Both the position numbers and the translations under genes were made by a program. Positions 1 through 64,000 of a stretch of DNA of 64,000 nt are shown piece after piece. Positions within the stretch are counted from its first letter, which is position 1; every line of letters begins with the position of its first letter. The notes under the pieces were generated by a model, which was not told where the DNA came from, made no database searches, and saw only the letters and a list, made by a program, of their open reading frames with translations. Origin of the DNA: Planctomycetota bacterium (lineage in GTDB: Bacteria > Planctomycetota > Phycisphaerae > UBA1845); NCBI GenBank assembly GCA_024276605.1, contig JAJRWX010000039.1, positions 1 through 64,000 on the forward strand. The letters run 5' to 3'.

Positions 1-1815
1 AACACGCAAGTCAACCGTCGCAGATACGGAGCTGATGTCGATATCCGCCGGACCATCAGGAAGCTCTGCAAGAACATCCCTAAATTTTATCATTGACCAT
101 TGTTGCCTACCAGCCCCGTCGTCTACCCAAGAAAGACTTGAGTCGGCCCCCAGCGCGCTGGACGGAGAATCGGTACTGATCGTCACATCGAGGACGCCCC
201 GATAGCCCGGATTGATAATGGGATCATCATCATTGACTGTAATACTCGATTCCCCCTGACGCAAAGTAACCTCAACGGTGTCATATTGATTATTGACAAT
301 AATGTTTTCATCCGACGGATCATAGTCCATTGGGTCAAAGGCGCCGTGTGTATGTTGCAAGCCGAGAAGTATCTCAGGTCGAGTATCTCCGGAAAGATCG
401 GTCATGTAACTCACTGACGATATGCCATCCGTTCTGGCATCAGCACTTGGAATTGCAGTAATTCGCACCGGTGGTGCTTCAAGGATCACGCCGCTGAATG
501 ATTCACCCGTGGAGTTAACACCGATCGAACCACCGAATCTCGTTCGGTCTTGTCCATAGATCACATACGCCTCACCAATTTGCCCGAAACTACTTGGATT
601 GCCAAACTGGGCAGCGAGAATAAAGTCGTCGATACCGTCAGCGTCAAAATCCGTTAATGTCGACATGCTTGAGCCTAGTTGAGACCCCGGATTGAAACCA
701 TAAAACCGCACACCGGAAATGGCTCGGCCAATATCAAACAAATCTACCACACCGGCAGCCAACTGGGCCACGCTGATAGTACCCACGGCGTATTGATGTA
801 CACGGGGATTGGCTAGGTCGTCAGCGGTGACACGAATAAAGTATGGTTCGCCATCCGTTCGCGGTGGGATCATCGTGAGATCAATGGGAATATCGAAATT
901 GATCGGTTCAAAGCTATTAGCCTGAACCGTTCGAGATGTTAGCACGATAATTTGACTGGGGTCGGGATTGGATGGATCGTCGTTGTCCGGGTCCAGATCG
1001 AAATCGAGCAGTACGAACAGTATGAAGTCGCTATCAGGGTCAAAAGGTAACGCCACTGAAGGTTGAAATTCAGTTGGCTGAACGGATACCCGAAGTATAT
1101 CGTCTTGGGTCACACTTTGATTAAAAGCAGGATCGGTAACCGTAACTACCGGCGGTATCAGTAAGCATGCGTCTCCCCGTCCATCGCCGTCGGAATCGGC
1201 TTGCGTAGGGTTGTAATCACCTGGGCAATTGTCGCAAGCGTCGCCGACGCCATCGTTATCAAAGTCTGAAACGTCAAGACACATACTAAATCGCGTTTGG
1301 AATAGAGCGAAGTCAGCAAGGTCAATATGTCCGTTGCCCGAAAGATCTAGCGAGCGGCAGGTATCCGACGCGGCAACAATCTCCGGTCCTGTTTCGCATA
1401 ACGGCCAGGCAACAAAGTCGTCAAGGTTAATTAGTAAATCACCGTTAATATCGCCGTCGCCAGGCAACAGGCATTTGATCTCGCAAGTCGTGCCATCCCC
1501 TTGGTAGAACCCTTTAATCAGAATGCAATCTACAGGACAAACATTGTCTAGGCAGACCCCAACTTCAAAACAACATGCGCCCGTGCCCGCTGCGCGCGTC
1601 GCGACCGGCGGATTTAACGTGATGGTTCCTGCCCAACATGGCATGGAGGTCTGTAATACAATGCATATAACCAGCAGCAATCGACATCTACAAAAGTAAC
1701 GCTGTACGAAGCACCAAGATGCGACGAATTCGAGAGACAGTATCTGTACCCCTAACATTCGGCGTATCCAATTCGTTGTGGCAGTCAATTGATAGGAAGC
1801 CGTAGTCATGATCAT
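1..1815 (-). CDS. Secreted FG-GAP / thrombospondin type-3 repeat protein, 3' end missing
   Basis: An uninterrupted minus-strand frame runs off the left edge, so at least 605 residues are present and the C-terminus is missing. A hydrophobic stretch (LLLVICIVLQTSMPCWAG, about residues 46-64) looks like a signal peptide after a long basic leader. The start at 1815 is uncertain: ATGs at 1809 and 1758 also fit and no clear ribosome site is seen. Next come a planctomycete dockerin-like pair (GDGDINGDLLINLDDF near 119), a thrombospondin type-3 repeat (DNDGVGDACDNCP near 185), and an FG-GAP calcium-loop blade (DFDADGIDDFILAA near 385). The last visible part resembles a DNRLRE-type domain. Such proteins are usually exported and bind calcium. 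The role is not known. Confidence 0.8.
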   Translation of the reverse strand, partial: MIMTTASYQLTATTNWIRRMLGVQILSLEFVASWCFVQRYFCRCRLLLVICIVLQTSMPCWAGTITLNPPVATRAAGTGACCFEVGVCLDNVCPVDCILIKGFYQGDGTTCEIKCLLPGDGDINGDLLINLDDFVAWPLCETGPEIVAASDTCRSLDLSGNGHIDLADFALFQTRFSMCLDVSDFDNDGVGDACDNCPGDYNPTQADSDGDGRGDACLLIPPVVTVTDPAFNQSVTQDDILRVSVQPTEFQPSVALPFDPDSDFILFVLLDFDLDPDNDDPSNPDPSQIIVLTSRTVQANSFEPINFDIPIDLTMIPPRTDGEPYFIRVTADDLANPRVHQYAVGTISVAQLAAGVVDLFDIGRAISGVRFYGFNPGSQLGSSMSTLTDFDADGIDDFILAAQFGNPSSFGQIGEAYVIYGQDRTRFGGSIGVNSTGESFSGVILEAPPVRITAIPSADARTDGISSVSYMTDLSGDTRPEILLGLQHTHGAFDPMDYDPSDENIIVNNQYDTVEVTLRQGESSITVNDDDPIINPGYRGVLDVTISTDSPSSALGADSSLSWVDDGAGRQQWSMIKFRDVLAELPDGPADIDISSVSATVDLRV

Positions 1816-1870
1816 TGCCTGAATCGCATAATCGTGATAATCCTACAATGATTGGTAGTATATCTGAAAC

Positions 1871-2050
1871 TTACTTGTTTGTCGAAATTGGCCAGCAAAA
1901 CACCAAGCCCATCACCGCGGTATGGTCCAACCAACTTTTTGCGACGTCACACTCATAGCGGTAAAGCAACTCATCCGCCGCGACTATTGTGGTCGTAGCT
2001 ACAAGCGGGATGATCGCTAGAAAGCCTAATTTTCGCCAGCATAACGCCAT
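1871..2050 (-). CDS. Small secreted or membrane protein, 59 aa
   Basis: This is a short frame with an AAAGGGG ribosome site about 8 nt before the ATG at 2050, the same style of site as the lipoprotein gene at 53864. The product starts with a basic N-terminus and a hydrophobic run (LGFLAIIPLVATTTIVAA) that could be a signal peptide or one membrane helix. About 30 residues with two cysteines follow. No family is recognised. An upstream in-frame ATG at 2068 is possible but lacks a site. It lies between two secreted-protein genes. The call rests on ribosome site and composition only. Confidence 0.45.
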   Translation of the reverse strand: MALCWRKLGFLAIIPLVATTTIVAADELLYRYECDVAKSWLDHTAVMGLVFCWPISTNK

Positions 2051-2231
2051 TGGTGCACCCCTTTCCATTAAGCGTATCCAGTCGTGTAACGCAATTCAAG
2101 GCTTGTAAGTAGCTAGAAGCCAACAAGTTAGAGTTACGCTATAATTCACGACAGATGAACACATTTGATAACTGGAGCTATACTGCTGGCGGTGTATGGA
2201 TGTAACACACACGGATTCCGGGGATTAACGT

Positions 2232-4769
2232 ATGCTTATCACATCTACTTATCACCGTAATCGTCAGCTATGGTTAACGGCTTCGCTGATTTATTTCACT
2301 GGCATATGTAGCGTAGCGATTGCGGGAGACAATGAATCCGGCCAATCATCGCTACGCATCGCTTGGTCATCGGATGGTCTGGAGTTCACGGACAGTGGGC
2401 GAGAACTTCTCGACGATGCCACTCGGCCTAGCGTGGTGCGTCGTCGTAATGGTGAGATGATTCTTCTTTACGAACGTGTCGACAAGGAGGGGGATTCAGA
2501 TCGTACACGTCTATCATCCATGCGCTCGCGCAACGACGGTCGTCGATGGTCCCGACCTAAGACTGTGCAAATCCGAGATAGGCTTGGTCGGCGGGTGCAT
2601 GGCCAATTAGGTACGATCGTGTTGACGGCGGATGAGCGCGTGCGACTCTTTTTCTTCCGCGACGATATATTAAAGGATTCAAAAGATGGCGATACAGTTT
2701 CCGTGCTTTCGTCAGCTATCTCACGTGACGGCGTTCACTTTCGACTCGATGATTTCTTTCATGTGGAGGGCCTAGCCGACAGTGCGCATGGTATCACGGC
2801 TGCGTGGATGCGTGATCGGTTGCATTTGTACTTGACGCATCGTACACGAAAAAGTTCGGGAGGGTCGGCTGGGTTAGTCACTCATGCAGTATCAGCAGAT
2901 GGACGTCGATTCGTGGCGTTTCGACGAGAAAAAATGGGTGGCGTCAATTTTGAAGGTAGCATTATCCGTTTGGGTAAAGGCTACCGCGCGTACGCGTGGA
3001 ACAAATCGGGTATTCGGTCTTTTCGATCAGCCAATGGCAGGTCATGGCAGCAAGAAGAAGGTGTGCGACTTGCCGATGGCGCTTACCCGGCGGTCGTTGC
3101 CTTGGATAAACCGGCTTGGCTCATGGTGTATGCGTATGTTGGTGAGCAGGGCAGCGCGCCATCCAACGTCGGAGCATCGGATCAACTGACGGATGTTTAC
3201 GATATTAATCTTGAAGGAGAACGCGATAAGAGCGTGAACGCTGAGGATTCGATTGTCTTCACTAGCGAGGAAGGTAGTGCGAATCAGAATATCATTACTC
3301 GGGAGAATGTGTCGAGCGACGGTGAACTTGTTGTTGGGGTGGAGGGTAGCAGCGCAGGTGCCTTCGATAGCGATTCTAACGGTGATGATGCTTATCTTAA
3401 CATTGAAGCTCCGGCTACCTATAGAGATGGTACGCCGATCTCTGACGAGTATGGTTTCGCGCCGTTGCCGAATTTTCGAGACGAGGTGGATTACATCAAA
3501 TGGTGGGAATCTGTTGCAGCCAGTAACGCTTCGGGGCGTACTTATGATCTTCAAGAAGCGATTCGCCAAACTGTAGGTGACGATGCATGGCCTGAGGGTA
3601 TCAATATGTTTACAGATCCGGATTTCTATGGTTCTCCCGGCCCTTGGGATCCTACTGCCAGGCCGAGGTGGGAGACGTCTCGATTAGCTTTTGCCGCACT
3701 GCGCTCCCGTTTTGAGGAAGCGGCTGACTATGATGGATACAGTGATAAAGGATATTCATTCAGCCATGATAGTGATATGGATGATGACTTCAACCAATTA
3801 TTACTTGGTATCCTATTGCCCAATCTGTCGCACCATAGAGCAATTTCGCGTTCCATACTATCGGATGCTTGGCGAGCGCCTGGTGGAAAAGTTTCCAGCA
3901 AGCGCATGCTGGATGCCTGGCGTACGACGCTGATCAACGCGCGCCATGCAGGTCAGGGGGCTACTTTGATTGAAGATCTCGTAGCTATGGCAGAGCGCAG
4001 AGTCATTCAACACTCCGCCCGATGGGCGTTGAAGCATGGCATATTTTCTGATGAAAAGATAGATGATGCGCTGGAGTTGCTCAAACGATATGATCGACCG
4101 GCACGCGATCCGATGCTATGGATACGTGGTGAACATGCTATGGTCATGGATGTGACGCAGTATTTGTTCGCCCCGTTGTTACCTGGGCGAGATCAGCCAA
4201 TCAATAAAGAACGTGTTGAAACATTTATTGATCAATCTTGGGTTGAAGAGGATGTGATTGAGCGGTTAAGTTCAATGACCAGGAAAGATGGCCTCAAGGT
4301 GGTGCATGATGTTGACGAATACTACCGACGACTCGGTGAAATGATGCGCATCGGATATCCAGATGTGAGAGTGGCTGATCTAGAAGCGTTAGAGCAGTTG
4401 TTTGATCATCAAACACCACTCACAAAAGAATTATTACCTTCACTTAGTCGTTATTACCAGCTGCGCACACGGATCGAAACTTCACGCCGAGCGACGCAGT
4501 TGATCTACGCGGTGCATGTGTTCAAAGTACAAGAAGATCGCTGGCCCAAATCGCTTGACGAACTCCCTGCTCATCTTTCCGGTGGCTTTCTGATTGACCC
4601 GTTTAGTGGAGAAGATTTTATCTATCGTTTAGGCCCGCAAGGCCCGCGCATTTATAGTGTATCTGAAAACGGGGAGGATGACGGCGGTGTACACGATCGT
4701 CGTTGGGGTGATAGACCGGACGAACATACCAGTTTGGACGATTATGTCTTTTGGCCTCCGCAACCCTAA
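2232..4769 (+). CDS. Secreted sialidase-like (Asp-box) protein with a C-terminal planctomycete domain
   Basis: The 845-residue product starts with a signal peptide (hydrophobic to about residue 31, ending SVAIAG). Residues about 40-310 contain repeated Asp-box-like motifs (SSDGLEF, SRNDGRRW, SRDGVHF, SADGRRF, SANGRSW), as in sialidase/BNR beta-propellers. The catalytic arginine triad of true sialidases cannot be confirmed by eye, so enzymatic activity is not claimed. A long acidic helical part follows. The last ~100 residues (from TQLIYAVHVFKVQEDRWPKS to the end) resemble a domain seen at the C-terminus of planctomycete proteins containing 'DPFSGEDFIYR'. It is probably periplasmic or surface-located. 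It appears to be a single gene. Confidence 0.7.
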   Translation: MLITSTYHRNRQLWLTASLIYFTGICSVAIAGDNESGQSSLRIAWSSDGLEFTDSGRELLDDATRPSVVRRRNGEMILLYERVDKEGDSDRTRLSSMRSRNDGRRWSRPKTVQIRDRLGRRVHGQLGTIVLTADERVRLFFFRDDILKDSKDGDTVSVLSSAISRDGVHFRLDDFFHVEGLADSAHGITAAWMRDRLHLYLTHRTRKSSGGSAGLVTHAVSADGRRFVAFRREKMGGVNFEGSIIRLGKGYRAYAWNKSGIRSFRSANGRSWQQEEGVRLADGAYPAVVALDKPAWLMVYAYVGEQGSAPSNVGASDQLTDVYDINLEGERDKSVNAEDSIVFTSEEGSANQNIITRENVSSDGELVVGVEGSSAGAFDSDSNGDDAYLNIEAPATYRDGTPISDEYGFAPLPNFRDEVDYIKWWESVAASNASGRTYDLQEAIRQTVGDDAWPEGINMFTDPDFYGSPGPWDPTARPRWETSRLAFAALRSRFEEAADYDGYSDKGYSFSHDSDMDDDFNQLLLGILLPNLSHHRAISRSILSDAWRAPGGKVSSKRMLDAWRTTLINARHAGQGATLIEDLVAMAERRVIQHSARWALKHGIFSDEKIDDALELLKRYDRPARDPMLWIRGEHAMVMDVTQYLFAPLLPGRDQPINKERVETFIDQSWVEEDVIERLSSMTRKDGLKVVHDVDEYYRRLGEMMRIGYPDVRVADLEALEQLFDHQTPLTKELLPSLSRYYQLRTRIETSRRATQLIYAVHVFKVQEDRWPKSLDELPAHLSGGFLIDPFSGEDFIYRLGPQGPRIYSVSENGEDDGGVHDRRWGDRPDEHTSLDDYVFWPPQP

Positions 4770-4820
4770 GAACGACCTGCCTGAAACCATCGGCACACGC
4801 GACCACCAGCGTAGTCAAAT

Positions 4821-4890
4821 CAGAGCCGCACGGCGCCAGCCTGCGGACCTCCGGCGCTATCGCGTCACCAGGCTTGCGCCAGGTGCTCTG
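4821..4890. repeat. Imperfect inverted repeat, dispersed-repeat family B
   Basis: Arms 4821-4843 (CAGAGCCGCACGGCGCCAGC...) and 4869-4890 (CAGGCTTGCGCCAGGTGCTC...) are imperfect reverse complements. The second arm recurs at 58284-58305 with few changes. It lies between the sialidase-like gene and lemA, which converge here, so it could fold in either transcript. A shorter inverted pair, GGCAGGTC (4956) and GACCTGCC, follows in the same 285-bp gap. Confidence 0.5.
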
Positions 4891-5054
4891 ACCATACTCT
4901 TCGCACGACCTAACATCGCACCCCCAAAGAAGGTTCGAAGCGTGATTGTAAAAGGCAGGTCAACCTTTCGCTTGAAGGCAAAAGAACGACCTGCCCTACG
5001 CGCCTGGGAGGTCGCCTACGGCATGGACTTCCTTGATAAGGTGTTGTTGCTGCC

Positions 5055-5741
5055 TTAACTATTACCGAAATCGATTTTTGGTGTTTCTTTGGCGACATCG
5101 GATACTTCGAAGTACTCAGCTTTTTCAACGCCGGCCAGGCCTGCATAGAGTCGCCCCAGGAGTTTACGCGTAAAGGTGTTCAACTGTTTTACGGCGTCGT
5201 TGTACCGCTTGCGTTCAACGCCCAGGCGATTTTCCGTTCCCTCGATTGAGTCTTGTAATTTGAGGAAGTTTTCGTTGGCTTTTAATTGTGGGTAGGTTTC
5301 TTTCAAAACCAGTAAGCGGGATAGCGCCGAGCCTAGAAGGCTTGCGGATTTAGCTTTGTTAGCGGTTGATTTAGCCTGGAAGTAGGCTTTACGGGCGTTG
5401 GCGATGCCGAGGAAGACCTCTTTTTCGTGACCGGCTACGCCCTTGACGGTTTCCACAAGATTGGGGATGAGATCGAAGCGTCGTTGCAATTGATTTTCTA
5501 CCTGTGCCCATGCACTGGCTACGTTTTCATCCAAGGCTACTGCTTTATTGTAGCCATTATAGACGCATCCGCCGATGACCGCGCTACCAAGTAGGAGCGA
5601 GCCGGCCATAATGAGTATCATTTTTCCAAATTTCATGCCACTACCTCCGACTTTTACCATACGTGCGCCGCATGACGGGCAAAAGCTCGCCCCACGCGAC
5701 ATGGTTGTTCCACACGAACCGCATGTATTACCAGCTTGCAC
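5055..5741 (-). CDS. lemA: LemA family membrane protein with N-terminal zinc ribbon
   Basis: From about residue 36 onward this is a typical LemA protein: one membrane helix (ILIMAGSLLLGSAVIGG), then the helical domain with NVASAWAQVENQLQRRFDLI and PNLVETVKGVAGHEKEVF. The family usually starts near the ATG at 5636 (193 aa). Here the frame stays open upstream and encodes a double-CxxC zinc ribbon (CGSCG ... CPSCG). A GTG at 5741 with GGAGG upstream gives 228 residues and overlaps the end of the TPM gene by 14 bp, which suggests translational coupling. The chosen start is inferred from the ribbon; the shorter start remains possible. LemA and TPM proteins are commonly co-encoded; the molecular role is unclear. 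Confidence 0.85.
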   Translation of the reverse strand: MQAGNTCGSCGTTMSRGASFCPSCGARMVKVGGSGMKFGKMILIMAGSLLLGSAVIGGCVYNGYNKAVALDENVASAWAQVENQLQRRFDLIPNLVETVKGVAGHEKEVFLGIANARKAYFQAKSTANKAKSASLLGSALSRLLVLKETYPQLKANENFLKLQDSIEGTENRLGVERKRYNDAVKQLNTFTRKLLGRLYAGLAGVEKAEYFEVSDVAKETPKIDFGNS

Positions 5742-6561
5742 CACCGCCACCTCCGCCAAAACCGCCACCACCGCCAAATGAGCCGCCACCAAAGCCGCCT
5801 CCGCCGAAACCTCCGCCACCCCAGGATGATCGCCCGCCGCCGAGTGTTCGGCTAAGTAAACTACCGACGACCATCGCCTGCCAGAATCCCCCACCACCCC
5901 AACTGGAACGATGGCGACCCCGGCGTCGGGATGATGACATGATGACGATCATAATGATAAACGGTAGTAGTCCACCACATGCTACGCCGCCGGGTTTTAC
6001 GCGCCGCCCGCTGTACCGGTAGTTGGGGATGCTGGTTAGTTTTACATTCGACGCGTCGGCGATTTTATTCGCAACGCTTACAGTCAATACGAGCATGCCA
6101 TCGCTTATGTGCCCGGATTTAAGAAATTTGTCGCGTATACGCCTCGATAACGTGCCGCACCATGAATCGGGTAGAGTCGGCTCAATCCCGTAGCCGGTGT
6201 GGATGAAAACTTCACCTTTTTGGGTAGGCGTCTTGGGGATGAAAACGATGAGCGCGCCGTTGTCTTTGCCTTGCTTCCCGAGTTTCCATAGTTCGGCGTG
6301 ACGAAAGCCGAATTGTTGATAGTCCTCGCCATCGGTAGTTGATGCGGTGAGCACTTTTACCTGGGCCGTGGTCTTGCTTTCCAATTCGCGCAGCCACGTG
6401 TTAAGTTGTTGTTCAACCTGTGCGGAGATGAGACCGGCCTGGTCCATGACGTAGGCACCGGTATCGCGAATGGTGACTTCAGCGGATGCGGTGGTGCCGG
6501 CTAAGACCAGTGCCAGTAGTGAAACTGACCGGACTATCGGTGTGCGTAGATTATAGATCAT
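5728..6561 (-). CDS. TPM domain (YgcG-like) secreted/membrane protein
   Basis: A signal peptide (SVSLLALVLAGTTASA) precedes a TPM domain: YVMDQAGLISAQVEQQLN, QVKVLTAST, DNGALIVFIP, and VFIHTGYGIEPTLPD are typical of this family. One membrane helix (LLPFIIMIVIMSS) and a long Gly/Ser/Phe-rich tail ending GGGGGGASW follow. The start at 6561 sits just after the signal-peptide basic region and overlaps the upstream gene by 11 bp. It is the middle gene of a three-gene operon with the nucleotidyltransferase-like gene and lemA. TPM proteins are linked to membrane quality control or phosphatase-like activity in some lineages. The exact role here is inference. Confidence 0.85.
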   Translation of the reverse strand: MIYNLRTPIVRSVSLLALVLAGTTASAEVTIRDTGAYVMDQAGLISAQVEQQLNTWLRELESKTTAQVKVLTASTTDGEDYQQFGFRHAELWKLGKQGKDNGALIVFIPKTPTQKGEVFIHTGYGIEPTLPDSWCGTLSRRIRDKFLKSGHISDGMLVLTVSVANKIADASNVKLTSIPNYRYSGRRVKPGGVACGGLLPFIIMIVIMSSSRRRGRHRSSWGGGGFWQAMVVGSLLSRTLGGGRSSWGGGGFGGGGFGGGSFGGGGGFGGGGGGASW

Positions 6562-7273
6562 TGGCCAACTTTCCCAATGCCTCAACGTCGGCGTAGAGCT
6601 GTTCAAACTCTTTCCAGCCATGCGGTTCTGATGGATTCAAAGCTGATCGTAATCCATCAAGTTTGGTAGCCACGACGGTTTCTACTTTAGTTAGTAAGGC
6701 ATCCACATTCATCGATTCGCGATGGCTTTTAAGCCATAGTAGACCTCGTATCGGTCGGAGCATACCTTCACCAATATCCATTTGGAGGGCACCGAGTAAC
6801 TTGTCCTGACCGGTTGAAGCCAATAAACCCTGGCGCATGCTAATGAGTGTGGTTTTAAGTTCTCGTTCGGTCTGCAAGCGAATATGGGAATCTTCAAAGG
6901 TTAGGTCGGCAAAGTGGCTGTCACCGAACAGGGTAATGCCACAGGTGGAAATTTCGAGTAGTTCCAATGGAAAGGTGTCGAGTGATTCTTTGATATAGCC
7001 GGGAGTCATGATGATGGGGGCTGCGAATTTGAGCTTGCCTAGTGCCATGCCGTGTTTGGCTAATTGTTGAAGCATGGTCAGTTCGACTTGCTGTAGCACG
7101 AGCACGCTACGGGCGGTATGTCGCCCTACGTCGAATAACTGGCTGGTTACTCGGCCATATAGGGTCAATGACAGCGCGTGTTGCCCGGCCACATCTTTGA
7201 TGACCTGTTCGAATTGGTTGGCAGCCTCACGCATGGTTGGCGTCAATTGTCGCGTTACGGTAGCTGTGGACAT
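6551..7273 (-). CDS. Nucleotidyltransferase-fold-like protein, uncharacterised
   Basis: This 240-residue soluble protein has the start at 7273 (MSTATVTRQL) preceded by AGGATAGAGGAT. The pattern LYGRVTSQ...SARSVLVLQQVEL, APIIMTPGYIKESLDTFPLELLEI and FGDSHFADLTF resembles planctomycete proteins with a degenerate nucleotidyltransferase-like fold. No catalytic GS...DxD motif is visible, so activity is doubtful. It overlaps the TPM gene (11 bp), which overlaps lemA, making one operon. Its constant partnership with LemA/TPM would be worth testing by synteny. The family identification is a pattern judgement only. Confidence 0.65.
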   Translation of the reverse strand: MSTATVTRQLTPTMREAANQFEQVIKDVAGQHALSLTLYGRVTSQLFDVGRHTARSVLVLQQVELTMLQQLAKHGMALGKLKFAAPIIMTPGYIKESLDTFPLELLEISTCGITLFGDSHFADLTFEDSHIRLQTERELKTTLISMRQGLLASTGQDKLLGALQMDIGEGMLRPIRGLLWLKSHRESMNVDALLTKVETVVATKLDGLRSALNPSEPHGWKEFEQLYADVEALGKLANDL

Positions 7274-7605
7274 ATCCTCTATCCTGAATTTCTTCCGGTT
7301 TATTGCGCGTTTCACGTCTTCGCGCCACTCGGGGTTACATGCACTATCGTCGCCCCTTCTATAAGGTGATAACACTTATCTCTACAAATGTCGATTATAG
7401 GGCTAGGTTAGTTTTGTAATCACAAGCGGCACGTTGCCCCGTAACCACATGCCATGGGAAGAGTTAAAACTTGTCACCACTTCTACCCCTCTATACACTC
7501 CGGGGAGCCAGGCTAGTATGGCATCCGTGCCCCCTTCGACAGTCGTGCCTGATGTGCGACGACGAAGATAGCCGATCAGCATGGTAGGGAGCGAATGGAA
7601 GGTCG
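7274..7605. other. Divergent intergenic region
   Basis: This 332-bp gap lies between two divergent genes and should hold promoters for both. An imperfect palindrome (ATAAGGTGATAACACTTAT, 7361-7379) could be an operator or part of a promoter. A small minus-strand reading frame is present but unsupported. No RNA gene is recognised. Confidence 0.4.
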
Positions 7606-8466
7606 ATGATGAGACGTGCAAATCTTAATTGGTTCATGTTATTAGTCGGGACGTTGCTTTTTGTTTCATCAAGTGGTTGTGCGACGATACGTGGGTTAGA
7701 TGATGGCGCATGGGCGTCGGATTATGACACGGCTGAAAAGCGCGTAGCCCGGTGTCAATTACCGATGTTGATCTACTATAGCGACAAGATACCAACGGCA
7801 CATAATCCATCGATGGACTGGGAAAATGATCCAGCCATAAAGCCCTTGTTGGCTGACTATGTGTGCTGCCGTCTGTATCGTCAATCAGCTTTTGATCGGA
7901 GATATGTGGCTCAATTCGGTGTCTCTCGTGCCCCGGCTGTCATGGTGGCACGATCAGATGGTACGCATCATGCGCAGGAAGGCGTACGCACTGCTGACCA
8001 ATTTATTCAGTTTTTGGCCAAAGCCGGGAGTCCGGGGCAGATTTCAGTGATGGATCCGCATATCGTGCGTCGTGCCCAATATGAATGGATGGATAACGTG
8101 TCCACTGCCAGGCATTTAGCACGGGAAAACGGCAAACTTATGCTGGTGGCGTATGTGAAGCAGTATTCGCGCGATTGGGCGCACGTGAACAAATTATTGA
8201 AACATCATGTCGTATATCGACATTTACGTGATGCTATTATGTGTCGTGTTTATGTCAGTAGTTGGTCAAGTGACGTCCACATCTCCGAATTTGGCGCAGT
8301 GACACTTCCGGCTATTGTCATAGAAAGTCCTGATGGCAGGCATGAAGTCATGCAGCAACCAACCGATTATGAAGAAATAGCGGCATTCGCGGCTAGCATG
8401 CTTCAGCCTGATCGACGGGTGAGTAGCGGGGTTGACATCACTCAGCCATCCCAATCCAGCCATTAG
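7606..8466 (+). CDS. Lipoprotein with two thioredoxin-like domains lacking CxxC
   Basis: The N-terminus is a lipoprotein signal peptide ending VSSSGC. Two halves each look like a thioredoxin fold: LPMLIYYSDKI ... FGVSRAPAVMVARSDG and LMLVAYVKQYS ... FGAVTLPAIVIESPDG. The cis-proline positions are recognisable (RAPAVMV, TLPAIVI), but neither half has a CxxC site, so redox activity is unlikely. GGAAGG lies just before the tandem ATG. It is probably envelope-anchored. A hairpin follows the stop codon. Function unknown. Confidence 0.7.
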   Translation: MMRRANLNWFMLLVGTLLFVSSSGCATIRGLDDGAWASDYDTAEKRVARCQLPMLIYYSDKIPTAHNPSMDWENDPAIKPLLADYVCCRLYRQSAFDRRYVAQFGVSRAPAVMVARSDGTHHAQEGVRTADQFIQFLAKAGSPGQISVMDPHIVRRAQYEWMDNVSTARHLARENGKLMLVAYVKQYSRDWAHVNKLLKHHVVYRHLRDAIMCRVYVSSWSSDVHISEFGAVTLPAIVIESPDGRHEVMQQPTDYEEIAAFAASMLQPDRRVSSGVDITQPSQSSH

Positions 8467-8469
8467 TCG

Positions 8470-8489
8470 CGTGAAACGTCCATTTCACG
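8470..8489 (+). terminator. Stem-loop after lipoprotein gene
   Basis: A perfect 7-bp stem, CGTGAAA / TTTCACG with a 6-nt loop, lies 3 nt after the stop codon. There is no T-tract, so it may protect the 3' end rather than terminate by itself. Confidence 0.4.
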
Positions 8490-8572
8490 GCTCCGGCCTT
8501 TGATCCGTTGTCACATGGCCGCGCTTCGCTTGGCCATGCCACACATTTGCTGTCATATAGCCCTGGACTACG

Positions 8573-8601
8573 TTGTTGAACATCACGATTTACGTTACAA
8601 T
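8573..8601 (+). promoter_or_regulatory. Predicted promoter for ribBA
   Basis: TTGTTG (8573-8578) and TACAAT (8596-8601) are separated by 17 bp. The -10 box matches five of six consensus bases. It leaves a leader of about 75 nt before ribBA. No FMN riboswitch consensus was seen in this leader. Confidence 0.5.
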
Positions 8602-8682
8602 TCCGTACTCATAGGAAGTCGCCTGCCTTGCTTTCATCTGTCGTAGCAGCAGCGCACCGCAGAATAACCTGTAGGAAATGTA

Positions 8683-9936
8683 ATGATGAGTGACGCAACC
8701 CCGTGTAGTCATATTGAGCAGGCTTTCGAAGATCTTCAGGCCGGTAAATTTGTGATCTTAGTTGACGATGAAGATCGCGAAAACGAGGGTGATTTAGTTA
8801 TCGCCGCCCAACAAATCACGCCTGAAGCGGTCAACTTCATGTTAACCGTGGGACGCGGCGTACTGTGTATGCCTATGACACGTAAGCGATGCGAACAACT
8901 TAACTTGCACATGCAAACCCCGCAAAATACGTCTCGCTTTGCGACGGCATTTACCGTGACGATTGATGCTCATCCGCGCTTTGGTGTAACCACAGGCGTG
9001 TCTGCCTCTGATCGAGCAAAAACCATCGAAGTCGCCGCAGCGGCTGATACCGTACCGACGGATTTGGTAAGACCCGGCCATATCAACCCTTTAATGGCCA
9101 AAGATGGTGGCGTGCTTGTTCGCGCGGGTCAAACGGAAGGTTCCGTAGATTTATGTCGGCTCGCAGGTCTTGAGCCGATGGCTGTCATTATTGAAATCAT
9201 GAATGCTGATGGATCGATGGCCCGTATGCCGGATCTGCAGGTATTAGCTAAAGAGCACGATATTCGCATTTATTCCGTGGCGGATATTATTGAATATCGC
9301 ATGCAGCGAGAGACATTTGTCAAACGCGGCGTAACGATCAAACTGCCCACTGAATTCGGCGAGTTTAATATGATTGAATATCACTCGCCGGTTGATGTAG
9401 AGCCGCATTTGGCACTGTGTTGTGGTGGTGTAGGGACGTTGGATGAGAATGGTCAGACAATGGTCCACGACGAGGCAGTACTGGTTCGTGTGGAGTCGGA
9501 GTGTATGACCGGGCATGTGTTTCACTCCAAGCGTTGCGATTGCGGCGATCAGCTCGATGCAGCGATGAAGCTAGTTCAGCAGGCTGGGAAGGGGGTTGTG
9601 TTATATCTACGACAAGAAGGTCGCGGTATTGGTTTGCATAACAAACTTCGTGCTTACGCTCTTCAGGATGAGGGCTATGACACGGTCGAGGCCAATGTGA
9701 AACTTGGTTTCCCGGCTGACCGTCGTGACTACGGTGTCGGCGCTCACATTCTAAGAGACCTTGGCTTGAGAACACTTTGCATACTCACTAACAATCCTAA
9801 AAAAGTAAATCGTCTTGAGGTGTATGGTATCAAAATTGACAAGCAAGAGCCGCTTGAAATCGCGCCGAATGAGTATAACAAGCCATACTTAAAGACCAAG
9901 AAGGATAAGCTTGGGCATGATTTGAAGCATGTATAG
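8683..9936 (+). CDS. ribBA: Bifunctional RibBA: DHBP synthase / GTP cyclohydrolase II
   Basis: This makes both early riboflavin precursors: 3,4-dihydroxy-2-butanone 4-phosphate from ribulose 5-phosphate, and the pyrimidine from GTP. The N-terminal half has [12 protein letters not shown] (about 27-38) and the catalytic CMPM loop. The C-terminal half has the three zinc cysteines ([16 protein letters not shown]274, C285, C287), RQEGRGIGL (310-318) and DRRDYGVGA. The 417-residue length is normal. Odd point: the usual 'GHTE' metal-binding motif of DHBP synthase reads GQTE (Q150). Start: tandem ATGs at 8683/8686. No other rib gene is adjacent. Confidence 0.95.
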
Positions 9937-9995
9937 TGTGGTCTGCGAATCGAGCGTATGTTACGATCGTCTGCATATCTGATTAGGAATAGGAT

Positions 9996-10619
9996 ATGGC
10001 CTCCATAAAACGAACAGCCGGCTGGATGATGGTTCTTGGTCTGCTCGGGTCAATGGCGTATGGTGATGATATTCTTCCGAAGACGCCTGAAGGCTGGAAA
10101 TATGAGCGCATTGACTTCCCGCTCTCATTTGCGCCGGACCTTGTCTATAAGGGCTTTGAAGAATTACGCTTTGCTCCCGGTATGTTCAACGCCAAATCGG
10201 ACACCTATTTTACATACGTTTTTGGCATGAAATTAACGGGTTCGTATCGAGTTGATGCTGCTTTTTTGAAAGGATTACTAACCAGTTATTACCGCGGTTT
10301 ATGTCGCACGGTTTGGGGAGATGAAACGCCCAAGCCGGATTTTTCTTCTATCAACGTGGAAATAACCACCGGCGATTTACGCGACGGAGTAAAACACTTT
10401 AAGGCCACGATTCACATGATCGATGCTTTTGTCACGCGTAAACCGTTAGTGTTGAACTTGACTATCCAAGCGAACAGTGACGAGGCCGATAAGCATACAC
10501 TCATCTCCGCCCAAGCATCTCCCAAGCCTGACCATCACACGATATGGAAATTGCTTCGTTCCTTGGCTGTCGGAGCGACTACCTCAACGCCACAGAAGCC
10601 TCTGGGTAATGATGGCTAA
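9996..10619 (+). CDS. Secreted protein of unknown function, 207 aa
   Basis: A signal peptide (basic MASIKRT, hydrophobic GWMMVLGLLGSMAYG, cleavage near GDD) precedes a soluble domain rich in beta-strand-like segments: WKYERIDFPLSFAPDLVYKG and FTYVFGMKL. The phrases 'GFEELRFAPGMFNAKSDTYF' and 'IDAFVTRKPLVLNLTI' suggest a conserved domain, but I do not recognise the family. GGAATAGGAT precedes the ATG. It lies 60 bp after ribBA on the same strand, and co-transcription is possible. It is probably periplasmic. Confidence 0.6.
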   Translation: MASIKRTAGWMMVLGLLGSMAYGDDILPKTPEGWKYERIDFPLSFAPDLVYKGFEELRFAPGMFNAKSDTYFTYVFGMKLTGSYRVDAAFLKGLLTSYYRGLCRTVWGDETPKPDFSSINVEITTGDLRDGVKHFKATIHMIDAFVTRKPLVLNLTIQANSDEADKHTLISAQASPKPDHHTIWKLLRSLAVGATTSTPQKPLGNDG

Positions 10620-10645
10620 TTGGCCCTATCATGTTTTTTATTCGT

Positions 10646-11350
10646 TTAGATTGAACGGGTCAGCCCGCCGTCGACGCGAATGTTTTGGCCGGTGATATAT
10701 GCAGCGTCGGACGATAGCAGAAAAGCGACGGTTTGAGCTATTTCGGAAACTTTTCCATACCGCCCCATCGGGATGGTCGCTTGGATGGTTTCGTCCGTTG
10801 AGTAGCTATCGATAAAGCCGGGAAGGACCGAGTTCATTCGGATGCCATGGCTGGCAAACTGATCGGCAAAAAGTTTGGTATATCCACCCAGCGCTGCCCG
10901 CAACGTGGCTGACACGGGAAAGGTAGAGCTTGGTTCAAATGCGGCAAAGGTGGATATATTGACGATAGCCCCGCCTTGCTGCTTTTTCATGATTGGCGTG
11001 ATGATTCTACTCATGCGTACCACGTTAAGCATGACTAGATCCAACCCTTGATGCCAGTCTTCGTCACTGATCTCCAACAATGGTCCCCTCGGTGGGTGCC
11101 CCGTATTATTGACCACCGCATCGATCCGTCCAAATTCGTTCATCGTGAGATCGACGAGGGCGCTTAGATCATCAGCGCTAGTCACGGAACCGGTCATGCC
11201 GACGCCGCCTAACTCCGCTGCTAATTCCACCACTGCCTGTGATCGAGACATGATAGCTACGCGATAGCCTCGATGTGCCAATTCATTGGCACATGCCGCC
11301 CCCATGCCTCGGCTGGCTGCTGTGATGATGGCTACTTTGTCCATGTTCAT
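10646..11350 (-). CDS. Atypical short-chain dehydrogenase/reductase (SxxxR instead of YxxxK)
   Basis: The Rossmann fold is clear: a nucleotide-binding glycine motif TAASRGMGAA (about 10-19), NNTG (81-84), serine in NISTF (133) and a C-terminal GQNIRVDGGL. The catalytic YxxxK of SDRs is replaced by S147-ATL-R151 within FPVSATLRAALGGYTK. A branch of SDR proteins with a similar 'FPxSxxxR' site is known from genome annotations, so this may be an ancestral variant rather than decay. Substrate unknown. The start could be 11350 or the second ATG at 11344. It ends 27 bp from the upstream convergent gene. Confidence 0.85.
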   Translation of the reverse strand: MNMDKVAIITAASRGMGAACANELAHRGYRVAIMSRSQAVVELAAELGGVGMTGSVTSADDLSALVDLTMNEFGRIDAVVNNTGHPPRGPLLEISDEDWHQGLDLVMLNVVRMSRIITPIMKKQQGGAIVNISTFAAFEPSSTFPVSATLRAALGGYTKLFADQFASHGIRMNSVLPGFIDSYSTDETIQATIPMGRYGKVSEIAQTVAFLLSSDAAYITGQNIRVDGGLTRSI

Positions 11351-11452
11351 GTGGCTAATGCCTCAATACGCTATATGTGATGAAAGCACGGGCCATGGAG
11401 TTTACCCAAGCCATCTATGACATAATCAGCGGCTAAGCTATAAAGCATAAAG

Positions 11453-11484
11453 AAAGCCCACAAACGTGCAAGTTTGTGGGCTTT
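11453..11484 (-). terminator. Strong hairpin terminator after the bactofilin gene
   Basis: This is a perfect 13-bp inverted repeat, AAAGCCCACAAAC / GTTTGTGGGCTTT, with a 6-nt loop. On the minus strand it is followed by a T-rich stretch (CTTTATGCTTTAT). It lies about 45 bp beyond the full-length bactofilin stop (11530), as expected if the gene originally ran to that point. Confidence 0.75.
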
Positions 11485-11529
11485 GTGCTTATATGAAGCT
11501 CGTTTGGAAAGCGATGTCTGTTTTTGTTA

Positions 11530-11670
11530 TCAGCGTAGACGCGATTCTGCATACTTGGGCTTATTAGAACCGTTTGGTTTGGATGACGTGCTAACTGTCT
11601 TAACAACATTATGGTCATTCGACTGTTTGGCATCGATACCAACAGTGCAATGGCCGACCAGTACGGCACC
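11530..11670 (-). pseudogene. 3' remnant of bactofilin after in-frame TAA
   Basis: Directly after the TAA at 11671-11673 the same frame continues with GAVLVGHCTVG, which matches the conserved last rung of bactofilins ('...EGAxxxGHC'). A polar tail ends YAESRLR and TGA at 11530. Read through, the protein would be about 165 residues, a usual bactofilin length. One base change (for example GAA to TAA) explains the interruption. Confidence 0.7.
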
Positions 11671-12027
11671 TTAAGAAACTTCCAAGCGGGCGGTCTCAAG
11701 ATCACCCTCAAGCCTAGCGGACGCACCGAGTTGTACTTTAGCAGCGGCTTTGACGTTGCCGTTGACTTGACCATCAATGTGGATGGACTGCGCACGAGCA
11801 TCGCCGACCAACGTACCACCTTCACCGATGAACAGTTCGCCATCAGCTTCAAGTTCTCCCTCGATTTTCCCTAAAATCTGAGCACCATCGGTTAAGTGTA
11901 GATTGCCTTTAAGAATGGCATCCGGTCCGATGACAGTTGCAAAGCTATTTTTTTCGCTAGCCATTGTTGTACTCCTTACAGGTTCCGGCTTGCCCGGTAA
12001 TGGTATATTTTGTTTTCGTTTCGCCAT
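11671..12027 (-). CDS. Bactofilin (polymer-forming cytoskeletal protein), truncated
   Basis: Bactofilins form filaments from a right-handed beta-helix and act in cell shape and envelope localisation. After a basic N-terminus, repeating rungs are visible: FATVIGPDAILKGNLHLTDG, QILGKIEGELEADGELFIGE, LVGDARAQSIHIDGQVNGNV and VQLGASARLEGDLETARLEV. The product stops at 118 residues, but the same frame after the stop encodes the expected last rung. The truncated form keeps most of the helix core and may still polymerise. The start could also be the ATG giving MASEKNSFATV. The gene is monocistronic, with a terminator downstream. Confidence 0.85.
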   Translation of the reverse strand: MAKRKQNIPLPGKPEPVRSTTMASEKNSFATVIGPDAILKGNLHLTDGAQILGKIEGELEADGELFIGEGGTLVGDARAQSIHIDGQVNGNVKAAAKVQLGASARLEGDLETARLEVS

Positions 12028-12296
12028 AGTGCGTTAGTATATGCAAGGCCCATGTAATCACAACCATCCCAACCACCCTTCAGGCGTATTTCTTTGTATG
12101 ACGATCACGCTATACAAGTTGTGAAATGTTGTGTTTTGTGTTGTGAAATATCTGCAAACATCTGTCGTTGAAGAACATGCGCGAGTTTGTCTTTGAGCTG
12201 GCTCACAGGCGTGCGTCGATATTTCGTATCGAAAAAAAAGAGTTTGCTTTGAGTATGTTTATGGCCCGGTATGCTTAGCCATCGTGATGATTTGCA

Positions 12297-13937
12297 TCAA
12301 TAACCGTGTACTCGATTCTTACGTACTTCTTTGTGCTTGAGAATGACCGTTCCCGACACAGTGAGAAGTAGGAATAAGATGCTGATCGTCCATTCGGACA
12401 TGGCTGGTACAAAGTTGGTTGTTACGCATCCTTCGGGTGGAGGTTCGATGCGTTGTAGGGCTACGTCAATAGAGATAGGTTGATTAGCCACAAAAACCTG
12501 CACATCCTGCGTGATATATCCCGGCTTAGAAACGCGAAGGGTGTAGCTCGTATTAGCTACTGTTAGAAAAGTCCAACGCCCAAACGGTAGAAAAGTGCGT
12601 CGTGGAGACTCTCCGGTATCAAAGGCGAAGTCCGTCAGGGTCACATCCGCCTGCATAGGCTGACCTGTGCAATCGTCCGTCACATGTACGTCCATACGTG
12701 CTTGGTTTAGCCTATCGTAGAGGTATTGCCAACCGCCACGGTTGCGCGCCACAATTCCGGACACTTGGCTAAACAAAGGTTCAAACCCATCACTGTTGGA
12801 GCCAACTTCTATGATGAACGAATAAGTACCCATAGCCGCGTAATACCAGCTTGTGTCGTCTCCGTTGACGCCGCCCAGGGGGACCGGAGAGAAGACTGAA
12901 TACTGAACACCATCGACGGCTAGGATACCGTCAGCTACGCCCCGCATCATTTCATCGATCACATCGTGCTCCGGCATCAGGGTTGCGGGCGAACCATCGG
13001 AGCATGCATACGGATAGTCGATGAATCGGCCAAAGGCATGATAGGAAGTAGCCATCACGAAATGGTATTGCTGGGCCAGGGTGATCATGTTCATTGTTTC
13101 GAGTTCTGAACTCGGCGTAGGCCCGCGATAAAGATCATTGCATAACCCACTCGAACCACAACCAGGCCCCCACAGATATGGGTAGTTGCGGTTGAGGTCC
13201 ACACCGGTGCAATTGGGATACACCATGCGATTTCGTCGCCATAGACTGTTGATGTCGAAAACATATTGCACGCCGTCCGGGTTGACCATCGGTACGCATA
13301 TCGTCTTGAAATTATCTACCCAGTCCGTGATTTGCGCGTCAAAACCGTAACCGCTGGTCAGCGTTTCAATCACATCCATCACGACATGAGACGTGGCTAC
13401 TTCTCGCGCGTGATGTTGGGCATTGAATTGAATAGCCGGCTCGTCTTCATCGATACCGGGATTATTCGAAATTTCCAGGCCGAAAATACTTCTACCCTCT
13501 GCGGTCGTGCCCACGATAAAGCGTCTGGTGATAGTGGGGAAATTGGATTCGATTTGTGTAAGCAACGCATCGATGTCGGTGGGATCATAGTATTGGGGAT
13601 CGGTTCTCAGTGAACTGCGCAGCGGCGTTGCGTCGAGTTGTTGCAGTAGGCTAAAGCCGTTGTCTTCGAGTAGGGTCTGTTGTTGTGGTGTTAAGTTGTC
13701 GAGCAGAAGCGTGCCTTGACTCACATTACTTCCGCATCGCGTGACGGTGATGGATCGTTGACTTAACCAATCCCGCCACTGACGTGCGGTTTCAATATCC
13801 GCGGATGTTTGTCCGTCGGAACCGGGTATAGCTACAATTGCGCTAACGGTGTCTTGTGCTTGTGCAATGGCTGTAAAGGAACCTGCAATACACCATAATG
13901 ATACAAAAGTGAATGTGGCTAAGCAGCGCAACAACAT
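12297..13937 (-). CDS. Secreted M14 zinc carboxypeptidase with IPTL-CTERM-like anchor
   Basis: A signal peptide (LATFTFVSLWCIAGSFTAIA) precedes a propeptide-like region and an M14 catalytic domain. The zinc ligands are in QHHARE (HxxE near 176-179) and SYHAFG (about 300); the catalytic Glu is in SFIIEVG (about 377). VNPDGVQYV and GVDLNRNYP are further family motifs. A carboxypeptidase regulatory-like beta-sandwich follows (about 410-500). The C-terminus reads VPAMSEWTISILFLLLTVSG plus a basic tail, close to the IPTL-CTERM sorting signal, implying processing by an exosortase-like system. Start at ATG 13937, behind GAGGGGAAAG; a TTG lies 12 bp upstream. All catalytic residues are present. Confidence 0.92.
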   Translation of the reverse strand: MLLRCLATFTFVSLWCIAGSFTAIAQAQDTVSAIVAIPGSDGQTSADIETARQWRDWLSQRSITVTRCGSNVSQGTLLLDNLTPQQQTLLEDNGFSLLQQLDATPLRSSLRTDPQYYDPTDIDALLTQIESNFPTITRRFIVGTTAEGRSIFGLEISNNPGIDEDEPAIQFNAQHHAREVATSHVVMDVIETLTSGYGFDAQITDWVDNFKTICVPMVNPDGVQYVFDINSLWRRNRMVYPNCTGVDLNRNYPYLWGPGCGSSGLCNDLYRGPTPSSELETMNMITLAQQYHFVMATSYHAFGRFIDYPYACSDGSPATLMPEHDVIDEMMRGVADGILAVDGVQYSVFSPVPLGGVNGDDTSWYYAAMGTYSFIIEVGSNSDGFEPLFSQVSGIVARNRGGWQYLYDRLNQARMDVHVTDDCTGQPMQADVTLTDFAFDTGESPRRTFLPFGRWTFLTVANTSYTLRVSKPGYITQDVQVFVANQPISIDVALQRIEPPPEGCVTTNFVPAMSEWTISILFLLLTVSGTVILKHKEVRKNRVHGY

Positions 13938-14096
13938 CTTTCCCCTCAAGACTGATTACTGAATCTGGGATAGTCTAACGTAGAACCGTCGTTCTTATAG
14001 CCCATTCCTTTCTTCAGCTATGTTTGTGGTCAAACCCGTTTGAATTTAGTATAGGCATCTTGGCTGGGTTGTCAGACATTGAGAAGGGAAAAAAGT

Positions 14097-15416
14097 ATGG
14101 ATTTCTATCAGCGAACACGTCGCACGGGTCTTGGTATCGTGGTGATCGTTATCGGTCTAATGTCTTCTACGACGGCTTACGGCGATGATTGGCCCCAGTG
14201 GCGTGGGCCGCGGGCTGACGGTGTGTGGCGAGAGAAGGGGATTATCACCAAGTTCGCTAAGCCTCAACTGGATTATGTCTGGCGAACGCCGATCAGTAGC
14301 GGTTACAGTGGACCGACCGTGGCGGATGGGCGGGTGTACGTGACCGATCGAGTGCGTAAGCCGAAACAGGTCGAGCGTGTCCACTGTCTCAACGCCAAGA
14401 CCGGTAAGATTCTCTGGACGCATGTCTACGACCGAGACTACCGCGATGTCGGTTACGATGCCGGTCCGCGTGCTTCCGTGCTCATCAATGATCAGCGGGC
14501 TTATTCACTAGGTGCGATGGGTGATCTGTTTTGCTTTGATGCAATGAGCGGTTCCGTGCTATGGCAAAAAGACCTTGCGAAAGAATATAACATTCGTATG
14601 CCGATTTGGGGAATCGCAGCCTCACCGATCATTGAACAAAACTTAATTATCGTGCAAATTGGTGGGGAGCCGGATGCGTGTTTGGTGGCTTTCGATAAAG
14701 TTACCGGGAAGGAGAAGTGGCGGGCACTTTCAGATCATGCTTCATATGTGGCACCGCTCATGGTTACGCAAGCTAAGCAGCGCGTGTTGGTTGCGAAGAC
14801 GGGTGAAAATATTGTTGGTCTTAATCCGCTAACCGGGCAGGTTCATTGGCGCCTTCCACATCCGCCTACACAAATGGTCATTGGTATAGCCAGCCCGGTG
14901 CTTCATAGAGACAAAATGTTTTTTACGACGTTTTTCGACGGCTCGTTACTCATCCAGTTGAATCAGCATGAATTAACCGCTGCGAAAGTGTGGCAACGAG
15001 CTGGGCCTAACGAGAAGGATACCATCGCGTTGCATTCAATCATCTCCACGCCGTTCTTAAAGGGTGATTATATTTACGGTTGCGATAGTTATGGTGAGCT
15101 TCGATGCCTAAAGTTAGCCACCGGTGATCGCGTATGGGAATCGCTCGATGCGGTACCTAAAGCGCGTTGGGCGACGATACATTTCATCGAGCACGAAGAC
15201 GACGTATGGTTGTTCAATGAAAAGGGCGAACTCATTATCAGCAAGCTCTCGCCCCAAGGCTATAAAGAAATAAGTCGAACGAAGTTGATCGAGCCTACGC
15301 GGGACCAACTAAACCGCCGAGGCGGCGTATGCTGGTCACACCCAGCCTTCGCCAATAAACATGTTTTCGCCAGGAATGATAAGGAAATCGTCTGCGCGAG
15401 CTTGGGGAAGAAGTAA
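14097..15416 (+). CDS. Secreted PQQ/BamB-like beta-propeller protein
   Basis: The signal peptide (IVVIVIGLMSSTTAYG) is followed by DDWPQWRGPRADGVW, a signature of planctomycete PQQ-like propellers. Repeats such as GRVYVTDRV, VHCLNAKTGKILWTHVYD, LFCFDAMSGSVLWQ, LVAFDKVTGKEKWRALS and LRCLKLATGDRVWESL mark propeller blades. The start ATG at 14097 has an AAGG site; a TTG 18 bp upstream is also in frame. These proteins are usually periplasmic scaffolds. No quinoprotein active-site residues can be assigned. The gene ends 42 bp from the tracrRNA terminator on the opposite strand. Confidence 0.88.
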   Translation: MDFYQRTRRTGLGIVVIVIGLMSSTTAYGDDWPQWRGPRADGVWREKGIITKFAKPQLDYVWRTPISSGYSGPTVADGRVYVTDRVRKPKQVERVHCLNAKTGKILWTHVYDRDYRDVGYDAGPRASVLINDQRAYSLGAMGDLFCFDAMSGSVLWQKDLAKEYNIRMPIWGIAASPIIEQNLIIVQIGGEPDACLVAFDKVTGKEKWRALSDHASYVAPLMVTQAKQRVLVAKTGENIVGLNPLTGQVHWRLPHPPTQMVIGIASPVLHRDKMFFTTFFDGSLLIQLNQHELTAAKVWQRAGPNEKDTIALHSIISTPFLKGDYIYGCDSYGELRCLKLATGDRVWESLDAVPKARWATIHFIEHEDDVWLFNEKGELIISKLSPQGYKEISRTKLIEPTRDQLNRRGGVCWSHPAFANKHVFARNDKEIVCASLGKK

Positions 15417-15457
15417 GATGTGCGATTATCTGGTCATTTGTTAGGGAGTATTTAATC

Positions 15458-15566
15458 AAAAATGGCCGCCCTGCATTGCATGGCGACCGGTCGCTCCGCG
15501 GAGCGTGGCCTGCGAATCTTTCTTCTTGTTACGAAAAGACTACCAGGCCGGAGTCGATTACACTAT
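15458..15566 (-). ncRNA. tracrRNA of the type II-C system
   Basis: On the minus strand a TTGACA/CACAAT promoter is followed at once by AGTGTAATCGACTCCGGCCT, the anti-repeat (from 15564). It pairs with the 3' part of the CRISPR repeat with one G:U wobble. After a small bulge, CGTAAC pairs with the repeat 5' end GTTGCG, also with one wobble. A tail with the self-complementary stretches CGCTCCGCGGAGCG and GCGACCGGTCGC follows. A terminator hairpin (GGTCGCC/GGCGGCC, 15488-15464) ends with ATTTTT. The estimated size is about 108 nt. This layout (5' anti-repeat, hairpins, terminator) is that of known tracrRNAs. The ends are predicted, not measured. Confidence 0.9.
15464..15488 (-). terminator. Rho-independent terminator of tracrRNA
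   Basis: This is a seven-base-pair stem (GGTCGCC with GGCGGCC, one G:U) with an 11-nt loop, followed by ATTTTTG on the minus strand. Confidence 0.75.
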
Positions 15567-15594
15567 TCACATTGTGCCAACGATTTTGTATCAT
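15566..15594 (+). promoter_or_regulatory. Predicted cas9 promoter
   Basis: TTCACA (15566-15571) and TATCAT (15589-15594) are 17 bp apart, each with five of six consensus bases. The start would fall near 15601, leaving a ~35-nt leader with GAGGG before cas9. It overlaps the tracrRNA promoter on the other strand. Confidence 0.6.
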
Positions 15595-15599
15595 GTCAA
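15571..15599 (-). promoter_or_regulatory. Predicted tracrRNA promoter
   Basis: On the minus strand TTGACA (15599-15594, full consensus) and CACAAT (15576-15571, four of six) are 17 bp apart. The predicted start at 15564-15566 coincides with the first base of the anti-repeat. Confidence 0.7.
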
Positions 15600-15635
15600 A
15601 TGCTTCGTACATACATTTTTGCGAGGGATTCTCAC

Positions 15636-18600
15636 ATGGACGAACGTACATTGGGGCTTGACTTGGGATCGACTTCCGTCGGATGGGCATTAATTGACGA
15701 TGTCAGTATCATTGCTGCCGGAGCACGTGTTTTTCCAGAAGGTGTTGATCCAGATAAAAAAGGAGGTGAGAAGTCCAAAACCGCAAATCGGCGAGACTCC
15801 CGCAGTATGCGCCGTCAGATCGCCCGAAGGGTACGCCGAAAGCAACAGTTGCAGTTGCTTCTGATCCAACACGGGCTTCTCCCCAAGTCTCCAGACAAGT
15901 TGGAAGAAGTACTATCCATCAACCCATACCCGTTGCGTGGGCGGGTACGGCATGAAAAACTGACACCATACGAAATCGGTCGGATTTTCGTACATCTCAA
16001 CCAGCGACGGGGCTTTTTGTCCAATCGCAAGGCTGATAAAGCTAAGGCCAAAGAAGCCAAGGGCATGCTGGCTGAGATCGGCACCTTAGCGGATCGCATT
16101 AAGCTAGCCGACTGTGAAACGCTTGGCGAATATCTTTATCAGCTTGGGTGCGATTTTAATCACCGCCAACGTATCCCTGAGCCTACAGAAAAGCAACTCA
16201 AACAGGGCCACTTACGTGACACGGTACGCCGCCTCCATACGCGTCGCAGTATGTATGTAAAGGAATTCGAGACAATCTGGGAGAAGCAACGGCGGTATTA
16301 CTCAAACATCCTAACTGACGATCTAAAGCGTAAGCTGTATGACCCCATTGCGGACACCAACTGGGTATGCAAAGGCCTCATTTTCGGCCAGCGTAAGATT
16401 TACTGGCCTAAGAGTGTCGTAGGTCGGTGTGAACTTGAACCGAGACTGAAAAGATGTCCCAAGGCCGACCGCGCCGCTCAGTTTTTTCGTCTGCTTCATG
16501 AAGTCAACAATATACGCATCACCGACACAATAGTTCGTGAAGAACGGACGCTGACTTCCGAGGAACGATCCGCGCTGCTCAGATATCTCAGTAATGCCAA
16601 GGAACGCACATTTAACGACATTCGCAAGAAGCTTGGCTTCCTAGAACATGTTCGGTTCAATTACGAACGCGCTGAAAGAGGAAAGCTCAAAGGGCACGTA
16701 ACCGATGCTGCCCTAAGCAGTAAAAAGGCTCTCAACAAGCGATGGGCTTCACTACCTGATGAAACAAAAGATGGCATTGTAGACATTCTAATAAACGAAG
16801 ATCAGGAAGATGTTGCGATTCAGCGATTGATGAGTGACTGCCAGCTAACTCAAGACGAAGCGGAGCGAGCACTGGCTGTCAACCTCCCAGATGGCTACAT
16901 GAGCTACTCGCGCGTCGCCATAGTCCGTTTGTTGCCATACCTGGAACGGGGTTTTCTACTTATGGCCGACGATGCATCTAACTCTGCACTACACGCCGCT
17001 GGGTACCTCCGTCCCGACGAGCGCGAAGTTCGGCAGCATAAATTCCTCCCACCAGCCCCTGATCTACCCAATCCGATTGTAAGGCAGGCGATGGTCGAAG
17101 TCCGCAAATTGGTGAATGCCGTCATCCGCGAGTATGGGTGCCCTGACAATATACATGTTGAACTGGCCCGCGAGACTAAGAAATCCCTTGAACAGCGCAC
17201 GCAGATTCGTTTCGAAAATGCCCGTCGGCGTGACGAGCGTGAGAAGGCGGGCGAGGAGATTGAGAACATGGGATGCAAGTCTACGCGGGGTGCCAAGAAC
17301 AGGTATATGCTTTGGCGGGAGCAAGAAGAGTGTTGTGTGTATTGTGGAAACAAATTAAGCCAGGCGCAATTATTTGGAGGAGAAGTCGATATAGACCACA
17401 TCCTGCCGCGATGGCGCAGTTTGGATGATTCTATGGCCAATAAAGTTATCTGCCATAGATCATGTAACGCTTCAAAAGAAGATCAAACACCAAGAGAGTG
17501 GCTCGAAGATTCCGACCCCGATCGATATGAACGTGTCTTGAGATTGGCAGACAAACTCCCTTATAATAAGCGAAGGAAGTTTATCCTGAAAGATATTGTC
17601 CTGGATGATTTTGTTCAACGTCAATTGAAAGATACTCAGTATATCACGCGATTGACTACACAATACTTGAAGTGCTTAGGCGTTCGGATTGTAACTCTGC
17701 GCGGGCAGACGACCGCTGACTTACGCCATTACTGGGGTCTCAATGTTCTCGACCCCGAAGACCGAGGGCGAAAGAACCGTGCTGACCATCGTCACCACGC
17801 TATCGACGCGGTTGTCATTGCACTGACCGACCACAAGCGTCTTCATGCACTGGCTAAGTGTAGGGGCAAGGACATCAAACCACCTTGGCCAACCTTGCGT
17901 GATGATTTGGTCCGCACCGTGGCATACATAAACGTCTCACATCGTGCCCAACGGCGCCTTTACGGTGCGTTTCATGAGGATACCTTCTATGGTCCCACGC
18001 TAAAACCTTGGAAGGCCGCATCGGGGAACGACCGTCCATGGGCCGATAATTGGATCGAACAGGATGGCGCGTTGGTACGTAGAAAACCGATCACTGAAAT
18101 CAAGAATTGCAGGCATTTGGAAAAAGTGCGTGACTCTGCCATTCGTACAATACTTCGCGACCATCTGCGCGACCAAGGTATTGATCCCGAGCAGTCTACC
18201 AAGTACCCCGGTGACGCTTTCAAGGGAAGCAATGCGCCGCACATGCCATCAGGTGTCCCCATTATGAAAGTCCGTATGATCGAAGAGGGGCTTACTTTTC
18301 GGTATGTCAGTAGTCGCCGAGACCGTCAATACGTCAAGCCCGGCAATAACCATCATATCGTCTACTACGTTGTCGGCGCGGGCGAAAAGGAGAAATGGAT
18401 GGCAGAAGTGGTCACTATGTGGGCAGCGGCCTTGAGAGGGCGAAATGGTCAGCCTCTCGTCGATCGCTCTGATCAGAATGGAGCACGGTTCATAATGTCG
18501 CTGGCCATCGGCGAGGTGTTCCAAATTGACGATGGCAACTCGCAACGACTGCTATGTATTGTTAGGAAAATAGATCAGCGTAGTAAGAGGATTGATTACA

Positions 18601-18737
18601 AGCTGCACACTGATGCGCGGTCGTCCGGTGACATCAACAAGGATAATCTCTATCTGACTGCTGATAACATGCGTCAGTTGAACGCCCGTAAAGTTACTGT
18701 GGACCCCCTGGGTCGAATTCGACGAGCGAACGACTAA
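15636..18737 (+). CDS. cas9: Cas9, type II-C RNA-guided endonuclease
   Basis: The start ATG at 15636 follows GCGAGGGATTCTCAC and gives 1033 residues, the size of compact type II-C Cas9s. The frame is open further upstream, but that part overlaps tracrRNA. Domains: RuvC-I LGLDLGSTSVGWALI (D9), arginine-rich bridge helix (about 48-70), REC lobe, RuvC-II NIHVELARE (E509), HNH EVDIDHILPRW (H588) with N602, RuvC-III HRHHAIDAVVIAL (H721, D724), then the C-terminal PAM-interacting region. All catalytic residues are intact. Within HNH, C567/C570 and C606/C610 form a likely zinc site. It cuts DNA matched by crRNA:tracrRNA guides. The PAM cannot be read from sequence. It is followed by cas1 after 48 bp. 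Confidence 0.97.
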   Translation: MDERTLGLDLGSTSVGWALIDDVSIIAAGARVFPEGVDPDKKGGEKSKTANRRDSRSMRRQIARRVRRKQQLQLLLIQHGLLPKSPDKLEEVLSINPYPLRGRVRHEKLTPYEIGRIFVHLNQRRGFLSNRKADKAKAKEAKGMLAEIGTLADRIKLADCETLGEYLYQLGCDFNHRQRIPEPTEKQLKQGHLRDTVRRLHTRRSMYVKEFETIWEKQRRYYSNILTDDLKRKLYDPIADTNWVCKGLIFGQRKIYWPKSVVGRCELEPRLKRCPKADRAAQFFRLLHEVNNIRITDTIVREERTLTSEERSALLRYLSNAKERTFNDIRKKLGFLEHVRFNYERAERGKLKGHVTDAALSSKKALNKRWASLPDETKDGIVDILINEDQEDVAIQRLMSDCQLTQDEAERALAVNLPDGYMSYSRVAIVRLLPYLERGFLLMADDASNSALHAAGYLRPDEREVRQHKFLPPAPDLPNPIVRQAMVEVRKLVNAVIREYGCPDNIHVELARETKKSLEQRTQIRFENARRRDEREKAGEEIENMGCKSTRGAKNRYMLWREQEECCVYCGNKLSQAQLFGGEVDIDHILPRWRSLDDSMANKVICHRSCNASKEDQTPREWLEDSDPDRYERVLRLADKLPYNKRRKFILKDIVLDDFVQRQLKDTQYITRLTTQYLKCLGVRIVTLRGQTTADLRHYWGLNVLDPEDRGRKNRADHRHHAIDAVVIALTDHKRLHALAKCRGKDIKPPWPTLRDDLVRTVAYINVSHRAQRRLYGAFHEDTFYGPTLKPWKAASGNDRPWADNWIEQDGALVRRKPITEIKNCRHLEKVRDSAIRTILRDHLRDQGIDPEQSTKYPGDAFKGSNAPHMPSGVPIMKVRMIEEGLTFRYVSSRRDRQYVKPGNNHHIVYYVVGAGEKEKWMAEVVTMWAAALRGRNGQPLVDRSDQNGARFIMSLAIGEVFQIDDGNSQRLLCIVRKIDQRSKRIDYKLHTDARSSGDINKDNLYLTADNMRQLNARKVTVDPLGRIRRAND

Positions 18738-18748
18738 ACCAGTAGTGC

Positions 18749-18786
18749 TGCCTCGACGATGTCAATATAGGAGCATCGTCGAGGCA
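18749..18786 (+). promoter_or_regulatory. Hairpin with ribosome-binding site in its loop, at the cas1 start
   Basis: A perfect 13-bp inverted repeat (TGCCTCGACGATG 18749-18761; CATCGTCGAGGCA 18774-18786) encloses a 12-nt loop containing AGGAG (18769-18773). The last base of the stem is the A of the cas1 ATG. If folded, the site is exposed but separated from the start codon by the stem. Without folding the spacing is 12 nt, longer than usual. Confidence 0.7.
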
Positions 18787-19676
18787 TGATTAAACGAACC
18801 ATCGAGATTTCGTCCGGACCAACGTACCTGTCGGTTAAAAACCAGCAGCTTGTGGTTCGCCGTGAGCAAGAAGTCGTCGGCTCGGTGCCCTTCGAGGACA
18901 TCGGTATCGTGATTGTCGATCACCCGGCAGTCACGTATACACACGGAGTGCTCACCAGTCTAGCTCGTGTTGGTGCCGTGTTAGTGGCATGTGGAGCGGA
19001 CCACCATCCAGCGACGCTAGTGCTTCCCATCGAGGGCAATTCACTGCATACCGAGCGATTGCGCTTTCAGGTTGAATCAACAAGACCAAGCAGCAAACGC
19101 ATCTGGCAACAGATTGTACAAGCCAAGGTTCGAGCGCAGGCAATGACGCTTGGGTCTGGTAACCCCGGATACAAGAAGCTCATGACCATGGCTACCGAAG
19201 TACGATCCGGTGATCCCGCCAACATCGAGGCTCAGGCTGCTAAGGTTTACTGGAAAATGCTTTTTCATAATGAGGACTTTCATCGTAACCGAGATGGTGC
19301 TCCGCCCAATAATCTACTCAATTATGGTTACATGGCGCTCCGCGCTGCTGTCGCTCGTGCCATCTGTGCGGCGGGTCTGCACCCGTCGATCGGTTTTCAT
19401 CACCGGAACCGCTACAACGCTTTTTGTCTAGCCGATGATCTCATCGAGCCGTTTCGTCCATTGGTCGATGCACAGGTTCTAAGCTTATGGCAAGGTGGCA
19501 AAATGGATGTGGATCGTGAAGCTAAAACTCATTTACTTGGCGTGTTGACCGCAACCGTCAAAACAGGTGGAGAAACCGGTCCACTAATGGTGGGCCTGAC
19601 GAAGATGATGGCCTCGCTGGTCCGCGTTCTGGAAAGTACTGAAAAGAAGTTGGAGATTCCGTCGCTGTGTTTGTAA
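18786..19676 (+). CDS. cas1: Cas1 integrase, type II
   Basis: Cas1 integrates new spacers together with Cas2. The 296 residues start with MIKRTIEISS, the usual type II N-terminus, which fixes the start at 18786. The metal ligands are in NIEAQAAKVYW (E148), GFHHRNRYNAF (H205/H206) and LADDLIEPFRP (E221). PNNLLNYGYMALRAAVARAI is the conserved helix of the family. All active-site residues are present. It lies 48 bp after cas9, and the gap is almost entirely a hairpin. Its end overlaps the cas2 GTG start by 10 bp, so cas1 and cas2 are probably coupled. Confidence 0.97.
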   Translation: MIKRTIEISSGPTYLSVKNQQLVVRREQEVVGSVPFEDIGIVIVDHPAVTYTHGVLTSLARVGAVLVACGADHHPATLVLPIEGNSLHTERLRFQVESTRPSSKRIWQQIVQAKVRAQAMTLGSGNPGYKKLMTMATEVRSGDPANIEAQAAKVYWKMLFHNEDFHRNRDGAPPNNLLNYGYMALRAAVARAICAAGLHPSIGFHHRNRYNAFCLADDLIEPFRPLVDAQVLSLWQGGKMDVDREAKTHLLGVLTATVKTGGETGPLMVGLTKMMASLVRVLESTEKKLEIPSLCL

Positions 19677-19996
19677 GCGGGTATCGTTGCATGTGGATAC
19701 TGACCATGTTCGACTTGCCTGTTACTACCCAAAAGGCTAGGCGGGCGTACACTCAGTTCCGCAAGAAACTTTTGCAAGATGGGTTCAGTCGGTTACAATA
19801 CTCGGTCTATGTTCGCCACTGCGCAAGTCAAGAAAACGCCGAAGTACACGCCGGACGGATCGAACGCTCTTTGCCCGACGACGGCGAAGTACGGATCATC
19901 ACAATCACTGACAAACAGTTCGAGCGCATGCATATATTTTGGGGAAAAAGACGTAAACCGCCTGATGTCCCGCCACAACAACTCGAACTTTTCTGA
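19667..19996 (+). CDS. cas2: Cas2, adaptation protein, type II
   Basis: Cas2 bridges two Cas1 dimers in spacer integration. The 109-residue product contains MWILTMFDLPVTTQKARRAY (conserved Asp after the first strand), FRKKLLQDGFSRLQYSVYVR and GEVRIITITDKQFERM. The GTG at 19667 is preferred because related type II-C Cas2 proteins begin with 'SGYRxMW', which is present here. The ATG at 19691 would give 101 residues. It overlaps cas1 by 10 bp, and the array begins 50 bp downstream. No csn2 or cas4 follows, which is consistent with subtype II-C. Confidence 0.95.
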   Translation: MFVSGYRCMWILTMFDLPVTTQKARRAYTQFRKKLLQDGFSRLQYSVYVRHCASQENAEVHAGRIERSLPDDGEVRIITITDKQFERMHIFWGKRRKPPDVPPQQLELF

Positions 19997-20045
19997 ACCT
20001 CCTTTCGCTATAAATCCTTGTCACTCCTCAGGTTGGGGGAGACCT

Positions 20046-22916
20046 AGTGTAATCGACCCCGGCCTGGGAGCAATCCGCAACATCGCACCACGCACATCCG
20101 CCGGAGCCGAGAGTGTAATCGACCCCGGCCTGGGAGCAATCCGCAACACATGGCAATCTGTAGTCTGATGGTCTGCCAGTGTAATCGACCCCGGCCTGGG
20201 AGCAATCCGCAACTAGCTGAAAGGATGAACAGTGGAAAAACAAAGTGTAATCGACCCCGGCCTGGGAGCAATCCGCAACAGTACACCGGGCATCAAAAAA
20301 AGTGCCAAGAGTGTAATCGACCCCGGCCTGGGAGCAATCCGCAACGCAATCGTTGACCATCAAAACATCGGCAGAGTGTAATCGACCCCGGCCTGGGAGC
20401 AATCCGCAACTCTATGCTCAACTCACCTGGATCAAATAACAGTGTAATCGACCCCGGCCTGGGAGCAATCCGCAACACTGATGGGAAGGTGTTCGTCAAC
20501 CCCGATAGTGTAATCGACCCCGGCCTGGGAGCAATCCGCAACGCAGTGCCTGTAGATACTGGCAACCTCAAAAGTGTAATCGACCCCGGCCTGGGAGCAA
20601 TCCGCAACGCTGACCACGAGTTTCCGGCCACGTAGCTTAGTGTAATCGACCCCGGCCTGGGAGCAATCCGCAACGTAGGCTGCGCAACAGCGAGATACAT
20701 AAGTAGTGTAATCGACCCCGGCCTGGGAGCAATCCGCAACTTGGCCACGATCTTACGCTTGGCTACCGAGAGTGTAATCGACCCCGGCCTGGGAGCAATC
20801 CGCAACGTAGGCTGCGCAACAGCGAGATACATAAGTAGTGTAATCGACCCCGGCCTGGGAGCAATCCGCAACCATTATTTACCAATCGTTTGAAAGCGAT
20901 AAAGTGTAATCGACCCCGGCCTGGGAGCAATCCGCAACAAAACTGAAGAGCGCCCAGCATACATTGCAGTGTAATCGACCCCGGCCTGGGAGCAATCCGC
21001 AACGATGGTATACTGGTGTCAAGTCTTTAATTAAGTGTAATCGACCCCGGCCTGGGAGCAATCCGCAACATGATAGAGTCTTGCCGACATACTTAGCGTA
21101 GTGTAATCGACCCCGGCCTGGGAGCAATCCGCAACCCCTAACACGTTTATCTCATTTTCATTTTAAGTGTAATCGACCCCGGCCTGGGAGCAATCCGCAA
21201 CAGAAGGGACGATTCCTGCGCAGTCCGTCAGAGTGTAATCGACCCCGGCCTGGGAGCAATCCGCAACCATCATCGATGATGTACTCGGTTCCGCGAGAGT
21301 GTAATCGACCCCGGCCTGGGAGCAATCCGCAACCGGTATAAGTATCCAATGATTTGCGAATCGAGTGTAATCGACCCCGGCCTGGGAGCAATCCGCAACA
21401 GTATTTACACTTGGTGGTGGTTGTCTAAGAGTGTAATCGACCCCGGCCTGGGAGCAATCCGCAACCGCAACAGTACAGGAATGGTGCGACGAGGAGTGTA
21501 ATCGACCCCGGCCTGGGAGCAATCCGCAACGTTAGTTTCAGGGGTAAACTCGCCCCTGTGAGTGTAATCGACCCCGGCCTGGGAGCAATCCGCAACATCT
21601 TCCGGCATCGTGTCGTAATATGCCGAAGTGTAATCGACCCCGGCCTGGGAGCAATCCGCAACCGCTGCGTTTGCTCAACAGTTACGGTGATTAGTGTAAT
21701 CGACCCCGGCCTGGGAGCAATCCGCAACATCGAATGTGTTATATTCGTCTTTGTATAAAGTGTAATCGACCCCGGCCTGGGAGCAATCCGCAACATGGAC
21801 ATTCGCGGTGCGTACAGGGTTGGTAGTGTAATCGACCCCGGCCTGGGAGCAATCCGCAACAGAACGGTGAACACGAACTCACTCTACTGAAGTGTAATCG
21901 ACCCCGGCCTGGGAGCAATCCGCAACACTCCACACAGTCCAGCCAAAATCTTCCTCAGTGTAATCGACCCCGGCCTGGGAGCAATCCGCAACGGTGGACG
22001 CGGCAAGGTGATGAACCGATGGAGTGTAATCGACCCCGGCCTGGGAGCAATCCGCAACTGTAGTTCGGACGAGTCCTGCGGAATCATAGTGTAATCGACC
22101 CCGGCCTGGGAGCAATCCGCAACACCGGATGCACGCTCTTGGCCAGATCAAAAAGTGTAATCGACCCCGGCCTGGGAGCAATCCGCAACGCAGGCTTCGC
22201 GCGTGGGGATTTTCAATATAGTGTAATCGACCCCGGCCTGGGAGCAATCCGCAACGCCCAACGCGACGCCCCTATAGCCTCCCAAAAGTGTAATCGACCC
22301 CTGCCTGGGAGCAATCCGCAACACAGTGACCGGTCGGCAGCGACGGACCCGAAGTGTAATCGACCCCGGCCTGGGAGCAATCCGCAACATAACTCGCTAT
22401 GATGCAACAACCACCCGAAAGTGTAATCGACCCCGGCCTGGGAGCAATCCGCAACTTATCCACCATTGTAGAGCCGCGATATGTTAGTGTAATCGACCCC
22501 GGCCTGGGAGCAATCCGCAACTGTGGAAATAATCGCGACCAAAGCGAATCTAGTGTAATCGACCCCGGCCTGGGAGCAATCCGCAACTAGGCAAGGCGCC
22601 AGGTCGTAACCTACCGCAGTGTAATCGACCCCGGCCTGGGAGCAATCCGCAACGCTTGAGTCCGGAGCAAAGCGCGGAGAATTAGTGTAATCGACCCCGG
22701 CCTGGGAGCAATCCGCAACGACATGTAATGACACGACGAGTGCCTGAGTAGTGTAATCGACCCCGGCCTGGGAGCAATCCGCAACACCGCCACCTGCGCT
22801 ACCCAATTGTCAGTAGTGTAATCGACCCCGGCCTGGGAGCAATCCGCAACAGTAATTACGACTTTAGTAATACTAAACTTAGTGTAATCGACCCCGACCT
22901 GGGAGCAATCCGCAAC
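20046..22916 (-). CRISPR. CRISPR array, 44 repeats and 43 spacers
   Basis: The 36-bp repeat starts AGTGTAATCGACCCCGGCCT and ends GGGAGCAATCCGCAAC on the plus strand. Spacers are mostly 30 bp (some 29, two of 31), giving a 66-bp period. Repeat 35 (22287) has one G-to-T change and the last repeat (22881) one G-to-A change; the others appear identical. Spacers 10 (20675-20704) and 12 (20807-20836) are identical. tracrRNA complementarity shows that the crRNA strand is the minus strand, whose repeat begins GTTGCGGATT like other type II-C repeats. Transcription therefore runs towards cas2. Counting was by eye, repeat by repeat. Confidence 0.97.
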
Positions 22917-23058
22917 ACGGCGTGGCGGTTGACTGGCGTGCTCGACTAATAATAGTTGGCAGTCACGAATAACACTACCGTCCACATCGGATAGACCGAT
23001 CGCGCAAACATGATAGCATGTGCGATGAAAGAAGGCCCGTTGTTCAGAGGTGACCATC
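22917..23058. other. Flank between array and lgt
   Basis: This 142-bp stretch is the 5' side of the array if it is transcribed from the minus strand, and it also serves the lgt promoter on the plus strand. On the minus strand CTATTATTAG includes a TATTAT -10-like box but no convincing -35. Near 23003-23030 an imperfect palindrome (CGCAAACATG ATAG CATGTGCG) is a possible operator. Confidence 0.35.
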
Positions 23059-23853
23059 ATGTGGCCAACCATCGGTAGCCTTAAAACCTACATAGTCTTT
23101 TACGTTCTCAGCATGATCGTGCATATGTGGCTGGCGATTCGGCTGTGTCGAAATCGCGGTGTGACTTGGAAAGCCGGTCTTGGCCTGGGGTTGTGTTATA
23201 TTTGGGGTATGTGCGTCGGGGCGAGGATTCTCTATGACGTGCTTAATAGCCGATTCGATTGGCACAACTATCTTGACATCAGCTTTTACTTCGAGACCGG
23301 AGCCTGGGGAGGTCCGCTGGCATACCTAGCCGTGGCTGTCGTCGGCGTCTTAGCGCTGGCACAAGATCGGCGCATGATGCTCGATGTCGTTGTACTGACA
23401 CTTCCCGTGCCGATGATTCTGGCGAAAGTCGCGTGCTTTGTGAATGGGTGTTGCTACGGCGCGGCGTCAACCGTACCTTGGGCGATGGCCCTGACGGATG
23501 GTGCTCGTGGTCCCGCCGGTATTCCTCGCCACCCCACGCCGCTCTATGAAATCCTCGTCTTGGTCGTGATTATGATTGTCTTTGCGAAGCTCGATCAACA
23601 CCGTTGGAAGGGTACCTTTATGGCTTGGTTCGTACTGTTGTACGGCCTTGGGCGGCCCCTAACGGAGTTGTTCCGTGCCAGTGATGAGTTGCGTATGCCG
23701 CTCGGACCGTTTTCTGCTTCGCAGATTACCTGTCTCGCGGCGGCTGTCGTAGCGGCCATATCAATCCCGTTCCTGCGTCCGCAACATGGGGCGTCAACTA
23801 GCACATCGTTGCATAACTCGGTTGAAAGCCGCATCGAGTCGTCACCAGGATAA
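23059..23853 (+). CDS. lgt: Prolipoprotein diacylglyceryl transferase-like membrane enzyme
   Basis: Lgt attaches diacylglycerol to the lipobox cysteine, the first step of lipoprotein maturation. The protein is polytopic (about seven helices) with the conserved ETGAWGGPLAYLAV region, VACFVNGCCYG (Lgt-like GCCYG), IPRHPTPLYE and GLGRPLTELFR. The pattern is that of the divergent 'GCCYG' branch, not the proteobacterial 'GRxGNFxNxE' type, so another lgt might exist elsewhere. The ATG at 23059 has AGAGGTGACC as ribosome site; a GTG 9 bp upstream is alternative. Several lipoproteins in this window are potential substrates. Confidence 0.85.
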   Translation: MWPTIGSLKTYIVFYVLSMIVHMWLAIRLCRNRGVTWKAGLGLGLCYIWGMCVGARILYDVLNSRFDWHNYLDISFYFETGAWGGPLAYLAVAVVGVLALAQDRRMMLDVVVLTLPVPMILAKVACFVNGCCYGAASTVPWAMALTDGARGPAGIPRHPTPLYEILVLVVIMIVFAKLDQHRWKGTFMAWFVLLYGLGRPLTELFRASDELRMPLGPFSASQITCLAAAVVAAISIPFLRPQHGASTSTSLHNSVESRIESSPG

Positions 23854-24173
23854 TGAATTCGGACGCGGCTCGAGTCGCACAGTTTGCATCGTATTATGGT
23901 AAGGAGAATGTCCTTTGCAAAACGGCAAAGTCTCATTTATATCCACGCGATCGTGGCCAATAATTCTTGCTGTCGCCTTTTTCGGGGCCGAAAATAACTA
24001 GGGTGGTGAACTATCGGATGCCAGTTTGTTTTAACGGTTTGATTTTGGTCGGCAATCCAAATACAATGACGATATAGAGACAATTTGAGCCTCTGATGAA
24101 TGGCGGTAGGGTTATCGTCTTTATCGCCGGCTTGATGGTTTCTACGGCTGGATAAATACCGGCCTAGGGGAAA
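23854..24173. other. Intergenic region with small hairpins
   Basis: This gap is about 320 bp. CTTTGC/GCAAAG around 23913-23930 forms a short hairpin followed by TCTCATTT, a possible lgt terminator. TTTTCGG/CCGAAAA near 23981 forms another. The rest shows no recognisable gene. AGGGGAAA just before 24174 is the ribosome site of the next gene. Confidence 0.4.
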
Positions 24174-26237
24174 ATGAAAGCTTCACTACCTGTCATTGCT
24201 TCTACGTCTTCAGAGGTGCCTGCGTTAAGCAAAGCGCCGCGCAAACGCCGATCTATGGGCCGATGGCGGGCCTTCTCTTTTATACTTGTTTATTGTGCGG
24301 CTATCGCTCATATCTTGCATTGGCAGTTTAACGGGAAGACCCTGGCCCCGCTCGAACTCAGCGAGATCATGTACACCCTGGAACTGGGTATTATCACCGC
24401 CGGTTTCATTTTCATGTTATCGCTGGTGATTGGCACATGCTTTTTCGGGCGTTTTTTTTGCGGATGGGCGTGCCACATATTGGCACTGCAGGAACTGTGT
24501 GCATGGATTCTGCGTAAGCTTCATATTCGTCGTACTCCGATTCGCTCACGCTTGTTGTTGTGTGTGCCACCGTTGACGGCGTTTTATATGTTCGGTTTAC
24601 CGCAAGTCGTCCGGGCATGGGAAAGTCGTTCGATGCCCACGTTTCATTTTCGAACCGATGCCGAAGGTTGGGCATCGATGACGACGACCCATTTTTGGCG
24701 CAACTTGCCAAGCGTGCCTATCATTGTGTTGACATTCTTTGTGTGCGGATTCGTGATTGTTTATCTACTGGGGTCTCGATCATTTTGCACGTATGTATGT
24801 CCATTTGGTGCTGTGTTCAACTTAGCTGATCGATTCGCACCAGGAAAAATCCGCGCATCGGATAATTGTCAACAATGTGGAACATGTACGTCTCTTTGCG
24901 AGAGTGGCATCCGCGTGCATGACGAAGTGCGACAGTATGGCATGATTGTCAATCCTGCATGCCTCAAAGACCTCGATTGTGTGAAGGGTTGTCCGAACCA
25001 TGTATTAAGTTACGGCGTGGCTACCCCTGCGCTTTGGAAATCTTCTCGGGGGGGCGGTCGGTTTGGCTTACCTTATGGGTTCAGTCTGAAAGAAGAATTT
25101 CTCATGGCTACGGCTTGCCTGGTCACGATGTTTTGCCTGAGAGGATTGTATAGCCGCATTCCGTTTCTTCTTTCCGTTGCGTCAGGTGGTATCATGGGCT
25201 ACATGACCGTGATTGGTTGGCGACTGATAACAAACTCGCATGTCATGCTGTCGGTATACCGCTTGAAAAATAGCGGACGTATATCCCGCGGTGGCGTGGT
25301 CTTTTCGGGGCTCTACTCGTTAGCGATCGTTGTTCTTATTCACAGTGGTTATGTGCGCTATCATGAATATAACGGGCTACGCATGGCCAGAGCGTTGGAG
25401 TTTGTGTCGCCCGTGGAAAATCGACCGTCCGTGGCTAACAGTGCCCTCGAACATCTGGTGAAGGCGAATAACTGGGGTATTTTTTCCAATGAGCGTGTTC
25501 AGCGAAGTATGCTGAATACGCTCATGTATCTGGAGAGATTCGACGAAGCCGAGCCGGTGGCGCTGGCACTTCTCCAAATACGACCGGACGAGATAGATTT
25601 GAACATGCGATTCGCGCAGGTCTTAGCCGGACAAAACCGTTCCGCGGAGGCGGCCCGTCAGTTCGAACGTGTGATTTTGGGGGCAGACCCGGATGACAAG
25701 CGTGCCAAGTCTACGGTGGCATCGGCTTGTTTCGCCTTGGGTACGATTCGAACGGAGCAGGGTAATTTCTCAGAGGCGACAGCGCTGTTTGGGAGAACCA
25801 TCAAGCTGGAGCCGGCGTGGGCACAGGCCCATGCAGCGTATGGTAGTGCATTAGCCGAACTCGGACGGTTGGAAGGTGCGGTGACGAGCTTGCAACAAGC
25901 CGTGAAGTTGGCGCCTAATCTTATACAGGTGCAGTACAACCTCGGAACCATCCTTAGTTTTTTGGGGCGGTATGAAGAGGCCGTCCCCTCGCTGGAAAAG
26001 GCACTCAGTGAAGCTACGGACGATGCGGACCTTTGTAACAATCTGGGATTTGTCCTCGCGAAGCTGGGGCAATGGGATCGCGCTCGTTACTATCTTGAAC
26101 GTGCCATTGAACTGGCACCTGAACATGCCGGCGCGCACTACAATCTGGCCATGTTATTCTATTCGATCGGTGAGAACGCGCAATCGCAAATACACGCGCG
26201 TGAAGCCGCTAGGCTGGACCCTCGCTATGCACGTTAA
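24174..26237 (+). CDS. Membrane polyferredoxin (NapH/CcoG-like) fused to TPR repeats
   Basis: The first 300 residues form a membrane electron-transfer module: helices near 33-50, 68-90, 130-145 and 180-200, FCGWACH (96-101), FCTYVCPFGAVFN (204-216) and ferredoxin cysteines CQQCGTCTSLC (232-242) and CLKDLDCVKGCP (263-274). That arrangement matches NapH/NosR/CcoG-type proteins. Two or three more helices follow (about 310-390). The C-terminal ~250 residues are TPR repeats (FDEAEPVALALLQIRPDE, FSEATALFGRTIKLEPAW, LEGAVTSLQQAVKLAP, YEEAVPSLEKAL). It probably moves electrons across the membrane while the TPRs bind a partner. The partner is unknown, as no adjacent redox gene is seen. Confidence 0.88.
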   Translation: MKASLPVIASTSSEVPALSKAPRKRRSMGRWRAFSFILVYCAAIAHILHWQFNGKTLAPLELSEIMYTLELGIITAGFIFMLSLVIGTCFFGRFFCGWACHILALQELCAWILRKLHIRRTPIRSRLLLCVPPLTAFYMFGLPQVVRAWESRSMPTFHFRTDAEGWASMTTTHFWRNLPSVPIIVLTFFVCGFVIVYLLGSRSFCTYVCPFGAVFNLADRFAPGKIRASDNCQQCGTCTSLCESGIRVHDEVRQYGMIVNPACLKDLDCVKGCPNHVLSYGVATPALWKSSRGGGRFGLPYGFSLKEEFLMATACLVTMFCLRGLYSRIPFLLSVASGGIMGYMTVIGWRLITNSHVMLSVYRLKNSGRISRGGVVFSGLYSLAIVVLIHSGYVRYHEYNGLRMARALEFVSPVENRPSVANSALEHLVKANNWGIFSNERVQRSMLNTLMYLERFDEAEPVALALLQIRPDEIDLNMRFAQVLAGQNRSAEAARQFERVILGADPDDKRAKSTVASACFALGTIRTEQGNFSEATALFGRTIKLEPAWAQAHAAYGSALAELGRLEGAVTSLQQAVKLAPNLIQVQYNLGTILSFLGRYEEAVPSLEKALSEATDDADLCNNLGFVLAKLGQWDRARYYLERAIELAPEHAGAHYNLAMLFYSIGENAQSQIHAREAARLDPRYAR

Positions 26238-26437
26238 AACAGCCACTGAAACAGTATGTGGTGTTGGGGCGTAGGTATTGAGGAAAACATAAAAAAGATA
26301 ATCGGGAATAGTCAGTTGCTATTACTTGATAGATGATAGGTATATACCTCGCCTTTACGTAGACGTTGTCGAACACGCTACCGCCGTGTTCGGGATCGAA
26401 ATGAGTAAACAGGTTAGCGGTCTGAGAGCTTGGGAAA

Positions 26438-28225
26438 ATGACGAATTCTTTGGGACGCAAGTATGTCTCGGCTTTGTGTGTGTTTCTGATGGTGGCTGGA
26501 CCGATCACCATGCCAGGATGCGGTACTGCGTCAATTGGTGGTGGCGATATCGCGCTGTCCTCGGCCAAGTTAACTCCTGGACAGTTTCTGACGATTTCCG
26601 CTTCATCCATTCTCAAGGGTTCCACCGTAGAGGTCGAGTTTCAGGGGCCTGAGGGGTATCTTGTGAGTGTTGAGGCATTTGACACTCAAGATGGCAGCGT
26701 AAGAGTGGCCGTCCCTCCGTTTGTAGACTCGGTCACGGGAGAGTTCCGGGCATCCGAGGTGACGGTCTCGATCAAAGGCATCAATTCTCAGCAGTCTCTG
26801 ATGATCGACGATATGCTTGAACTCGGCGACCTTCCGCCCGGTACGATTGTGCGGATGATTCTGGAAGCGGCGATCGAAAGCTCCCAATCCACGCTGGACA
26901 ACCTTGCTTTGATCGACACTAATTTGCAGAACTCCGTTGATTCTTCGGAGGCCGTTGCGGCCATCAATCAAGAGATACAAGCATTACAGGATACCCTCAA
27001 CGAGCTGAACACAACAGGCGAGTTCGTCGTCGAGATTTCAGGGGTTGGACCTGTGGCCATTGGGGGCGACGACCTACGCACGGCTGATCGGGTGCTTATG
27101 TCGATGATCGCCGGTGTAGCTGAGCAAAGCGAAACCGGCACCGCCTCCAAAAGCACAAGTAACTTGAAAGGCGCGTTTGCAGGCTCGACGCGTAAGGATG
27201 CTGGAGATTGCATCCTGTTAGAGACGGTGCAGGAAAAAATCGATTGTCTTCAAAATGTAGTGAGTGACGTCATGAGCAGCACTGGCCAGTGGACGAACTT
27301 AGCAAGTATGGCTGCGGCAGGGGTTGGGTTGGGGATATTTGCACTCGGTGCCTTCGGCATTATTGTCATAACCCCCGAAGTTGCCGTTACGAGTTTGGTC
27401 GTCGGTGTCATCGGGGCAGCGTCCTCGTTTTCGAATGCCGCGGTGAATAACCAGAATACAGACTCTTTTCTCAACAATGATCGCCAGGGTTTCGATGCCG
27501 GCCAAGAAGGGGCTAGCCAACTGATACGCGTAGGAACCTCTGCCGCCAGTAGCTTGCCCGTCGTCGGTGCTCCCGCTCAGGCGGTTAATGTCGGGCTAAC
27601 GGTCAATGACCTACTCAACGGGGCAGAGTCGATGAAGTGTTCCGGCTCGCAACAGAAAACCGCTGCGTTTCAGCAGGTAGACGCGACAACGACGGATTTC
27701 TGCACGGTTACGCCGCTGGATGATGGTGGGGACGTAGGGACCGGTACGGGAGATACGACTGATCCGAGTCAGGATGATCAGAATCCCACTGCGCTCGGAG
27801 GCTTCACATTGCTGGGATTCGTAAATACCGATGGAAGCTCCGGCTTCGCGACGGCTGATCTTGCGCAGGCACAAATTCAACTGACCGGTGATCCGGCCCG
27901 CCCGACTATCAGCTGGACCGGGGTTAGTGATGTGTTTAATGTGTTCGTAACCACCAGTGACATATCTAGCAGCAACATACGGGTTTTGTATGGCCTGGAG
28001 GGCGAGACACCACCGGATGAGAATGGCGATACGGAACAAGTGGCATTCGCTTTTTCTTCTGTGACCTATGGCACGTACGGACTGACGAACACGGTGCCTC
28101 TCTATGGACTGAATGGTCTTCTAGGGCCAAGCGACGCCGTCTCTCTCTCGTCCGGCATGGTGATTTCTCTGAGCATCACGACGTTTTCAGGTCAAATCGC
28201 CACGCTGACCGTTACGGTGAACTGA
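26438..28225 (+). CDS. Lipoprotein of unknown function, 595 aa
   Basis: The lipobox is ITMPGCG (cysteine near residue 28). Residues 40-120 resemble an IPT/TIG-like or adhesin domain (KLTPGQFLTISASSILKGST). A helical region follows, with a hydrophobic hairpin-like pair (AAAGVGLGIFALGAFGIIVI and VAVTSLVVGVIGAAS, about 290-330). The linker is Asp/Gly/Thr rich, and the final beta-rich domain (GFTLLGFVNTDGSSGFATAD to the end) is about 130 residues. No enzyme motif is visible. The ribosome site is weak, and an upstream 7-bp hairpin (GAACACG/CGTGTTC, 26371-26391) lies in the leader. It is probably an outer-membrane or surface lipoprotein. Confidence 0.7.
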   Translation: MTNSLGRKYVSALCVFLMVAGPITMPGCGTASIGGGDIALSSAKLTPGQFLTISASSILKGSTVEVEFQGPEGYLVSVEAFDTQDGSVRVAVPPFVDSVTGEFRASEVTVSIKGINSQQSLMIDDMLELGDLPPGTIVRMILEAAIESSQSTLDNLALIDTNLQNSVDSSEAVAAINQEIQALQDTLNELNTTGEFVVEISGVGPVAIGGDDLRTADRVLMSMIAGVAEQSETGTASKSTSNLKGAFAGSTRKDAGDCILLETVQEKIDCLQNVVSDVMSSTGQWTNLASMAAAGVGLGIFALGAFGIIVITPEVAVTSLVVGVIGAASSFSNAAVNNQNTDSFLNNDRQGFDAGQEGASQLIRVGTSAASSLPVVGAPAQAVNVGLTVNDLLNGAESMKCSGSQQKTAAFQQVDATTTDFCTVTPLDDGGDVGTGTGDTTDPSQDDQNPTALGGFTLLGFVNTDGSSGFATADLAQAQIQLTGDPARPTISWTGVSDVFNVFVTTSDISSSNIRVLYGLEGETPPDENGDTEQVAFAFSSVTYGTYGLTNTVPLYGLNGLLGPSDAVSLSSGMVISLSITTFSGQIATLTVTVN

Positions 28226-28331
28226 TTACGTGGTCGCCGGGTGGTCCATCTTGTTTCGAGGTGGGGGAGACGATGATTACGGCGAATCGCATCATGAAGG
28301 AAAGTGGATCGCCGAACTCTGGAGATTGCTA

Positions 28332-28371
28332 GGTCATCGTTCGTTAGGCTATTACCTGACGAACGATGACC
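28332..28371. repeat. 17-bp near-perfect inverted repeat
   Basis: GGTCATCGTTCGTTAGG and CCTGACGAACGATGACC flank the loop CTATTA, with one G:U position. It would form a stable stem in transcripts of either strand, but no T-tract follows. Confidence 0.6.
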
Positions 28372-28388
28372 GATCATACTCACGAATT

Positions 28389-28407
28389 CCCGCATCTAGC
28401 GGGATTT
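28389..28407 (+). terminator. Terminator-like hairpin
   Basis: CCCGC/GCGGG with an ATCTA loop is followed by ATTTTC. It is placed to terminate transcription from the 26438 lipoprotein gene. Confidence 0.5.
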
Positions 28408-28547
28408 TCAACAGATGATATCAGAATAGTGACGTATAATTGACACTTTCTGTGAATGTGAAATTATCGTCTCCCCCAGGTCCAAAAGGAAGGATCTGGG
28501 CCACCCAGTCACCCAGTCAGTCGTGTTGTCACAATGCTATGTCAAAT

Positions 28548-28575
28548 CCGAGCGGCGAGCGCGAGCGACCCGTGT
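28548..28575 (+). repeat. Dispersed 28-nt repeat, copy 1
   Basis: It begins CCGAGCGGCGAGCGC and ends AGCGACCCGTGT. The copy at 56441-56468 differs at one base. Both lie in intergenic DNA and in the same orientation. Confidence 0.75.
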
Positions 28576-28681
28576 TTTCAAAGTGCTATGTACGTCGCGA
28601 GTACCTAGGTCGGGCTGTGCCCGACGAATAAGGTTACGAATGCAGACGTCGAACGGATGATGATGTCGTGCAGAGCACAAC

Positions 28682-29593
28682 CTACTTAGATGCTGCGGAT
28701 TGTAGTTTTTTAGCTACTTCCAGTTGTTGTCGGCATTGATCTACATCGCGGTTGTATTTGGAGCCGAATGCGGCTAGGGCGTCTTTTGCTTGTTCTAATA
28801 GCTCGACACTTTCTTCTATGGCCTGATGCACGGATGGCGGATCGGATAGGAGATGAAACTCGGCGTGTGTGAGTAAGGCGGTGCCAAGGGCAAGATCGGC
28901 GCGTGAGGCGGAGGCCAGGCGTATGTCGTGCGCTCGCCAGTGTGTGCGTGCTGCGCGGGCGGCATCGACGGCTTGTTGCGTGGCATGTTTGGCGAGAAAA
29001 ACGCGGGTCAGATGATCGTAATTCACGGCTAAGAACTGATCGTGTGGGGCATCTAATTTACCCGCGATGTCGATGGCGTCGGTGTAAAACTGTAACGCTT
29101 CATCAAAGTTGCGTGCCAACTCAGCGTCCAACCCCAGTTCGACTATGGTGTCCCATTGTTCAGCCGTTGTGCCATGTGCGGTGCGCAATTGAAGTGCGGC
29201 TTCGTGTACGCTTGTAGCGAATGTGGGCTGGTCTTGTCTTCGATAAATCCACCCGACCAAATTGAGCGCGCTGGCCGCTAAGCGATGTAGATCGGATGGT
29301 TGCGATTTTGCAGATGCATCGGTAAATGCGAGACCTGCGGCTTGGAGCAATTCCGGCTTGGCCCGGGAGAATTTCTTTTCAGCTACCATTAATCTGCCGG
29401 TGAGTAGATGTTTCCAAGCTTGCTCCGTGAGTGAATCAGTAGAGATGGCTTTGATGTTGGAAGCCGCATCGGCTAATCGATGTTCATGGAGTGCTTTACA
29501 GGCACGCCGGGTATAGTCGCTGGGAGGACGAAGGTAGCTATCGTGCCGTGCGGCTGGCGTGTCGTCGGGTGATGGATGAGGTAGAGTGGTCAC
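28682..29593 (-). CDS. TPR-type helical protein, unknown function
   Basis: The 303-residue soluble protein consists of helix-turn-helix pairs with TPR-like signatures (SALNLVGWIYRRQDQPTFAT, FDEALQFYTDAIDIAGKL, ASRADLALGTALLTHAEF). No signal peptide is seen. It starts with GTG at 29593, overlapping the TGA of the upstream TlpA-like gene (GTGA), so it is translationally coupled to it. A scaffold or partner-binding role is likely from the fold but no ligand can be named. Confidence 0.75.
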   Translation of the reverse strand: MTTLPHPSPDDTPAARHDSYLRPPSDYTRRACKALHEHRLADAASNIKAISTDSLTEQAWKHLLTGRLMVAEKKFSRAKPELLQAAGLAFTDASAKSQPSDLHRLAASALNLVGWIYRRQDQPTFATSVHEAALQLRTAHGTTAEQWDTIVELGLDAELARNFDEALQFYTDAIDIAGKLDAPHDQFLAVNYDHLTRVFLAKHATQQAVDAARAARTHWRAHDIRLASASRADLALGTALLTHAEFHLLSDPPSVHQAIEESVELLEQAKDALAAFGSKYNRDVDQCRQQLEVAKKLQSAASK

Positions 29594-31458
29594 GGTAGCG
29601 ATTGATCCTTTAGCATGGCGCGAACTTTTTTACCGATAGCTGATCCGCGCAATCCCTTGGACGCGATTTTTCCGTCGGCCCCAATGATATATATCGTGGG
29701 CAATAATTCAATGCCGAATACATTCGCGGGAGAATTGTCGCTGGTCGCGTCGTTGTAGACCTGCGGCCAGGCCATTTTTTTTCTCTTTTTGATGAATCGC
29801 TTAAGTGTGGATAAATCAAAATCTTGACTGACGCCGATCATGATGAAGTCATCGCGTTTATGATATTCTTTGTAGAGGTCTTCAAGTTTCGGCAGTTCGG
29901 CCACGCAAGGCCCACACCAAGTCGCCCAAAAGTCAATCAGAATCGTTTTGCCTTTTAGGGCTTTCAGGTCAAGCACTTGGCCTGTAAGTGTGGTGAGTGT
30001 AATGGCCGGCACCTCATCTCCGATAGCCGGTCCCTTGCCGCTGCGCGGGGTGGGTGGTTCGGTTGGCACGATAATCAATATCGGGTCATTTGGTTTGACG
30101 CTCACGGTTAACGTTTTTTTGTGACCTGCCGGCGTGATGGCTTGGATTTCAAATTCGTCGAGCGGCGCATCGCGCATGTCGAAGCGGCCTTGGGCATTGG
30201 TCATGGCCCGTAGGCCTAATGTTTGTGCATCGTGCCATTTTGTAGCTATGATTTCCGCACCTTTTACAGCTTCCCCATCTTCAGTGCGAACGAAACCTGA
30301 GAGGGAGACGCCGGGCTTTAGACGAAACTCGACGCGGGTGGTCTTAGCCGGTGCAACTTCCACACGTTTCAGTTGTGGTGCGTAGTCGCTTAGATGGACA
30401 GTGACGAGCGCTTGACCCGGTGGTACCTGATGAATCGTGAATGAGCCGTTAAAAGTGGACCAATCTCGCGGACTGGCATCTGTATACTTATCACCGGCTA
30501 CGATGCGTGCACCGTTGAGCGGTTGGCCTTGCTCGTCGAGGACGATGCCGGAAATTTTTCCGCCGCGTTTTAAGTTCAATTCATGGTGAGATACGATTTC
30601 CTGTTTAGATAGTGTAATGGTCTGGTCGTAATCAATGGATGAGACGTAATCTTCATGTGTGAGACGGACGTGCAGAAGGTCAGCGTCAAAGTGAATGCCA
30701 CTGACGATGGCTTTACCCTCGCTGTTGGTGACAATGGTTTGCAGATCGTCCCTGGGTCGATCGTACAGTTCGACGGTGACACCTGAAACCGGCTCGTTTA
30801 ACTCATTTCTCACGATCAGGTTAATGACCCGTTCAGGCTTTAGAACGATAGCTATGTCATCTTCGCTTTCGTCTTTGATATTCTGCATACGTATTCTTTC
30901 ACGCCCGAATCCCTGGGCGGTAATGGTCAGATGGGCTGATCCCGGAGAAAGGTTTTTTAATAAGAACTTTCCAAGGTCGTCGCTCGTAGCATTGAAGTCC
31001 TGGTATCCCGTGGATAAGGAAATGTTTGCGCCTTTGATAGGTTGGTCGTTCTCGATACTGCGAAGCGAACCTTTTATTTGTAGTGTGCCTTGTAACGTCT
31101 CCGCTATAAAGAGCGGAAGTTCATCGTCACCAATGTGCAGGTGATGCGTGTTGGTTTGAAAAGTATTTTTGGAAACGATGACAATAATATCACCTTGAAT
31201 CGCTTTGGCAGTGGTCAGTGCGAAGTCCCCAATCCCATCGGTCTTGGTCTCAGCGATGAGTTCACCTTTTGATTTGTCGTCATTTTGAAAGTAAGCAGTG
31301 ATGACGACGTCTTTAACACCACTACCGATATAATCGGTGACTTGACCTTCCACGAGGATAGTGGGTACAGCGCTGGGGGATGGTACTTGTGTCGTTGTCG
31401 CGGTGTCCTGAGCCAAGGTGGGGACCGTGCAGGTTAACCGGATTAGGGCCATGACCAT
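29590..31458 (-). CDS. Secreted protein with carboxypeptidase-regulatory-like domains and a TlpA-like thioredoxin
   Basis: Several beta-sandwich repeats of the CarboxypepD_reg-like type are visible: GQVTDYIGSGVKDVVITAYF-like starts, IKGSLRSIENDQPIKGANI, ISGIVLDEQGQPLNGARIVA and LSGFVRTEDGEAVKGAEI. They end in a thioredoxin domain (GDEVPAITLTTLTGQVLDL) with the active site FWATWCGPC. This suggests a periplasmic disulfide reductase or isomerase carried on an adhesive stalk. The start is uncertain: ATG 31458 begins a short signal-like stretch MVMALIRLTCTVPTLAQ, but starts up to 31593 or TTG 31671 keep the frame open. The next gene is coupled by GTGA. Confidence 0.85.
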   Translation of the reverse strand: MVMALIRLTCTVPTLAQDTATTTQVPSPSAVPTILVEGQVTDYIGSGVKDVVITAYFQNDDKSKGELIAETKTDGIGDFALTTAKAIQGDIIVIVSKNTFQTNTHHLHIGDDELPLFIAETLQGTLQIKGSLRSIENDQPIKGANISLSTGYQDFNATSDDLGKFLLKNLSPGSAHLTITAQGFGRERIRMQNIKDESEDDIAIVLKPERVINLIVRNELNEPVSGVTVELYDRPRDDLQTIVTNSEGKAIVSGIHFDADLLHVRLTHEDYVSSIDYDQTITLSKQEIVSHHELNLKRGGKISGIVLDEQGQPLNGARIVAGDKYTDASPRDWSTFNGSFTIHQVPPGQALVTVHLSDYAPQLKRVEVAPAKTTRVEFRLKPGVSLSGFVRTEDGEAVKGAEIIATKWHDAQTLGLRAMTNAQGRFDMRDAPLDEFEIQAITPAGHKKTLTVSVKPNDPILIIVPTEPPTPRSGKGPAIGDEVPAITLTTLTGQVLDLKALKGKTILIDFWATWCGPCVAELPKLEDLYKEYHKRDDFIMIGVSQDFDLSTLKRFIKKRKKMAWPQVYNDATSDNSPANVFGIELLPTIYIIGADGKIASKGLRGSAIGKKVRAMLKDQSLP

Positions 31459-31875
31459 GACATGAACGCAAGTCCGATGTCGTGAATAACGGTGAATGTG
31501 TTTTTGCCGTCCGATTCTAGCAAATAGGCAAAGTGCCCTTGGAGCTGGGCCGTTATATCGTTCGGTGGTCAACATCATGTTGGCGCTATTCATAGGGTTC
31601 GCCCAGCGGACTCTAATGGATACAGGCCTGCGACAGAATAAACGCAATCTACCATCAAGGCTAGGTGCCAAATTGTTATGTTGAGATCGGCTTATTGAGC
31701 GTTTGAACGCTGTTTCGGATGACTAAGTAAGATTTTTGTGGACGTTTGACGAGTTCCTGCGGAGAATATGGGGGAAGGGCGAGAGTGGCCAGGGATTTTG
31801 GCTTCACATAACATAGGTCGTCGTTTCTGCGTAGGCGGAAACCGTCGAATCTTCTTGAGCATGAGGATCGAGATC
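31459..31875. other. Divergent region before the VWA cluster
   Basis: This gap of about 417 bp lies between divergent genes if the short starts are correct. It presumably holds promoters for both operons. No confident -10/-35 pair or RNA structure was found, and part of it may be the N-terminal region of either neighbour. Confidence 0.35.
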
Positions 31876-33633
31876 ATGTCACCATTAGAAAACTGCGTTC
31901 GATCGAGCCAGCGTCGCCTATGGATCAATCGTTGGTTACAGTACATCTCGACATGTCTGGCGGTGGCTGGTGTACTGCTAGCGCTTATCGTGTTGATTCA
32001 GCGGCTGTGGAATCTAGCGATCACCCTCCATGTTATTGTATATGCCGTCGGTGGTGTGGCTCTGCTGGTATCGCTTATCTGGACTTATGTGAAACGTGAA
32101 TCAACTATCGAGGCGGCTTCCGCTTTGGATACGGCGGCAGGCCTGCGCGAAAGGTTAAGTAGTGGACATTATTGTGCTAACGTGGACGACCCCTTCGCGC
32201 AAGCGGTTGTGGCGGATGCTGAGCGGGTGAGTGCTCGGATTTTGCCGCGTATGCATATCAGATATTCGATGCCCAAAGTACTTCCTTGGACGGTGGGATC
32301 TTTGGTTCTAGCCGCGATGATGTTTTTGATTACGCCGGGATTATTGATTGAACAGGAAGCTAAGGCAGGCTCTGTTGACGACGTTGATCTTGAGGTAACG
32401 AAGATAGCGGTGGATAAGCAATTGAAGCGTGTGCGTCAAATAGCCGATCGTGTACCGGCGATTGAAGACCTCATCAATGAAGTCGGCCCGATCGACGAGA
32501 AGGCGGGGGGGCAGTTGCGTAGGCCTGGTGATGTGCGTCATCTAGCTGTGAAAAAGCTGGATCGGTTGGAAGATGCCGTCAAGCAAAAGCGTAAGCAGGG
32601 CGGGTACGATGCGGCGCGACAAATGAAACGCCGCCTGCGTGGTCTTAAACCTCCCAAATCAGACAATGCACCTACGCAACAATTGGCCAAAGCACTGCAA
32701 AAAGGTGATTACAAAAAAGCTAAAGAAGAGCTGAGAAAAATGCGCGAGCAATTGGCAACGCTCAAAAAGGATAAAGACAAAGAGTTCACCAAACAGCTTT
32801 CCAAGCAGTTGGACGACTTGGCGAAACAGATTGAAAAGTTAACGATTGATAAAAAATTGGCTGAGAAACTCGCACAAGCCGGTTTGAAAAAAGAGGATGT
32901 TGAACGGCTATTACAGAATTTAAGTAAGTCCGACCTTGAGCAAATTAAAAAGCAGCTTGAGAAAAATGGCTATTCGCAAAAGCAAATTCAAGAGATGACT
33001 AAGAAATTGCAACAACAACAGAAAATGAAAGGTCTGGCTAGCAAATTAGCCAATGCGTTGAAGCAATCCGCCCAGTCCGGCTCAGCCGGAAAGACGGGCG
33101 AGGCGATGGCTGGATTATCCAAAGCGGCCGGTCAACTCGGCGCATTAGAGTCTATGGAAGCGGAACTGTCACAACTTGATTCAACCTTGGCCGAGTTGCA
33201 AAGTGTCCGTGGAGCTATCGAATCTCCTTGCAGTCAGTGCAATGGGACTGGAAACCAAGGCGGGCAATCTTGTGGACAATGCCAGGGGCAGGGCACTGAA
33301 CAAGATGGTGGCGGGACGGGTGGTCGCGGTAAAGGTAGGGGTGGTCTGTCACCGGAGCAGGCAACGCAAGTGGGGTTCAAAACGGAGCGGGCCAAAGTGG
33401 CGACGGGGCGTGGGGCCATCATCGGGCAAGTGTTTTTCGAGGGGGATCAAGTCAAGGGTAAGATCAACAGTGAGTTGGTTGAAGTAGTGACGGCGGCTGA
33501 GCGCGATGCCAGTGATCGAATTTCGCGTGACCGTGTTCCCAGGCAGTATCAAAAAGCCGTGAGGGCTTACTTTTCCAATGTGAAAAAGATGGCTGACGAT
33601 CAGGCCAATGCGCCTACAGAAGCTTCCGACTAA
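31876..33633 (+). CDS. Membrane coiled-coil protein with DnaJ-type CxxCxGxG pair, first gene of the VWA cluster
   Basis: Two membrane segments are visible: STCLAVAGVLLALIVLI to IVYAVGGVALLVSLIW (about 25-75) and VLPWTVGSLVLAAMMFLI (about 140-160). A very long Lys/Gln/Glu-rich coiled coil follows (about 180-430, for example KKAKEELRKMREQLATLKKD). Near residue 455 there is a DnaJ-like pair, CSQCNGTG and CGQCQGQG, in a Gly-rich linker. The C-terminal 90 residues contain GRGAIIGQVFFEGDQVKG and RVPRQYQKAVRAYFSNVKK. The start is ATG 31876 or 31861; the frame is open further back. No named family. Its place ahead of MoxR/VWA genes on the same strand suggests that it belongs to that system. Confidence 0.75.
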   Translation: MSPLENCVRSSQRRLWINRWLQYISTCLAVAGVLLALIVLIQRLWNLAITLHVIVYAVGGVALLVSLIWTYVKRESTIEAASALDTAAGLRERLSSGHYCANVDDPFAQAVVADAERVSARILPRMHIRYSMPKVLPWTVGSLVLAAMMFLITPGLLIEQEAKAGSVDDVDLEVTKIAVDKQLKRVRQIADRVPAIEDLINEVGPIDEKAGGQLRRPGDVRHLAVKKLDRLEDAVKQKRKQGGYDAARQMKRRLRGLKPPKSDNAPTQQLAKALQKGDYKKAKEELRKMREQLATLKKDKDKEFTKQLSKQLDDLAKQIEKLTIDKKLAEKLAQAGLKKEDVERLLQNLSKSDLEQIKKQLEKNGYSQKQIQEMTKKLQQQQKMKGLASKLANALKQSAQSGSAGKTGEAMAGLSKAAGQLGALESMEAELSQLDSTLAELQSVRGAIESPCSQCNGTGNQGGQSCGQCQGQGTEQDGGGTGGRGKGRGGLSPEQATQVGFKTERAKVATGRGAIIGQVFFEGDQVKGKINSELVEVVTAAERDASDRISRDRVPRQYQKAVRAYFSNVKKMADDQANAPTEASD

Positions 33634-33835
33634 TAGGCATTTCCTATTTTAACTTTCCGAGCTACGGGTGAAATTTAATTCCGACGGAGCGGGAGCCTGC
33701 GTGGTTTCGACGGTCGCTAAATGGTTTCCACTGTGGTTCGATTGAATAGTCAATGGGTATGGTTCTAGCCACGATTCGTTTTCCCCATGAAATCAATTCG
33801 ACGGTAGGTTCAATCGCGCGTATCATCCGTTAATC

Positions 33836-34756
33836 ATGACAGTGCGAATTACGATGATATGCGGTTTATCCAGTGTCATATTCTTGGCATCGTCATGTGA
33901 TCGGCCCGCGTTGACGGGTAACGGGGTGATCGGAGTTTTTGGCGGTGTGGGATTGGCTTCGGGGTCTTTTAATTATCCACGGGCTATCACTGTTGAGCGA
34001 TTGGGAACGATCTTGGTCGTAGATAAAGCAGGTCGCATTCAACGCTTTAGCCCAGACGGAGAATTTTTGTCTTTCTGGCGCATGCCCGAAACGACCAAGG
34101 GTAAGCCTGTGGGGCTTACGGTTCACGCAGATGGCCGTATTTTTGTAGCTGATACTCATTATCACCGCGTACTTGTTTTTGATCCTAATGGTAACCTCGT
34201 CGGACACTTTGGAAGCCGGGGGGATGGTGACGGTGAGTTTCAGTTGCCTACCGATGTGGCGATTGACGACGAGGGCTTTATTTACGTGAGTGAATATAAC
34301 GGCAATGATCGTATTACCAAGTGGTCGTCGAATTTTGAATTTATTAAAGCGTTTGGCGATACGCCGGTGTTTGGTAAGCGATTGAATCGACCGGCGGCCT
34401 TAGCCATCGATCGTGGGGGAATTATTTGGGTAGCTGATGCTTGTAATCACCGCATTGTGCGATTTACGCAGGATGGCAAGGTGATTGACGCGATTGGCCG
34501 GCGTGGTCGGGGGTTGGATGAATTTCGTTATCCTTACGACATAGATGTTCGTGAAGATGGTACTGTCGTAGTCTGTGAATATGGTGGTGATCGGCTGCAT
34601 TGGTTGTCGCCTGATGGTGAGAGCATCGGTACGTGGGGAAGTAGCGGTCGTAGGCTTGGAGAATTGTCTGGGCCATGGGGGGCTGCCTTAGGCGTCGATG
34701 GCCGCGTGTATGTGGTTGATTCGATGAATAGTAGGGTGCAGATTATTAAACCATGA
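33836..34756 (+). CDS. NHL-repeat lipoprotein
   Basis: The signal ends with lipobox FLASSC (cysteine at about 21). Six NHL-type blades follow: SFNYPRAITVERLGTILVVD, GKPVGLTVHADGRIFVADTH, FQLPTDVAIDDEGFIYVSEY, LNRPAALAIDRGGIIWVADA, FRYPYDIDVREDGTVVVCEY and SGPWGAALGVDGRVYVVDSM. Blade count fits a closed propeller. Its ATGA overlap with the next VWA gene (34753) signals translational coupling. It is probably anchored in the envelope and binds a partner; enzymatic activity is not indicated. Confidence 0.88.
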   Translation: MTVRITMICGLSSVIFLASSCDRPALTGNGVIGVFGGVGLASGSFNYPRAITVERLGTILVVDKAGRIQRFSPDGEFLSFWRMPETTKGKPVGLTVHADGRIFVADTHYHRVLVFDPNGNLVGHFGSRGDGDGEFQLPTDVAIDDEGFIYVSEYNGNDRITKWSSNFEFIKAFGDTPVFGKRLNRPAALAIDRGGIIWVADACNHRIVRFTQDGKVIDAIGRRGRGLDEFRYPYDIDVREDGTVVVCEYGGDRLHWLSPDGESIGTWGSSGRRLGELSGPWGAALGVDGRVYVVDSMNSRVQIIKP

Positions 34757-37700
34757 CCACGCTCGCTTTCGCATTACCTATTGAGTTTAGTGAGCCGGCT
34801 TGGCTTTGGCTGTGCCTACTCGTGCCGTTATTGGTTGTAGTGTCAATGCGCAGTCTCGCCGGTCTTGATCCGGTGAGACGATTCGCGGCACGCTTACTAC
34901 GGAGTGTATTGATTATCGTACTTGCCTGTTGTTTGGCGGGTTTGCAGCGTGTGCAACGTAACGATGATCTAACCGTGATTTTTCTGATGGATCGTTCGCA
35001 TAGCGTTCAGGCAATGCAAGATGAGCAGGAAAATTTTATGCGCGAGGCTTCGGAAGATATTCCCGCGGACGATCGCGTAGGTGTTATCGATTTTGCGCGA
35101 CATGCGTTCCTTGAACAGCAGCCATTGAAAGGTGGTTACATGATTCTGCCTGGGCGGTTTCCTATTATGCAGGGAACGGATCGCACGGATGTGGCATCCG
35201 CATTGCGATTGGCGATGGCGATGTTTCCGCACGATACGGCTAAACGCATGGTGCTGTTGTCTGATGGGAACGACAATATGGGGGATCTGATAGAAGAAGC
35301 GCGCCGCGCCGCGGCGGATGGAATCCCTATCGATGTGGTTCCCCTACTATATCGTCATCAAAATGAAGTGTACTTCAAACGTATCATAGCCCCGACACAT
35401 GCCCAAAAGGGCGAACAGGTACCGTTGCGCATGGTGGTATATTCTGATCGGGCAGTCACTGGCACATTGTTGCTATACGTCAATGGGCAATTGCTGACAC
35501 TACCGGACGAAAGTTCGGCATTATCTCTGCGAGCCGGTGATAATACTTTTTTTGTGACCATCCCCATTCAGTCAACCGGTGCACAGACGTTTGAGGCAGT
35601 GTTTCGTCCCGACGATGAATCGCAAGACACTATTGCGTTGAATAATACGGCCAGTGCGTTTACCTTTGTGTCCGGTCCATCTCGCGTGCTGCTCATCACT
35701 TCTAACGCTGACACAGATCGTGTGCTGGCCTTAGCTTTGGAGAGTGAAGGGGTGGGGGTTGAGCTTCGTGAAGTGAGCGATCTTGGCCGGTTCGATTTGC
35801 TGCGCATGGTTAATTACACATCCATTATTTTATCGAATATATCGGCGTCGAGTTTTACGGATGACCAACAGCGTGATCTTGTGACTTACGTGAAGGATAT
35901 GGGCAGCGGGTTGATTATGCTCGGTGGTGACGAAAGTTTCGGGGCGGGCGGTTGGATTGGCAGTACTGTTGCTGAGATTATGCCGGTGTCTTTTGAGATC
36001 AAACACAAGCGCGTCATCCCGCGTGGAGCCTTGGTGATCATATCCCATTCCTGCGAAATCTCTCGGGGTAACTACTGGGGAAAGGAGATGGCTAAGCGCA
36101 GCGTCGATACGATCAGTTCACAAGATTATATCGGGGTATTGGCTTACACCTATTCACCCGGTGGAGAAAATTGGGAAGTACCGCTTGGTCTTGCTACCAA
36201 TAAAGCGGCGGTGAAAGCCAAGATTGATCGTATGCAAATAGGTGATATGCCCGATTTCGGCGCTACCATGAAAATGGCCTTGCGCGAATTGACGGTTGGA
36301 CGAGGTCAAGACGCGGCACAAAAACATGTGATTATTCTGAGTGATGGAGACGCTTCAGCCCCTTCCAGTTCGCTCGTTCAGGATTTTGTACGAAACAAAA
36401 TTACGATAAGTACGATAGCGATTGGTTGGGGAGGGCATGTGATGCAATCCACCTTGCGTAGTATTGCGAAGAAAACCGGCGGAAAATTTTACGCAGCCCG
36501 GAATCCCAAGCAATTGCCCCAAATTTTTTCCAAAGAATCGAAAGTTATCAAGCGGCCACTTATTGTGGACGAACCATTCCAACCAAGTGTATTGGATGCC
36601 CATAGTGAACTGTTAGCCGGTGTGGATATGGGTGACAGTTCTGCCTTGCCTGTGCTTGGTGGCATGGTCTTGACATCCCCCAAAGATAATCCCAACGTCA
36701 TCATTCCGCTGGTGAGGTTAACGGATGATGGCGAAGATCCGGTCCTGGCCCACTGGCAGTATGAGCTTGGCAAAACGGTTGCGTTTACCAGTGGGCAGTG
36801 GGAGATTTGGGGTAGTGAATGGACTAGTTGGACGAAGTTCGCAAAGTTTTGGGCACAGATCGTGAGATGGACGATGCGTCAGGATTTGCCGGCTAATTTT
36901 GATACCTATTCACGCATTGATGGTGACACGGCGCGTATTGTCATTGATGCGTTAGATAAAGATGCGAGTTATCTAAATAACTTGCAATTGACGACGCGTG
37001 TCGTAGATCCCAAAAGTCGCACCCTGCCCGTAAAATTTGTGCAAACTGCGCCGGGAAAATATGAAGCTGCCGTTCCAGTAGACCAAGCCGGGCAGTATCT
37101 AGCCAATGTGCAAATTCGTCATAACGGTAAATATTTAGGTACGTTGCGAACCGGTGTTTCCGTTCCATTCTCGCCGGAATATCGTGACTTAAGGCCCAAC
37201 GAGGCCATGCTTCGCAAAGTGTCTGAGATTACGGGTGGTCGATGGTTGGATGAACCCGCAGCACAAGCAGGTGTCTTTGAGCATGATCTACCGCCGAGCG
37301 AATCGAAGCGACCGGCGTGGGATTGGGCACTGTCGTGGTTGTTGTTACCCCTATTTCTGCTCGATGTCGCTGTACGCCGACTGGCGAGCTGGTTGGCTTT
37401 TTCAATCGCTGTTGAGTTTGTGGTGCTGATCGTATTACTATTCGGTATGGACTTCCGCTACGCGGGCTGGAGTGGTGTGTTCGGTGCTATAATTTTAGCA
37501 GAATTGTTCGGTTGGGCCGTACGATTTCGTTACATCGGGCCATTTTATAATTATCTAACACACGGCGTGACTGCGTTAGCCTCGACCGGGCAACGTAGTG
37601 AGGCTTCGTTGGATCAACTTAAGAGCACGCGAAAACGTGTTCGGGATGACCAGCGGAGTATGGTTGGGAGAAAAGAGGCATCGTTTGATAGTGATGAATC

Positions 37701-37953
37701 GCTCAAGTTATCCGACCAGACTGCCCAGCAGAAATTTGAAGCAGAGGATTCGCCACTCGGATCACCTGGTGAAAAGTCACGAGGTGGAAGTTTGACCGAT
37801 TCATTAGGCGGTGCCAAAAAAGATGATGAAAAAGAAGTATCACAAGGCGATCAACAGGCTTCGGATACTTCAGACTCCGAGGACGCCACGGCGCGCTTGC
37901 TACGTGCCAAACGGCGCGCGCGACGCGGCATGGATGAGGATAAGAAAGATTGA
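34753..37953 (+). CDS. Large VWA membrane protein (BatA/GATase-like), 1066 aa
   Basis: The N-terminus has two helices (about 16-32 and 50-64), as in BatA-like proteins. A first VWA domain carries an intact MIDAS, VIFLMDRSHSV (D80). A glutamine-amidotransferase-like segment follows (GSGLIMLGGDESFGAGGWIG), then a second VWA-like domain in which the expected DxSxS reads IISHSCEIS, so its metal site is probably lost. A beta domain, helices near 855-930 and a charged disordered tail of about 120 residues follow. It is coupled to the NHL gene by ATGA and followed by moxR. The cluster resembles MoxR-VWA chaperone systems. The substrate is unknown. Confidence 0.88.
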   Translation: MTTLAFALPIEFSEPAWLWLCLLVPLLVVVSMRSLAGLDPVRRFAARLLRSVLIIVLACCLAGLQRVQRNDDLTVIFLMDRSHSVQAMQDEQENFMREASEDIPADDRVGVIDFARHAFLEQQPLKGGYMILPGRFPIMQGTDRTDVASALRLAMAMFPHDTAKRMVLLSDGNDNMGDLIEEARRAAADGIPIDVVPLLYRHQNEVYFKRIIAPTHAQKGEQVPLRMVVYSDRAVTGTLLLYVNGQLLTLPDESSALSLRAGDNTFFVTIPIQSTGAQTFEAVFRPDDESQDTIALNNTASAFTFVSGPSRVLLITSNADTDRVLALALESEGVGVELREVSDLGRFDLLRMVNYTSIILSNISASSFTDDQQRDLVTYVKDMGSGLIMLGGDESFGAGGWIGSTVAEIMPVSFEIKHKRVIPRGALVIISHSCEISRGNYWGKEMAKRSVDTISSQDYIGVLAYTYSPGGENWEVPLGLATNKAAVKAKIDRMQIGDMPDFGATMKMALRELTVGRGQDAAQKHVIILSDGDASAPSSSLVQDFVRNKITISTIAIGWGGHVMQSTLRSIAKKTGGKFYAARNPKQLPQIFSKESKVIKRPLIVDEPFQPSVLDAHSELLAGVDMGDSSALPVLGGMVLTSPKDNPNVIIPLVRLTDDGEDPVLAHWQYELGKTVAFTSGQWEIWGSEWTSWTKFAKFWAQIVRWTMRQDLPANFDTYSRIDGDTARIVIDALDKDASYLNNLQLTTRVVDPKSRTLPVKFVQTAPGKYEAAVPVDQAGQYLANVQIRHNGKYLGTLRTGVSVPFSPEYRDLRPNEAMLRKVSEITGGRWLDEPAAQAGVFEHDLPPSESKRPAWDWALSWLLLPLFLLDVAVRRLASWLAFSIAVEFVVLIVLLFGMDFRYAGWSGVFGAIILAELFGWAVRFRYIGPFYNYLTHGVTALASTGQRSEASLDQLKSTRKRVRDDQRSMVGRKEASFDSDESLKLSDQTAQQKFEAEDSPLGSPGEKSRGGSLTDSLGGAKKDDEKEVSQGDQQASDTSDSEDATARLLRAKRRARRGMDEDKKD

Positions 37954-38076
37954 TGCGTGGTGGAATAGTTGTGCGTTATGCGTTTACCATGATGAGGTAT
38001 CATTAGGCAACATTGGCTGATATACAGCATTGACACGGCTTTCGTGTGCGTACTGAATGGCGAATGGGAGATTATC

Positions 38077-39096
38077 ATGAGTTCAAAAATTGATCCGGCT
38101 GTTGAGAAAGCAACCAAAGAGTTGCGACAAAAATTTCAGGCGCTGCGCGAGGAAATCGGCAAGGCCATCGTTGGCCATAATGAAGTTGTGGACGGTGTAT
38201 TAACGGCATTGTTTACCGGAGGCCATGTATTACTTGAAGGTGTGCCGGGGTTGGGTAAAACGTATCTTATTCGCACCTTGTCACAGGCCGTGGATTTGAA
38301 ATTTTCGCGTATACAATTTACACCTGACTTAATGCCGGCGGATATCATTGGCACGACAATCATCGCCGAAGATCGGTCGAGCGGTAAACGGTCCTTTGAG
38401 TTTCAGAAAGGCCCCATGTTTACGCAAATTTTGCTGGCTGATGAAATTAATCGCGCTACGCCAAAAACCCAAAGTGCCATGCTCGAAGCCATGCAGGAAC
38501 ATGCTGTGACGATAGGTGGCGTTCGGCATCAACTTGAAGAACCTTTCTTTGTGATGGCTACGCAAAACCCTATCGAGCAGGAAGGTACGTATCCGTTGCC
38601 GGAGGCACAGTTGGATCGCTTCATGTTTAAGCTAGTGGTTGAGTATTCCGGCAAAGATGAGATCAAGACCATTCTCGATCGAACGACGGCGGGTTATCAA
38701 CCCCAGATCAATAAGGTGATGGGCGGAGAGGACATCATTGGTGCCCAACAACTCGTACGTCGTGTGGTGATGGCGCCGCATGTACAGGACTACGCCGTGC
38801 GTGTGTCGATGGCCTCGCATCCCCATGGTCCTTATGCGGTGGATGTGACGAATAAATATGTTCGCTGGGGCGTTAGCCCAAGAGCGGCGCAAACCTTGAC
38901 GTTGGGCGCTAAGTTGCATGCCCTGTTGGATGGACGGTTCAATACAAGTTTCAGTGATGTGCAGCGCGTCTTTTTGCCGGCGATGCGGCACCGCGTACTG
39001 CTCAACTTTGAGGGTGAAGCCGAGGGAGTTAGTACGGATGACGTTCTCAAAGAGATTATCGAAAAAACACCCACTATGTCGGAGGCCGCGGCATAG
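38077..39096 (+). CDS. moxR: MoxR-family AAA+ ATPase
   Basis: Walker A is GVPGLGKT (55-62), Walker B ILLADEINRA, and sensor 1 region MATQNPIEQEGTYPLPEAQLDRF, all typical of MoxR AAA+ ATPases that work with VWA proteins to insert cofactors or mature complexes. The 339-residue length is usual. Start ATG 38077 follows GGGAGATTATC; a GTG at 38044 is in frame. It lies between the 1066-aa VWA gene and a DUF58 gene, the classic moxR-DUF58-batA order. Confidence 0.95.
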   Translation: MSSKIDPAVEKATKELRQKFQALREEIGKAIVGHNEVVDGVLTALFTGGHVLLEGVPGLGKTYLIRTLSQAVDLKFSRIQFTPDLMPADIIGTTIIAEDRSSGKRSFEFQKGPMFTQILLADEINRATPKTQSAMLEAMQEHAVTIGGVRHQLEEPFFVMATQNPIEQEGTYPLPEAQLDRFMFKLVVEYSGKDEIKTILDRTTAGYQPQINKVMGGEDIIGAQQLVRRVVMAPHVQDYAVRVSMASHPHGPYAVDVTNKYVRWGVSPRAAQTLTLGAKLHALLDGRFNTSFSDVQRVFLPAMRHRVLLNFEGEAEGVSTDDVLKEIIEKTPTMSEAAA

Positions 39097-39153
39097 ATGA
39101 CTTTGTAGTTACTACCGTGCCTACTAATAATGTAACGAATTAAGCTGGTCATC

Positions 39154-40053
39154 ATGGCAAATGTGAAATCGCAATCTCAGGAACTACTCACGCCGGAGTT
39201 CTTGGTCAAGCTCGATCAGCTTGCGTTGGTGAGTCGAAAAATTTTCGCAGGAAAGCTGCGCGGCGAGCGCATCAGTAAGCGAAAGGGCGAGTCCGTCGAG
39301 TTTGCCGACCATCGTAGCTATGTGATGGGAGACGATTTGCGCTTTCTCGATTGGAATATCTATGCCCGACTGGAAAAGCTTTTTATCAAATTATTTCTGG
39401 AGGAAGAAGACTTACACGTCAGTATTCTCATCGACGTTTCCAAAAGTATGGATTGGGGTGATCCCGGCAAAGCGTTGTATGCCCGAAAAATAGCTGCGGC
39501 TATGGCCTACATTGGGCTGGTGAACTTCGATCGCGTTAGTCTATTTACCTATGCCGATGGTCTGCAAGACGAAATAGCCGGCGTTCGCGGGCGGCGCATG
39601 ATGTTTAAGGTGATTGAGTTTCTTGATCGAGCGGTCTGCGAGGGCAAGAGTAATCTAACCCTAGCCTGTAAACAATTTTCCATCCGTCATCCACAGCAAG
39701 GTATTGTACTGGTGCTCAGCGACTTTTTTGAAAAAAGTGGCTACGAGCAGGGACTCAAATACATGCTGGGGAGAAAGTACGACCTATATGCCTTACAGAT
39801 TTTATCACCTGAAGAAATTGAACCAAGACTAACCGGTGATCTGCGTCTTATGGATGTAGAGGACGATGACGTAGCTGAGGTGACGATAAGTCGCGCATTG
39901 ATCAATCGCTATAAACGTAACTTGGATGCTTATTGCAACCAATTCAAAGAATACTGTAATCGACGAGGCATAAGTTATTTATTTACAGGTACGGATATTT
40001 CATTTGATCAGATCATCCTATCGTACTTCAGGCAGCGAGGATTGATAAAGTGA
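39154..40053 (+). CDS. DUF58 (VWA-like) protein
   Basis: The signatures ESVEFADHRSYVMGDDLRFL followed by DWNIYARLEKLFIKLF are diagnostic of DUF58. A VWA-like MIDAS, ILIDVSKSMDWG, is intact. At 299 residues it has no membrane helices. DUF58 proteins are always near MoxR ATPases and are thought to be their VWA partner. It lies 57 bp after moxR and 49 bp before the batA-like gene, probably in one operon. Confidence 0.95.
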   Translation: MANVKSQSQELLTPEFLVKLDQLALVSRKIFAGKLRGERISKRKGESVEFADHRSYVMGDDLRFLDWNIYARLEKLFIKLFLEEEDLHVSILIDVSKSMDWGDPGKALYARKIAAAMAYIGLVNFDRVSLFTYADGLQDEIAGVRGRRMMFKVIEFLDRAVCEGKSNLTLACKQFSIRHPQQGIVLVLSDFFEKSGYEQGLKYMLGRKYDLYALQILSPEEIEPRLTGDLRLMDVEDDDVAEVTISRALINRYKRNLDAYCNQFKEYCNRRGISYLFTGTDISFDQIILSYFRQRGLIK

Positions 40054-40102
40054 TGCCTGTAGCAGAGATCATCAGAACGCAGAAAATAGACTTGAGGTTT
40101 CC

Positions 40103-42106
40103 TTGGAATTTCTTAATCCGACAGCCATAGCAGTCGCAGCCGGTGTTACGGTCCCTCCGTTGGTGGCGCTCTATTTTCTCAAGCTTAAGCGTCAAGTACG
40201 CTTGGTGCCGTCCACGCTGCTATGGCGGCGGGCAGTTGAAGACCTGCAAGTTAATTCCCTTTTTCAACGGTTGCGCAGTAGTTTATTGTTATTATTACAA
40301 TTGCTGATTTTAGCGCTAGCGGCGTTGGCCTTGGGCAGGCCGATGATGGAGATGACTCAGGTACACCGTGACTCGGTCATACTTCTCATAGATCAATCAG
40401 CGTCCATGGGGGTGATGGAAGCGGATGGACAGACCAGATTGCAGAAGGCGAAGAAGTTAGCCAAAAAGCAGATTGATAACCTCGGAGATGATGCGCGAGC
40501 GATGGTGATTGCTTTTTGCGATCGTGCCACTGTGGTGGCTTCTTTTGATCGAGACAAGGAGTTGCTCAAGCGGAAAATCGATGACATCGAGCAAACACAA
40601 AGCACATCGCGTTTGACCGAAGCTGTTAACTATGCGGAAGCTTATGCTCAACACATTATCATAGGCACATCACAGTCCGGCGCCGATATTGCACCGACGC
40701 GCCCCGTTTCGCCGGCGACGGTATATATCATGACCGACGCTCGTATTGAAGATTCCCATCAAATTGCTTTACAGCAGTTCGACATTTCCAGCATTGATGT
40801 GATGCGCGTGGGTGCGAGAAGTGATAACGTAGGCATCATCAATATGGGTGTGCGCCGACAGTATGAGAGACCGGAAATTCTACAGGTCACTGCAGAGGTG
40901 CAAAACTATGGTCCTGAGGACGTAGCACTAGACGCTGTTCTTTACATCGATCAGCGTAGCGTAGATGTAAAATCCGTCACCTTACCTGGCTACCGAGACG
41001 AAACATCTGATGATTTAGCTACTTCTCAAAGAGTCATCGCGTTTGACGATGTTCTCGAATCTCAGGGTGGTGTGGTCGAAGTCGTACTGCGTGTGGACGA
41101 TGCCCTAAGTGCGGATGACCGGGCGTGGACGGTTATTGATCCCCCTCAACGCATTTCGGTATTGCTAGTGACCGACAATGGTTTTTTTCTTCACCCCATA
41201 CTAAAGTCCATGGCTATTGATTTAACGGTGATGGAGCCGGATGTCTATGAGTCGGCCCACATCGATCAATTGGAAGACAATAAACGTAGTAAGTTTGACG
41301 TGGTGATACTGGATAGACACTCAACGGATCGACTGCCACGGGGAAATTACTTTTTTTTGGGGGGCATTCCAAAAATTGATGGATTGTCTGTATCCGGCGT
41401 AGTGGATCATCAGATCATTTTTGACTGGGATGATACCCATCCTATTTTACGACACGTAGCGACCGAAACCATCGAAATCATGAAGTGGTTGAAGATCGAT
41501 TGGCCGGCGGAATCCGTATCGATTATCGATGGGGCTTCGTCGCCGATTCTTGCGCAATTATCTCGCGGTGGGAACCAGTATTTGATTAGCGCCTTTAGCC
41601 TTGTGACCGAGAACGATTCGGACGAGTTGATGATAAACACGTTTTTGCCGATGAGTGTGGATTTTGTCATCTTTATGCAAAATGCCGTGCAATATCTAAG
41701 TGGCAAAGCCGCCGCGGCTAATCGGCGCAGTTTGGAGCCCGGTCAACCTGTATCGTTACCCATTCCCGCCGATACTCCAACAGTCATCATAACACGTCCC
41801 GACCAGCGGCAGGACCACATCGAGACAGGACAGTATGATACTTTGCACTATGCCATGACGCGGCGTGTAGGTGTTTACAATGTTTCGCCGAGTCTAGAGG
41901 GGGCGGATACATTCGCGGTAAATTTGTTTAATTCGTCAGAAAGCAATATCACCCCAGCTGCTACGCTGACGTTGGGGGTAGCTAGCATTGAAGCATCTTC
42001 GCAAGAGGTGGATGTGAATCGCCCCGCCTGGCGATATGCACTGTTAGCGTTGCTCGTTATATTAGTGCTGGAGTGGGTCGTCTACAATCGTCGTGTGTTT
42101 GTGTAA
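40103..42106 (+). CDS. BatA-like VWA membrane protein
   Basis: The N-terminus MEFLNPTAIAVAAGVTVPPL followed by VALYFLKLKR is the conserved BatA start and justifies the TTG start codon at 40103 (GAGG lies 6 nt upstream). A helix pair (4-25, 58-78) precedes a VWA domain with intact MIDAS LLIDQSASMGV (D97). A beta-rich middle region and a final helix (YALLALLVILVLEWVVY) follow. The 667-residue protein is anchored at both ends, so the VWA domain probably faces one side of the membrane. It is the last gene of the VWA cluster. Confidence 0.92.
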   Translation: MEFLNPTAIAVAAGVTVPPLVALYFLKLKRQVRLVPSTLLWRRAVEDLQVNSLFQRLRSSLLLLLQLLILALAALALGRPMMEMTQVHRDSVILLIDQSASMGVMEADGQTRLQKAKKLAKKQIDNLGDDARAMVIAFCDRATVVASFDRDKELLKRKIDDIEQTQSTSRLTEAVNYAEAYAQHIIIGTSQSGADIAPTRPVSPATVYIMTDARIEDSHQIALQQFDISSIDVMRVGARSDNVGIINMGVRRQYERPEILQVTAEVQNYGPEDVALDAVLYIDQRSVDVKSVTLPGYRDETSDDLATSQRVIAFDDVLESQGGVVEVVLRVDDALSADDRAWTVIDPPQRISVLLVTDNGFFLHPILKSMAIDLTVMEPDVYESAHIDQLEDNKRSKFDVVILDRHSTDRLPRGNYFFLGGIPKIDGLSVSGVVDHQIIFDWDDTHPILRHVATETIEIMKWLKIDWPAESVSIIDGASSPILAQLSRGGNQYLISAFSLVTENDSDELMINTFLPMSVDFVIFMQNAVQYLSGKAAAANRRSLEPGQPVSLPIPADTPTVIITRPDQRQDHIETGQYDTLHYAMTRRVGVYNVSPSLEGADTFAVNLFNSSESNITPAATLTLGVASIEASSQEVDVNRPAWRYALLALLVILVLEWVVYNRRVFV

Positions 42107-42177
42107 TAGTTTTGTTAAGGTGATATTCACCCACGTACAATACACCTGTAAACGTCGTTATCATGTTCTAGATAATC

Positions 42178-42747
42178 ATGGGCCACGCGATGACACAACT
42201 GACAGCATCTCGATCACGCCTATTTAGCATGACCGTTTTGTGGGCTTCGGCGTTCGTGGTGCTGGTTTTGCTATGTTTCATTCTGTATCATCGTATTGAG
42301 TTTCAAGCATCAGGATTTCGATCCATGGCAGTTGATCTTAGTTTTGTCATGATATCATTGCCCTTGTGTCTTGCCTCTTTGGTGATGCTTTGGAAAACAT
42401 TCCAGCTTTTGGCCATGGTGCTTTGGCCGGGGTTTGTCGGTATCACCTTTGATACCCATCGCTTGTCTATCATCCGCGGCCCTTTCGGATCTCGTTGCTA
42501 CGAAACCAAGTTGTTGGATATACGCTACCCGTTCGAATTTTCGGCGGATGAAATGGAGGGGCATGTGGAAGCTTTTTTGCCCAAGCAGCAGCAGTATGAG
42601 ACTTTGCTCCCTCGCATGCGGTATCCTGGTAGTAGCGCTGGTGTGGACCGGCTTATACAGCAGTTACTTCGGCGTTGTGATGGGGAAATTGCGGTTGTTA
42701 TGAGACCGATGATTGAGCAATGGCGGGCACTTAATTCGAGTCAATGA
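42178..42747 (+). CDS. Small membrane protein, unknown function
   Basis: The 189-residue protein has two helices near the N-terminus (TVLWASAFVVLVLLCFILY and LSFVMISLPLCLASLVML) and a cytoplasmic domain (FDTHRLSIIRGPFGSRCYET, FSADEMEGHVEAFLPKQQQ). I do not recognise a family. The stop codon overlaps the start of the next gene (ATGATG at 42744), so the two are coupled. It may belong to the same transcript as the VWA cluster, 71 bp upstream. Confidence 0.65.
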   Translation: MGHAMTQLTASRSRLFSMTVLWASAFVVLVLLCFILYHRIEFQASGFRSMAVDLSFVMISLPLCLASLVMLWKTFQLLAMVLWPGFVGITFDTHRLSIIRGPFGSRCYETKLLDIRYPFEFSADEMEGHVEAFLPKQQQYETLLPRMRYPGSSAGVDRLIQQLLRRCDGEIAVVMRPMIEQWRALNSSQ

Positions 42748-43748
42748 TGCGTAAACTCAAAGTAGCACTATTGGGACTTGCTGATGATGGTCAGCATTAT
42801 CTTTCGGCGATTCGGCAGGATGATTTGTTTGAATTAATCGCCGTTTACGATCGAGATGTCAATGTATTGCGTGACATCAGTGAGTCAACCGGCGTGCGTG
42901 GCTATGAGGATATACGATCGCTGATCGTCGAATTGTCACACGACGGCTTGGACGTGCTTTTTATAGCGTTAGAGCCGTATGAATCCTATGAATTCGTCCA
43001 GATGGCTGCCGGCGCCGGGATAGCGGTGTTCCATAAACCACCGTTTGCACGCAACGTCAGCGAGGCGCGATCCCTGGTGGCGTGTTTTCAATCCGCCGGG
43101 CTACCCCTAGTCGTTGCACGCACCTGGCACACTGATCCATCGTTGTCATTGGCACTTATTGAAGAGGTCGGTCACGTGCAATTGGCTACGGCAGAAGTTG
43201 CCAGCACTAAAAGTGCCGCTGGTTGGCGTGGCGATAGTGTCCGCGCCGGCGGCGGTGTATTATTACATGGTGCGTACGCTCAATTAGATATGTTAGTTTC
43301 GGTGATGGGACTTCCGGAAGAGGTGTTTGCGCAGTGCGCATTGACTGGGCAAGCAGGCGACGTTCACAATTACGATACGGAGGATATGATTGCCTTGGCC
43401 TTACGGTTTTCCACGCACCGTGCCGCAACATTGACGGCTTATCGTAACGCGCATACTTCACGTAGTCGTATTCGTTGGGTCGGTCCCCGTGGTGTAGCTG
43501 AGACTACATCGGAGGTGTTCGCGGTACGTACTACAAGCGACAATGTCGAGGAAGATAGACAAGTCATCTCATCGATTTCCGGTATTTCAAAAGCCTTGCA
43601 TGCCTTCGGTGTTGCGCTACACAATCACTCGAAGCAAGTCTCTGCGGGAGAAGATCACTTGGCGACTTTGGCCGTATTGGAAGCCGCCTATTTATCTTCT
43701 AGAACGGGCGCGTCTGAATCCGTTGGACGGTTTCTAACCGCTGAATAG
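42744..43748 (+). CDS. Gfo/Idh/MocA-family oxidoreductase
   Basis: This is an NAD(P)-dependent oxidoreductase fold: N-terminal Rossmann start KVALLGLADDGQHYLSAI, a strand pair DVLFIALEPYESYEFVQMA, and the HKPPFARN motif that replaces the usual EKP. The C-terminal alpha/beta domain has GGGVLLHGAYAQLDMLV, the equivalent of 'GGG.l.DiG.H..D', with the catalytic-type His changed to Ala-Tyr-Ala. Reaction and substrate cannot be given. It is coupled to the small membrane protein by the overlapping ATGA. Confidence 0.85.
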   Translation: MMRKLKVALLGLADDGQHYLSAIRQDDLFELIAVYDRDVNVLRDISESTGVRGYEDIRSLIVELSHDGLDVLFIALEPYESYEFVQMAAGAGIAVFHKPPFARNVSEARSLVACFQSAGLPLVVARTWHTDPSLSLALIEEVGHVQLATAEVASTKSAAGWRGDSVRAGGGVLLHGAYAQLDMLVSVMGLPEEVFAQCALTGQAGDVHNYDTEDMIALALRFSTHRAATLTAYRNAHTSRSRIRWVGPRGVAETTSEVFAVRTTSDNVEEDRQVISSISGISKALHAFGVALHNHSKQVSAGEDHLATLAVLEAAYLSSRTGASESVGRFLTAE

Positions 43749-43845
43749 TTCACACGATGGCAGCCGTTTTATTCAATGCGTCACGTTTACCAGTTATGTG
43801 TTGAAAGCCCGACAGGGCGTTGGTGATGAGACGGGCACACTTGTT

Positions 43846-45735
43846 CTATTTTGGTGCAATCAGATCCTCGCCACTGAGGTCATCCGCGCGGGTAGCGGCG
43901 CCCCCTGTGCTAAAGCGTACAATTTTTGCGCCAGGTGGAACGAGAAACAGCAAACCTAATTCGTAGTTTTTTTTAAGGTGAGCGTCTTTAATTTTATCAA
44001 AGGCACCAACGCCCCCGATTGATCCGAATTGATCTTTGAAATACTGCACCTCAATGATACGTTGACCATTGACGGTAGTGATAGCGTACTTTCCACACAT
44101 TTGATACTTGTTACCACGATCGTCCTCGACGAGATAGTTTTGAACCGTCCTAGATGCAAAATCAAGTGCCTTGCCCAGTCCACTTCGCGTATGAAGTCGT
44201 GTGGTGTTTAATTGCAGTAGCCGCTTATCGTCTGGCACGTCAAAATTATCCACAACGGGTTTTGTACCGCCATCTTGCTCTGACACCACACCGTACAGGT
44301 GTCCATTGACAAGTTTATCGCCGGAAAGTTCGACGTCTTTTAGTTTGCGATAGGCTGTGAGTGTCATCGGTAATTGGCTACCGAAGAAAGATTTGCCCTG
44401 ATTCGCCGTGAATCCGCGCACGTTACCACCTCGACCACTATTGGGGACTGCCGCGTCGCTGGTACTATTATTGCCACGTTTTCGTCGACCGCGGCGACGC
44501 GTGGAATTACTATTGTTTGAAGCCGGTTTTACGGGTGCGACGTTATTTGCAGTTGATGGGGGGGGGGCGTTGGTATTATGCCGATCTGGGATTTCATGTT
44601 CGGCTTCGTTGTCAAAACTTACGTCTGCAAAAGCGCCGCGTTTATAAGCTAAGTGACTGGGTTGAAAACCGATCGGAAGTTCAAAGACGATTTCTACTTC
44701 CGAGTTATTATCCGGTCGTGGAGATAGGGTTTCATTAATGACCGGCCAATCCTTTCCGTTGGTTTCTTTTTTTCTGATATGGCGGTTTATCGTCTGCGTC
44801 GAATCTGCATCCTGAATGGCTATGGGTAAGTACTGTGTCATATGGTTTTGCTGTGGATTTTGACCGACGATGCGAAACTGGCGGAGTGTGAATATATGAG
44901 AACTATGCTTATCTCGCGCCGTATTTTTTAATTTAACGCGGACCATATGAAACTCTTTTCCAGCGGCAGGGTCAATAGGGTCGTAAGTAGCTGGAATAGA
45001 ATCGCCTCCGCCGCCGCGACGAGTAGATTGTTTAGCCGGTTTGAAATCATATACAAAAGGAACGGTTTGCGTTCTCACAATACTAATGGATTCGGGTTTT
45101 ACGAAACGACTAACTTGGGTTGGTACGGCATTGACCCATGCAGAGGTTTGCACCAAGTCGGGATGGTCGTCAATAAAAGAATGTGTGCCGCTAAAAACGC
45201 CTGCTAACATCATAGAACCAACATTTAGTGCGATTCGATCCGGCTCAAGTATGAGGTTTTGTTGCGGTGCGTCTGGGTCAGGAGGCGTAGCCTCAACACC
45301 ATCGATCGGTAAGGCATTCGAGTTGGTAGCATCTACACGGGCAAATCCGATGATAGAAGGACCGAATGGAAGATTTTGGACGGCATGGGACATCACGCCG
45401 ACCACAAGAAAAGCTGTCACCAGTCCGCAAAGACCTCCACCGATTCGATCCACCCACAAAGGCAACATGCATGCGCGGGTGATGAATTTGTCAGCCACAA
45501 GGCGTAAAAGTACAAGGGGAATGCCAAAAGATACGGCAAGCGCAACACTATACGCATAATCCGGTCGTAAATAGGGAGCGACCCAGTGTACGGCGACCCA
45601 TTCATGCGACCCAATCGCACCGGCTGCACAACTTAGGGCCAGTACCATCATAATGAGTGCACTGAATAATCCCTGGGTGGACTGGAAAAAAGCAACGCCG
45701 ACTAGAAGTAGGAGAAATAGAAGTTTGAATATCAT
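43846..45735 (-). CDS. CvpA-like membrane protein with large extracytoplasmic domain
   Basis: Four N-terminal helices (about 3-140: LLFLLLLVGVAFF, GLFSALIMMVLALSCAAGAIG, YSVALAVSFGIPLVLLRLVA, GLCGLVTAFLVVGVMSHAVQ) resemble CvpA family proteins. A large soluble part follows, with a low-complexity basic/Asn-rich linker (RRRGRRKRGNNSTSD, about 400) and a second domain ending GAKIVRFSTGGAATRADD. It starts 12 bp after the stop of the pseudo-PilB gene, with AAGGAAC as ribosome site overlapping that stop, so they form an operon. CvpA proteins are tied to secretion and biofilm in enterobacteria; the role here is unknown. Confidence 0.75.
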   Translation of the reverse strand: MIFKLLFLLLLVGVAFFQSTQGLFSALIMMVLALSCAAGAIGSHEWVAVHWVAPYLRPDYAYSVALAVSFGIPLVLLRLVADKFITRACMLPLWVDRIGGGLCGLVTAFLVVGVMSHAVQNLPFGPSIIGFARVDATNSNALPIDGVEATPPDPDAPQQNLILEPDRIALNVGSMMLAGVFSGTHSFIDDHPDLVQTSAWVNAVPTQVSRFVKPESISIVRTQTVPFVYDFKPAKQSTRRGGGGDSIPATYDPIDPAAGKEFHMVRVKLKNTARDKHSSHIFTLRQFRIVGQNPQQNHMTQYLPIAIQDADSTQTINRHIRKKETNGKDWPVINETLSPRPDNNSEVEIVFELPIGFQPSHLAYKRGAFADVSFDNEAEHEIPDRHNTNAPPPSTANNVAPVKPASNNSNSTRRRGRRKRGNNSTSDAAVPNSGRGGNVRGFTANQGKSFFGSQLPMTLTAYRKLKDVELSGDKLVNGHLYGVVSEQDGGTKPVVDNFDVPDDKRLLQLNTTRLHTRSGLGKALDFASRTVQNYLVEDDRGNKYQMCGKYAITTVNGQRIIEVQYFKDQFGSIGGVGAFDKIKDAHLKKNYELGLLFLVPPGAKIVRFSTGGAATRADDLSGEDLIAPK

Positions 45736-45746
45736 ACAACGGTTCC

Positions 45747-47429
45747 TTATTTTCCAGAGGTTTTAATGCTGCGAATGACTTCGTTCAAACTCGTTGTACC
45801 ATCAATCACCTTTAGTAAGGCCTCTTCCATTAAATAATACATTTTGCTCTTTCTTGCTTGTGCTTTAATTTTGCTTAACGAGGCACCTCCTGCGATAAGT
45901 GTACGAATCGCATCATCGACAACTAGGAGCTCAAATACTCCCGTACGTCCGACATATCCCGTCCCCTGGCAGGATTCACATAGGATTTCTCTTCCCTTCC
46001 GGTCAAGTTTTTTCTCGGAGGGAGGGCGATAGAAGCGTTCAATTTTGTCAGCAGGCAGGTTGAGTTTTTTCAGTGTTTTCTCATCCGGTCGGAAAGCCTC
46101 GCGGCAATCGCTGCAAAGGATGCGAATCAATCGTTGCGACAACACGCCTACCAGTCCTTTGGCGATCAGGGCATTGTCTTCCACATAATCCACCATTTTC
46201 GATAGGGCATCAAATGAGTTTTCTGCATTCATGCTGAGGTAAATTTTACGATCTTGCGCGGCAGCTCGAATGGCGATTTGAGCTGTTTCGCGGTCGTCGC
46301 AGTCTCCGACCATGACGATGTCCGGCTCGCGACGTAGGATCGTTTGTAACATACGGGCATAATTAACGTCGGTATTGCTGCCCTCATAGTTGTGTTGGGT
46401 GATGTTATCCAATTCGGTGATGGATGAACGTTCTAATGAATGAATGTTGTTCATATACGCATCGTGACTGCGCAATATGGCATAACAAGTTGTCGATGTG
46501 CCATGATGCGGTGTTGAGCTTATAATCAACATTCCCGTGCGCTTCCCGAGCACGTCGTTGCGAAGCGTCTCCAATCTCGGCGTAGCCATACCTAACTCAT
46601 GCAGACGCAATAACGTGGGCGAAGTACAAATGTTTAATCGCATGCGTTCGCCGGCGGTTGTGCCCGACGTGTACACATCTGTGTATCCAACATCTCCTTC
46701 GTGGCTTAGTAAGGCGGTTTGAATGCGACCGGTTTGTGGACGTCGGACTTCCTCCACATTTAGACCGGCATGACGCTTAATGTATTGCAGGATGGTTTCG
46801 CCATCGGCAGTGGATAGACCGTCACGGTCTTCAGTAGCAACACAATCAATCTTATACATGACACGGTAAGCCTCTTTGCCCGGCGATAAGTCAACCACCG
46901 ATGCGCGCCGCCAGAGTAGGTTGTATAGAAAGTCTTGAACCAATTTGAACGCTTGAAGTTCAGCGGGATCAGTCGGTGAACCGACAAAATCGCCCTTATG
47001 GTCATGGATGCGAACACGTTGTGATCGAGCAGCCGCATCTTTCCTGTTCTCCGGATTGCGCGCAAAGGTTCTTTTTAAGTGGCCGATGGTCAGAACCCGG
47101 GCGTCTGGAATAACTCGACCATTACGGTGGATGACATACATGAACAGGCCGCTACCAGCGATGACCATCCACGCGGCTAGGCCCACCCCGAATAGTGATC
47201 CACTCCAGGGGATAACAAACAACACGAAGAAGGCGACAAGTCCACCCCCGATAATGATCATATTCCACTGCTGCCTCTTGGTTTTGACCACATCCGTATC
47301 ACGATCGACCCATTGGGCCGCTAAACCCCACCCGATGGTAAGTGCTACGATCACACCCACTTTGATCAGGTTTACATATATGACAACCTGAGGGGCGGTC
47401 GCCAATAAATCAACACCGTTACGTTCCAC
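45747..47429 (-). CDS. Membrane-anchored GspE/PilB-like ATPase with degenerate Walker A
   Basis: Two or three helices (about 20-38, 57-74, 82-100) precede a secretion-ATPase domain. Family features are kept: RPQTGRIQTAL, REPDIVMVGDCDDRETAQIA (Walker B), AENSFDALSKMVDYV, and the tetracysteine CSDC..CESCQGTGYVGRTGV. The P-loop reads STPHHGTSTTCYA (305-317): the invariant Lys is Thr311, and two glycine/serine positions are His. ATP hydrolysis is therefore doubtful. Membrane helices are also unusual for PilB. It starts with GTG at 47429. It may be a regulatory or structural paralogue. It forms an operon with the CvpA-like gene. Confidence 0.88.
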   Translation of the reverse strand: MERNGVDLLATAPQVVIYVNLIKVGVIVALTIGWGLAAQWVDRDTDVVKTKRQQWNMIIIGGGLVAFFVLFVIPWSGSLFGVGLAAWMVIAGSGLFMYVIHRNGRVIPDARVLTIGHLKRTFARNPENRKDAAARSQRVRIHDHKGDFVGSPTDPAELQAFKLVQDFLYNLLWRRASVVDLSPGKEAYRVMYKIDCVATEDRDGLSTADGETILQYIKRHAGLNVEEVRRPQTGRIQTALLSHEGDVGYTDVYTSGTTAGERMRLNICTSPTLLRLHELGMATPRLETLRNDVLGKRTGMLIISSTPHHGTSTTCYAILRSHDAYMNNIHSLERSSITELDNITQHNYEGSNTDVNYARMLQTILRREPDIVMVGDCDDRETAQIAIRAAAQDRKIYLSMNAENSFDALSKMVDYVEDNALIAKGLVGVLSQRLIRILCSDCREAFRPDEKTLKKLNLPADKIERFYRPPSEKKLDRKGREILCESCQGTGYVGRTGVFELLVVDDAIRTLIAGGASLSKIKAQARKSKMYYLMEEALLKVIDGTTSLNEVIRSIKTSGK

Positions 47430-47824
47430 CAGATATGTTATCCTTTCGGTAAAGGCCTAAAGCTACGCGCCAGGCCGAGTACGTTATCCGATTCATCCTT
47501 CAAACTATCGCTAAGTCCCCTTTGCATGACCTCTGTTGCTTAACAGGCTGAGGGCGTTCGTATGAGTGTCCTTTGCAGATATTAAAGCATTCCCAATCAA
47601 TGGGTAGCGTTAATTCGCCACTAAAATCCGGTGTAACTATATTCCCGGGAGCTACAGCTGTGTACAGCTTGATCTAACTGCGTGATTGTACACCTCCTAA
47701 CACGGGTATCAAATGCGGCGATTGTCCAACTCGATAACCCCATATAGAAGCGAACCAACGACTATGCCATTATGCCCGGTCTACCATATTGTACGCGCTT
47801 TAAATGCACAGGTTCATTGGATGC
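47430..47824. other. Intergenic region, no gene seen
   Basis: The ~395-bp gap lies between two minus-strand genes and should hold the promoter of the pseudo-PilB operon. A self-complementary stretch (AGCTGTGTACAGCT near 47653) is a possible operator. No known small RNA motif was recognised. Confidence 0.35.
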
Positions 47825-48568
47825 TCAACGCAGGCTGAGACCGCCGTCAATGGGGATGATCTGCCCTGTGATATAATCTCCATGTTCAACAAGATATCGA
47901 ACGAGCTTAGCTACCTCCTGCGATGTTCCAGTACGTTTCAAAGGAACCATGTCCACCAGTCTGGTTCGGGTCTCGGAGGAAAACTCGGCAGGAAACTCGG
48001 CTATGCCCGGTGCGACCCCATTGACTTGGACGGTAGGGGCTAGTGCCTTCGCAAGGCCCCGCGTTAATGTCTCAAGTGCGCCTTTTGAAATGCAATATGA
48101 CAAATGGTTAGACCAGGGACGCTGTACGGCGATATCGCATAAGTTGACTATTTTTCCGGAACCATTTGCTGTCAACAGTGGTGTAGCATGGTGTGCCAAG
48201 GCTGCAGCGGATAGCAGGTTGACCCGCAACATATGCTCCCAACGTGGGGTATCGAATGCTTCGATGGTATCGGGTGTTGTCGTCAGAAACACCGATGCGT
48301 TATTGACGAGTATGTCGAGGTGTCCAAAAGCTTGCGTGGTTTTAGCAATGATCGATTCCCAAGTGGAGGAATCAGCCAAGTCAGCTTGTATGGTGATGCA
48401 ACGCTTGCCTATTTCTTCAATCCGTTCGCAGGTCCGAGTGGCCTCATCTTGAGATTGCCAATAGTGAATGGCAATATCGCAGCCTGCACGCGCTAGTTCC
48501 AGAGCGATAGCGCATCCCACGCGCCGTGCAGCGCCAGTGATTAAAGCAACCGTTCCTTGCGTTTTCAA
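47825..48568 (-). CDS. SDR oxidoreductase, pteridine reductase-like
   Basis: The nucleotide motif is TGAARRVG (11-18), with the extra Arg pair typical of PTR1/FolM pteridine reductases (NADPH-dependent reduction of dihydrofolate or biopterin). NNAS, the catalytic serine region and YCISK (YxxxK) are intact, and the C-terminus has YITGQIIPIDGGLSL. The length of 247 is usual. The start is probably TTG 48568 with AAGGA 8 nt upstream. It lies downstream of the DnaJ/small membrane gene group on the same strand. The assignment to folate metabolism is from the motif only. Confidence 0.88.
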   Translation of the reverse strand: MKTQGTVALITGAARRVGCAIALELARAGCDIAIHYWQSQDEATRTCERIEEIGKRCITIQADLADSSTWESIIAKTTQAFGHLDILVNNASVFLTTTPDTIEAFDTPRWEHMLRVNLLSAAALAHHATPLLTANGSGKIVNLCDIAVQRPWSNHLSYCISKGALETLTRGLAKALAPTVQVNGVAPGIAEFPAEFSSETRTRLVDMVPLKRTGTSQEVAKLVRYLVEHGDYITGQIIPIDGGLSLR

Positions 48569-48647
48569 TATGATATTCCTTACTCGTACATTCTACTCCA
48601 CGATGATAAGTCCCGGCATGTGCCAGGGTGTTAATCCTCTGCTTGAA

Positions 48648-48869
48648 TCAAGGATCATCATTCTCGGGAGGTTTATGAAGTTGCCACACATCAACATGCT
48701 CGGTAGCGGTGGGCTGCTGACGTGCATGCTTCTGGCGGCGGCGTCGAAAAATGCGAATGAGTACTGTACCACCTAGTACAACAGTAAGAAACAACACGAA
48801 AGTGATGATTAACACCAATTGCAAGGCCGGTGCGAGTGTGACAGCTTGGGATGCCGAATCACTCATCAT
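48648..48869 (-). CDS. Tiny membrane protein, 73 aa
   Basis: One strong helix (LQLVLIITFVLFLTVVLGGTVLI, about 17-39) is followed by FRRRRQKHARQQ, so the N-terminus should face outward (positive-inside rule). The tail is polar. The start overlaps the stop of the preceding small gene by 11 bp, good evidence for real translation. It is the third gene of an operon with DnaJ. No family known. Confidence 0.65.
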   Translation of the reverse strand: MMSDSASQAVTLAPALQLVLIITFVLFLTVVLGGTVLIRIFRRRRQKHARQQPTATEHVDVWQLHKPPENDDP

Positions 48870-49068
48870 TTATCATCAACACAGGACGTTCATCAGGAAT
48901 GGATACCCGGTAATACCAACTACCCCAAGACCACAGCAGTAGTAAGATGCCTGTAATTAACAGCACTAAGCCCGTACGGCGGCGTCGAAGCCATTCTTGC
49001 TCAGTGTTACTAATGGCTGCTCGAGGCGGTCCACCATCCGAGGTTTTGGCGGGTTGATGGTTGGTCAT
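48859..49068 (-). CDS. Tiny membrane protein, 69 aa
   Basis: The start at 49068 ([10 protein letters not shown]) lies inside the 3' end of the DnaJ gene; the reading frame overlaps it by 59 bp. After a polar, Arg-rich N-terminus (WLRRRRTG) comes one helix, [18 protein letters not shown] (33-51), then a short outer tail [16 protein letters not shown]. The overlap on both sides points to an operon of dnaJ-like, 69-aa and 73-aa genes. The function is unknown. Confidence 0.65.
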
Positions 49069-49990
49069 GCTCAAGAAGCTCCTGAAATAATCTACGCTGC
49101 TGCTGTGACGGATTGCGTGGAACGACAATTTTTACAACAGCAAAAAAATCACCACTACCCGTACTATCCGCTTTGCGAAGCCCCATACCGCGAAGTCGCA
49201 ATTTGGATCCATGCTGCGTACCCGCTGGAATCGTCAGCATAGTTTTACCCGTTATCGTGGGAATCTCAACTTTCGCTCCGAGTACTGCCTCCGCGATGGA
49301 TATAGGCACTTCAAGATATACATCACTCCCCTGCGTGGAAAAATAACGGTGAGGCTGTACGCGACACACCAGCATAAAATCGCCGGGTTCTCCACCATGC
49401 GTTCCTGGGTGCCCTCGTCCGCGCAATCTTATTTTTTGAGCGTCAACGACGCCGGGAGGGATGGTCACCTCCAATGATTCAGTATGATTATTTTTCGAGT
49501 GACCCAAGCGGATAGTTACGGTTGCCCCATGGATTGCTTGATCCCATGTAAGCATAATATCCTTAGTTTCATCGCGTCCTCGCACGGGTTGAGGACGTCC
49601 GGTCTGTGCACGTCCTGAGGGGTTAAAGAATTGGTCGAATATGCTTGGTCGTTGATTTTGTTGGCCCGAAAAAGCGGAAAAGAGGTCATTGAGGTCGTCG
49701 GCATTTATGCTTGAACTAGAACCCCATTGGTAAACTTTTTGCCCATGGGGATTGGTTTGCCATTGTCCAACGCCTACTTCGCCGAATTGATCGTACTCTG
49801 TTCGCTTCTTGGGGTCTTTCAGTGTTTCGTATGCCTGCTGTACTTGCTTGAATTGTTTTTCGGCGTCGGCTTCTTTGTTTCTGTCAGGATGGTACTTCTT
49901 GGCCAATTTTCGATAGGCGCGTTTGATGTCATCCGCAGAGGCACTGCGAGGGACACCTAGAATATCGTAATAATCTCTATCGGTTGTCAT
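49010..49990 (-). CDS. DnaJ-type co-chaperone (CbpA-like, no zinc finger)
   Basis: The J-domain has [20 protein letters not shown] and the HPD motif KKYHPDRN (H34-D36). A Gly/Gln-rich linker is followed by two client-binding beta domains ([68 protein letters not shown]). There are no CxxCxGxG repeats, so it is a class II/CbpA-like protein, length 326. It stimulates DnaK ATPase. Two small membrane proteins overlap its 3' end and may localise the co-chaperone; this is inference. Confidence 0.92.
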
Positions 49991-50204
49991 GGCATATTGC
50001 GTCGAATGTAGCGTGTCTCATCCACCATGGTACACGTATGTGGCGTCGTCATTTCCTCTCCATTCTAGTCGTCGTTTCCGTTATCGCAAAGCGCACATCC
50101 ATTGGTTAGCACATCATCGCATGGAAATGTAAGACCAACATGTTAGCATACGCCGGCGAGACCGTACATTCGCCCTGTAGCAACGTGATAGAACTTTGGC
50201 GTGA

Positions 50205-50783
50205 TTATGGAGGCGAAAGTTCCGACTGCGTGGGTGCCGGGCGTTGGGCATGCAATGCCAGGATGCGTTGTCGAGCAAACAGATGGGGGGTTTGTAAAAA
50301 ACGCGACCGTGACGTTTCGGTAAAAAAAGACTCGGCAGGGGGGAGATCATTATCCGGATCATCAAAAAACTTTAGCGCCTCCTCAAGGCAAAAAGATGCT
50401 TTAAGGGCTTTGTGTCGGGCAAGCTTAGCCTCAGATTCGTTTTTCGAAGCTTCATAGAGTATTTGATCGAGCGTTAACCATTGAGCCAGATCGATCATTG
50501 TTGATGCTGCAGATGACAAGTTGATGTGAGTCAGCGCATCGGGCGATACCGGTGTTGCCTTTTTGGGAATATCAAATGAAAATATCCGTTGATGTTGACA
50601 TTGCGAGCAGGTGGTAGGAACTGCGATGACAGTATCCATTTCCTTGCGTGGTTGATTGTCAGGAAATTGTGGTTCCAACGGTCCACTCGTGCAGCTTTCG
50701 CACACAGTCACCTGAAAAAACAGATGGATTTCCATGTAGCTATGTGCCATGAAGCGGTTTGATGGTATATGCGGGTTAGGCAT
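50205..50783 (-). CDS. Zinc-ribbon protein of unknown function
   Basis: Two CxxC pairs (VTVCESCTSGP and TTCSQCQHQR) probably bind one zinc. The rest is helical (STMIDLAQWLTLDQILYEA, LARHKALKASFCLEEALKFF) and ends in an unstructured Pro-rich tail. Starts at 50783, 50750 (MAHSYM) and 50735 (MEIHLFFQ) are all possible, and no ribosome site decides. It is 41 bp from the lipoprotein gene and in the same direction, so they may be co-transcribed. No family is recognised. Confidence 0.6.
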   Translation of the reverse strand: MPNPHIPSNRFMAHSYMEIHLFFQVTVCESCTSGPLEPQFPDNQPRKEMDTVIAVPTTCSQCQHQRIFSFDIPKKATPVSPDALTHINLSSAASTMIDLAQWLTLDQILYEASKNESEAKLARHKALKASFCLEEALKFFDDPDNDLPPAESFFTETSRSRFLQTPHLFARQRILALHAQRPAPTQSELSPP

Positions 50784-50824
50784 CGGTCGGCACGAGAGGA
50801 TATAACTTAATATAGAAGTAAATA

Positions 50825-51793
50825 CTAATCGTCGCCTTCATTCCCATTATGGTCTTCTGCATCGTCTTCGTCATGTTTCACGTTATCATGGACATCTTCT
50901 TCCTTGGTATCGTCAGATTCATCCATATGTTCCATGTCTGCGTGATCCATATCCGCATGATCCATGCCCGCATCCTGGGGGGCGCTTAATTTTGCTTCTG
51001 CGGCTAGCGCATCTTCCATAGTCGTCAAGACTTGCGCTGCGGTGAATGTGCCATCTGATAGCCGAGCCATCACCATATCGTAACGGTCAACATTTTCAGA
51101 AAGTTTTTCAGCTAAGGTCTCAGCGTCTGGTAATTCGGGGAACTCCAGATACCAAGCGTCGTCGATGATGACAAACTTCAGCGTGGGTGTAAGACTTCCC
51201 GGTGCATTCGTTGCCGTTGATTCATCTGCACTGATTACTGTGATGCTTGTGGTTGATAAATGAGTACCCGTAGCCATGTCCGCCGAAACACGAAGTTTGG
51301 CCAGGGTTGTTTCAACACGATCAGTCTGATCGCTCAATTGTTCAGATAATAGTTTTTTCAGCGCATCAATTTTCTTTCTTACTTCAGTAGCAGCGGCAAA
51401 TGCAGCGGCTATGGCTTGACTCTGTGATTCGACGATATAGGTCTGTAGTTCTTCAAAATCACCCTCGGCGGATAGTGCGTTGTAATCGTCGATGAAGGCC
51501 TTGATCTCGTCCTCAGTTTCTGCGTCGGCTTGTTGATTATCACCAGCGGGTACATCTTGTGCATGATCGGGTTCCGGCTCTGCACCGGGTTCGCGAAACG
51601 GCACCCAATCAGCTTGTCCCTTATTGACCGCGACGTTATGAAAGGTGGACGGTGGTAGTACCAATGGCTGCCCCTCGGTCCCTAAATCCTGGGCAAGCAT
51701 CGGGGCTGGATCATTCTCCTTGCAACCTAATATACATAGTGGTGCCAATATAGCTGTCGTAGCTAAAAACCAGGTGCGACGTTTCGTCCCCAT
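50825..51793 (-). CDS. Lipoprotein with His/Asp-rich tail
   Basis: The lipobox is LCILGCKE (cysteine at 24). The middle is helical (DEIKAFIDDYNALSAEGDFE, VRKKIDALKKLLSEQLSDQ). A beta part carries a phrase usual in uncharacterised proteins, LKFVIIDDAWYLEFPE. The C-terminus is a repeated MDHADMDHADMEHMDE stretch followed by acidic and His residues, possibly metal-binding. It lies upstream of the zinc-ribbon gene. The metal idea is inference from composition. Confidence 0.7.
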   Translation of the reverse strand: MGTKRRTWFLATTAILAPLCILGCKENDPAPMLAQDLGTEGQPLVLPPSTFHNVAVNKGQADWVPFREPGAEPEPDHAQDVPAGDNQQADAETEDEIKAFIDDYNALSAEGDFEELQTYIVESQSQAIAAAFAAATEVRKKIDALKKLLSEQLSDQTDRVETTLAKLRVSADMATGTHLSTTSITVISADESTATNAPGSLTPTLKFVIIDDAWYLEFPELPDAETLAEKLSENVDRYDMVMARLSDGTFTAAQVLTTMEDALAAEAKLSAPQDAGMDHADMDHADMEHMDESDDTKEEDVHDNVKHDEDDAEDHNGNEGDD

Positions 51794-51836
51794 AACGGTC
51801 TCCGTATCAGATTCGCCCCATCCATATATCGGCCTA

Positions 51837-51931
51837 GTTGTACCCTAGCCGATCCTCCCCCCCTCAAAGTCAGAAGTTATCCAGCGATCGACTTCGGGTC
51901 AAATCGAGGGGGAGTATCGAGGTAGGGTACG
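51837..51931. repeat. Long imperfect inverted repeat
   Basis: The outer arms GTACCCTA and TAGGGTAC and inner arms CCTCCCC / GGGGGAG (51850s and 51908s) enclose about 40 bp. It is intergenic, downstream of the acetyltransferase fragment and upstream of the lipoprotein gene. No coding capacity. Confidence 0.5.
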
Positions 51932-51956
51932 TCGTGCCCGTGCGTCAAGATCAATC

Positions 51957-51982
51957 ACAATCCAAGCATAGCCTTGGATTGT
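51957..51982. terminator. Hairpin between acetyltransferase fragment and lipoprotein gene
   Basis: A perfect 10-bp stem, ACAATCCAAG/CTTGGATTGT, has a 6-nt loop. The T-tract is only partial (CTTTGG on plus). It lies beyond the end of the disrupted acetyltransferase gene, so it may terminate that gene's minus-strand transcript. Confidence 0.45.
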
Positions 51983-52046
51983 CTTTGGCAACCGGCAGAA
52001 ACAGGCCTCCGGCTGCTGAAGCTCAACTGGATTCGCTTTAGGGAGT

Positions 52047-52507
52047 CTAACGCTTGGTATGACGAAATGTTTTGACGTATATATCTCGCGTACTCTCCGG
52101 TAACGAGATGTTCACGAATCGTTGCCGCTTAAAGAGTTCTTGAACCCCGGTCCAGGCGAAAGCCGCCGGTATCTCTCCGCTACCACTACGCGATGGTTGG
52201 ACGGGATACCCTTCCAGTCGTTTGGCTCCAAGCGTTCTAGCCAGCAAGACGGCAGATTTGAGCAGACGGGTAGCTACACCTTGGTGCCTAAAGCCGGCTC
52301 GAATATAAAAGCAGACTACAGACCACGTATTTTCGTCCCACTTGGTCTGTAATGCTTTAACACGTTCTAGTCGAGGAAATGTCTGACGCGGCCCGATGCA
52401 GCACCAGCCTACTGGGGTATCAACCGCGAAGGCGATGCAAGCATGTACCTGACCTGATTTAACTAATTTTCTAAAGGCTCGTTTGTTGGGTTCACCTTTA
52501 TTATCCC
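52047..52507 (-). pseudogene. C-terminal part of a GNAT acetyltransferase split by an IS
   Basis: Continuing from the N-terminal part at 53140-53326, this frame reads DNKGEPNKRAFRKLVKSG, VGWCCIGPRQTFPRL, VVCFYIRAGFRHQGVATRLL (the acetyl-CoA binding motif), GAKRLEGYPV and FAWTGVQELFKRQRFV. Together these are a known GNAT subgroup. The fragment still encodes the acetyl-CoA site but lacks the start and first strands. Removing 52508-53139 restores a 215-residue frame (648 bp including stop). Confidence 0.85.
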
Positions 52508-53139
52508 CTAAAACCACGGCCTCTGGCCGTGGACTGGAATAGGTTCGACCGTTCCGTTGTGTAGATCGTGCGCGTAGGCTCTCCCTCCGGGAGGCCCCTT
52601 GGGGCAGGAAGGAGAACCCAATGCACGATTGGAGAAGCCTGTCCCATGTACGATGGGAATGCAAGTATCACGTGGTGATCGTACCGAAGTACCGGCACAA
52701 AGTATTCTACGGAAAGATGCGAAGTCGGATAGGTCCGCTTCTGCGAGACCTGTGCAGGCAGCGGGGGGTTGAGTTGCTGGAAGGGCATAGCATGCCGGAC
52801 CACATCCACCTCTGTCTGAGCATCCCGCCCAAGTTAAGCGTGGCCCATACGATCGGGTTCTTGAAGGGCAAGAGTGCGGTGCGAGTTCATCGAGAGTTGA
52901 TGGGTCATCGTCGTATGACAGGGTTGCATTTCTGGGCGACTGGTTACTGTGTCAGCACGGTCGGTTTGGACGAAACCAAAGTGCGGGAGTACATTCGCCA
53001 GCAAGAACAGCTTGAAAGTGGTCAAGGCGACTTGGACCTCAAGTAAACGTTGACAACGGCCCCAACGGGGCCTTCCTGAACCCAACGCCCCCTTCAAGGG
53101 GGCTACCTAAAGCCACCCGCTCTGCGGGTGGTTGATTAC
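52508..53139 (+). mobile_element. IS200/IS605-type insertion element, about 632 bp
   Basis: The element carries one transposase gene and a hairpin at each end. The left hairpin is CCACGGCC-TCT-GGCCGTGG (52514-52532); the right hairpin is CCACCCGC-TCT-GCGGGTGG (53113-53131). Both are preceded by TAAA and both have a TCT loop, as expected for single-strand transposition. No terminal inverted repeats or target duplication are seen, also as expected. The ends were placed by rejoining the interrupted acetyltransferase frame, so they may be off by a few bases. Confidence 0.85.
52621..53046 (+). CDS. tnpA: IS200-type Y1 transposase TnpA
   Basis: The 141-residue protein begins with the typical region VRWECKYHVVIVPKYRHKVF. 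The HUH metal motif is PDHIHLCL and the catalytic tyrosine lies in REYIRQQEQ. AAGGAG precedes the ATG at 52621. It catalyses single-strand excision and insertion using the end hairpins. Full length, with all catalytic residues present, so the element may still be active. No tnpB follows. Confidence 0.93.
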   Translation: MHDWRSLSHVRWECKYHVVIVPKYRHKVFYGKMRSRIGPLLRDLCRQRGVELLEGHSMPDHIHLCLSIPPKLSVAHTIGFLKGKSAVRVHRELMGHRRMTGLHFWATGYCVSTVGLDETKVREYIRQQEQLESGQGDLDLK

Positions 53140-53326
53140 TTTGTTCCCACAACTTACCACCACGAGGCAAGCGCCAGTACATACACCAGCATCCACCACA
53201 CGCCCCTTTGGCCCCAAATAGTTCTTCGATGATGGGCCAATCGTTCGAGGTTACTGTCTGCGTTCGGATCACTCGACGAGGTTTATCTTGTGTGGTCCGC
53301 TGCGATGATGTCTGCTTTGAAACCAT
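53140..53326 (-). pseudogene. N-terminal part of the split GNAT acetyltransferase
   Basis: The frame from ATG 53326 reads TVTSNDWPIIEELFGAKGAC, then CMYWRLPRGGKLWEQ, the usual N-terminus of this acetyltransferase subgroup. The coding sequence then enters the IS (TNQPPAERVALG... is IS-derived). The continuation is at 52507, 632 bp away. Confidence 0.85.
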
Positions 53327-53396
53327 GAAACACGGTGATTGTTCGTTCCTGGACGGCTGTTCATAAGACTAAAACCAAACGTATGACTCTCTCGCC

Positions 53397-53864
53397 TTAA
53401 CCGCCAGTCGATAGTGAAAACGGTTCAATGGTAACGGTCACGTTTAAGTCCAACGGCAATTCCGTATTGGTGAAGGTGAATACGATTGTATCACCGCAAG
53501 AAAAATCCTCGCCTTCACGGAGTATGTTCGTATCAGTCTCGGGTCCAATGCTGCCAACGACCTGCAAATCGGCCTCTCGAAGCTGTATGGCCCCCAAGTC
53601 GTTGCAACTTCGGGTAAACGACAGCGATTGGCCGGCATCCACGGTGTTTTCAATTTGGGTGCCAAAGGTAGTGATCAAGACATCTAAAATATCTGAGTCT
53701 TCAGCAATATAAAACGTGCTACTGACCGGGAATGTGCCGTTGTTCACGACGCGGACATTGACCGATGTAGGCTTCAATAAGCCAACCAGGGCATCGCATC
53801 CCAATCCAGACGACAAAGCTACGACCAGTGTTCCCAACGCTCCCGCGGCGACGTATTTACTCAT
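53397..53864 (-). CDS. Small lipoprotein, 155 aa
   Basis: Start ATG 53864 has AAAGGGGT upstream. The signal peptide ends LSSGLGC. The mature part is beta-rich: VNVRVVNNGTFPVSSTFYIA, LREADLQVVGSIGPETDTNI and VFTFTNTELPLDLNVTVTIE. Two cysteines (SCNDLG, FSCGDT) may form a disulfide. I do not recognise a family. It is divergent from the EF-G-like gene, with a 468-bp gap. Confidence 0.7.
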   Translation of the reverse strand: MSKYVAAGALGTLVVALSSGLGCDALVGLLKPTSVNVRVVNNGTFPVSSTFYIAEDSDILDVLITTFGTQIENTVDAGQSLSFTRSCNDLGAIQLREADLQVVGSIGPETDTNILREGEDFSCGDTIVFTFTNTELPLDLNVTVTIEPFSLSTGG

Positions 53865-54332
53865 GTTCGTACCCCTTTCTGCCTGATAGCGGCATGAATG
53901 GTCTGTGCGTATGTTTACGAAACAACTATCTAACAATACTTGAATGCTAGCAAAACACGACAAATCTTCCGTTTTCAACCAGCCTGTTCCTAACATAGCC
54001 CTAGTGGGTATACCAAGGTGCGACTATCCTAGTACATGCCGGCTACTGATCATACCTTTAGCGTTACAAAAGTACCTGGCCAGTCAACCACTGATTTTGT
54101 ATTCTTGGGCAGTTTTCCAGATTTACCCACAATACTGATATGTGGTTCGCATTTTTCACACGACTTGACCTGAGAAAAACCCGTCTCACTTGCACTTGGT
54201 TTGACCCTACATTTGTGGGTGGCCTTGGCGTTGATATTTCGTTACTATATCTGGTCTCGCCCCATGCGAGGGAGCCGACTGGAGAAGGAGCGGATATCGC
54301 ACATGACTTGACTTCCGACACAGGAGTGATCG
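53865..54332. other. Divergent intergenic region
   Basis: This gap between the small lipoprotein and EF-G-like genes should contain both promoters. TTGGCG..TATATC near 54227-54253 has wrong spacing for a confident call. AGGAGTGATCG precedes the EF-G start. No RNA gene or repeat was recognised. Confidence 0.35.
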
Positions 54333-56363
54333 ATGGCTGTATTTCAAACTGATCAATATCGTAATATCGTGTTCACCGGTCATACCGGCGCTGGCAAAAC
54401 TTCTTTGTGTGAGGCGCTGTTATTCAAGACAGGGGTGACCAGACGGCTGGGGAGCGTAACCGATGGCACGTCCATGCTCGATTTCCTAGACGATGAACGA
54501 GAGCGAAAGTGTTCGCTTGATTCATCTACTTTTTGTATCGAGCACGCAGATTGTCACATGAACATGATAGACACACCGGGCGTGGAGGCGTTTTGCGGTT
54601 TCTCCGTCGCCGCATTGGCAGGCGTGGAGTGTGCAGTTATCGTCATTTCCGCTGCTTCCGGCATTCAGGTGAACACGCGTAAGGCCTTCAACCGGGCCAA
54701 GCGTCATGGTCTGGGTATTTTCATTGTTGTTAATCATATTGATGCCTCCGATGTAGACCTGGCTGAGCTTCTGTCGCAAATCAAAGAGACCTTCGGTGCC
54801 GAGTGTGTGCCTGTTAATCTGCCTACAGGTGGTGGCAGTGGTGTAGTAGATTGTCTCAAAAACGACAGTGGTGATGCGGATATTTCGAGTGTGGCTGACG
54901 CGCACACGGAGCTACTTGAGGCTATCGTCAGTCTTGATGATGACATGATGGAGAAGTATCTCGGTGGCGAATTAAATGAGACTGACGCCATTGCTATTGC
55001 GCCACAGGCGGTCGCGGCAGGTGTGTTGGTACCCATTTTGTTCACCAACGCTTGTGGAGACGTCGGTATCGCCGAATTACTGGATGCGGTGGTAGACCTT
55101 TGCCCCAGCCCCGTCAACGGCAAGAAGCGTGTGTTGGTTGATGGTGATAGTGAAGAGGAACTTCACCCACACGACGCAGCACCGTTCGTGGGGCAAGTGT
55201 TTAAGGTTAGTACGGACCATAAAAGTCACATTAAATATCTCTCTGTGCGTGTGTTTTCAGGGAAATTAACTTCGGACATGTCGATAAAAACGGCTGATCA
55301 CGCAAAAGGCGTTCGGCCCGGCCACATTGTGCGCCTCGTAGGCGCTGAGCATAAGGAAATCGAAGCGGGAGTTGCAGGGGACATTATCGCTTTAGCCAAG
55401 CTGGATTTCCATGTGGGCGATGTAATTTATGCGGATAAGGGCGGTGACATCGCTATGCCCGTACTTCCCAAGCCTATGTATTCATTGGCTATAACATCAA
55501 AAGCCCGCGGAGACGAAGACAAGATCAGTGTTGCCTTAAAACGGTTTGCGGATGAAGACCCTTGTTTGGCTTTGGATCGTGGTGCCGCAGGTGAAATGGT
55601 TCTTCACGGTATGGGCGATGCCCAATTGCGTACTTACCTCACGCGCATGGAGAAGCAAAACAAGCTGTTGGTGGACACCAAGCCCCCCAAGGTCGCCTAT
55701 CGAGAAACCATTACCGGATCAGCTACCAATATCGAGTATACGCATAAAAAGCAAAGCGGTGGTTCGGGACAGTTCGGTCGCGTGATTATCAATGTCATGG
55801 CGGCTGAACGTGGCGAAGGATATGAATTTATTGACAAGATTTTCGGAGGGGCCATCGATCAATCCTATCGGCCTAGTGTTGATAAAGGTGTCCGCACGGT
55901 TATGGCTGAAGGTGTGCTCGCGGGATACCCGGTGGTCGATGTCAAAGTAGAGCTTATCGACGGTAAAACGCACCCGGTAGACAGTAAAGATATCGCCTTT
56001 CAAATCGCAGGTCGCGGCGCTTTTAGGGAAGGGTTCCTCAAAGCCAAGCCCGTACTGCTGGAGCCTATTGTTCATATTGAAGTGACTGTGCCTTCTGATA
56101 ACGTAGGTGATATTACAGGCGACCTCGCCTCTCGACGTGGTCGACCTCAGGGGCAGGATGTACTGCCCGGTAACATGGCCTGTATAAAAGCGCAAATACC
56201 GCTAGCCGAGATGTCGGATTACAACTCGCGATTATCAAGCATCACCGGCGGTCAGGGCAGTTACGATATGGAGTTCTCACATTACGAGATTGTTCCGTCA
56301 AACGTTCAGCAGCAAATCGTCGATCAGCACAAAAAGGAATTAGAAGAGGCCGCAGCCGGATAG
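54333..56363 (+). CDS. Elongation factor G-like GTPase (EF-G paralogue)
   Basis: GTPase motifs: GHTGAGKTS (16-24), DTPG (80-83) and NHID (134-137), where most EF-G proteins have NKxD. Domains II to V follow: FVGQVFKVSTDHKSHIKYLS, YSLAITSKARGDEDKISVAL, SGGSGQFGRVIINVMA, GYPVVDVKVELIDGKTHPVD and LASRRGRPQGQDVLPGN. The 676-residue length is slightly shorter than canonical EF-G, and the switch region is divergent, so this is a paralogue of the FusA2/EF-G2 type rather than the main translocase. Those paralogues often have weak or special GTPase roles. AGGAG lies 7 nt before the ATG. It stands alone, without rpsL/rpsG. Confidence 0.85.
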   Translation: MAVFQTDQYRNIVFTGHTGAGKTSLCEALLFKTGVTRRLGSVTDGTSMLDFLDDERERKCSLDSSTFCIEHADCHMNMIDTPGVEAFCGFSVAALAGVECAVIVISAASGIQVNTRKAFNRAKRHGLGIFIVVNHIDASDVDLAELLSQIKETFGAECVPVNLPTGGGSGVVDCLKNDSGDADISSVADAHTELLEAIVSLDDDMMEKYLGGELNETDAIAIAPQAVAAGVLVPILFTNACGDVGIAELLDAVVDLCPSPVNGKKRVLVDGDSEEELHPHDAAPFVGQVFKVSTDHKSHIKYLSVRVFSGKLTSDMSIKTADHAKGVRPGHIVRLVGAEHKEIEAGVAGDIIALAKLDFHVGDVIYADKGGDIAMPVLPKPMYSLAITSKARGDEDKISVALKRFADEDPCLALDRGAAGEMVLHGMGDAQLRTYLTRMEKQNKLLVDTKPPKVAYRETITGSATNIEYTHKKQSGGSGQFGRVIINVMAAERGEGYEFIDKIFGGAIDQSYRPSVDKGVRTVMAEGVLAGYPVVDVKVELIDGKTHPVDSKDIAFQIAGRGAFREGFLKAKPVLLEPIVHIEVTVPSDNVGDITGDLASRRGRPQGQDVLPGNMACIKAQIPLAEMSDYNSRLSSITGGQGSYDMEFSHYEIVPSNVQQQIVDQHKKELEEAAAG

Positions 56364-56384
56364 TAACTAATCGCCAGTGTTTTA

Positions 56385-56410
56385 CCGAACCGCGTCAGGA
56401 AGCGGCCTCC
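56385..56410 (-). repeat. GC-rich dispersed repeat family A, copy in EF-G/GNAT gap
   Basis: The plus strand CCGAACCGCGTCAGGAAGCG... is the reverse complement of the type GGAGGCxGCTTCCTGAC..GCGGTTC seen at 62403, with a 4-nt deletion. It is followed at 56441 by the second dispersed repeat. Confidence 0.6.
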
Positions 56411-56440
56411 GTGGCGATAGAGATGACGAATTATTCCTAA

Positions 56441-56468
56441 CCGAGCGGCGAGCGCAAGCGACCCGTGT
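56441..56468 (+). repeat. Dispersed 28-nt repeat, copy 2
   Basis: Matches 28548-28575 with a single G/A difference (CCGAGCGGCGAGCGC[A]AGCGACCCGTGT). Intergenic, same orientation. Confidence 0.75.
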
Positions 56469-56657
56469 CTTAAAAAAACGGCTCGCGCTGGAATCGCCTG
56501 AAACATTTCAGCGTGTGTGTTGCCCCGAAGACACCGGGCGCTGGCGCTTTCGGCTCGGATCAGATACTCACCCAGTTACGAATCTAAGCCCTATCGGTAC
56601 TATTGGGCCTTATGGCCTTGCCATGCAACGGTTCCCTCATTTTGGTAAGCTATACGA

Positions 56658-57221
56658 ATGATGATGATTGAGGGCGACGCGCTCCCTACGCTTGCATCGC
56701 AACGGCTGGTACTGCGGTGGCTAGAACACCGCGATGCGGATGCGTTGTTTGAGATATTTTCGGATCGGGAGGTCATGCGATATTGGAGTTCGCCGCTGTG
56801 GGCAGACCATGCTGATGCTGTCGAGATGGTCGAGAGTGTACGTCGCCATTTTGCGGAAGGCTCGCTCTATCAGTGGGGCGTAGCTCGACGATGCGATGAT
56901 GTTATCATCGGCACATGTACCCTGGCTCAGGTTGATACCCAGAACCGTCGCGCGGAAATCGGCTTCGCCTTGCGACAAGATCATTGGGGCCAAGGCTACA
57001 TGACGGAAGCGCTGCGTACCTTGCTGACATTTTCCTTTGAAGATTTAAAGCTGCATCGCATCGAAGCGGATGTGGACCCACGCAACGCCGCGTCCATTCG
57101 ACTACTAGAAAACCTGGGTTTTCAACGTGAGGGATACCTGCGTCAGCGTTGGTTCGTGGGCGATGAGATCAATGATACGGTATTCTACGGGTTGCTGCGA
57201 AGTGATTGGCCGACAATCTGA
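56658..57221 (+). CDS. RimJ/RimL-like GNAT N-acetyltransferase
   Basis: This fold carries LVLRWLEHRDADALFEIFSD, the RimJ-type start. VIIGTCTLAQVDTQNRRAEI and GFALRQDHWGQGYMTEALRT give the acetyl-CoA loop (QGYMTEA), and HRIEADVDPRNAASIRLLEN plus LGFQREGYLRQRW complete it. At 187 residues it has the normal length. Such enzymes acetylate N-terminal or small-molecule amines; the substrate is not readable here. ATG 56658 is the first of a triple ATG run. Confidence 0.92.
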   Translation: MMMIEGDALPTLASQRLVLRWLEHRDADALFEIFSDREVMRYWSSPLWADHADAVEMVESVRRHFAEGSLYQWGVARRCDDVIIGTCTLAQVDTQNRRAEIGFALRQDHWGQGYMTEALRTLLTFSFEDLKLHRIEADVDPRNAASIRLLENLGFQREGYLRQRWFVGDEINDTVFYGLLRSDWPTI

Positions 57222-57337
57222 CTGTTCGCTTTAAGATTTAATCTCGCCATTGAACATATTTTGGCGTAGGATAATTTTGGATGGTCGCATAGGGCAGACG
57301 AAGCCTGTCCTACAAAAAATCAACGAAAGGTGAAACC

Positions 57338-58138
57338 GTGACGGATTCCAACGAGGTTTTATTGGTTAGTGACGATAACGGTGTGCGGACGATTACATTT
57401 AATCGGCCTGATGTGCTCAATGCTTATAACGAAGAGATGTTGGTTGCACTTGGCAAGGCTGTGCGCGGGGCGGATAAGGATAACGCTGTTCGATGCCTGG
57501 TTATCACCGGGGCTGGGCGAGCTTTTTGTAGTGGGCAAGATTTAGCCGAAGTGGCTAGCCAATATCAAAGCGACGAACCGATCGAATTGGGAAATCGGTT
57601 GCGGACTTTGTATAACCCGATGATTACTAAGATTCGCACGATGGAAAAGTTGGTGATCGCTTCGGTCAACGGCGTAGCGGCTGGTGCGGGTTGTAGCTTG
57701 GCGTTGGCTTGCGATTTGCGCATAGCTGGGGAGTCGGCCAGCTTTGTTGAGGCGTTTATCCACGTGGGGTTAGTGCCCGATTGTGCGAGTACGTTTATGT
57801 TGCCCAGGCTCATCGGCGTGGCACGGGCGATGGAAATGGCCTGTTCCGGGCGAAAGGTTAAATCGGATGAGGCTTTGCAAATCGGTCTGGTCAACAGGGT
57901 AGTAGCTGACGAAGAATTGCAAGCTGCGACGGCTAAGTTAGCTGGGAAAATGGCGGCTATGCCGCCCAAGGCGATTGGCTTGACTAAAAGGGCGATCGAT
58001 GCCGCTTGGACGGCTGACCTTGAGACGCAGTTGGACTATGAGGCTATGCTCCAGACGACGGCTGGTCAGACGCAGGATCATCGAGAAGGCGTGATGGCCT
58101 TTCTTGAAAAACGCAAGCCGACCTTCACAGGGCGATAG
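57338..58138 (+). CDS. Enoyl-CoA hydratase/isomerase (crotonase) family protein
   Basis: Crotonase fold: TFNRPDVLNAYNEEMLVALG, CLVITGAGRAFCSGQDLAEV (oxyanion hole), VIASVNGVAAGAGCSLALAC DLRIA, and SFVEAFIHVGLVPDCASTFM. The length (266) is normal. The pattern resembles PaaG-type hydratase/isomerases. Acidic catalytic residues seen in mitochondrial crotonase are not all present, so the reaction is uncertain. GTG start with GAAAGGTG upstream. No other acyl-CoA gene is nearby. Confidence 0.9.
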   Translation: MTDSNEVLLVSDDNGVRTITFNRPDVLNAYNEEMLVALGKAVRGADKDNAVRCLVITGAGRAFCSGQDLAEVASQYQSDEPIELGNRLRTLYNPMITKIRTMEKLVIASVNGVAAGAGCSLALACDLRIAGESASFVEAFIHVGLVPDCASTFMLPRLIGVARAMEMACSGRKVKSDEALQIGLVNRVVADEELQAATAKLAGKMAAMPPKAIGLTKRAIDAAWTADLETQLDYEAMLQTTAGQTQDHREGVMAFLEKRKPTFTGR

Positions 58139-58601
58139 GGCTTCATTGGGCATGATGAGCAGCTAATCCGAACCGCGCCTGTGAAGAAGCGGACTTCGTA
58201 TGCCTGACAGGTGGCCGCTTCTTCACAGGCGCGGTTCTGATGCAGGTGGCCGTTGCTTCACCGTCGCGGTTCGGATTGGTCCACAGGCTTGCGCCGGCGG
58301 CTCTGGCTCGGTGTATCAGTGCGAGTCGCTTGGCTATGTTGTTTACTGTGAGAATCGGACGATTCACAGGGTGGACTAACATCCGATCGCCCCGATACAA
58401 GTCCACCGCTTGAACCAGTGACGTAACACCGCTAACCTTCCCATTCATACGGGCTAGAACCGTAGGCTCGTTTGGTATTCAAGTATAGTAATAATGGAAC
58501 TCCGGTGGTGAAGACCATCGAACATAATGAGTAGAACGGAGCTTACTTTTTGTTGAAAAGACTTAGCTTAGCAGAAATCTTACTCTCGTTGGAGTTTTTA
58601 G
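58139..58601. other. Intergenic region with large palindromic repeats
   Basis: The 463-bp gap contains a 23-bp perfect inverted repeat, a related direct copy, the family-B repeat at 58284 and about 300 bp without recognised features before transketolase. TTTAG and GGAG just before 58602 give the ribosome site. Small minus-strand reading frames here are not supported. Confidence 0.6.
58170..58237. repeat. 23-bp perfect inverted repeat, family A
   Basis: Left arm 58170-58192 (GAACCGCGCCTGTGAAGAAG...) and right arm 58215-58237 are exact reverse complements, separated by 22 bp. The right arm is followed by a degenerate direct copy (58240-58275) that also pairs with the left arm over AATCCGAACCGCG. 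A relative lies at 62403-62432. Confidence 0.8.
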
Positions 58602-60584
58602 ATGACGCAGTTACAATCGCCGCCTATTTCGGAGGACATACCCTTGACGGATGTACAGACAGCCCACGCCAAAGCAGTTGAGCTTGGCCAACATATGTTG
58701 CGGATGACGACGGCGTCAGGATCGGGACATCCGTCCAGTGCGCTGGCCATATCACATATTGTTGTGCAACTCATGTATCGCACGATGCGCTATGATCTGA
58801 ACGATCCTTGGAGCTTGGCCAATGATCGGCTAGTGCTTTCGATCGGTCATGCAGTTCCAGCTATCTATGCCGCATATGCTGATCTGGGCGGTGTGGTGGG
58901 AAATGACAAGGCTTTGGCACGAAAACTGACTGTTGATGATCTTCTACAATTACGCCAGCAGAACAGCTTGCTGGATGGTCACCCGAATCCTGCCGAGGGA
59001 TTTCCCTTTTTCGATGCGGCTACTGGTTCGTTGGGACAGGGGCTATCCGTTGCAGCCGGTCTGGCGTTAACCGCTCGACTCGACGGAATCGATAAGCGTA
59101 TCTACGTGATCATCGGTGACGGAGAAGCACGCGAGGGGCAGGTATGGGAAGCGGCGGATTTTGCCGTGGACCATAAGCTGCACAACGTCTGCGCCATTTT
59201 TAGTTGCAACGGTCATGGCCAGGCGGATTCGGTGTCGACGCAGCAATCTGCAGATGCGATCGCGGCCAAGGCTCGGGCTTTTGGATGGCATGTGGTTGAA
59301 ATCGATGGTCACGATCCCTCTCAAATTGCGAATGCGCTAGAGGTCGTTGGCTCAGTCGAAAAGCCGTTGGCGATTGTCGCACGGACGGTCAAGGGCTGGG
59401 GCGTGGAGATGATGCTGGGAAAGAATTTCCACGGTAAGCCAATTCCCCAAGATAAGCTCGATGAGGCTTGCGGGCAGTTGGTTGCTACTGGAAAGACGCT
59501 TGGTGTATCCAAGACCGCCACATGGTCACCGGCAGCACCAACACCGGTCCATCAAACGAAGGCGCCGGCTAAAATTGAACTACCCTCTTTCGAAAAAGCG
59601 GTTACCCGTGTGGGGTTAGAGTCGGCGCTGGAGAAGAAAAGGTTGGCGACTAGGGTAGCGTATGGGGCTGCGCTAGTGGCGCTGGGCGATGTGGACGACC
59701 GGGTGGTTAGCCTGGATGGTGATGTCAGTAATTCGACATTTGCCAATATGTTCGCCAAGCATCATGCAGACCGATTTATAGAATGTAAAATTGCGGAGCA
59801 GAATATGATTACAGCTGCGGCGGGGATGGCTGCAGCCGGTAAAATTCCCTTTGCCAGCAGCTTTGCCAAGTTTATTGCCCGTGCGGCGGATCAGATTGAT
59901 ATGGCTGCGATTTCTCGGGCGAATATCAAAATTGTTGGATCGCACTCAGGCGTATCTCTCGGTGCTGACGGTCCATCACAAATGGCCGTCTCCGATGTGG
60001 CTTATTTTAGAAGTCTAACGCGGGTAGATACCGGTGGTGAACGAGTAGGCTGTCGTCTGTTTCATCCCAGCGATCCGATCTGTGCCTATCGTTGTGTGGA
60101 ACTTATGGCCAATGTCGAGGGCATGTGTTACTTGCGGACGCATCGTCCGGATGCCCCGTTTTTGTATGATTTGAACGAATCTTTCGGTCTTGAAGGATTT
60201 AAGCAGCTTCGCGAAGGTGACAAACTGACCTTGGTAAGCAGTGGATATATGCTGCATACGGTTTTAGAGGCGGCTAAGAAGTTGGATCAGCAGGGAATCC
60301 GATGCCATGTCTTTGATGTTTATGCCCTGCCCTTGGCGACTGGACCAATCCTGGAAGCCGCCCGTAATGCGGGTGGTACGATCCTGACGGTTGAAGACAA
60401 TTACATCGGGGGTTTACACGCCGAGTTAGCTGAGGCTGCTGCTGAGTCTGGAGATGTCCGAGTTCATGGGCTTACCGCGCGAAAAATGCCCAAATCTGCG
60501 ATTACTGCCGCTGAAATTTTCACGCACGTCGGTGTGGGAGAAGCGTATATCTTAAAGAAGGCTACATCACTGGTAGAAGGGTGA
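58602..60584 (+). CDS. tkt: Transketolase
   Basis: TPP enzyme of the pentose phosphate pathway that moves two-carbon units between sugar phosphates. N-terminal half: RMTTASGSGHPSSALAISHI, LSIGHAVPAIYAAYADLGG, GSLGQGLSVAAGLALTARLD and IIGDGEAREGQVWEAADFAV (diphosphate/metal). C-terminal half: VSLDGDVSNSTFANMFAKHH, IECKIAEQNMITAAAGMAAA and SHSGVSLGADGPSQMAVSDV. The 660-residue single chain is usual. GGAGTTTTTAG precedes ATG 58602. Stand-alone gene. Confidence 0.95.
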   Translation: MTQLQSPPISEDIPLTDVQTAHAKAVELGQHMLRMTTASGSGHPSSALAISHIVVQLMYRTMRYDLNDPWSLANDRLVLSIGHAVPAIYAAYADLGGVVGNDKALARKLTVDDLLQLRQQNSLLDGHPNPAEGFPFFDAATGSLGQGLSVAAGLALTARLDGIDKRIYVIIGDGEAREGQVWEAADFAVDHKLHNVCAIFSCNGHGQADSVSTQQSADAIAAKARAFGWHVVEIDGHDPSQIANALEVVGSVEKPLAIVARTVKGWGVEMMLGKNFHGKPIPQDKLDEACGQLVATGKTLGVSKTATWSPAAPTPVHQTKAPAKIELPSFEKAVTRVGLESALEKKRLATRVAYGAALVALGDVDDRVVSLDGDVSNSTFANMFAKHHADRFIECKIAEQNMITAAAGMAAAGKIPFASSFAKFIARAADQIDMAAISRANIKIVGSHSGVSLGADGPSQMAVSDVAYFRSLTRVDTGGERVGCRLFHPSDPICAYRCVELMANVEGMCYLRTHRPDAPFLYDLNESFGLEGFKQLREGDKLTLVSSGYMLHTVLEAAKKLDQQGIRCHVFDVYALPLATGPILEAARNAGGTILTVEDNYIGGLHAELAEAAAESGDVRVHGLTARKMPKSAITAAEIFTHVGVGEAYILKKATSLVEG

Positions 60585-60644
60585 ACCGGTAGAGGTGGGT
60601 AAGTTTCTCCAACCGGTGACTCTGAGTCGGCGGAGGTAAATGAT

Positions 60645-61325
60645 ATGCGATATGCGAGAACCTATATACTTGGTGCTATAAGCTTTGGGATGATCGTGGG
60701 ATCGCTGGCTGCGCAGCAGGATAGCGAGAGTAAGAAATCTTTTGCGGATAAAAGCGCCAAGCGACGAGCGATGAGCGAGGGGTATCCCACCGGGCCGATG
60801 TGGGATTTGTTGGATCAATTTGCCGGTGTTTGGACGGTGACGGAGCACCACTACGATGCGCTGGGTCAAGTAATTGCAACAGTCGAAGGTACGGAAGAGG
60901 TTGTATGGATATTAGATGGTCATGCTATAGAGCGCAGTTACACGACTAAAACCGACGACAAGACATATAAAGCGATTGGTACATTTGTGTGGAACGACGC
61001 TACGCAGACATTCGAAGGCGTCTGGTTTGATAATCGTGCAGGTGGTGGGGCAACCATCTCGAAGGGGTCATGGAATGAAGATCGGCGTATGATCCATTAC
61101 AAGCTCGAAACCGAAGGGGGTTCGGGTAAGTCAACTCGGTATGAAGTGTTGGATCGCATCACGTCAAAGGATACTCATGTGGCAACGACATATGTGGTAT
61201 CAGGGGCTAAGCGTCTGAAACGGCTCGTAGTAAATTATAAACGTAACGAGCCGTGTGGAATAGGAGGCGTGATGTCGCTGCTGAGTATTACCCCAACAGA
61301 CGAAAAAAATGAATCGAAAAAGTAG
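60645..61325 (+). CDS. Secreted DUF1579-like protein
   Basis: A signal peptide (LGAISFGMIVGSLAAQQ) precedes a lipocalin-like DUF1579 domain: LLDQFAGVWTVTEHHYDALG, GTEEVVWILDGHAIERSYTT, AIGTFVWNDATQTFEGVWFD and MIHYKLETEGG. Such domains bind small ligands or act in stress; the role is unknown. GGAGG lies before the start. It is 60 bp downstream of transketolase, so they may be co-transcribed. Confidence 0.8.
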   Translation: MRYARTYILGAISFGMIVGSLAAQQDSESKKSFADKSAKRRAMSEGYPTGPMWDLLDQFAGVWTVTEHHYDALGQVIATVEGTEEVVWILDGHAIERSYTTKTDDKTYKAIGTFVWNDATQTFEGVWFDNRAGGGATISKGSWNEDRRMIHYKLETEGGSGKSTRYEVLDRITSKDTHVATTYVVSGAKRLKRLVVNYKRNEPCGIGGVMSLLSITPTDEKNESKK

Positions 61326-61339
61326 CGAACCGATGTGTG

Positions 61340-61885
61340 TCAACCCTGAATAATTTGTGGTAGCTCCGGTGCTTGCAGGGCGTATGACATAAGTAAACCA
61401 GCGATAACCAGTGCAAAGCCGACTTTGGCTGCGGCGCCAAGTGCAAATCCCATAGCGGAAAATAGGCCGACTTTGGTGCCTTGGACGAAGTCTTGTTTAG
61501 CGCTGAGCTCTCCAATCGTGGCGCCAACAAAGCACCCTAGCAATGCGCCAATGACCGGGCCGATGAGGGGGATAGGCACGGCTAGGATAAGCATTCCGAC
61601 TATCCCGCCAATCAGTCCGCCCCATGACGCACGGCGGCTGGCGCCTGCCTTTCGGGCGGTAATCATGGACATGAAAAGTTCTACGATTTCCGACACGGCT
61701 CCAATAGCCACGGCGACGATGATGATTGTCACCGTAATACGTTGCCACTGACTCCACCACCCGAATAGCCCGCCACTTGCGACCATAAGCCAGATACCTG
61801 GCAGTCTTAGCGCGGTTAACATAATACCCCCACAGCATGCCACTGCGAGGCCGGACACGGCTACGATAAACCACACATCTTCCAT
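61340..61885 (-). CDS. DUF456 membrane protein
   Basis: Start ATG 61885 (MEDVWFIVAV). The protein is highly hydrophobic with about five helices, the typical GIMLTALRLPGIWLMVASGG start and KAGASRRASWGGLIGGIVGMLILAVPIPLIGPVIGALLGC glycine-zipper segment. The DUF456 family is uncharacterised. The 182-residue length is normal. It is convergent with the DUF1579-like gene. Confidence 0.85.
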   Translation of the reverse strand: MEDVWFIVAVSGLAVACCGGIMLTALRLPGIWLMVASGGLFGWWSQWQRITVTIIIVAVAIGAVSEIVELFMSMITARKAGASRRASWGGLIGGIVGMLILAVPIPLIGPVIGALLGCFVGATIGELSAKQDFVQGTKVGLFSAMGFALGAAAKVGFALVIAGLLMSYALQAPELPQIIQG

Positions 61886-62103
61886 GACGATTGCTCCGAC
61901 GATCACCTTTGATCTCTTACGATTGTATTCGAACAATGGAGTAAAAGATTCTCCTTGGCAAGGATGTGGTGTCGCTTGTGTGCAAACGCCGCTTTTTTAG
62001 GGCCTTCAAGCTGATCAATTGGGTCGACGTTGTGGGCTGATAGGGTATAGAATGCGTGTGACGTTGAGGCCGTAGCCGTTTCTGCCATAGAGGGGGGAGA
62101 TTT

Positions 62104-62388
62104 ATGGTTTGTACAATCGGACAGTGGATATTGTTGGCTTCACTAGCGTCGGTCGGATATGCATCGATGCCAATTGAAGTGATGGCGCAGGTGATCTTGG
62201 CTGACCCCGTGATCGAAGAGCCGATACGCCCGCTGTTTTCCGATAACGAAGTTGATATGCCAACCATTGGTGTTGGCTGTGGTCAGCTTAGTCTTGCGCC
62301 CTTGCTGTTCGGTTTGCCATCACTTCTTATGATGAGTATTTGTAGTTCCAGATGCTCGTTATTTAAGCGTTATCCAGGCTCAATATAA
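62104..62388 (+). CDS. Small exported or membrane protein, 94 aa
   Basis: GAGGGGGGAGATTT before ATG 62104 is a strong ribosome site. A signal-like helix (IGQWILLASLASVGYASMPI) is followed by an acidic middle, then a second hydrophobic stretch (SLAPLLFGLPSLLMMSICSS) with a basic end. Cysteine content is high at the C-terminus. No family is recognised. A family-A repeat lies just downstream. Confidence 0.6.
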   Translation: MVCTIGQWILLASLASVGYASMPIEVMAQVILADPVIEEPIRPLFSDNEVDMPTIGVGCGQLSLAPLLFGLPSLLMMSICSSRCSLFKRYPGSI

Positions 62389-62402
62389 GCGTTGTCTGGA
62401 AA

Positions 62403-62432
62403 GGAGGCTGCTTCCTGACAGACGCGGTTCTG
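62403..62432 (+). repeat. GC-rich dispersed repeat family A, copy
   Basis: GGAGGCTGCTTCCTGACAGA... is related to 58211-58237 and, inverted, to 56385-56410. It lies between the 94-aa gene and the Memo gene. Confidence 0.6.
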
Positions 62433-62612
62433 CTAAAGTGCTTTTCTGGCCAAGATTAAGGTATTGACGCTTTGGTCATTATGGGACGTATGACAGATGG
62501 GTGGACGTCGTTAGTTAGTAGTCGTTGGCGACGATGTACATCATAGGTATCCATGCCTTATAGTCAGGTGTGATTGTGGTCTGACTATAGAAACTTAATG
62601 GAGCCAGGTGTC

Positions 62613-63488
62613 ATGAGAGTCCGTGAACCGGTGGTAGCCGGTCAATTTTACGAATCCGACTCACATCTCTGTCGACAAGCGATGGATGCGTTGGTGACTT
62701 ATACGGATCAGTCAGGCTTGTCAGCCAAAAAGCTGTATGGGGGGCTTGTACCTCATGCCGGTTGGTCCTACAGCGGGTCGGTGGCAGCCGGTGTATTTGC
62801 GACGTTGGCTCAATCATTTGCGCCGGATGTGATTGTCTTGTTCGGAGGTGTACATCGAAGTTCCGTTGATATCGCAGCCATGTTTAGTGATGGCAAATGG
62901 GAGACGCCGCTCGGGCCTGTACCGATGGATGCTCGGCTTGCAGAGCGAATTTTAGGCCAGACGAATCTGGTCGCCGACGATGCTTTTGCTCACGAAAAAG
63001 AACATTCGATCGAAGTTCAAATGCCCTTTATTGCCTCGCTTTTTCCCTACGCGCGTGTGGTGCCGATTATGGTTACGCCAGGACCAAAGGCCGAAGCCGT
63101 GGGTGAAGCGATTGGTCGCACACTAACGGCTTACGACTACAATGCGATGATTGTGGGGACGACCGACTTGACGCACTATGGTCCTAACTATGGTTTTGTT
63201 CCAGAGGGCGTGGGGGGAGAAGGTAATCGTTGGGCCAGGCAAGTAAACGATCGGCGTTTTATTGATCTTGTTCAGGAAATGCGAAGTGATTGTGTTGTTG
63301 ATGAGGCACAAAAGCATAAGAATGCGTGTAGTAGTGGGGCGGTCGCTGCGACCGTGGCCGCGGTAAAGAAGATTGGTGCAACAAGTGCGTTGGTATTATC
63401 TCAAACGAGCAGCGCCGAAGTTGTGGTGTCTGCGGGTGGGGGTGAGCCTTCGGATTCGGTGGGTTATGTCGGAATGGTTTTTGCGTGA
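62613..63488 (+). CDS. Memo-like protein (AmmeMemoRadiSam system B)
   Basis: Memo family signature: YGGLVPHAGWSYSGSVAAGV, IVLFGGVHRSS, EHSIEVQMPFIASLFPYARV, VGTTDLTHYGPNYGF and the C-terminal SSGAVAATVAAVKKIGATSA, ending DSVGYVGMVF. The metal ligands are the two His residues in these motifs (PHAGW and TDLTHYG) and a Cys near ACSSGAV. In some bacteria this family is linked to a radical-SAM/AMMECR1 system, but no partner gene is visible here. Starts at 62574 and 62598 are in frame; 62613 (MRVREPVVAGQFYE) fits the family N-terminus best. Confidence 0.9.
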   Translation: MRVREPVVAGQFYESDSHLCRQAMDALVTYTDQSGLSAKKLYGGLVPHAGWSYSGSVAAGVFATLAQSFAPDVIVLFGGVHRSSVDIAAMFSDGKWETPLGPVPMDARLAERILGQTNLVADDAFAHEKEHSIEVQMPFIASLFPYARVVPIMVTPGPKAEAVGEAIGRTLTAYDYNAMIVGTTDLTHYGPNYGFVPEGVGGEGNRWARQVNDRRFIDLVQEMRSDCVVDEAQKHKNACSSGAVAATVAAVKKIGATSALVLSQTSSAEVVVSAGGGEPSDSVGYVGMVFA

Positions 63489-63530
63489 CTACGTGCGTGC
63501 TAATGCGCGAATCATGTTAAGAGGTATGTG

Positions 63531-64000
63531 ATGCTAACGGTATTGGTGGCAGATAAAATTGCAGAGGCCGGACTGGCGATACTGGAAGAAACACCAGGCG
63601 TTTCTTATGACGTCAAGCATGGACTTTCTCCAGAAGAACTAGCGGAGTGTATTGGGCGTTATGATGGCATTCTCATCCGATCCGCTGTCAAAATTACGTG
63701 CGATACGTTGGTCACACCTGGTAACTTGATGGCTATCGCGCGGGCGGGTGTTGGTGTGGATAATGTTGATCTTGATGCTGCCACGGCTGCGGGCGTGTTG
63801 GTATTAAATACCCCCGATGCCAATACCACTTCGACGGCGGAACACACCTTTGCGATGATGCTAGCCATGTATCGACGATTGCCGGAAGCGCATGCCCACG
63901 TGCGAAGTGGGAAGTGGGATCGTGCCGGGTATAAAGGTCAGCAGCTTGCCGGTCAGACGCTAGGTATTGTAGGTCTAGGTCGTATTGGTCAGGCGGTGGC
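63531..64000 (+). CDS. serA: D-3-phosphoglycerate dehydrogenase, 5' part only
   Basis: First enzyme of serine synthesis (3-phosphoglycerate to phosphohydroxypyruvate). The start MLTVLVADKIAEAGLAILEE has AAGAGGT 8 nt upstream. ARAGVGVDNVDLDAATAAGV, NTPDANTTSTAEHTFAMMLA and the Rossmann GIVGLGRIGQAVA are present before the right edge cuts the gene. Only about 156 residues are visible. Full-length SerA would have a C-terminal substrate and ACT region beyond the window. Confidence 0.93.
   Translation, partial: MLTVLVADKIAEAGLAILEETPGVSYDVKHGLSPEELAECIGRYDGILIRSAVKITCDTLVTPGNLMAIARAGVGVDNVDLDAATAAGVLVLNTPDANTTSTAEHTFAMMLAMYRRLPEAHAHVRSGKWDRAGYKGQQLAGQTLGIVGLGRIGQAV

Follow-up and report, generated by a model that had tools for sequence, protein, structure and literature searches.

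Divergent promoter sequences superimposed between tracrRNA and cas9 in a compact, II-C-like CRISPR locus of Planctomycetota

How the levels of Cas9 and tracrRNA are set in native type II-C loci has been little studied. The window analysed here, a stretch of 64,000 nucleotides (64 kb) from a Planctomycetota bacterium, contains a CRISPR locus in which sequences resembling the promoters of both genes face opposite ways on the same bases, which raises the questions of whether both are promoters, why they overlap and whether their overlap would balance the two RNAs.

Locus layout and the superimposed box pairs

We found that cas9 (15636..18737, plus strand, 1033 aa, with its ATG at 15636; TIGR01865 cas_Csn1, E = 6e-187) is followed by cas1 (18786..19676, plus strand; TIGR03639 cas1_NMENI, E = 1.2e-78), cas2 (19667..19996, plus strand; TIGR01573, E = 6.2e-20) and a CRISPR array on the minus strand (20046..22916), in which 44 repeats of 36 nt alternate with spacers about 30 nt long, csn2 and cas4 being absent between cas2 and the array. 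Upstream of cas9 and divergent from it lies a tracrRNA gene (15458..15564, minus strand), whose anti-repeat (15528..15564, minus strand) was recognised by its complementarity to the repeat and by the inverted repeats I1-I25, and which ends in a terminator formed by a 3' hairpin and a T-run at 15462-15458. With cas9, cas1 and cas2 as its only cas genes and with such a tracrRNA, the locus is a compact type II system, II-C-like as judged by gene content. The first-pass annotation had described tracrRNA as often placed elsewhere in II-C loci; a position upstream of cas9 is not unusual in that subtype.

The anti-repeat of the minus strand pairs with the entire 36-nt repeat at -57.4 kcal/mol, against -42.8 kcal/mol for the reverse orientation, and a tracrRNA on the plus strand was rejected for this weaker duplex and for the absence of a terminator-like end. 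The minus-strand tracrRNA could be aligned in 13 relatives, with a T-rich 3' end in nearly all of them; the consensus hairpins of this alignment include five base pairs with two-sided changes, and the fold has a z of -3.98. A search of Rfam gave no match. Pairing, alignment and hairpins thus bear out the earlier placement of tracrRNA on the minus strand, reading leftwards and starting at the anti-repeat. From the anti-repeat pairing we infer that the crRNA sense is likewise the minus strand (repeat GTTGCGG...ACACT, with GATTACACT as its 3' end). Within the array, one spacer (GTAGGCTGCGCAACAGCGAGATACATAAGT) is present twice, at 20675-20705 and 20807-20837, two units apart. The repeat farthest from cas2 (22882-22916) differs by a single substitution, having CGACCTGG in place of CGGCCTGG; this would point to the old end of the array lying there, though the crRNA sense would run from that side.

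Between the first base of tracrRNA and the cas9 ATG there are 71 bp, and both box pairs, each with a spacer of N17, fall within 34 bp of this gap (15566-15599), as had been noted at first pass and as we find at base resolution. Reading leftwards, the tracrRNA promoter has its -35 element TTGACA at 15594..15599 (minus strand), in which columns 1-5 are near-invariant among relatives, and its -10 element CACAAT at 15571..15576 (minus strand), preceded by TGG at 15579-15577 and so having a TG (TGGCACAAT) in front of it, as in a TG-extended -10. Reading rightwards, the putative cas9 promoter has TTCACA at 15566..15571 and TATCAT at 15589..15594 (both plus strand). Each -10 has one base in common with the opposite -35, and the implied starts, near 15601 on the plus strand and at 15564/15565 on the minus strand, diverge from points about 37 bp apart. 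The 5' end of tracrRNA is predicted at base 15564, with which the anti-repeat begins, and the predicted 5' UTR of cas9, about 35 nt long, contains a Shine-Dalgarno-like GAGGG at 15623-15627. At the level of sequence, one set of bases thus carries two core promoters of opposite direction, and it follows from this geometry, as had been proposed, that only one polymerase would be bound at a time.

Candidate sites were scored with a weight matrix based on approximate frequencies for E. coli sigma-70, which may not fit this phylum; its scores are relative and rank sites without being a measure of promoter strength. On this scale the cas9-facing site is the sole rightward match of at least 8.5 between 14.0 and 15.76 kb, with no other rightward site at this threshold in the 1.6 kb upstream of cas9, and it is among the three matches of at least 11.8 on both strands of the 64-kb window. 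In a random 72-bp gap, the probability of such a site was 0.002 rightwards and 0.006 leftwards, and both occurred together in 0 of 5000 gaps. The window contains such a superimposed divergent pair only once, and 150 Markov-resampled windows contained none. A plain consensus scan gave two matches against 0.4 expected in the 260 bp that surround the gap, and over 2 kb three against 2.2, which is not significant. The superimposed pair in the window exceeds chance, and matrix ranking, gap probability and resampling agree with the initial reading in this respect for the cas9-facing boxes.

Two promoter box pairs with different conservation among relatives

Cas9 relatives were gathered within the order, class and phylum of the window, and GTDB contigs supplied more of them; in a search of genome contigs and viral contigs, a single Cas9 sequence gave no match and an alignment used as query gave matches. 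In 57 of 67 relatives, GTCAA (of the -35) lies 28-31 nt beyond the anti-repeat, which was located in these loci by its own sequence, independently of the promoter, and the motif is almost absent elsewhere within 110 nt. A spacer of 16-18 bp after GTCAA leads to a -10 whose start would be the first base of the anti-repeat. In the same-genus locus L008, whose Cas9 is 78% identical over the N-terminal part, the tracrRNA -10 is CATATT, with TGG retained and the number of matches in the tracrRNA boxes unchanged. Conservation at a fixed distance from the anti-repeat, which had been expected for the tracrRNA pair, makes this promoter almost certainly real as a sequence element.

Two further observations concern tracrRNA-type promoters elsewhere. 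In L134, some 780 bp upstream of the usual arrangement, there is a second anti-repeat end with GTCAA at 627-670 (the same as L159, 633-676), possibly a duplicated tracrRNA promoter region. L033 (G000:C47:37332-40427) is a second cas9 relative in the genome of the window, 33% identical and apparently decayed, with one TAG and one TAA in frame; an anti-repeat and a tracrRNA-type promoter, TTGACT-N16-TATTAT, still stand upstream of it.

The cas9-facing pair has fared differently near the window. In L008 it is weakened to CTCGCA-N17-TATCCT (7 of 12 matches), with a TG-extended -10 gained, it was not found in L002, L003 or L005, and it is not kept in most of the window's clade. The earlier prediction that both pairs would be conserved among close relatives thus holds for the tracrRNA pair, which is kept, but not for the cas9 pair, which is weakened or absent nearby.

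Farther away, a different pattern emerges. Of 77 loci, 9 have a cas9-facing site scoring at least 10 inside the tracrRNA promoter interval, where 0.29 would be expected and 500 shuffles gave 2 at the most, and the register in which the cas9 -10 abuts the tracrRNA -35 (-6/-5) occurs in 7 of the 77, against 0.14 expected. By position, the sites peak at -10 to -1 from the tracrRNA -35 (8 of 72 loci), the other 10-base bins holding 0-3. Six of the seven loci in this register (L134, L129, L049, L123, L127 and L125) form one clade and the window (L001) stands apart from it; as that clade accounts for the greater part of the excess across species, independent origins are few, with five changes on the tree at a score of at least 10, and the window itself, which prompted the test, is one of those counted. 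Within the clade, identity is 87% in the cas9 -10, 68% in the cas9 -35 and 38% in the spacer between them, a contrast that speaks for both promoters being under constraint in these loci. The persistence of both box pairs in an independent Cas9 clade, despite divergence of the intervening DNA, favours the first-pass annotation.

Taken from these sequence data, the cas9 promoter within the overlap is probably genuine. The best-surviving alternative, which we consider unlikely, is that only the tracrRNA promoter is real and that the cas9 boxes arose by chance, cas9 being transcribed by read-through or from an unrecognised promoter, either of another sigma factor or internal to the anti-repeat. 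In its favour is the lack of conservation in L002, L003, L005 and most of the window's clade; read-through is possible from the upstream gene at 14079-15416, which is co-directional with cas9; and a distal cas promoter, located where tracrRNA has its 3' end, is able to stand in for the proximal one in group B Streptococcus (PMC12216829). The anti-repeat also holds a TACACT facing cas9, a weak match (4.7), which was rejected as a cas9 promoter with a score of only 4.7-6.1. Set against this alternative are the rank of the site among the top three sigma-70 matches on either strand of the 64 kb, its expected place with a proper leader and Shine-Dalgarno sequence, the gap probability of 0.002, and the recurrence of this register in another clade, where the boxes are conserved.

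Probable packing around a tracrRNA promoter fixed to the anti-repeat

Anti-repeat and cas9 lie close together, with a median gap of 72 bp and a gap of at most 91 bp in 58 of 77 loci, 91 bp being our estimate of the minimum for two complete core promoters and a minimal leader side by side. The first 35 bp of such a gap are filled by the tracrRNA promoter if its place is set by the anti-repeat, so a cas9 promoter placed there must share DNA with it, and the overlap is close to forced by the short gap. We propose that a conserved sigma-70-type promoter sets the tracrRNA start at the first base of the anti-repeat, and that in this genome the cas9 promoter would be fully superimposed on it, each -35 abutting the opposite -10. 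Since polymerase fits the 34 bp in one orientation at a time, initiation of Cas9 mRNA and of tracrRNA would be either/or at the same site. By E. coli precedent, the two outputs would probably be near-independent at ordinary occupancy, and if one direction were activated or close to saturation, the other should drop. The overlap would then be a matter of packing around a tracrRNA promoter that is held in place, with later stabilisation in some lineages, and no dedicated balancing device. We assign this explanation as a whole, built on sequence comparison, a probability of about 0.75.

The first-pass annotation had gone further and seen in the superimposition a built-in balance, that is, a selected regulator holding the ratio of Cas9 mRNA to tracrRNA fixed. 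Mutual exclusion does follow from the geometry, both boxes are maintained in one clade, and overlapping divergent promoters regulate the EcoRV system (PMC5333194) and plasmid pLS20 (PMC4207663). A balance does not follow, however, because mutual exclusion yields competition, and the cas9 boxes are not conserved near the window. The amounts of the two RNAs would, moreover, be set by the stability of tracrRNA and not by initiation alone. The known cases rely on a regulator or on strong activation, whereas in five unregulated E. coli bidirectional promoters basal activity was too low for appreciable competition, and reducing one direction hardly altered the other, competition appearing only upon activation (PMC12825309). 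The balancing role was thus inference on the part of the annotation, and we regard it as quite improbable.

The least favoured reading, that the inverted TTGACA/TGTCAA is an operator for a dimeric regulator and not two -35 boxes, could draw on the inverted repeat of about 34-36 bp formed by these hexamers in L125 and L127, but it is very improbable, as most loci have lost the left arm but keep the right arm fixed relative to the anti-repeat, the hexamers stand 16-18 bp from -10-like hexamers, and no regulator gene is found between the annotated cas genes of the locus.

Comparison with known systems and significance

Overlapping divergent promoters are known elsewhere. In EcoRV (PMC5333194), as would be the case in the window, two divergent units of one immune system have overlapping polymerase sites, and their transcription is coupled; unlike the window, where a small RNA is one of the products and there is no known regulator, EcoRV has two protein products and is regulated by a C protein. 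In pLS20 (PMC4207663), the divergent promoters Pc and Pr, of different strength, likewise coincide on the same DNA, but a regulator and DNA looping form a switch, neither of which is evident here. In the E. coli bidirectional promoters (PMC12825309), as predicted for the window, a short piece of DNA starts RNA both ways with one polymerase at once. They have a symmetric, shared -10 and starts that typically lie 10, 18 or 23 bp from each other, whereas in the window each -10 (15571-15576 and 15589-15594) is separate and abuts the opposite -35, with predicted starts about 37 bp apart, so the pair differs from the shared -10 type of Warman et al. Finally, in type II-A the tracrRNA and cas promoters, as proposed here, interact upstream of cas9, with a longer tracrRNA, tracr-L, guiding Cas9 to Pcas (PMC11417352), while the link proposed here is polymerase exclusion; from the identified promoter, the window's tracrRNA would start at the anti-repeat. 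A crRNA aimed at the promoter region was rejected as well, no spacer having at least 10 bases in common with it. We found no description of overlapping or divergent cas9 and tracrRNA promoters in II-C within the open-licence literature searched, and the case is apparently undescribed there.

In L114, L035 (Blastopirellula marina DSM 3645), L115 and L133, the tracrRNA -35 read rightwards is TTGTCA, followed after N17 by TACCAT or a -10-like hexamer. A -35 shared by both directions is a weak lead (P about 0.02 per set), and it may take the place of the superimposed form in a few relatives with longer gaps between anti-repeat and cas9 (L114, L035 and L115).

The conservation among relatives suggests a rule by which tracrRNA would start at the first base of the anti-repeat, with its TTGACA promoter about 29-30 nt beyond, and which may help to predict tracrRNA ends in uncultured lineages. 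It is doubtful that superimposed divergent promoters are a recurrent, regulator-free design for Cas9 and tracrRNA in this phylum and beyond; if they were, polymerase exclusion would couple the supply of effector and guide cofactor, with the cas9 promoter maintained either on those very bases or, possibly so in L114, L035 and L115, with a -35 in common. If the overlap is real in RNA, the 34-bp segment would offer a minimal test of how an immune nuclease may be coupled to its RNA cofactor without a regulator.
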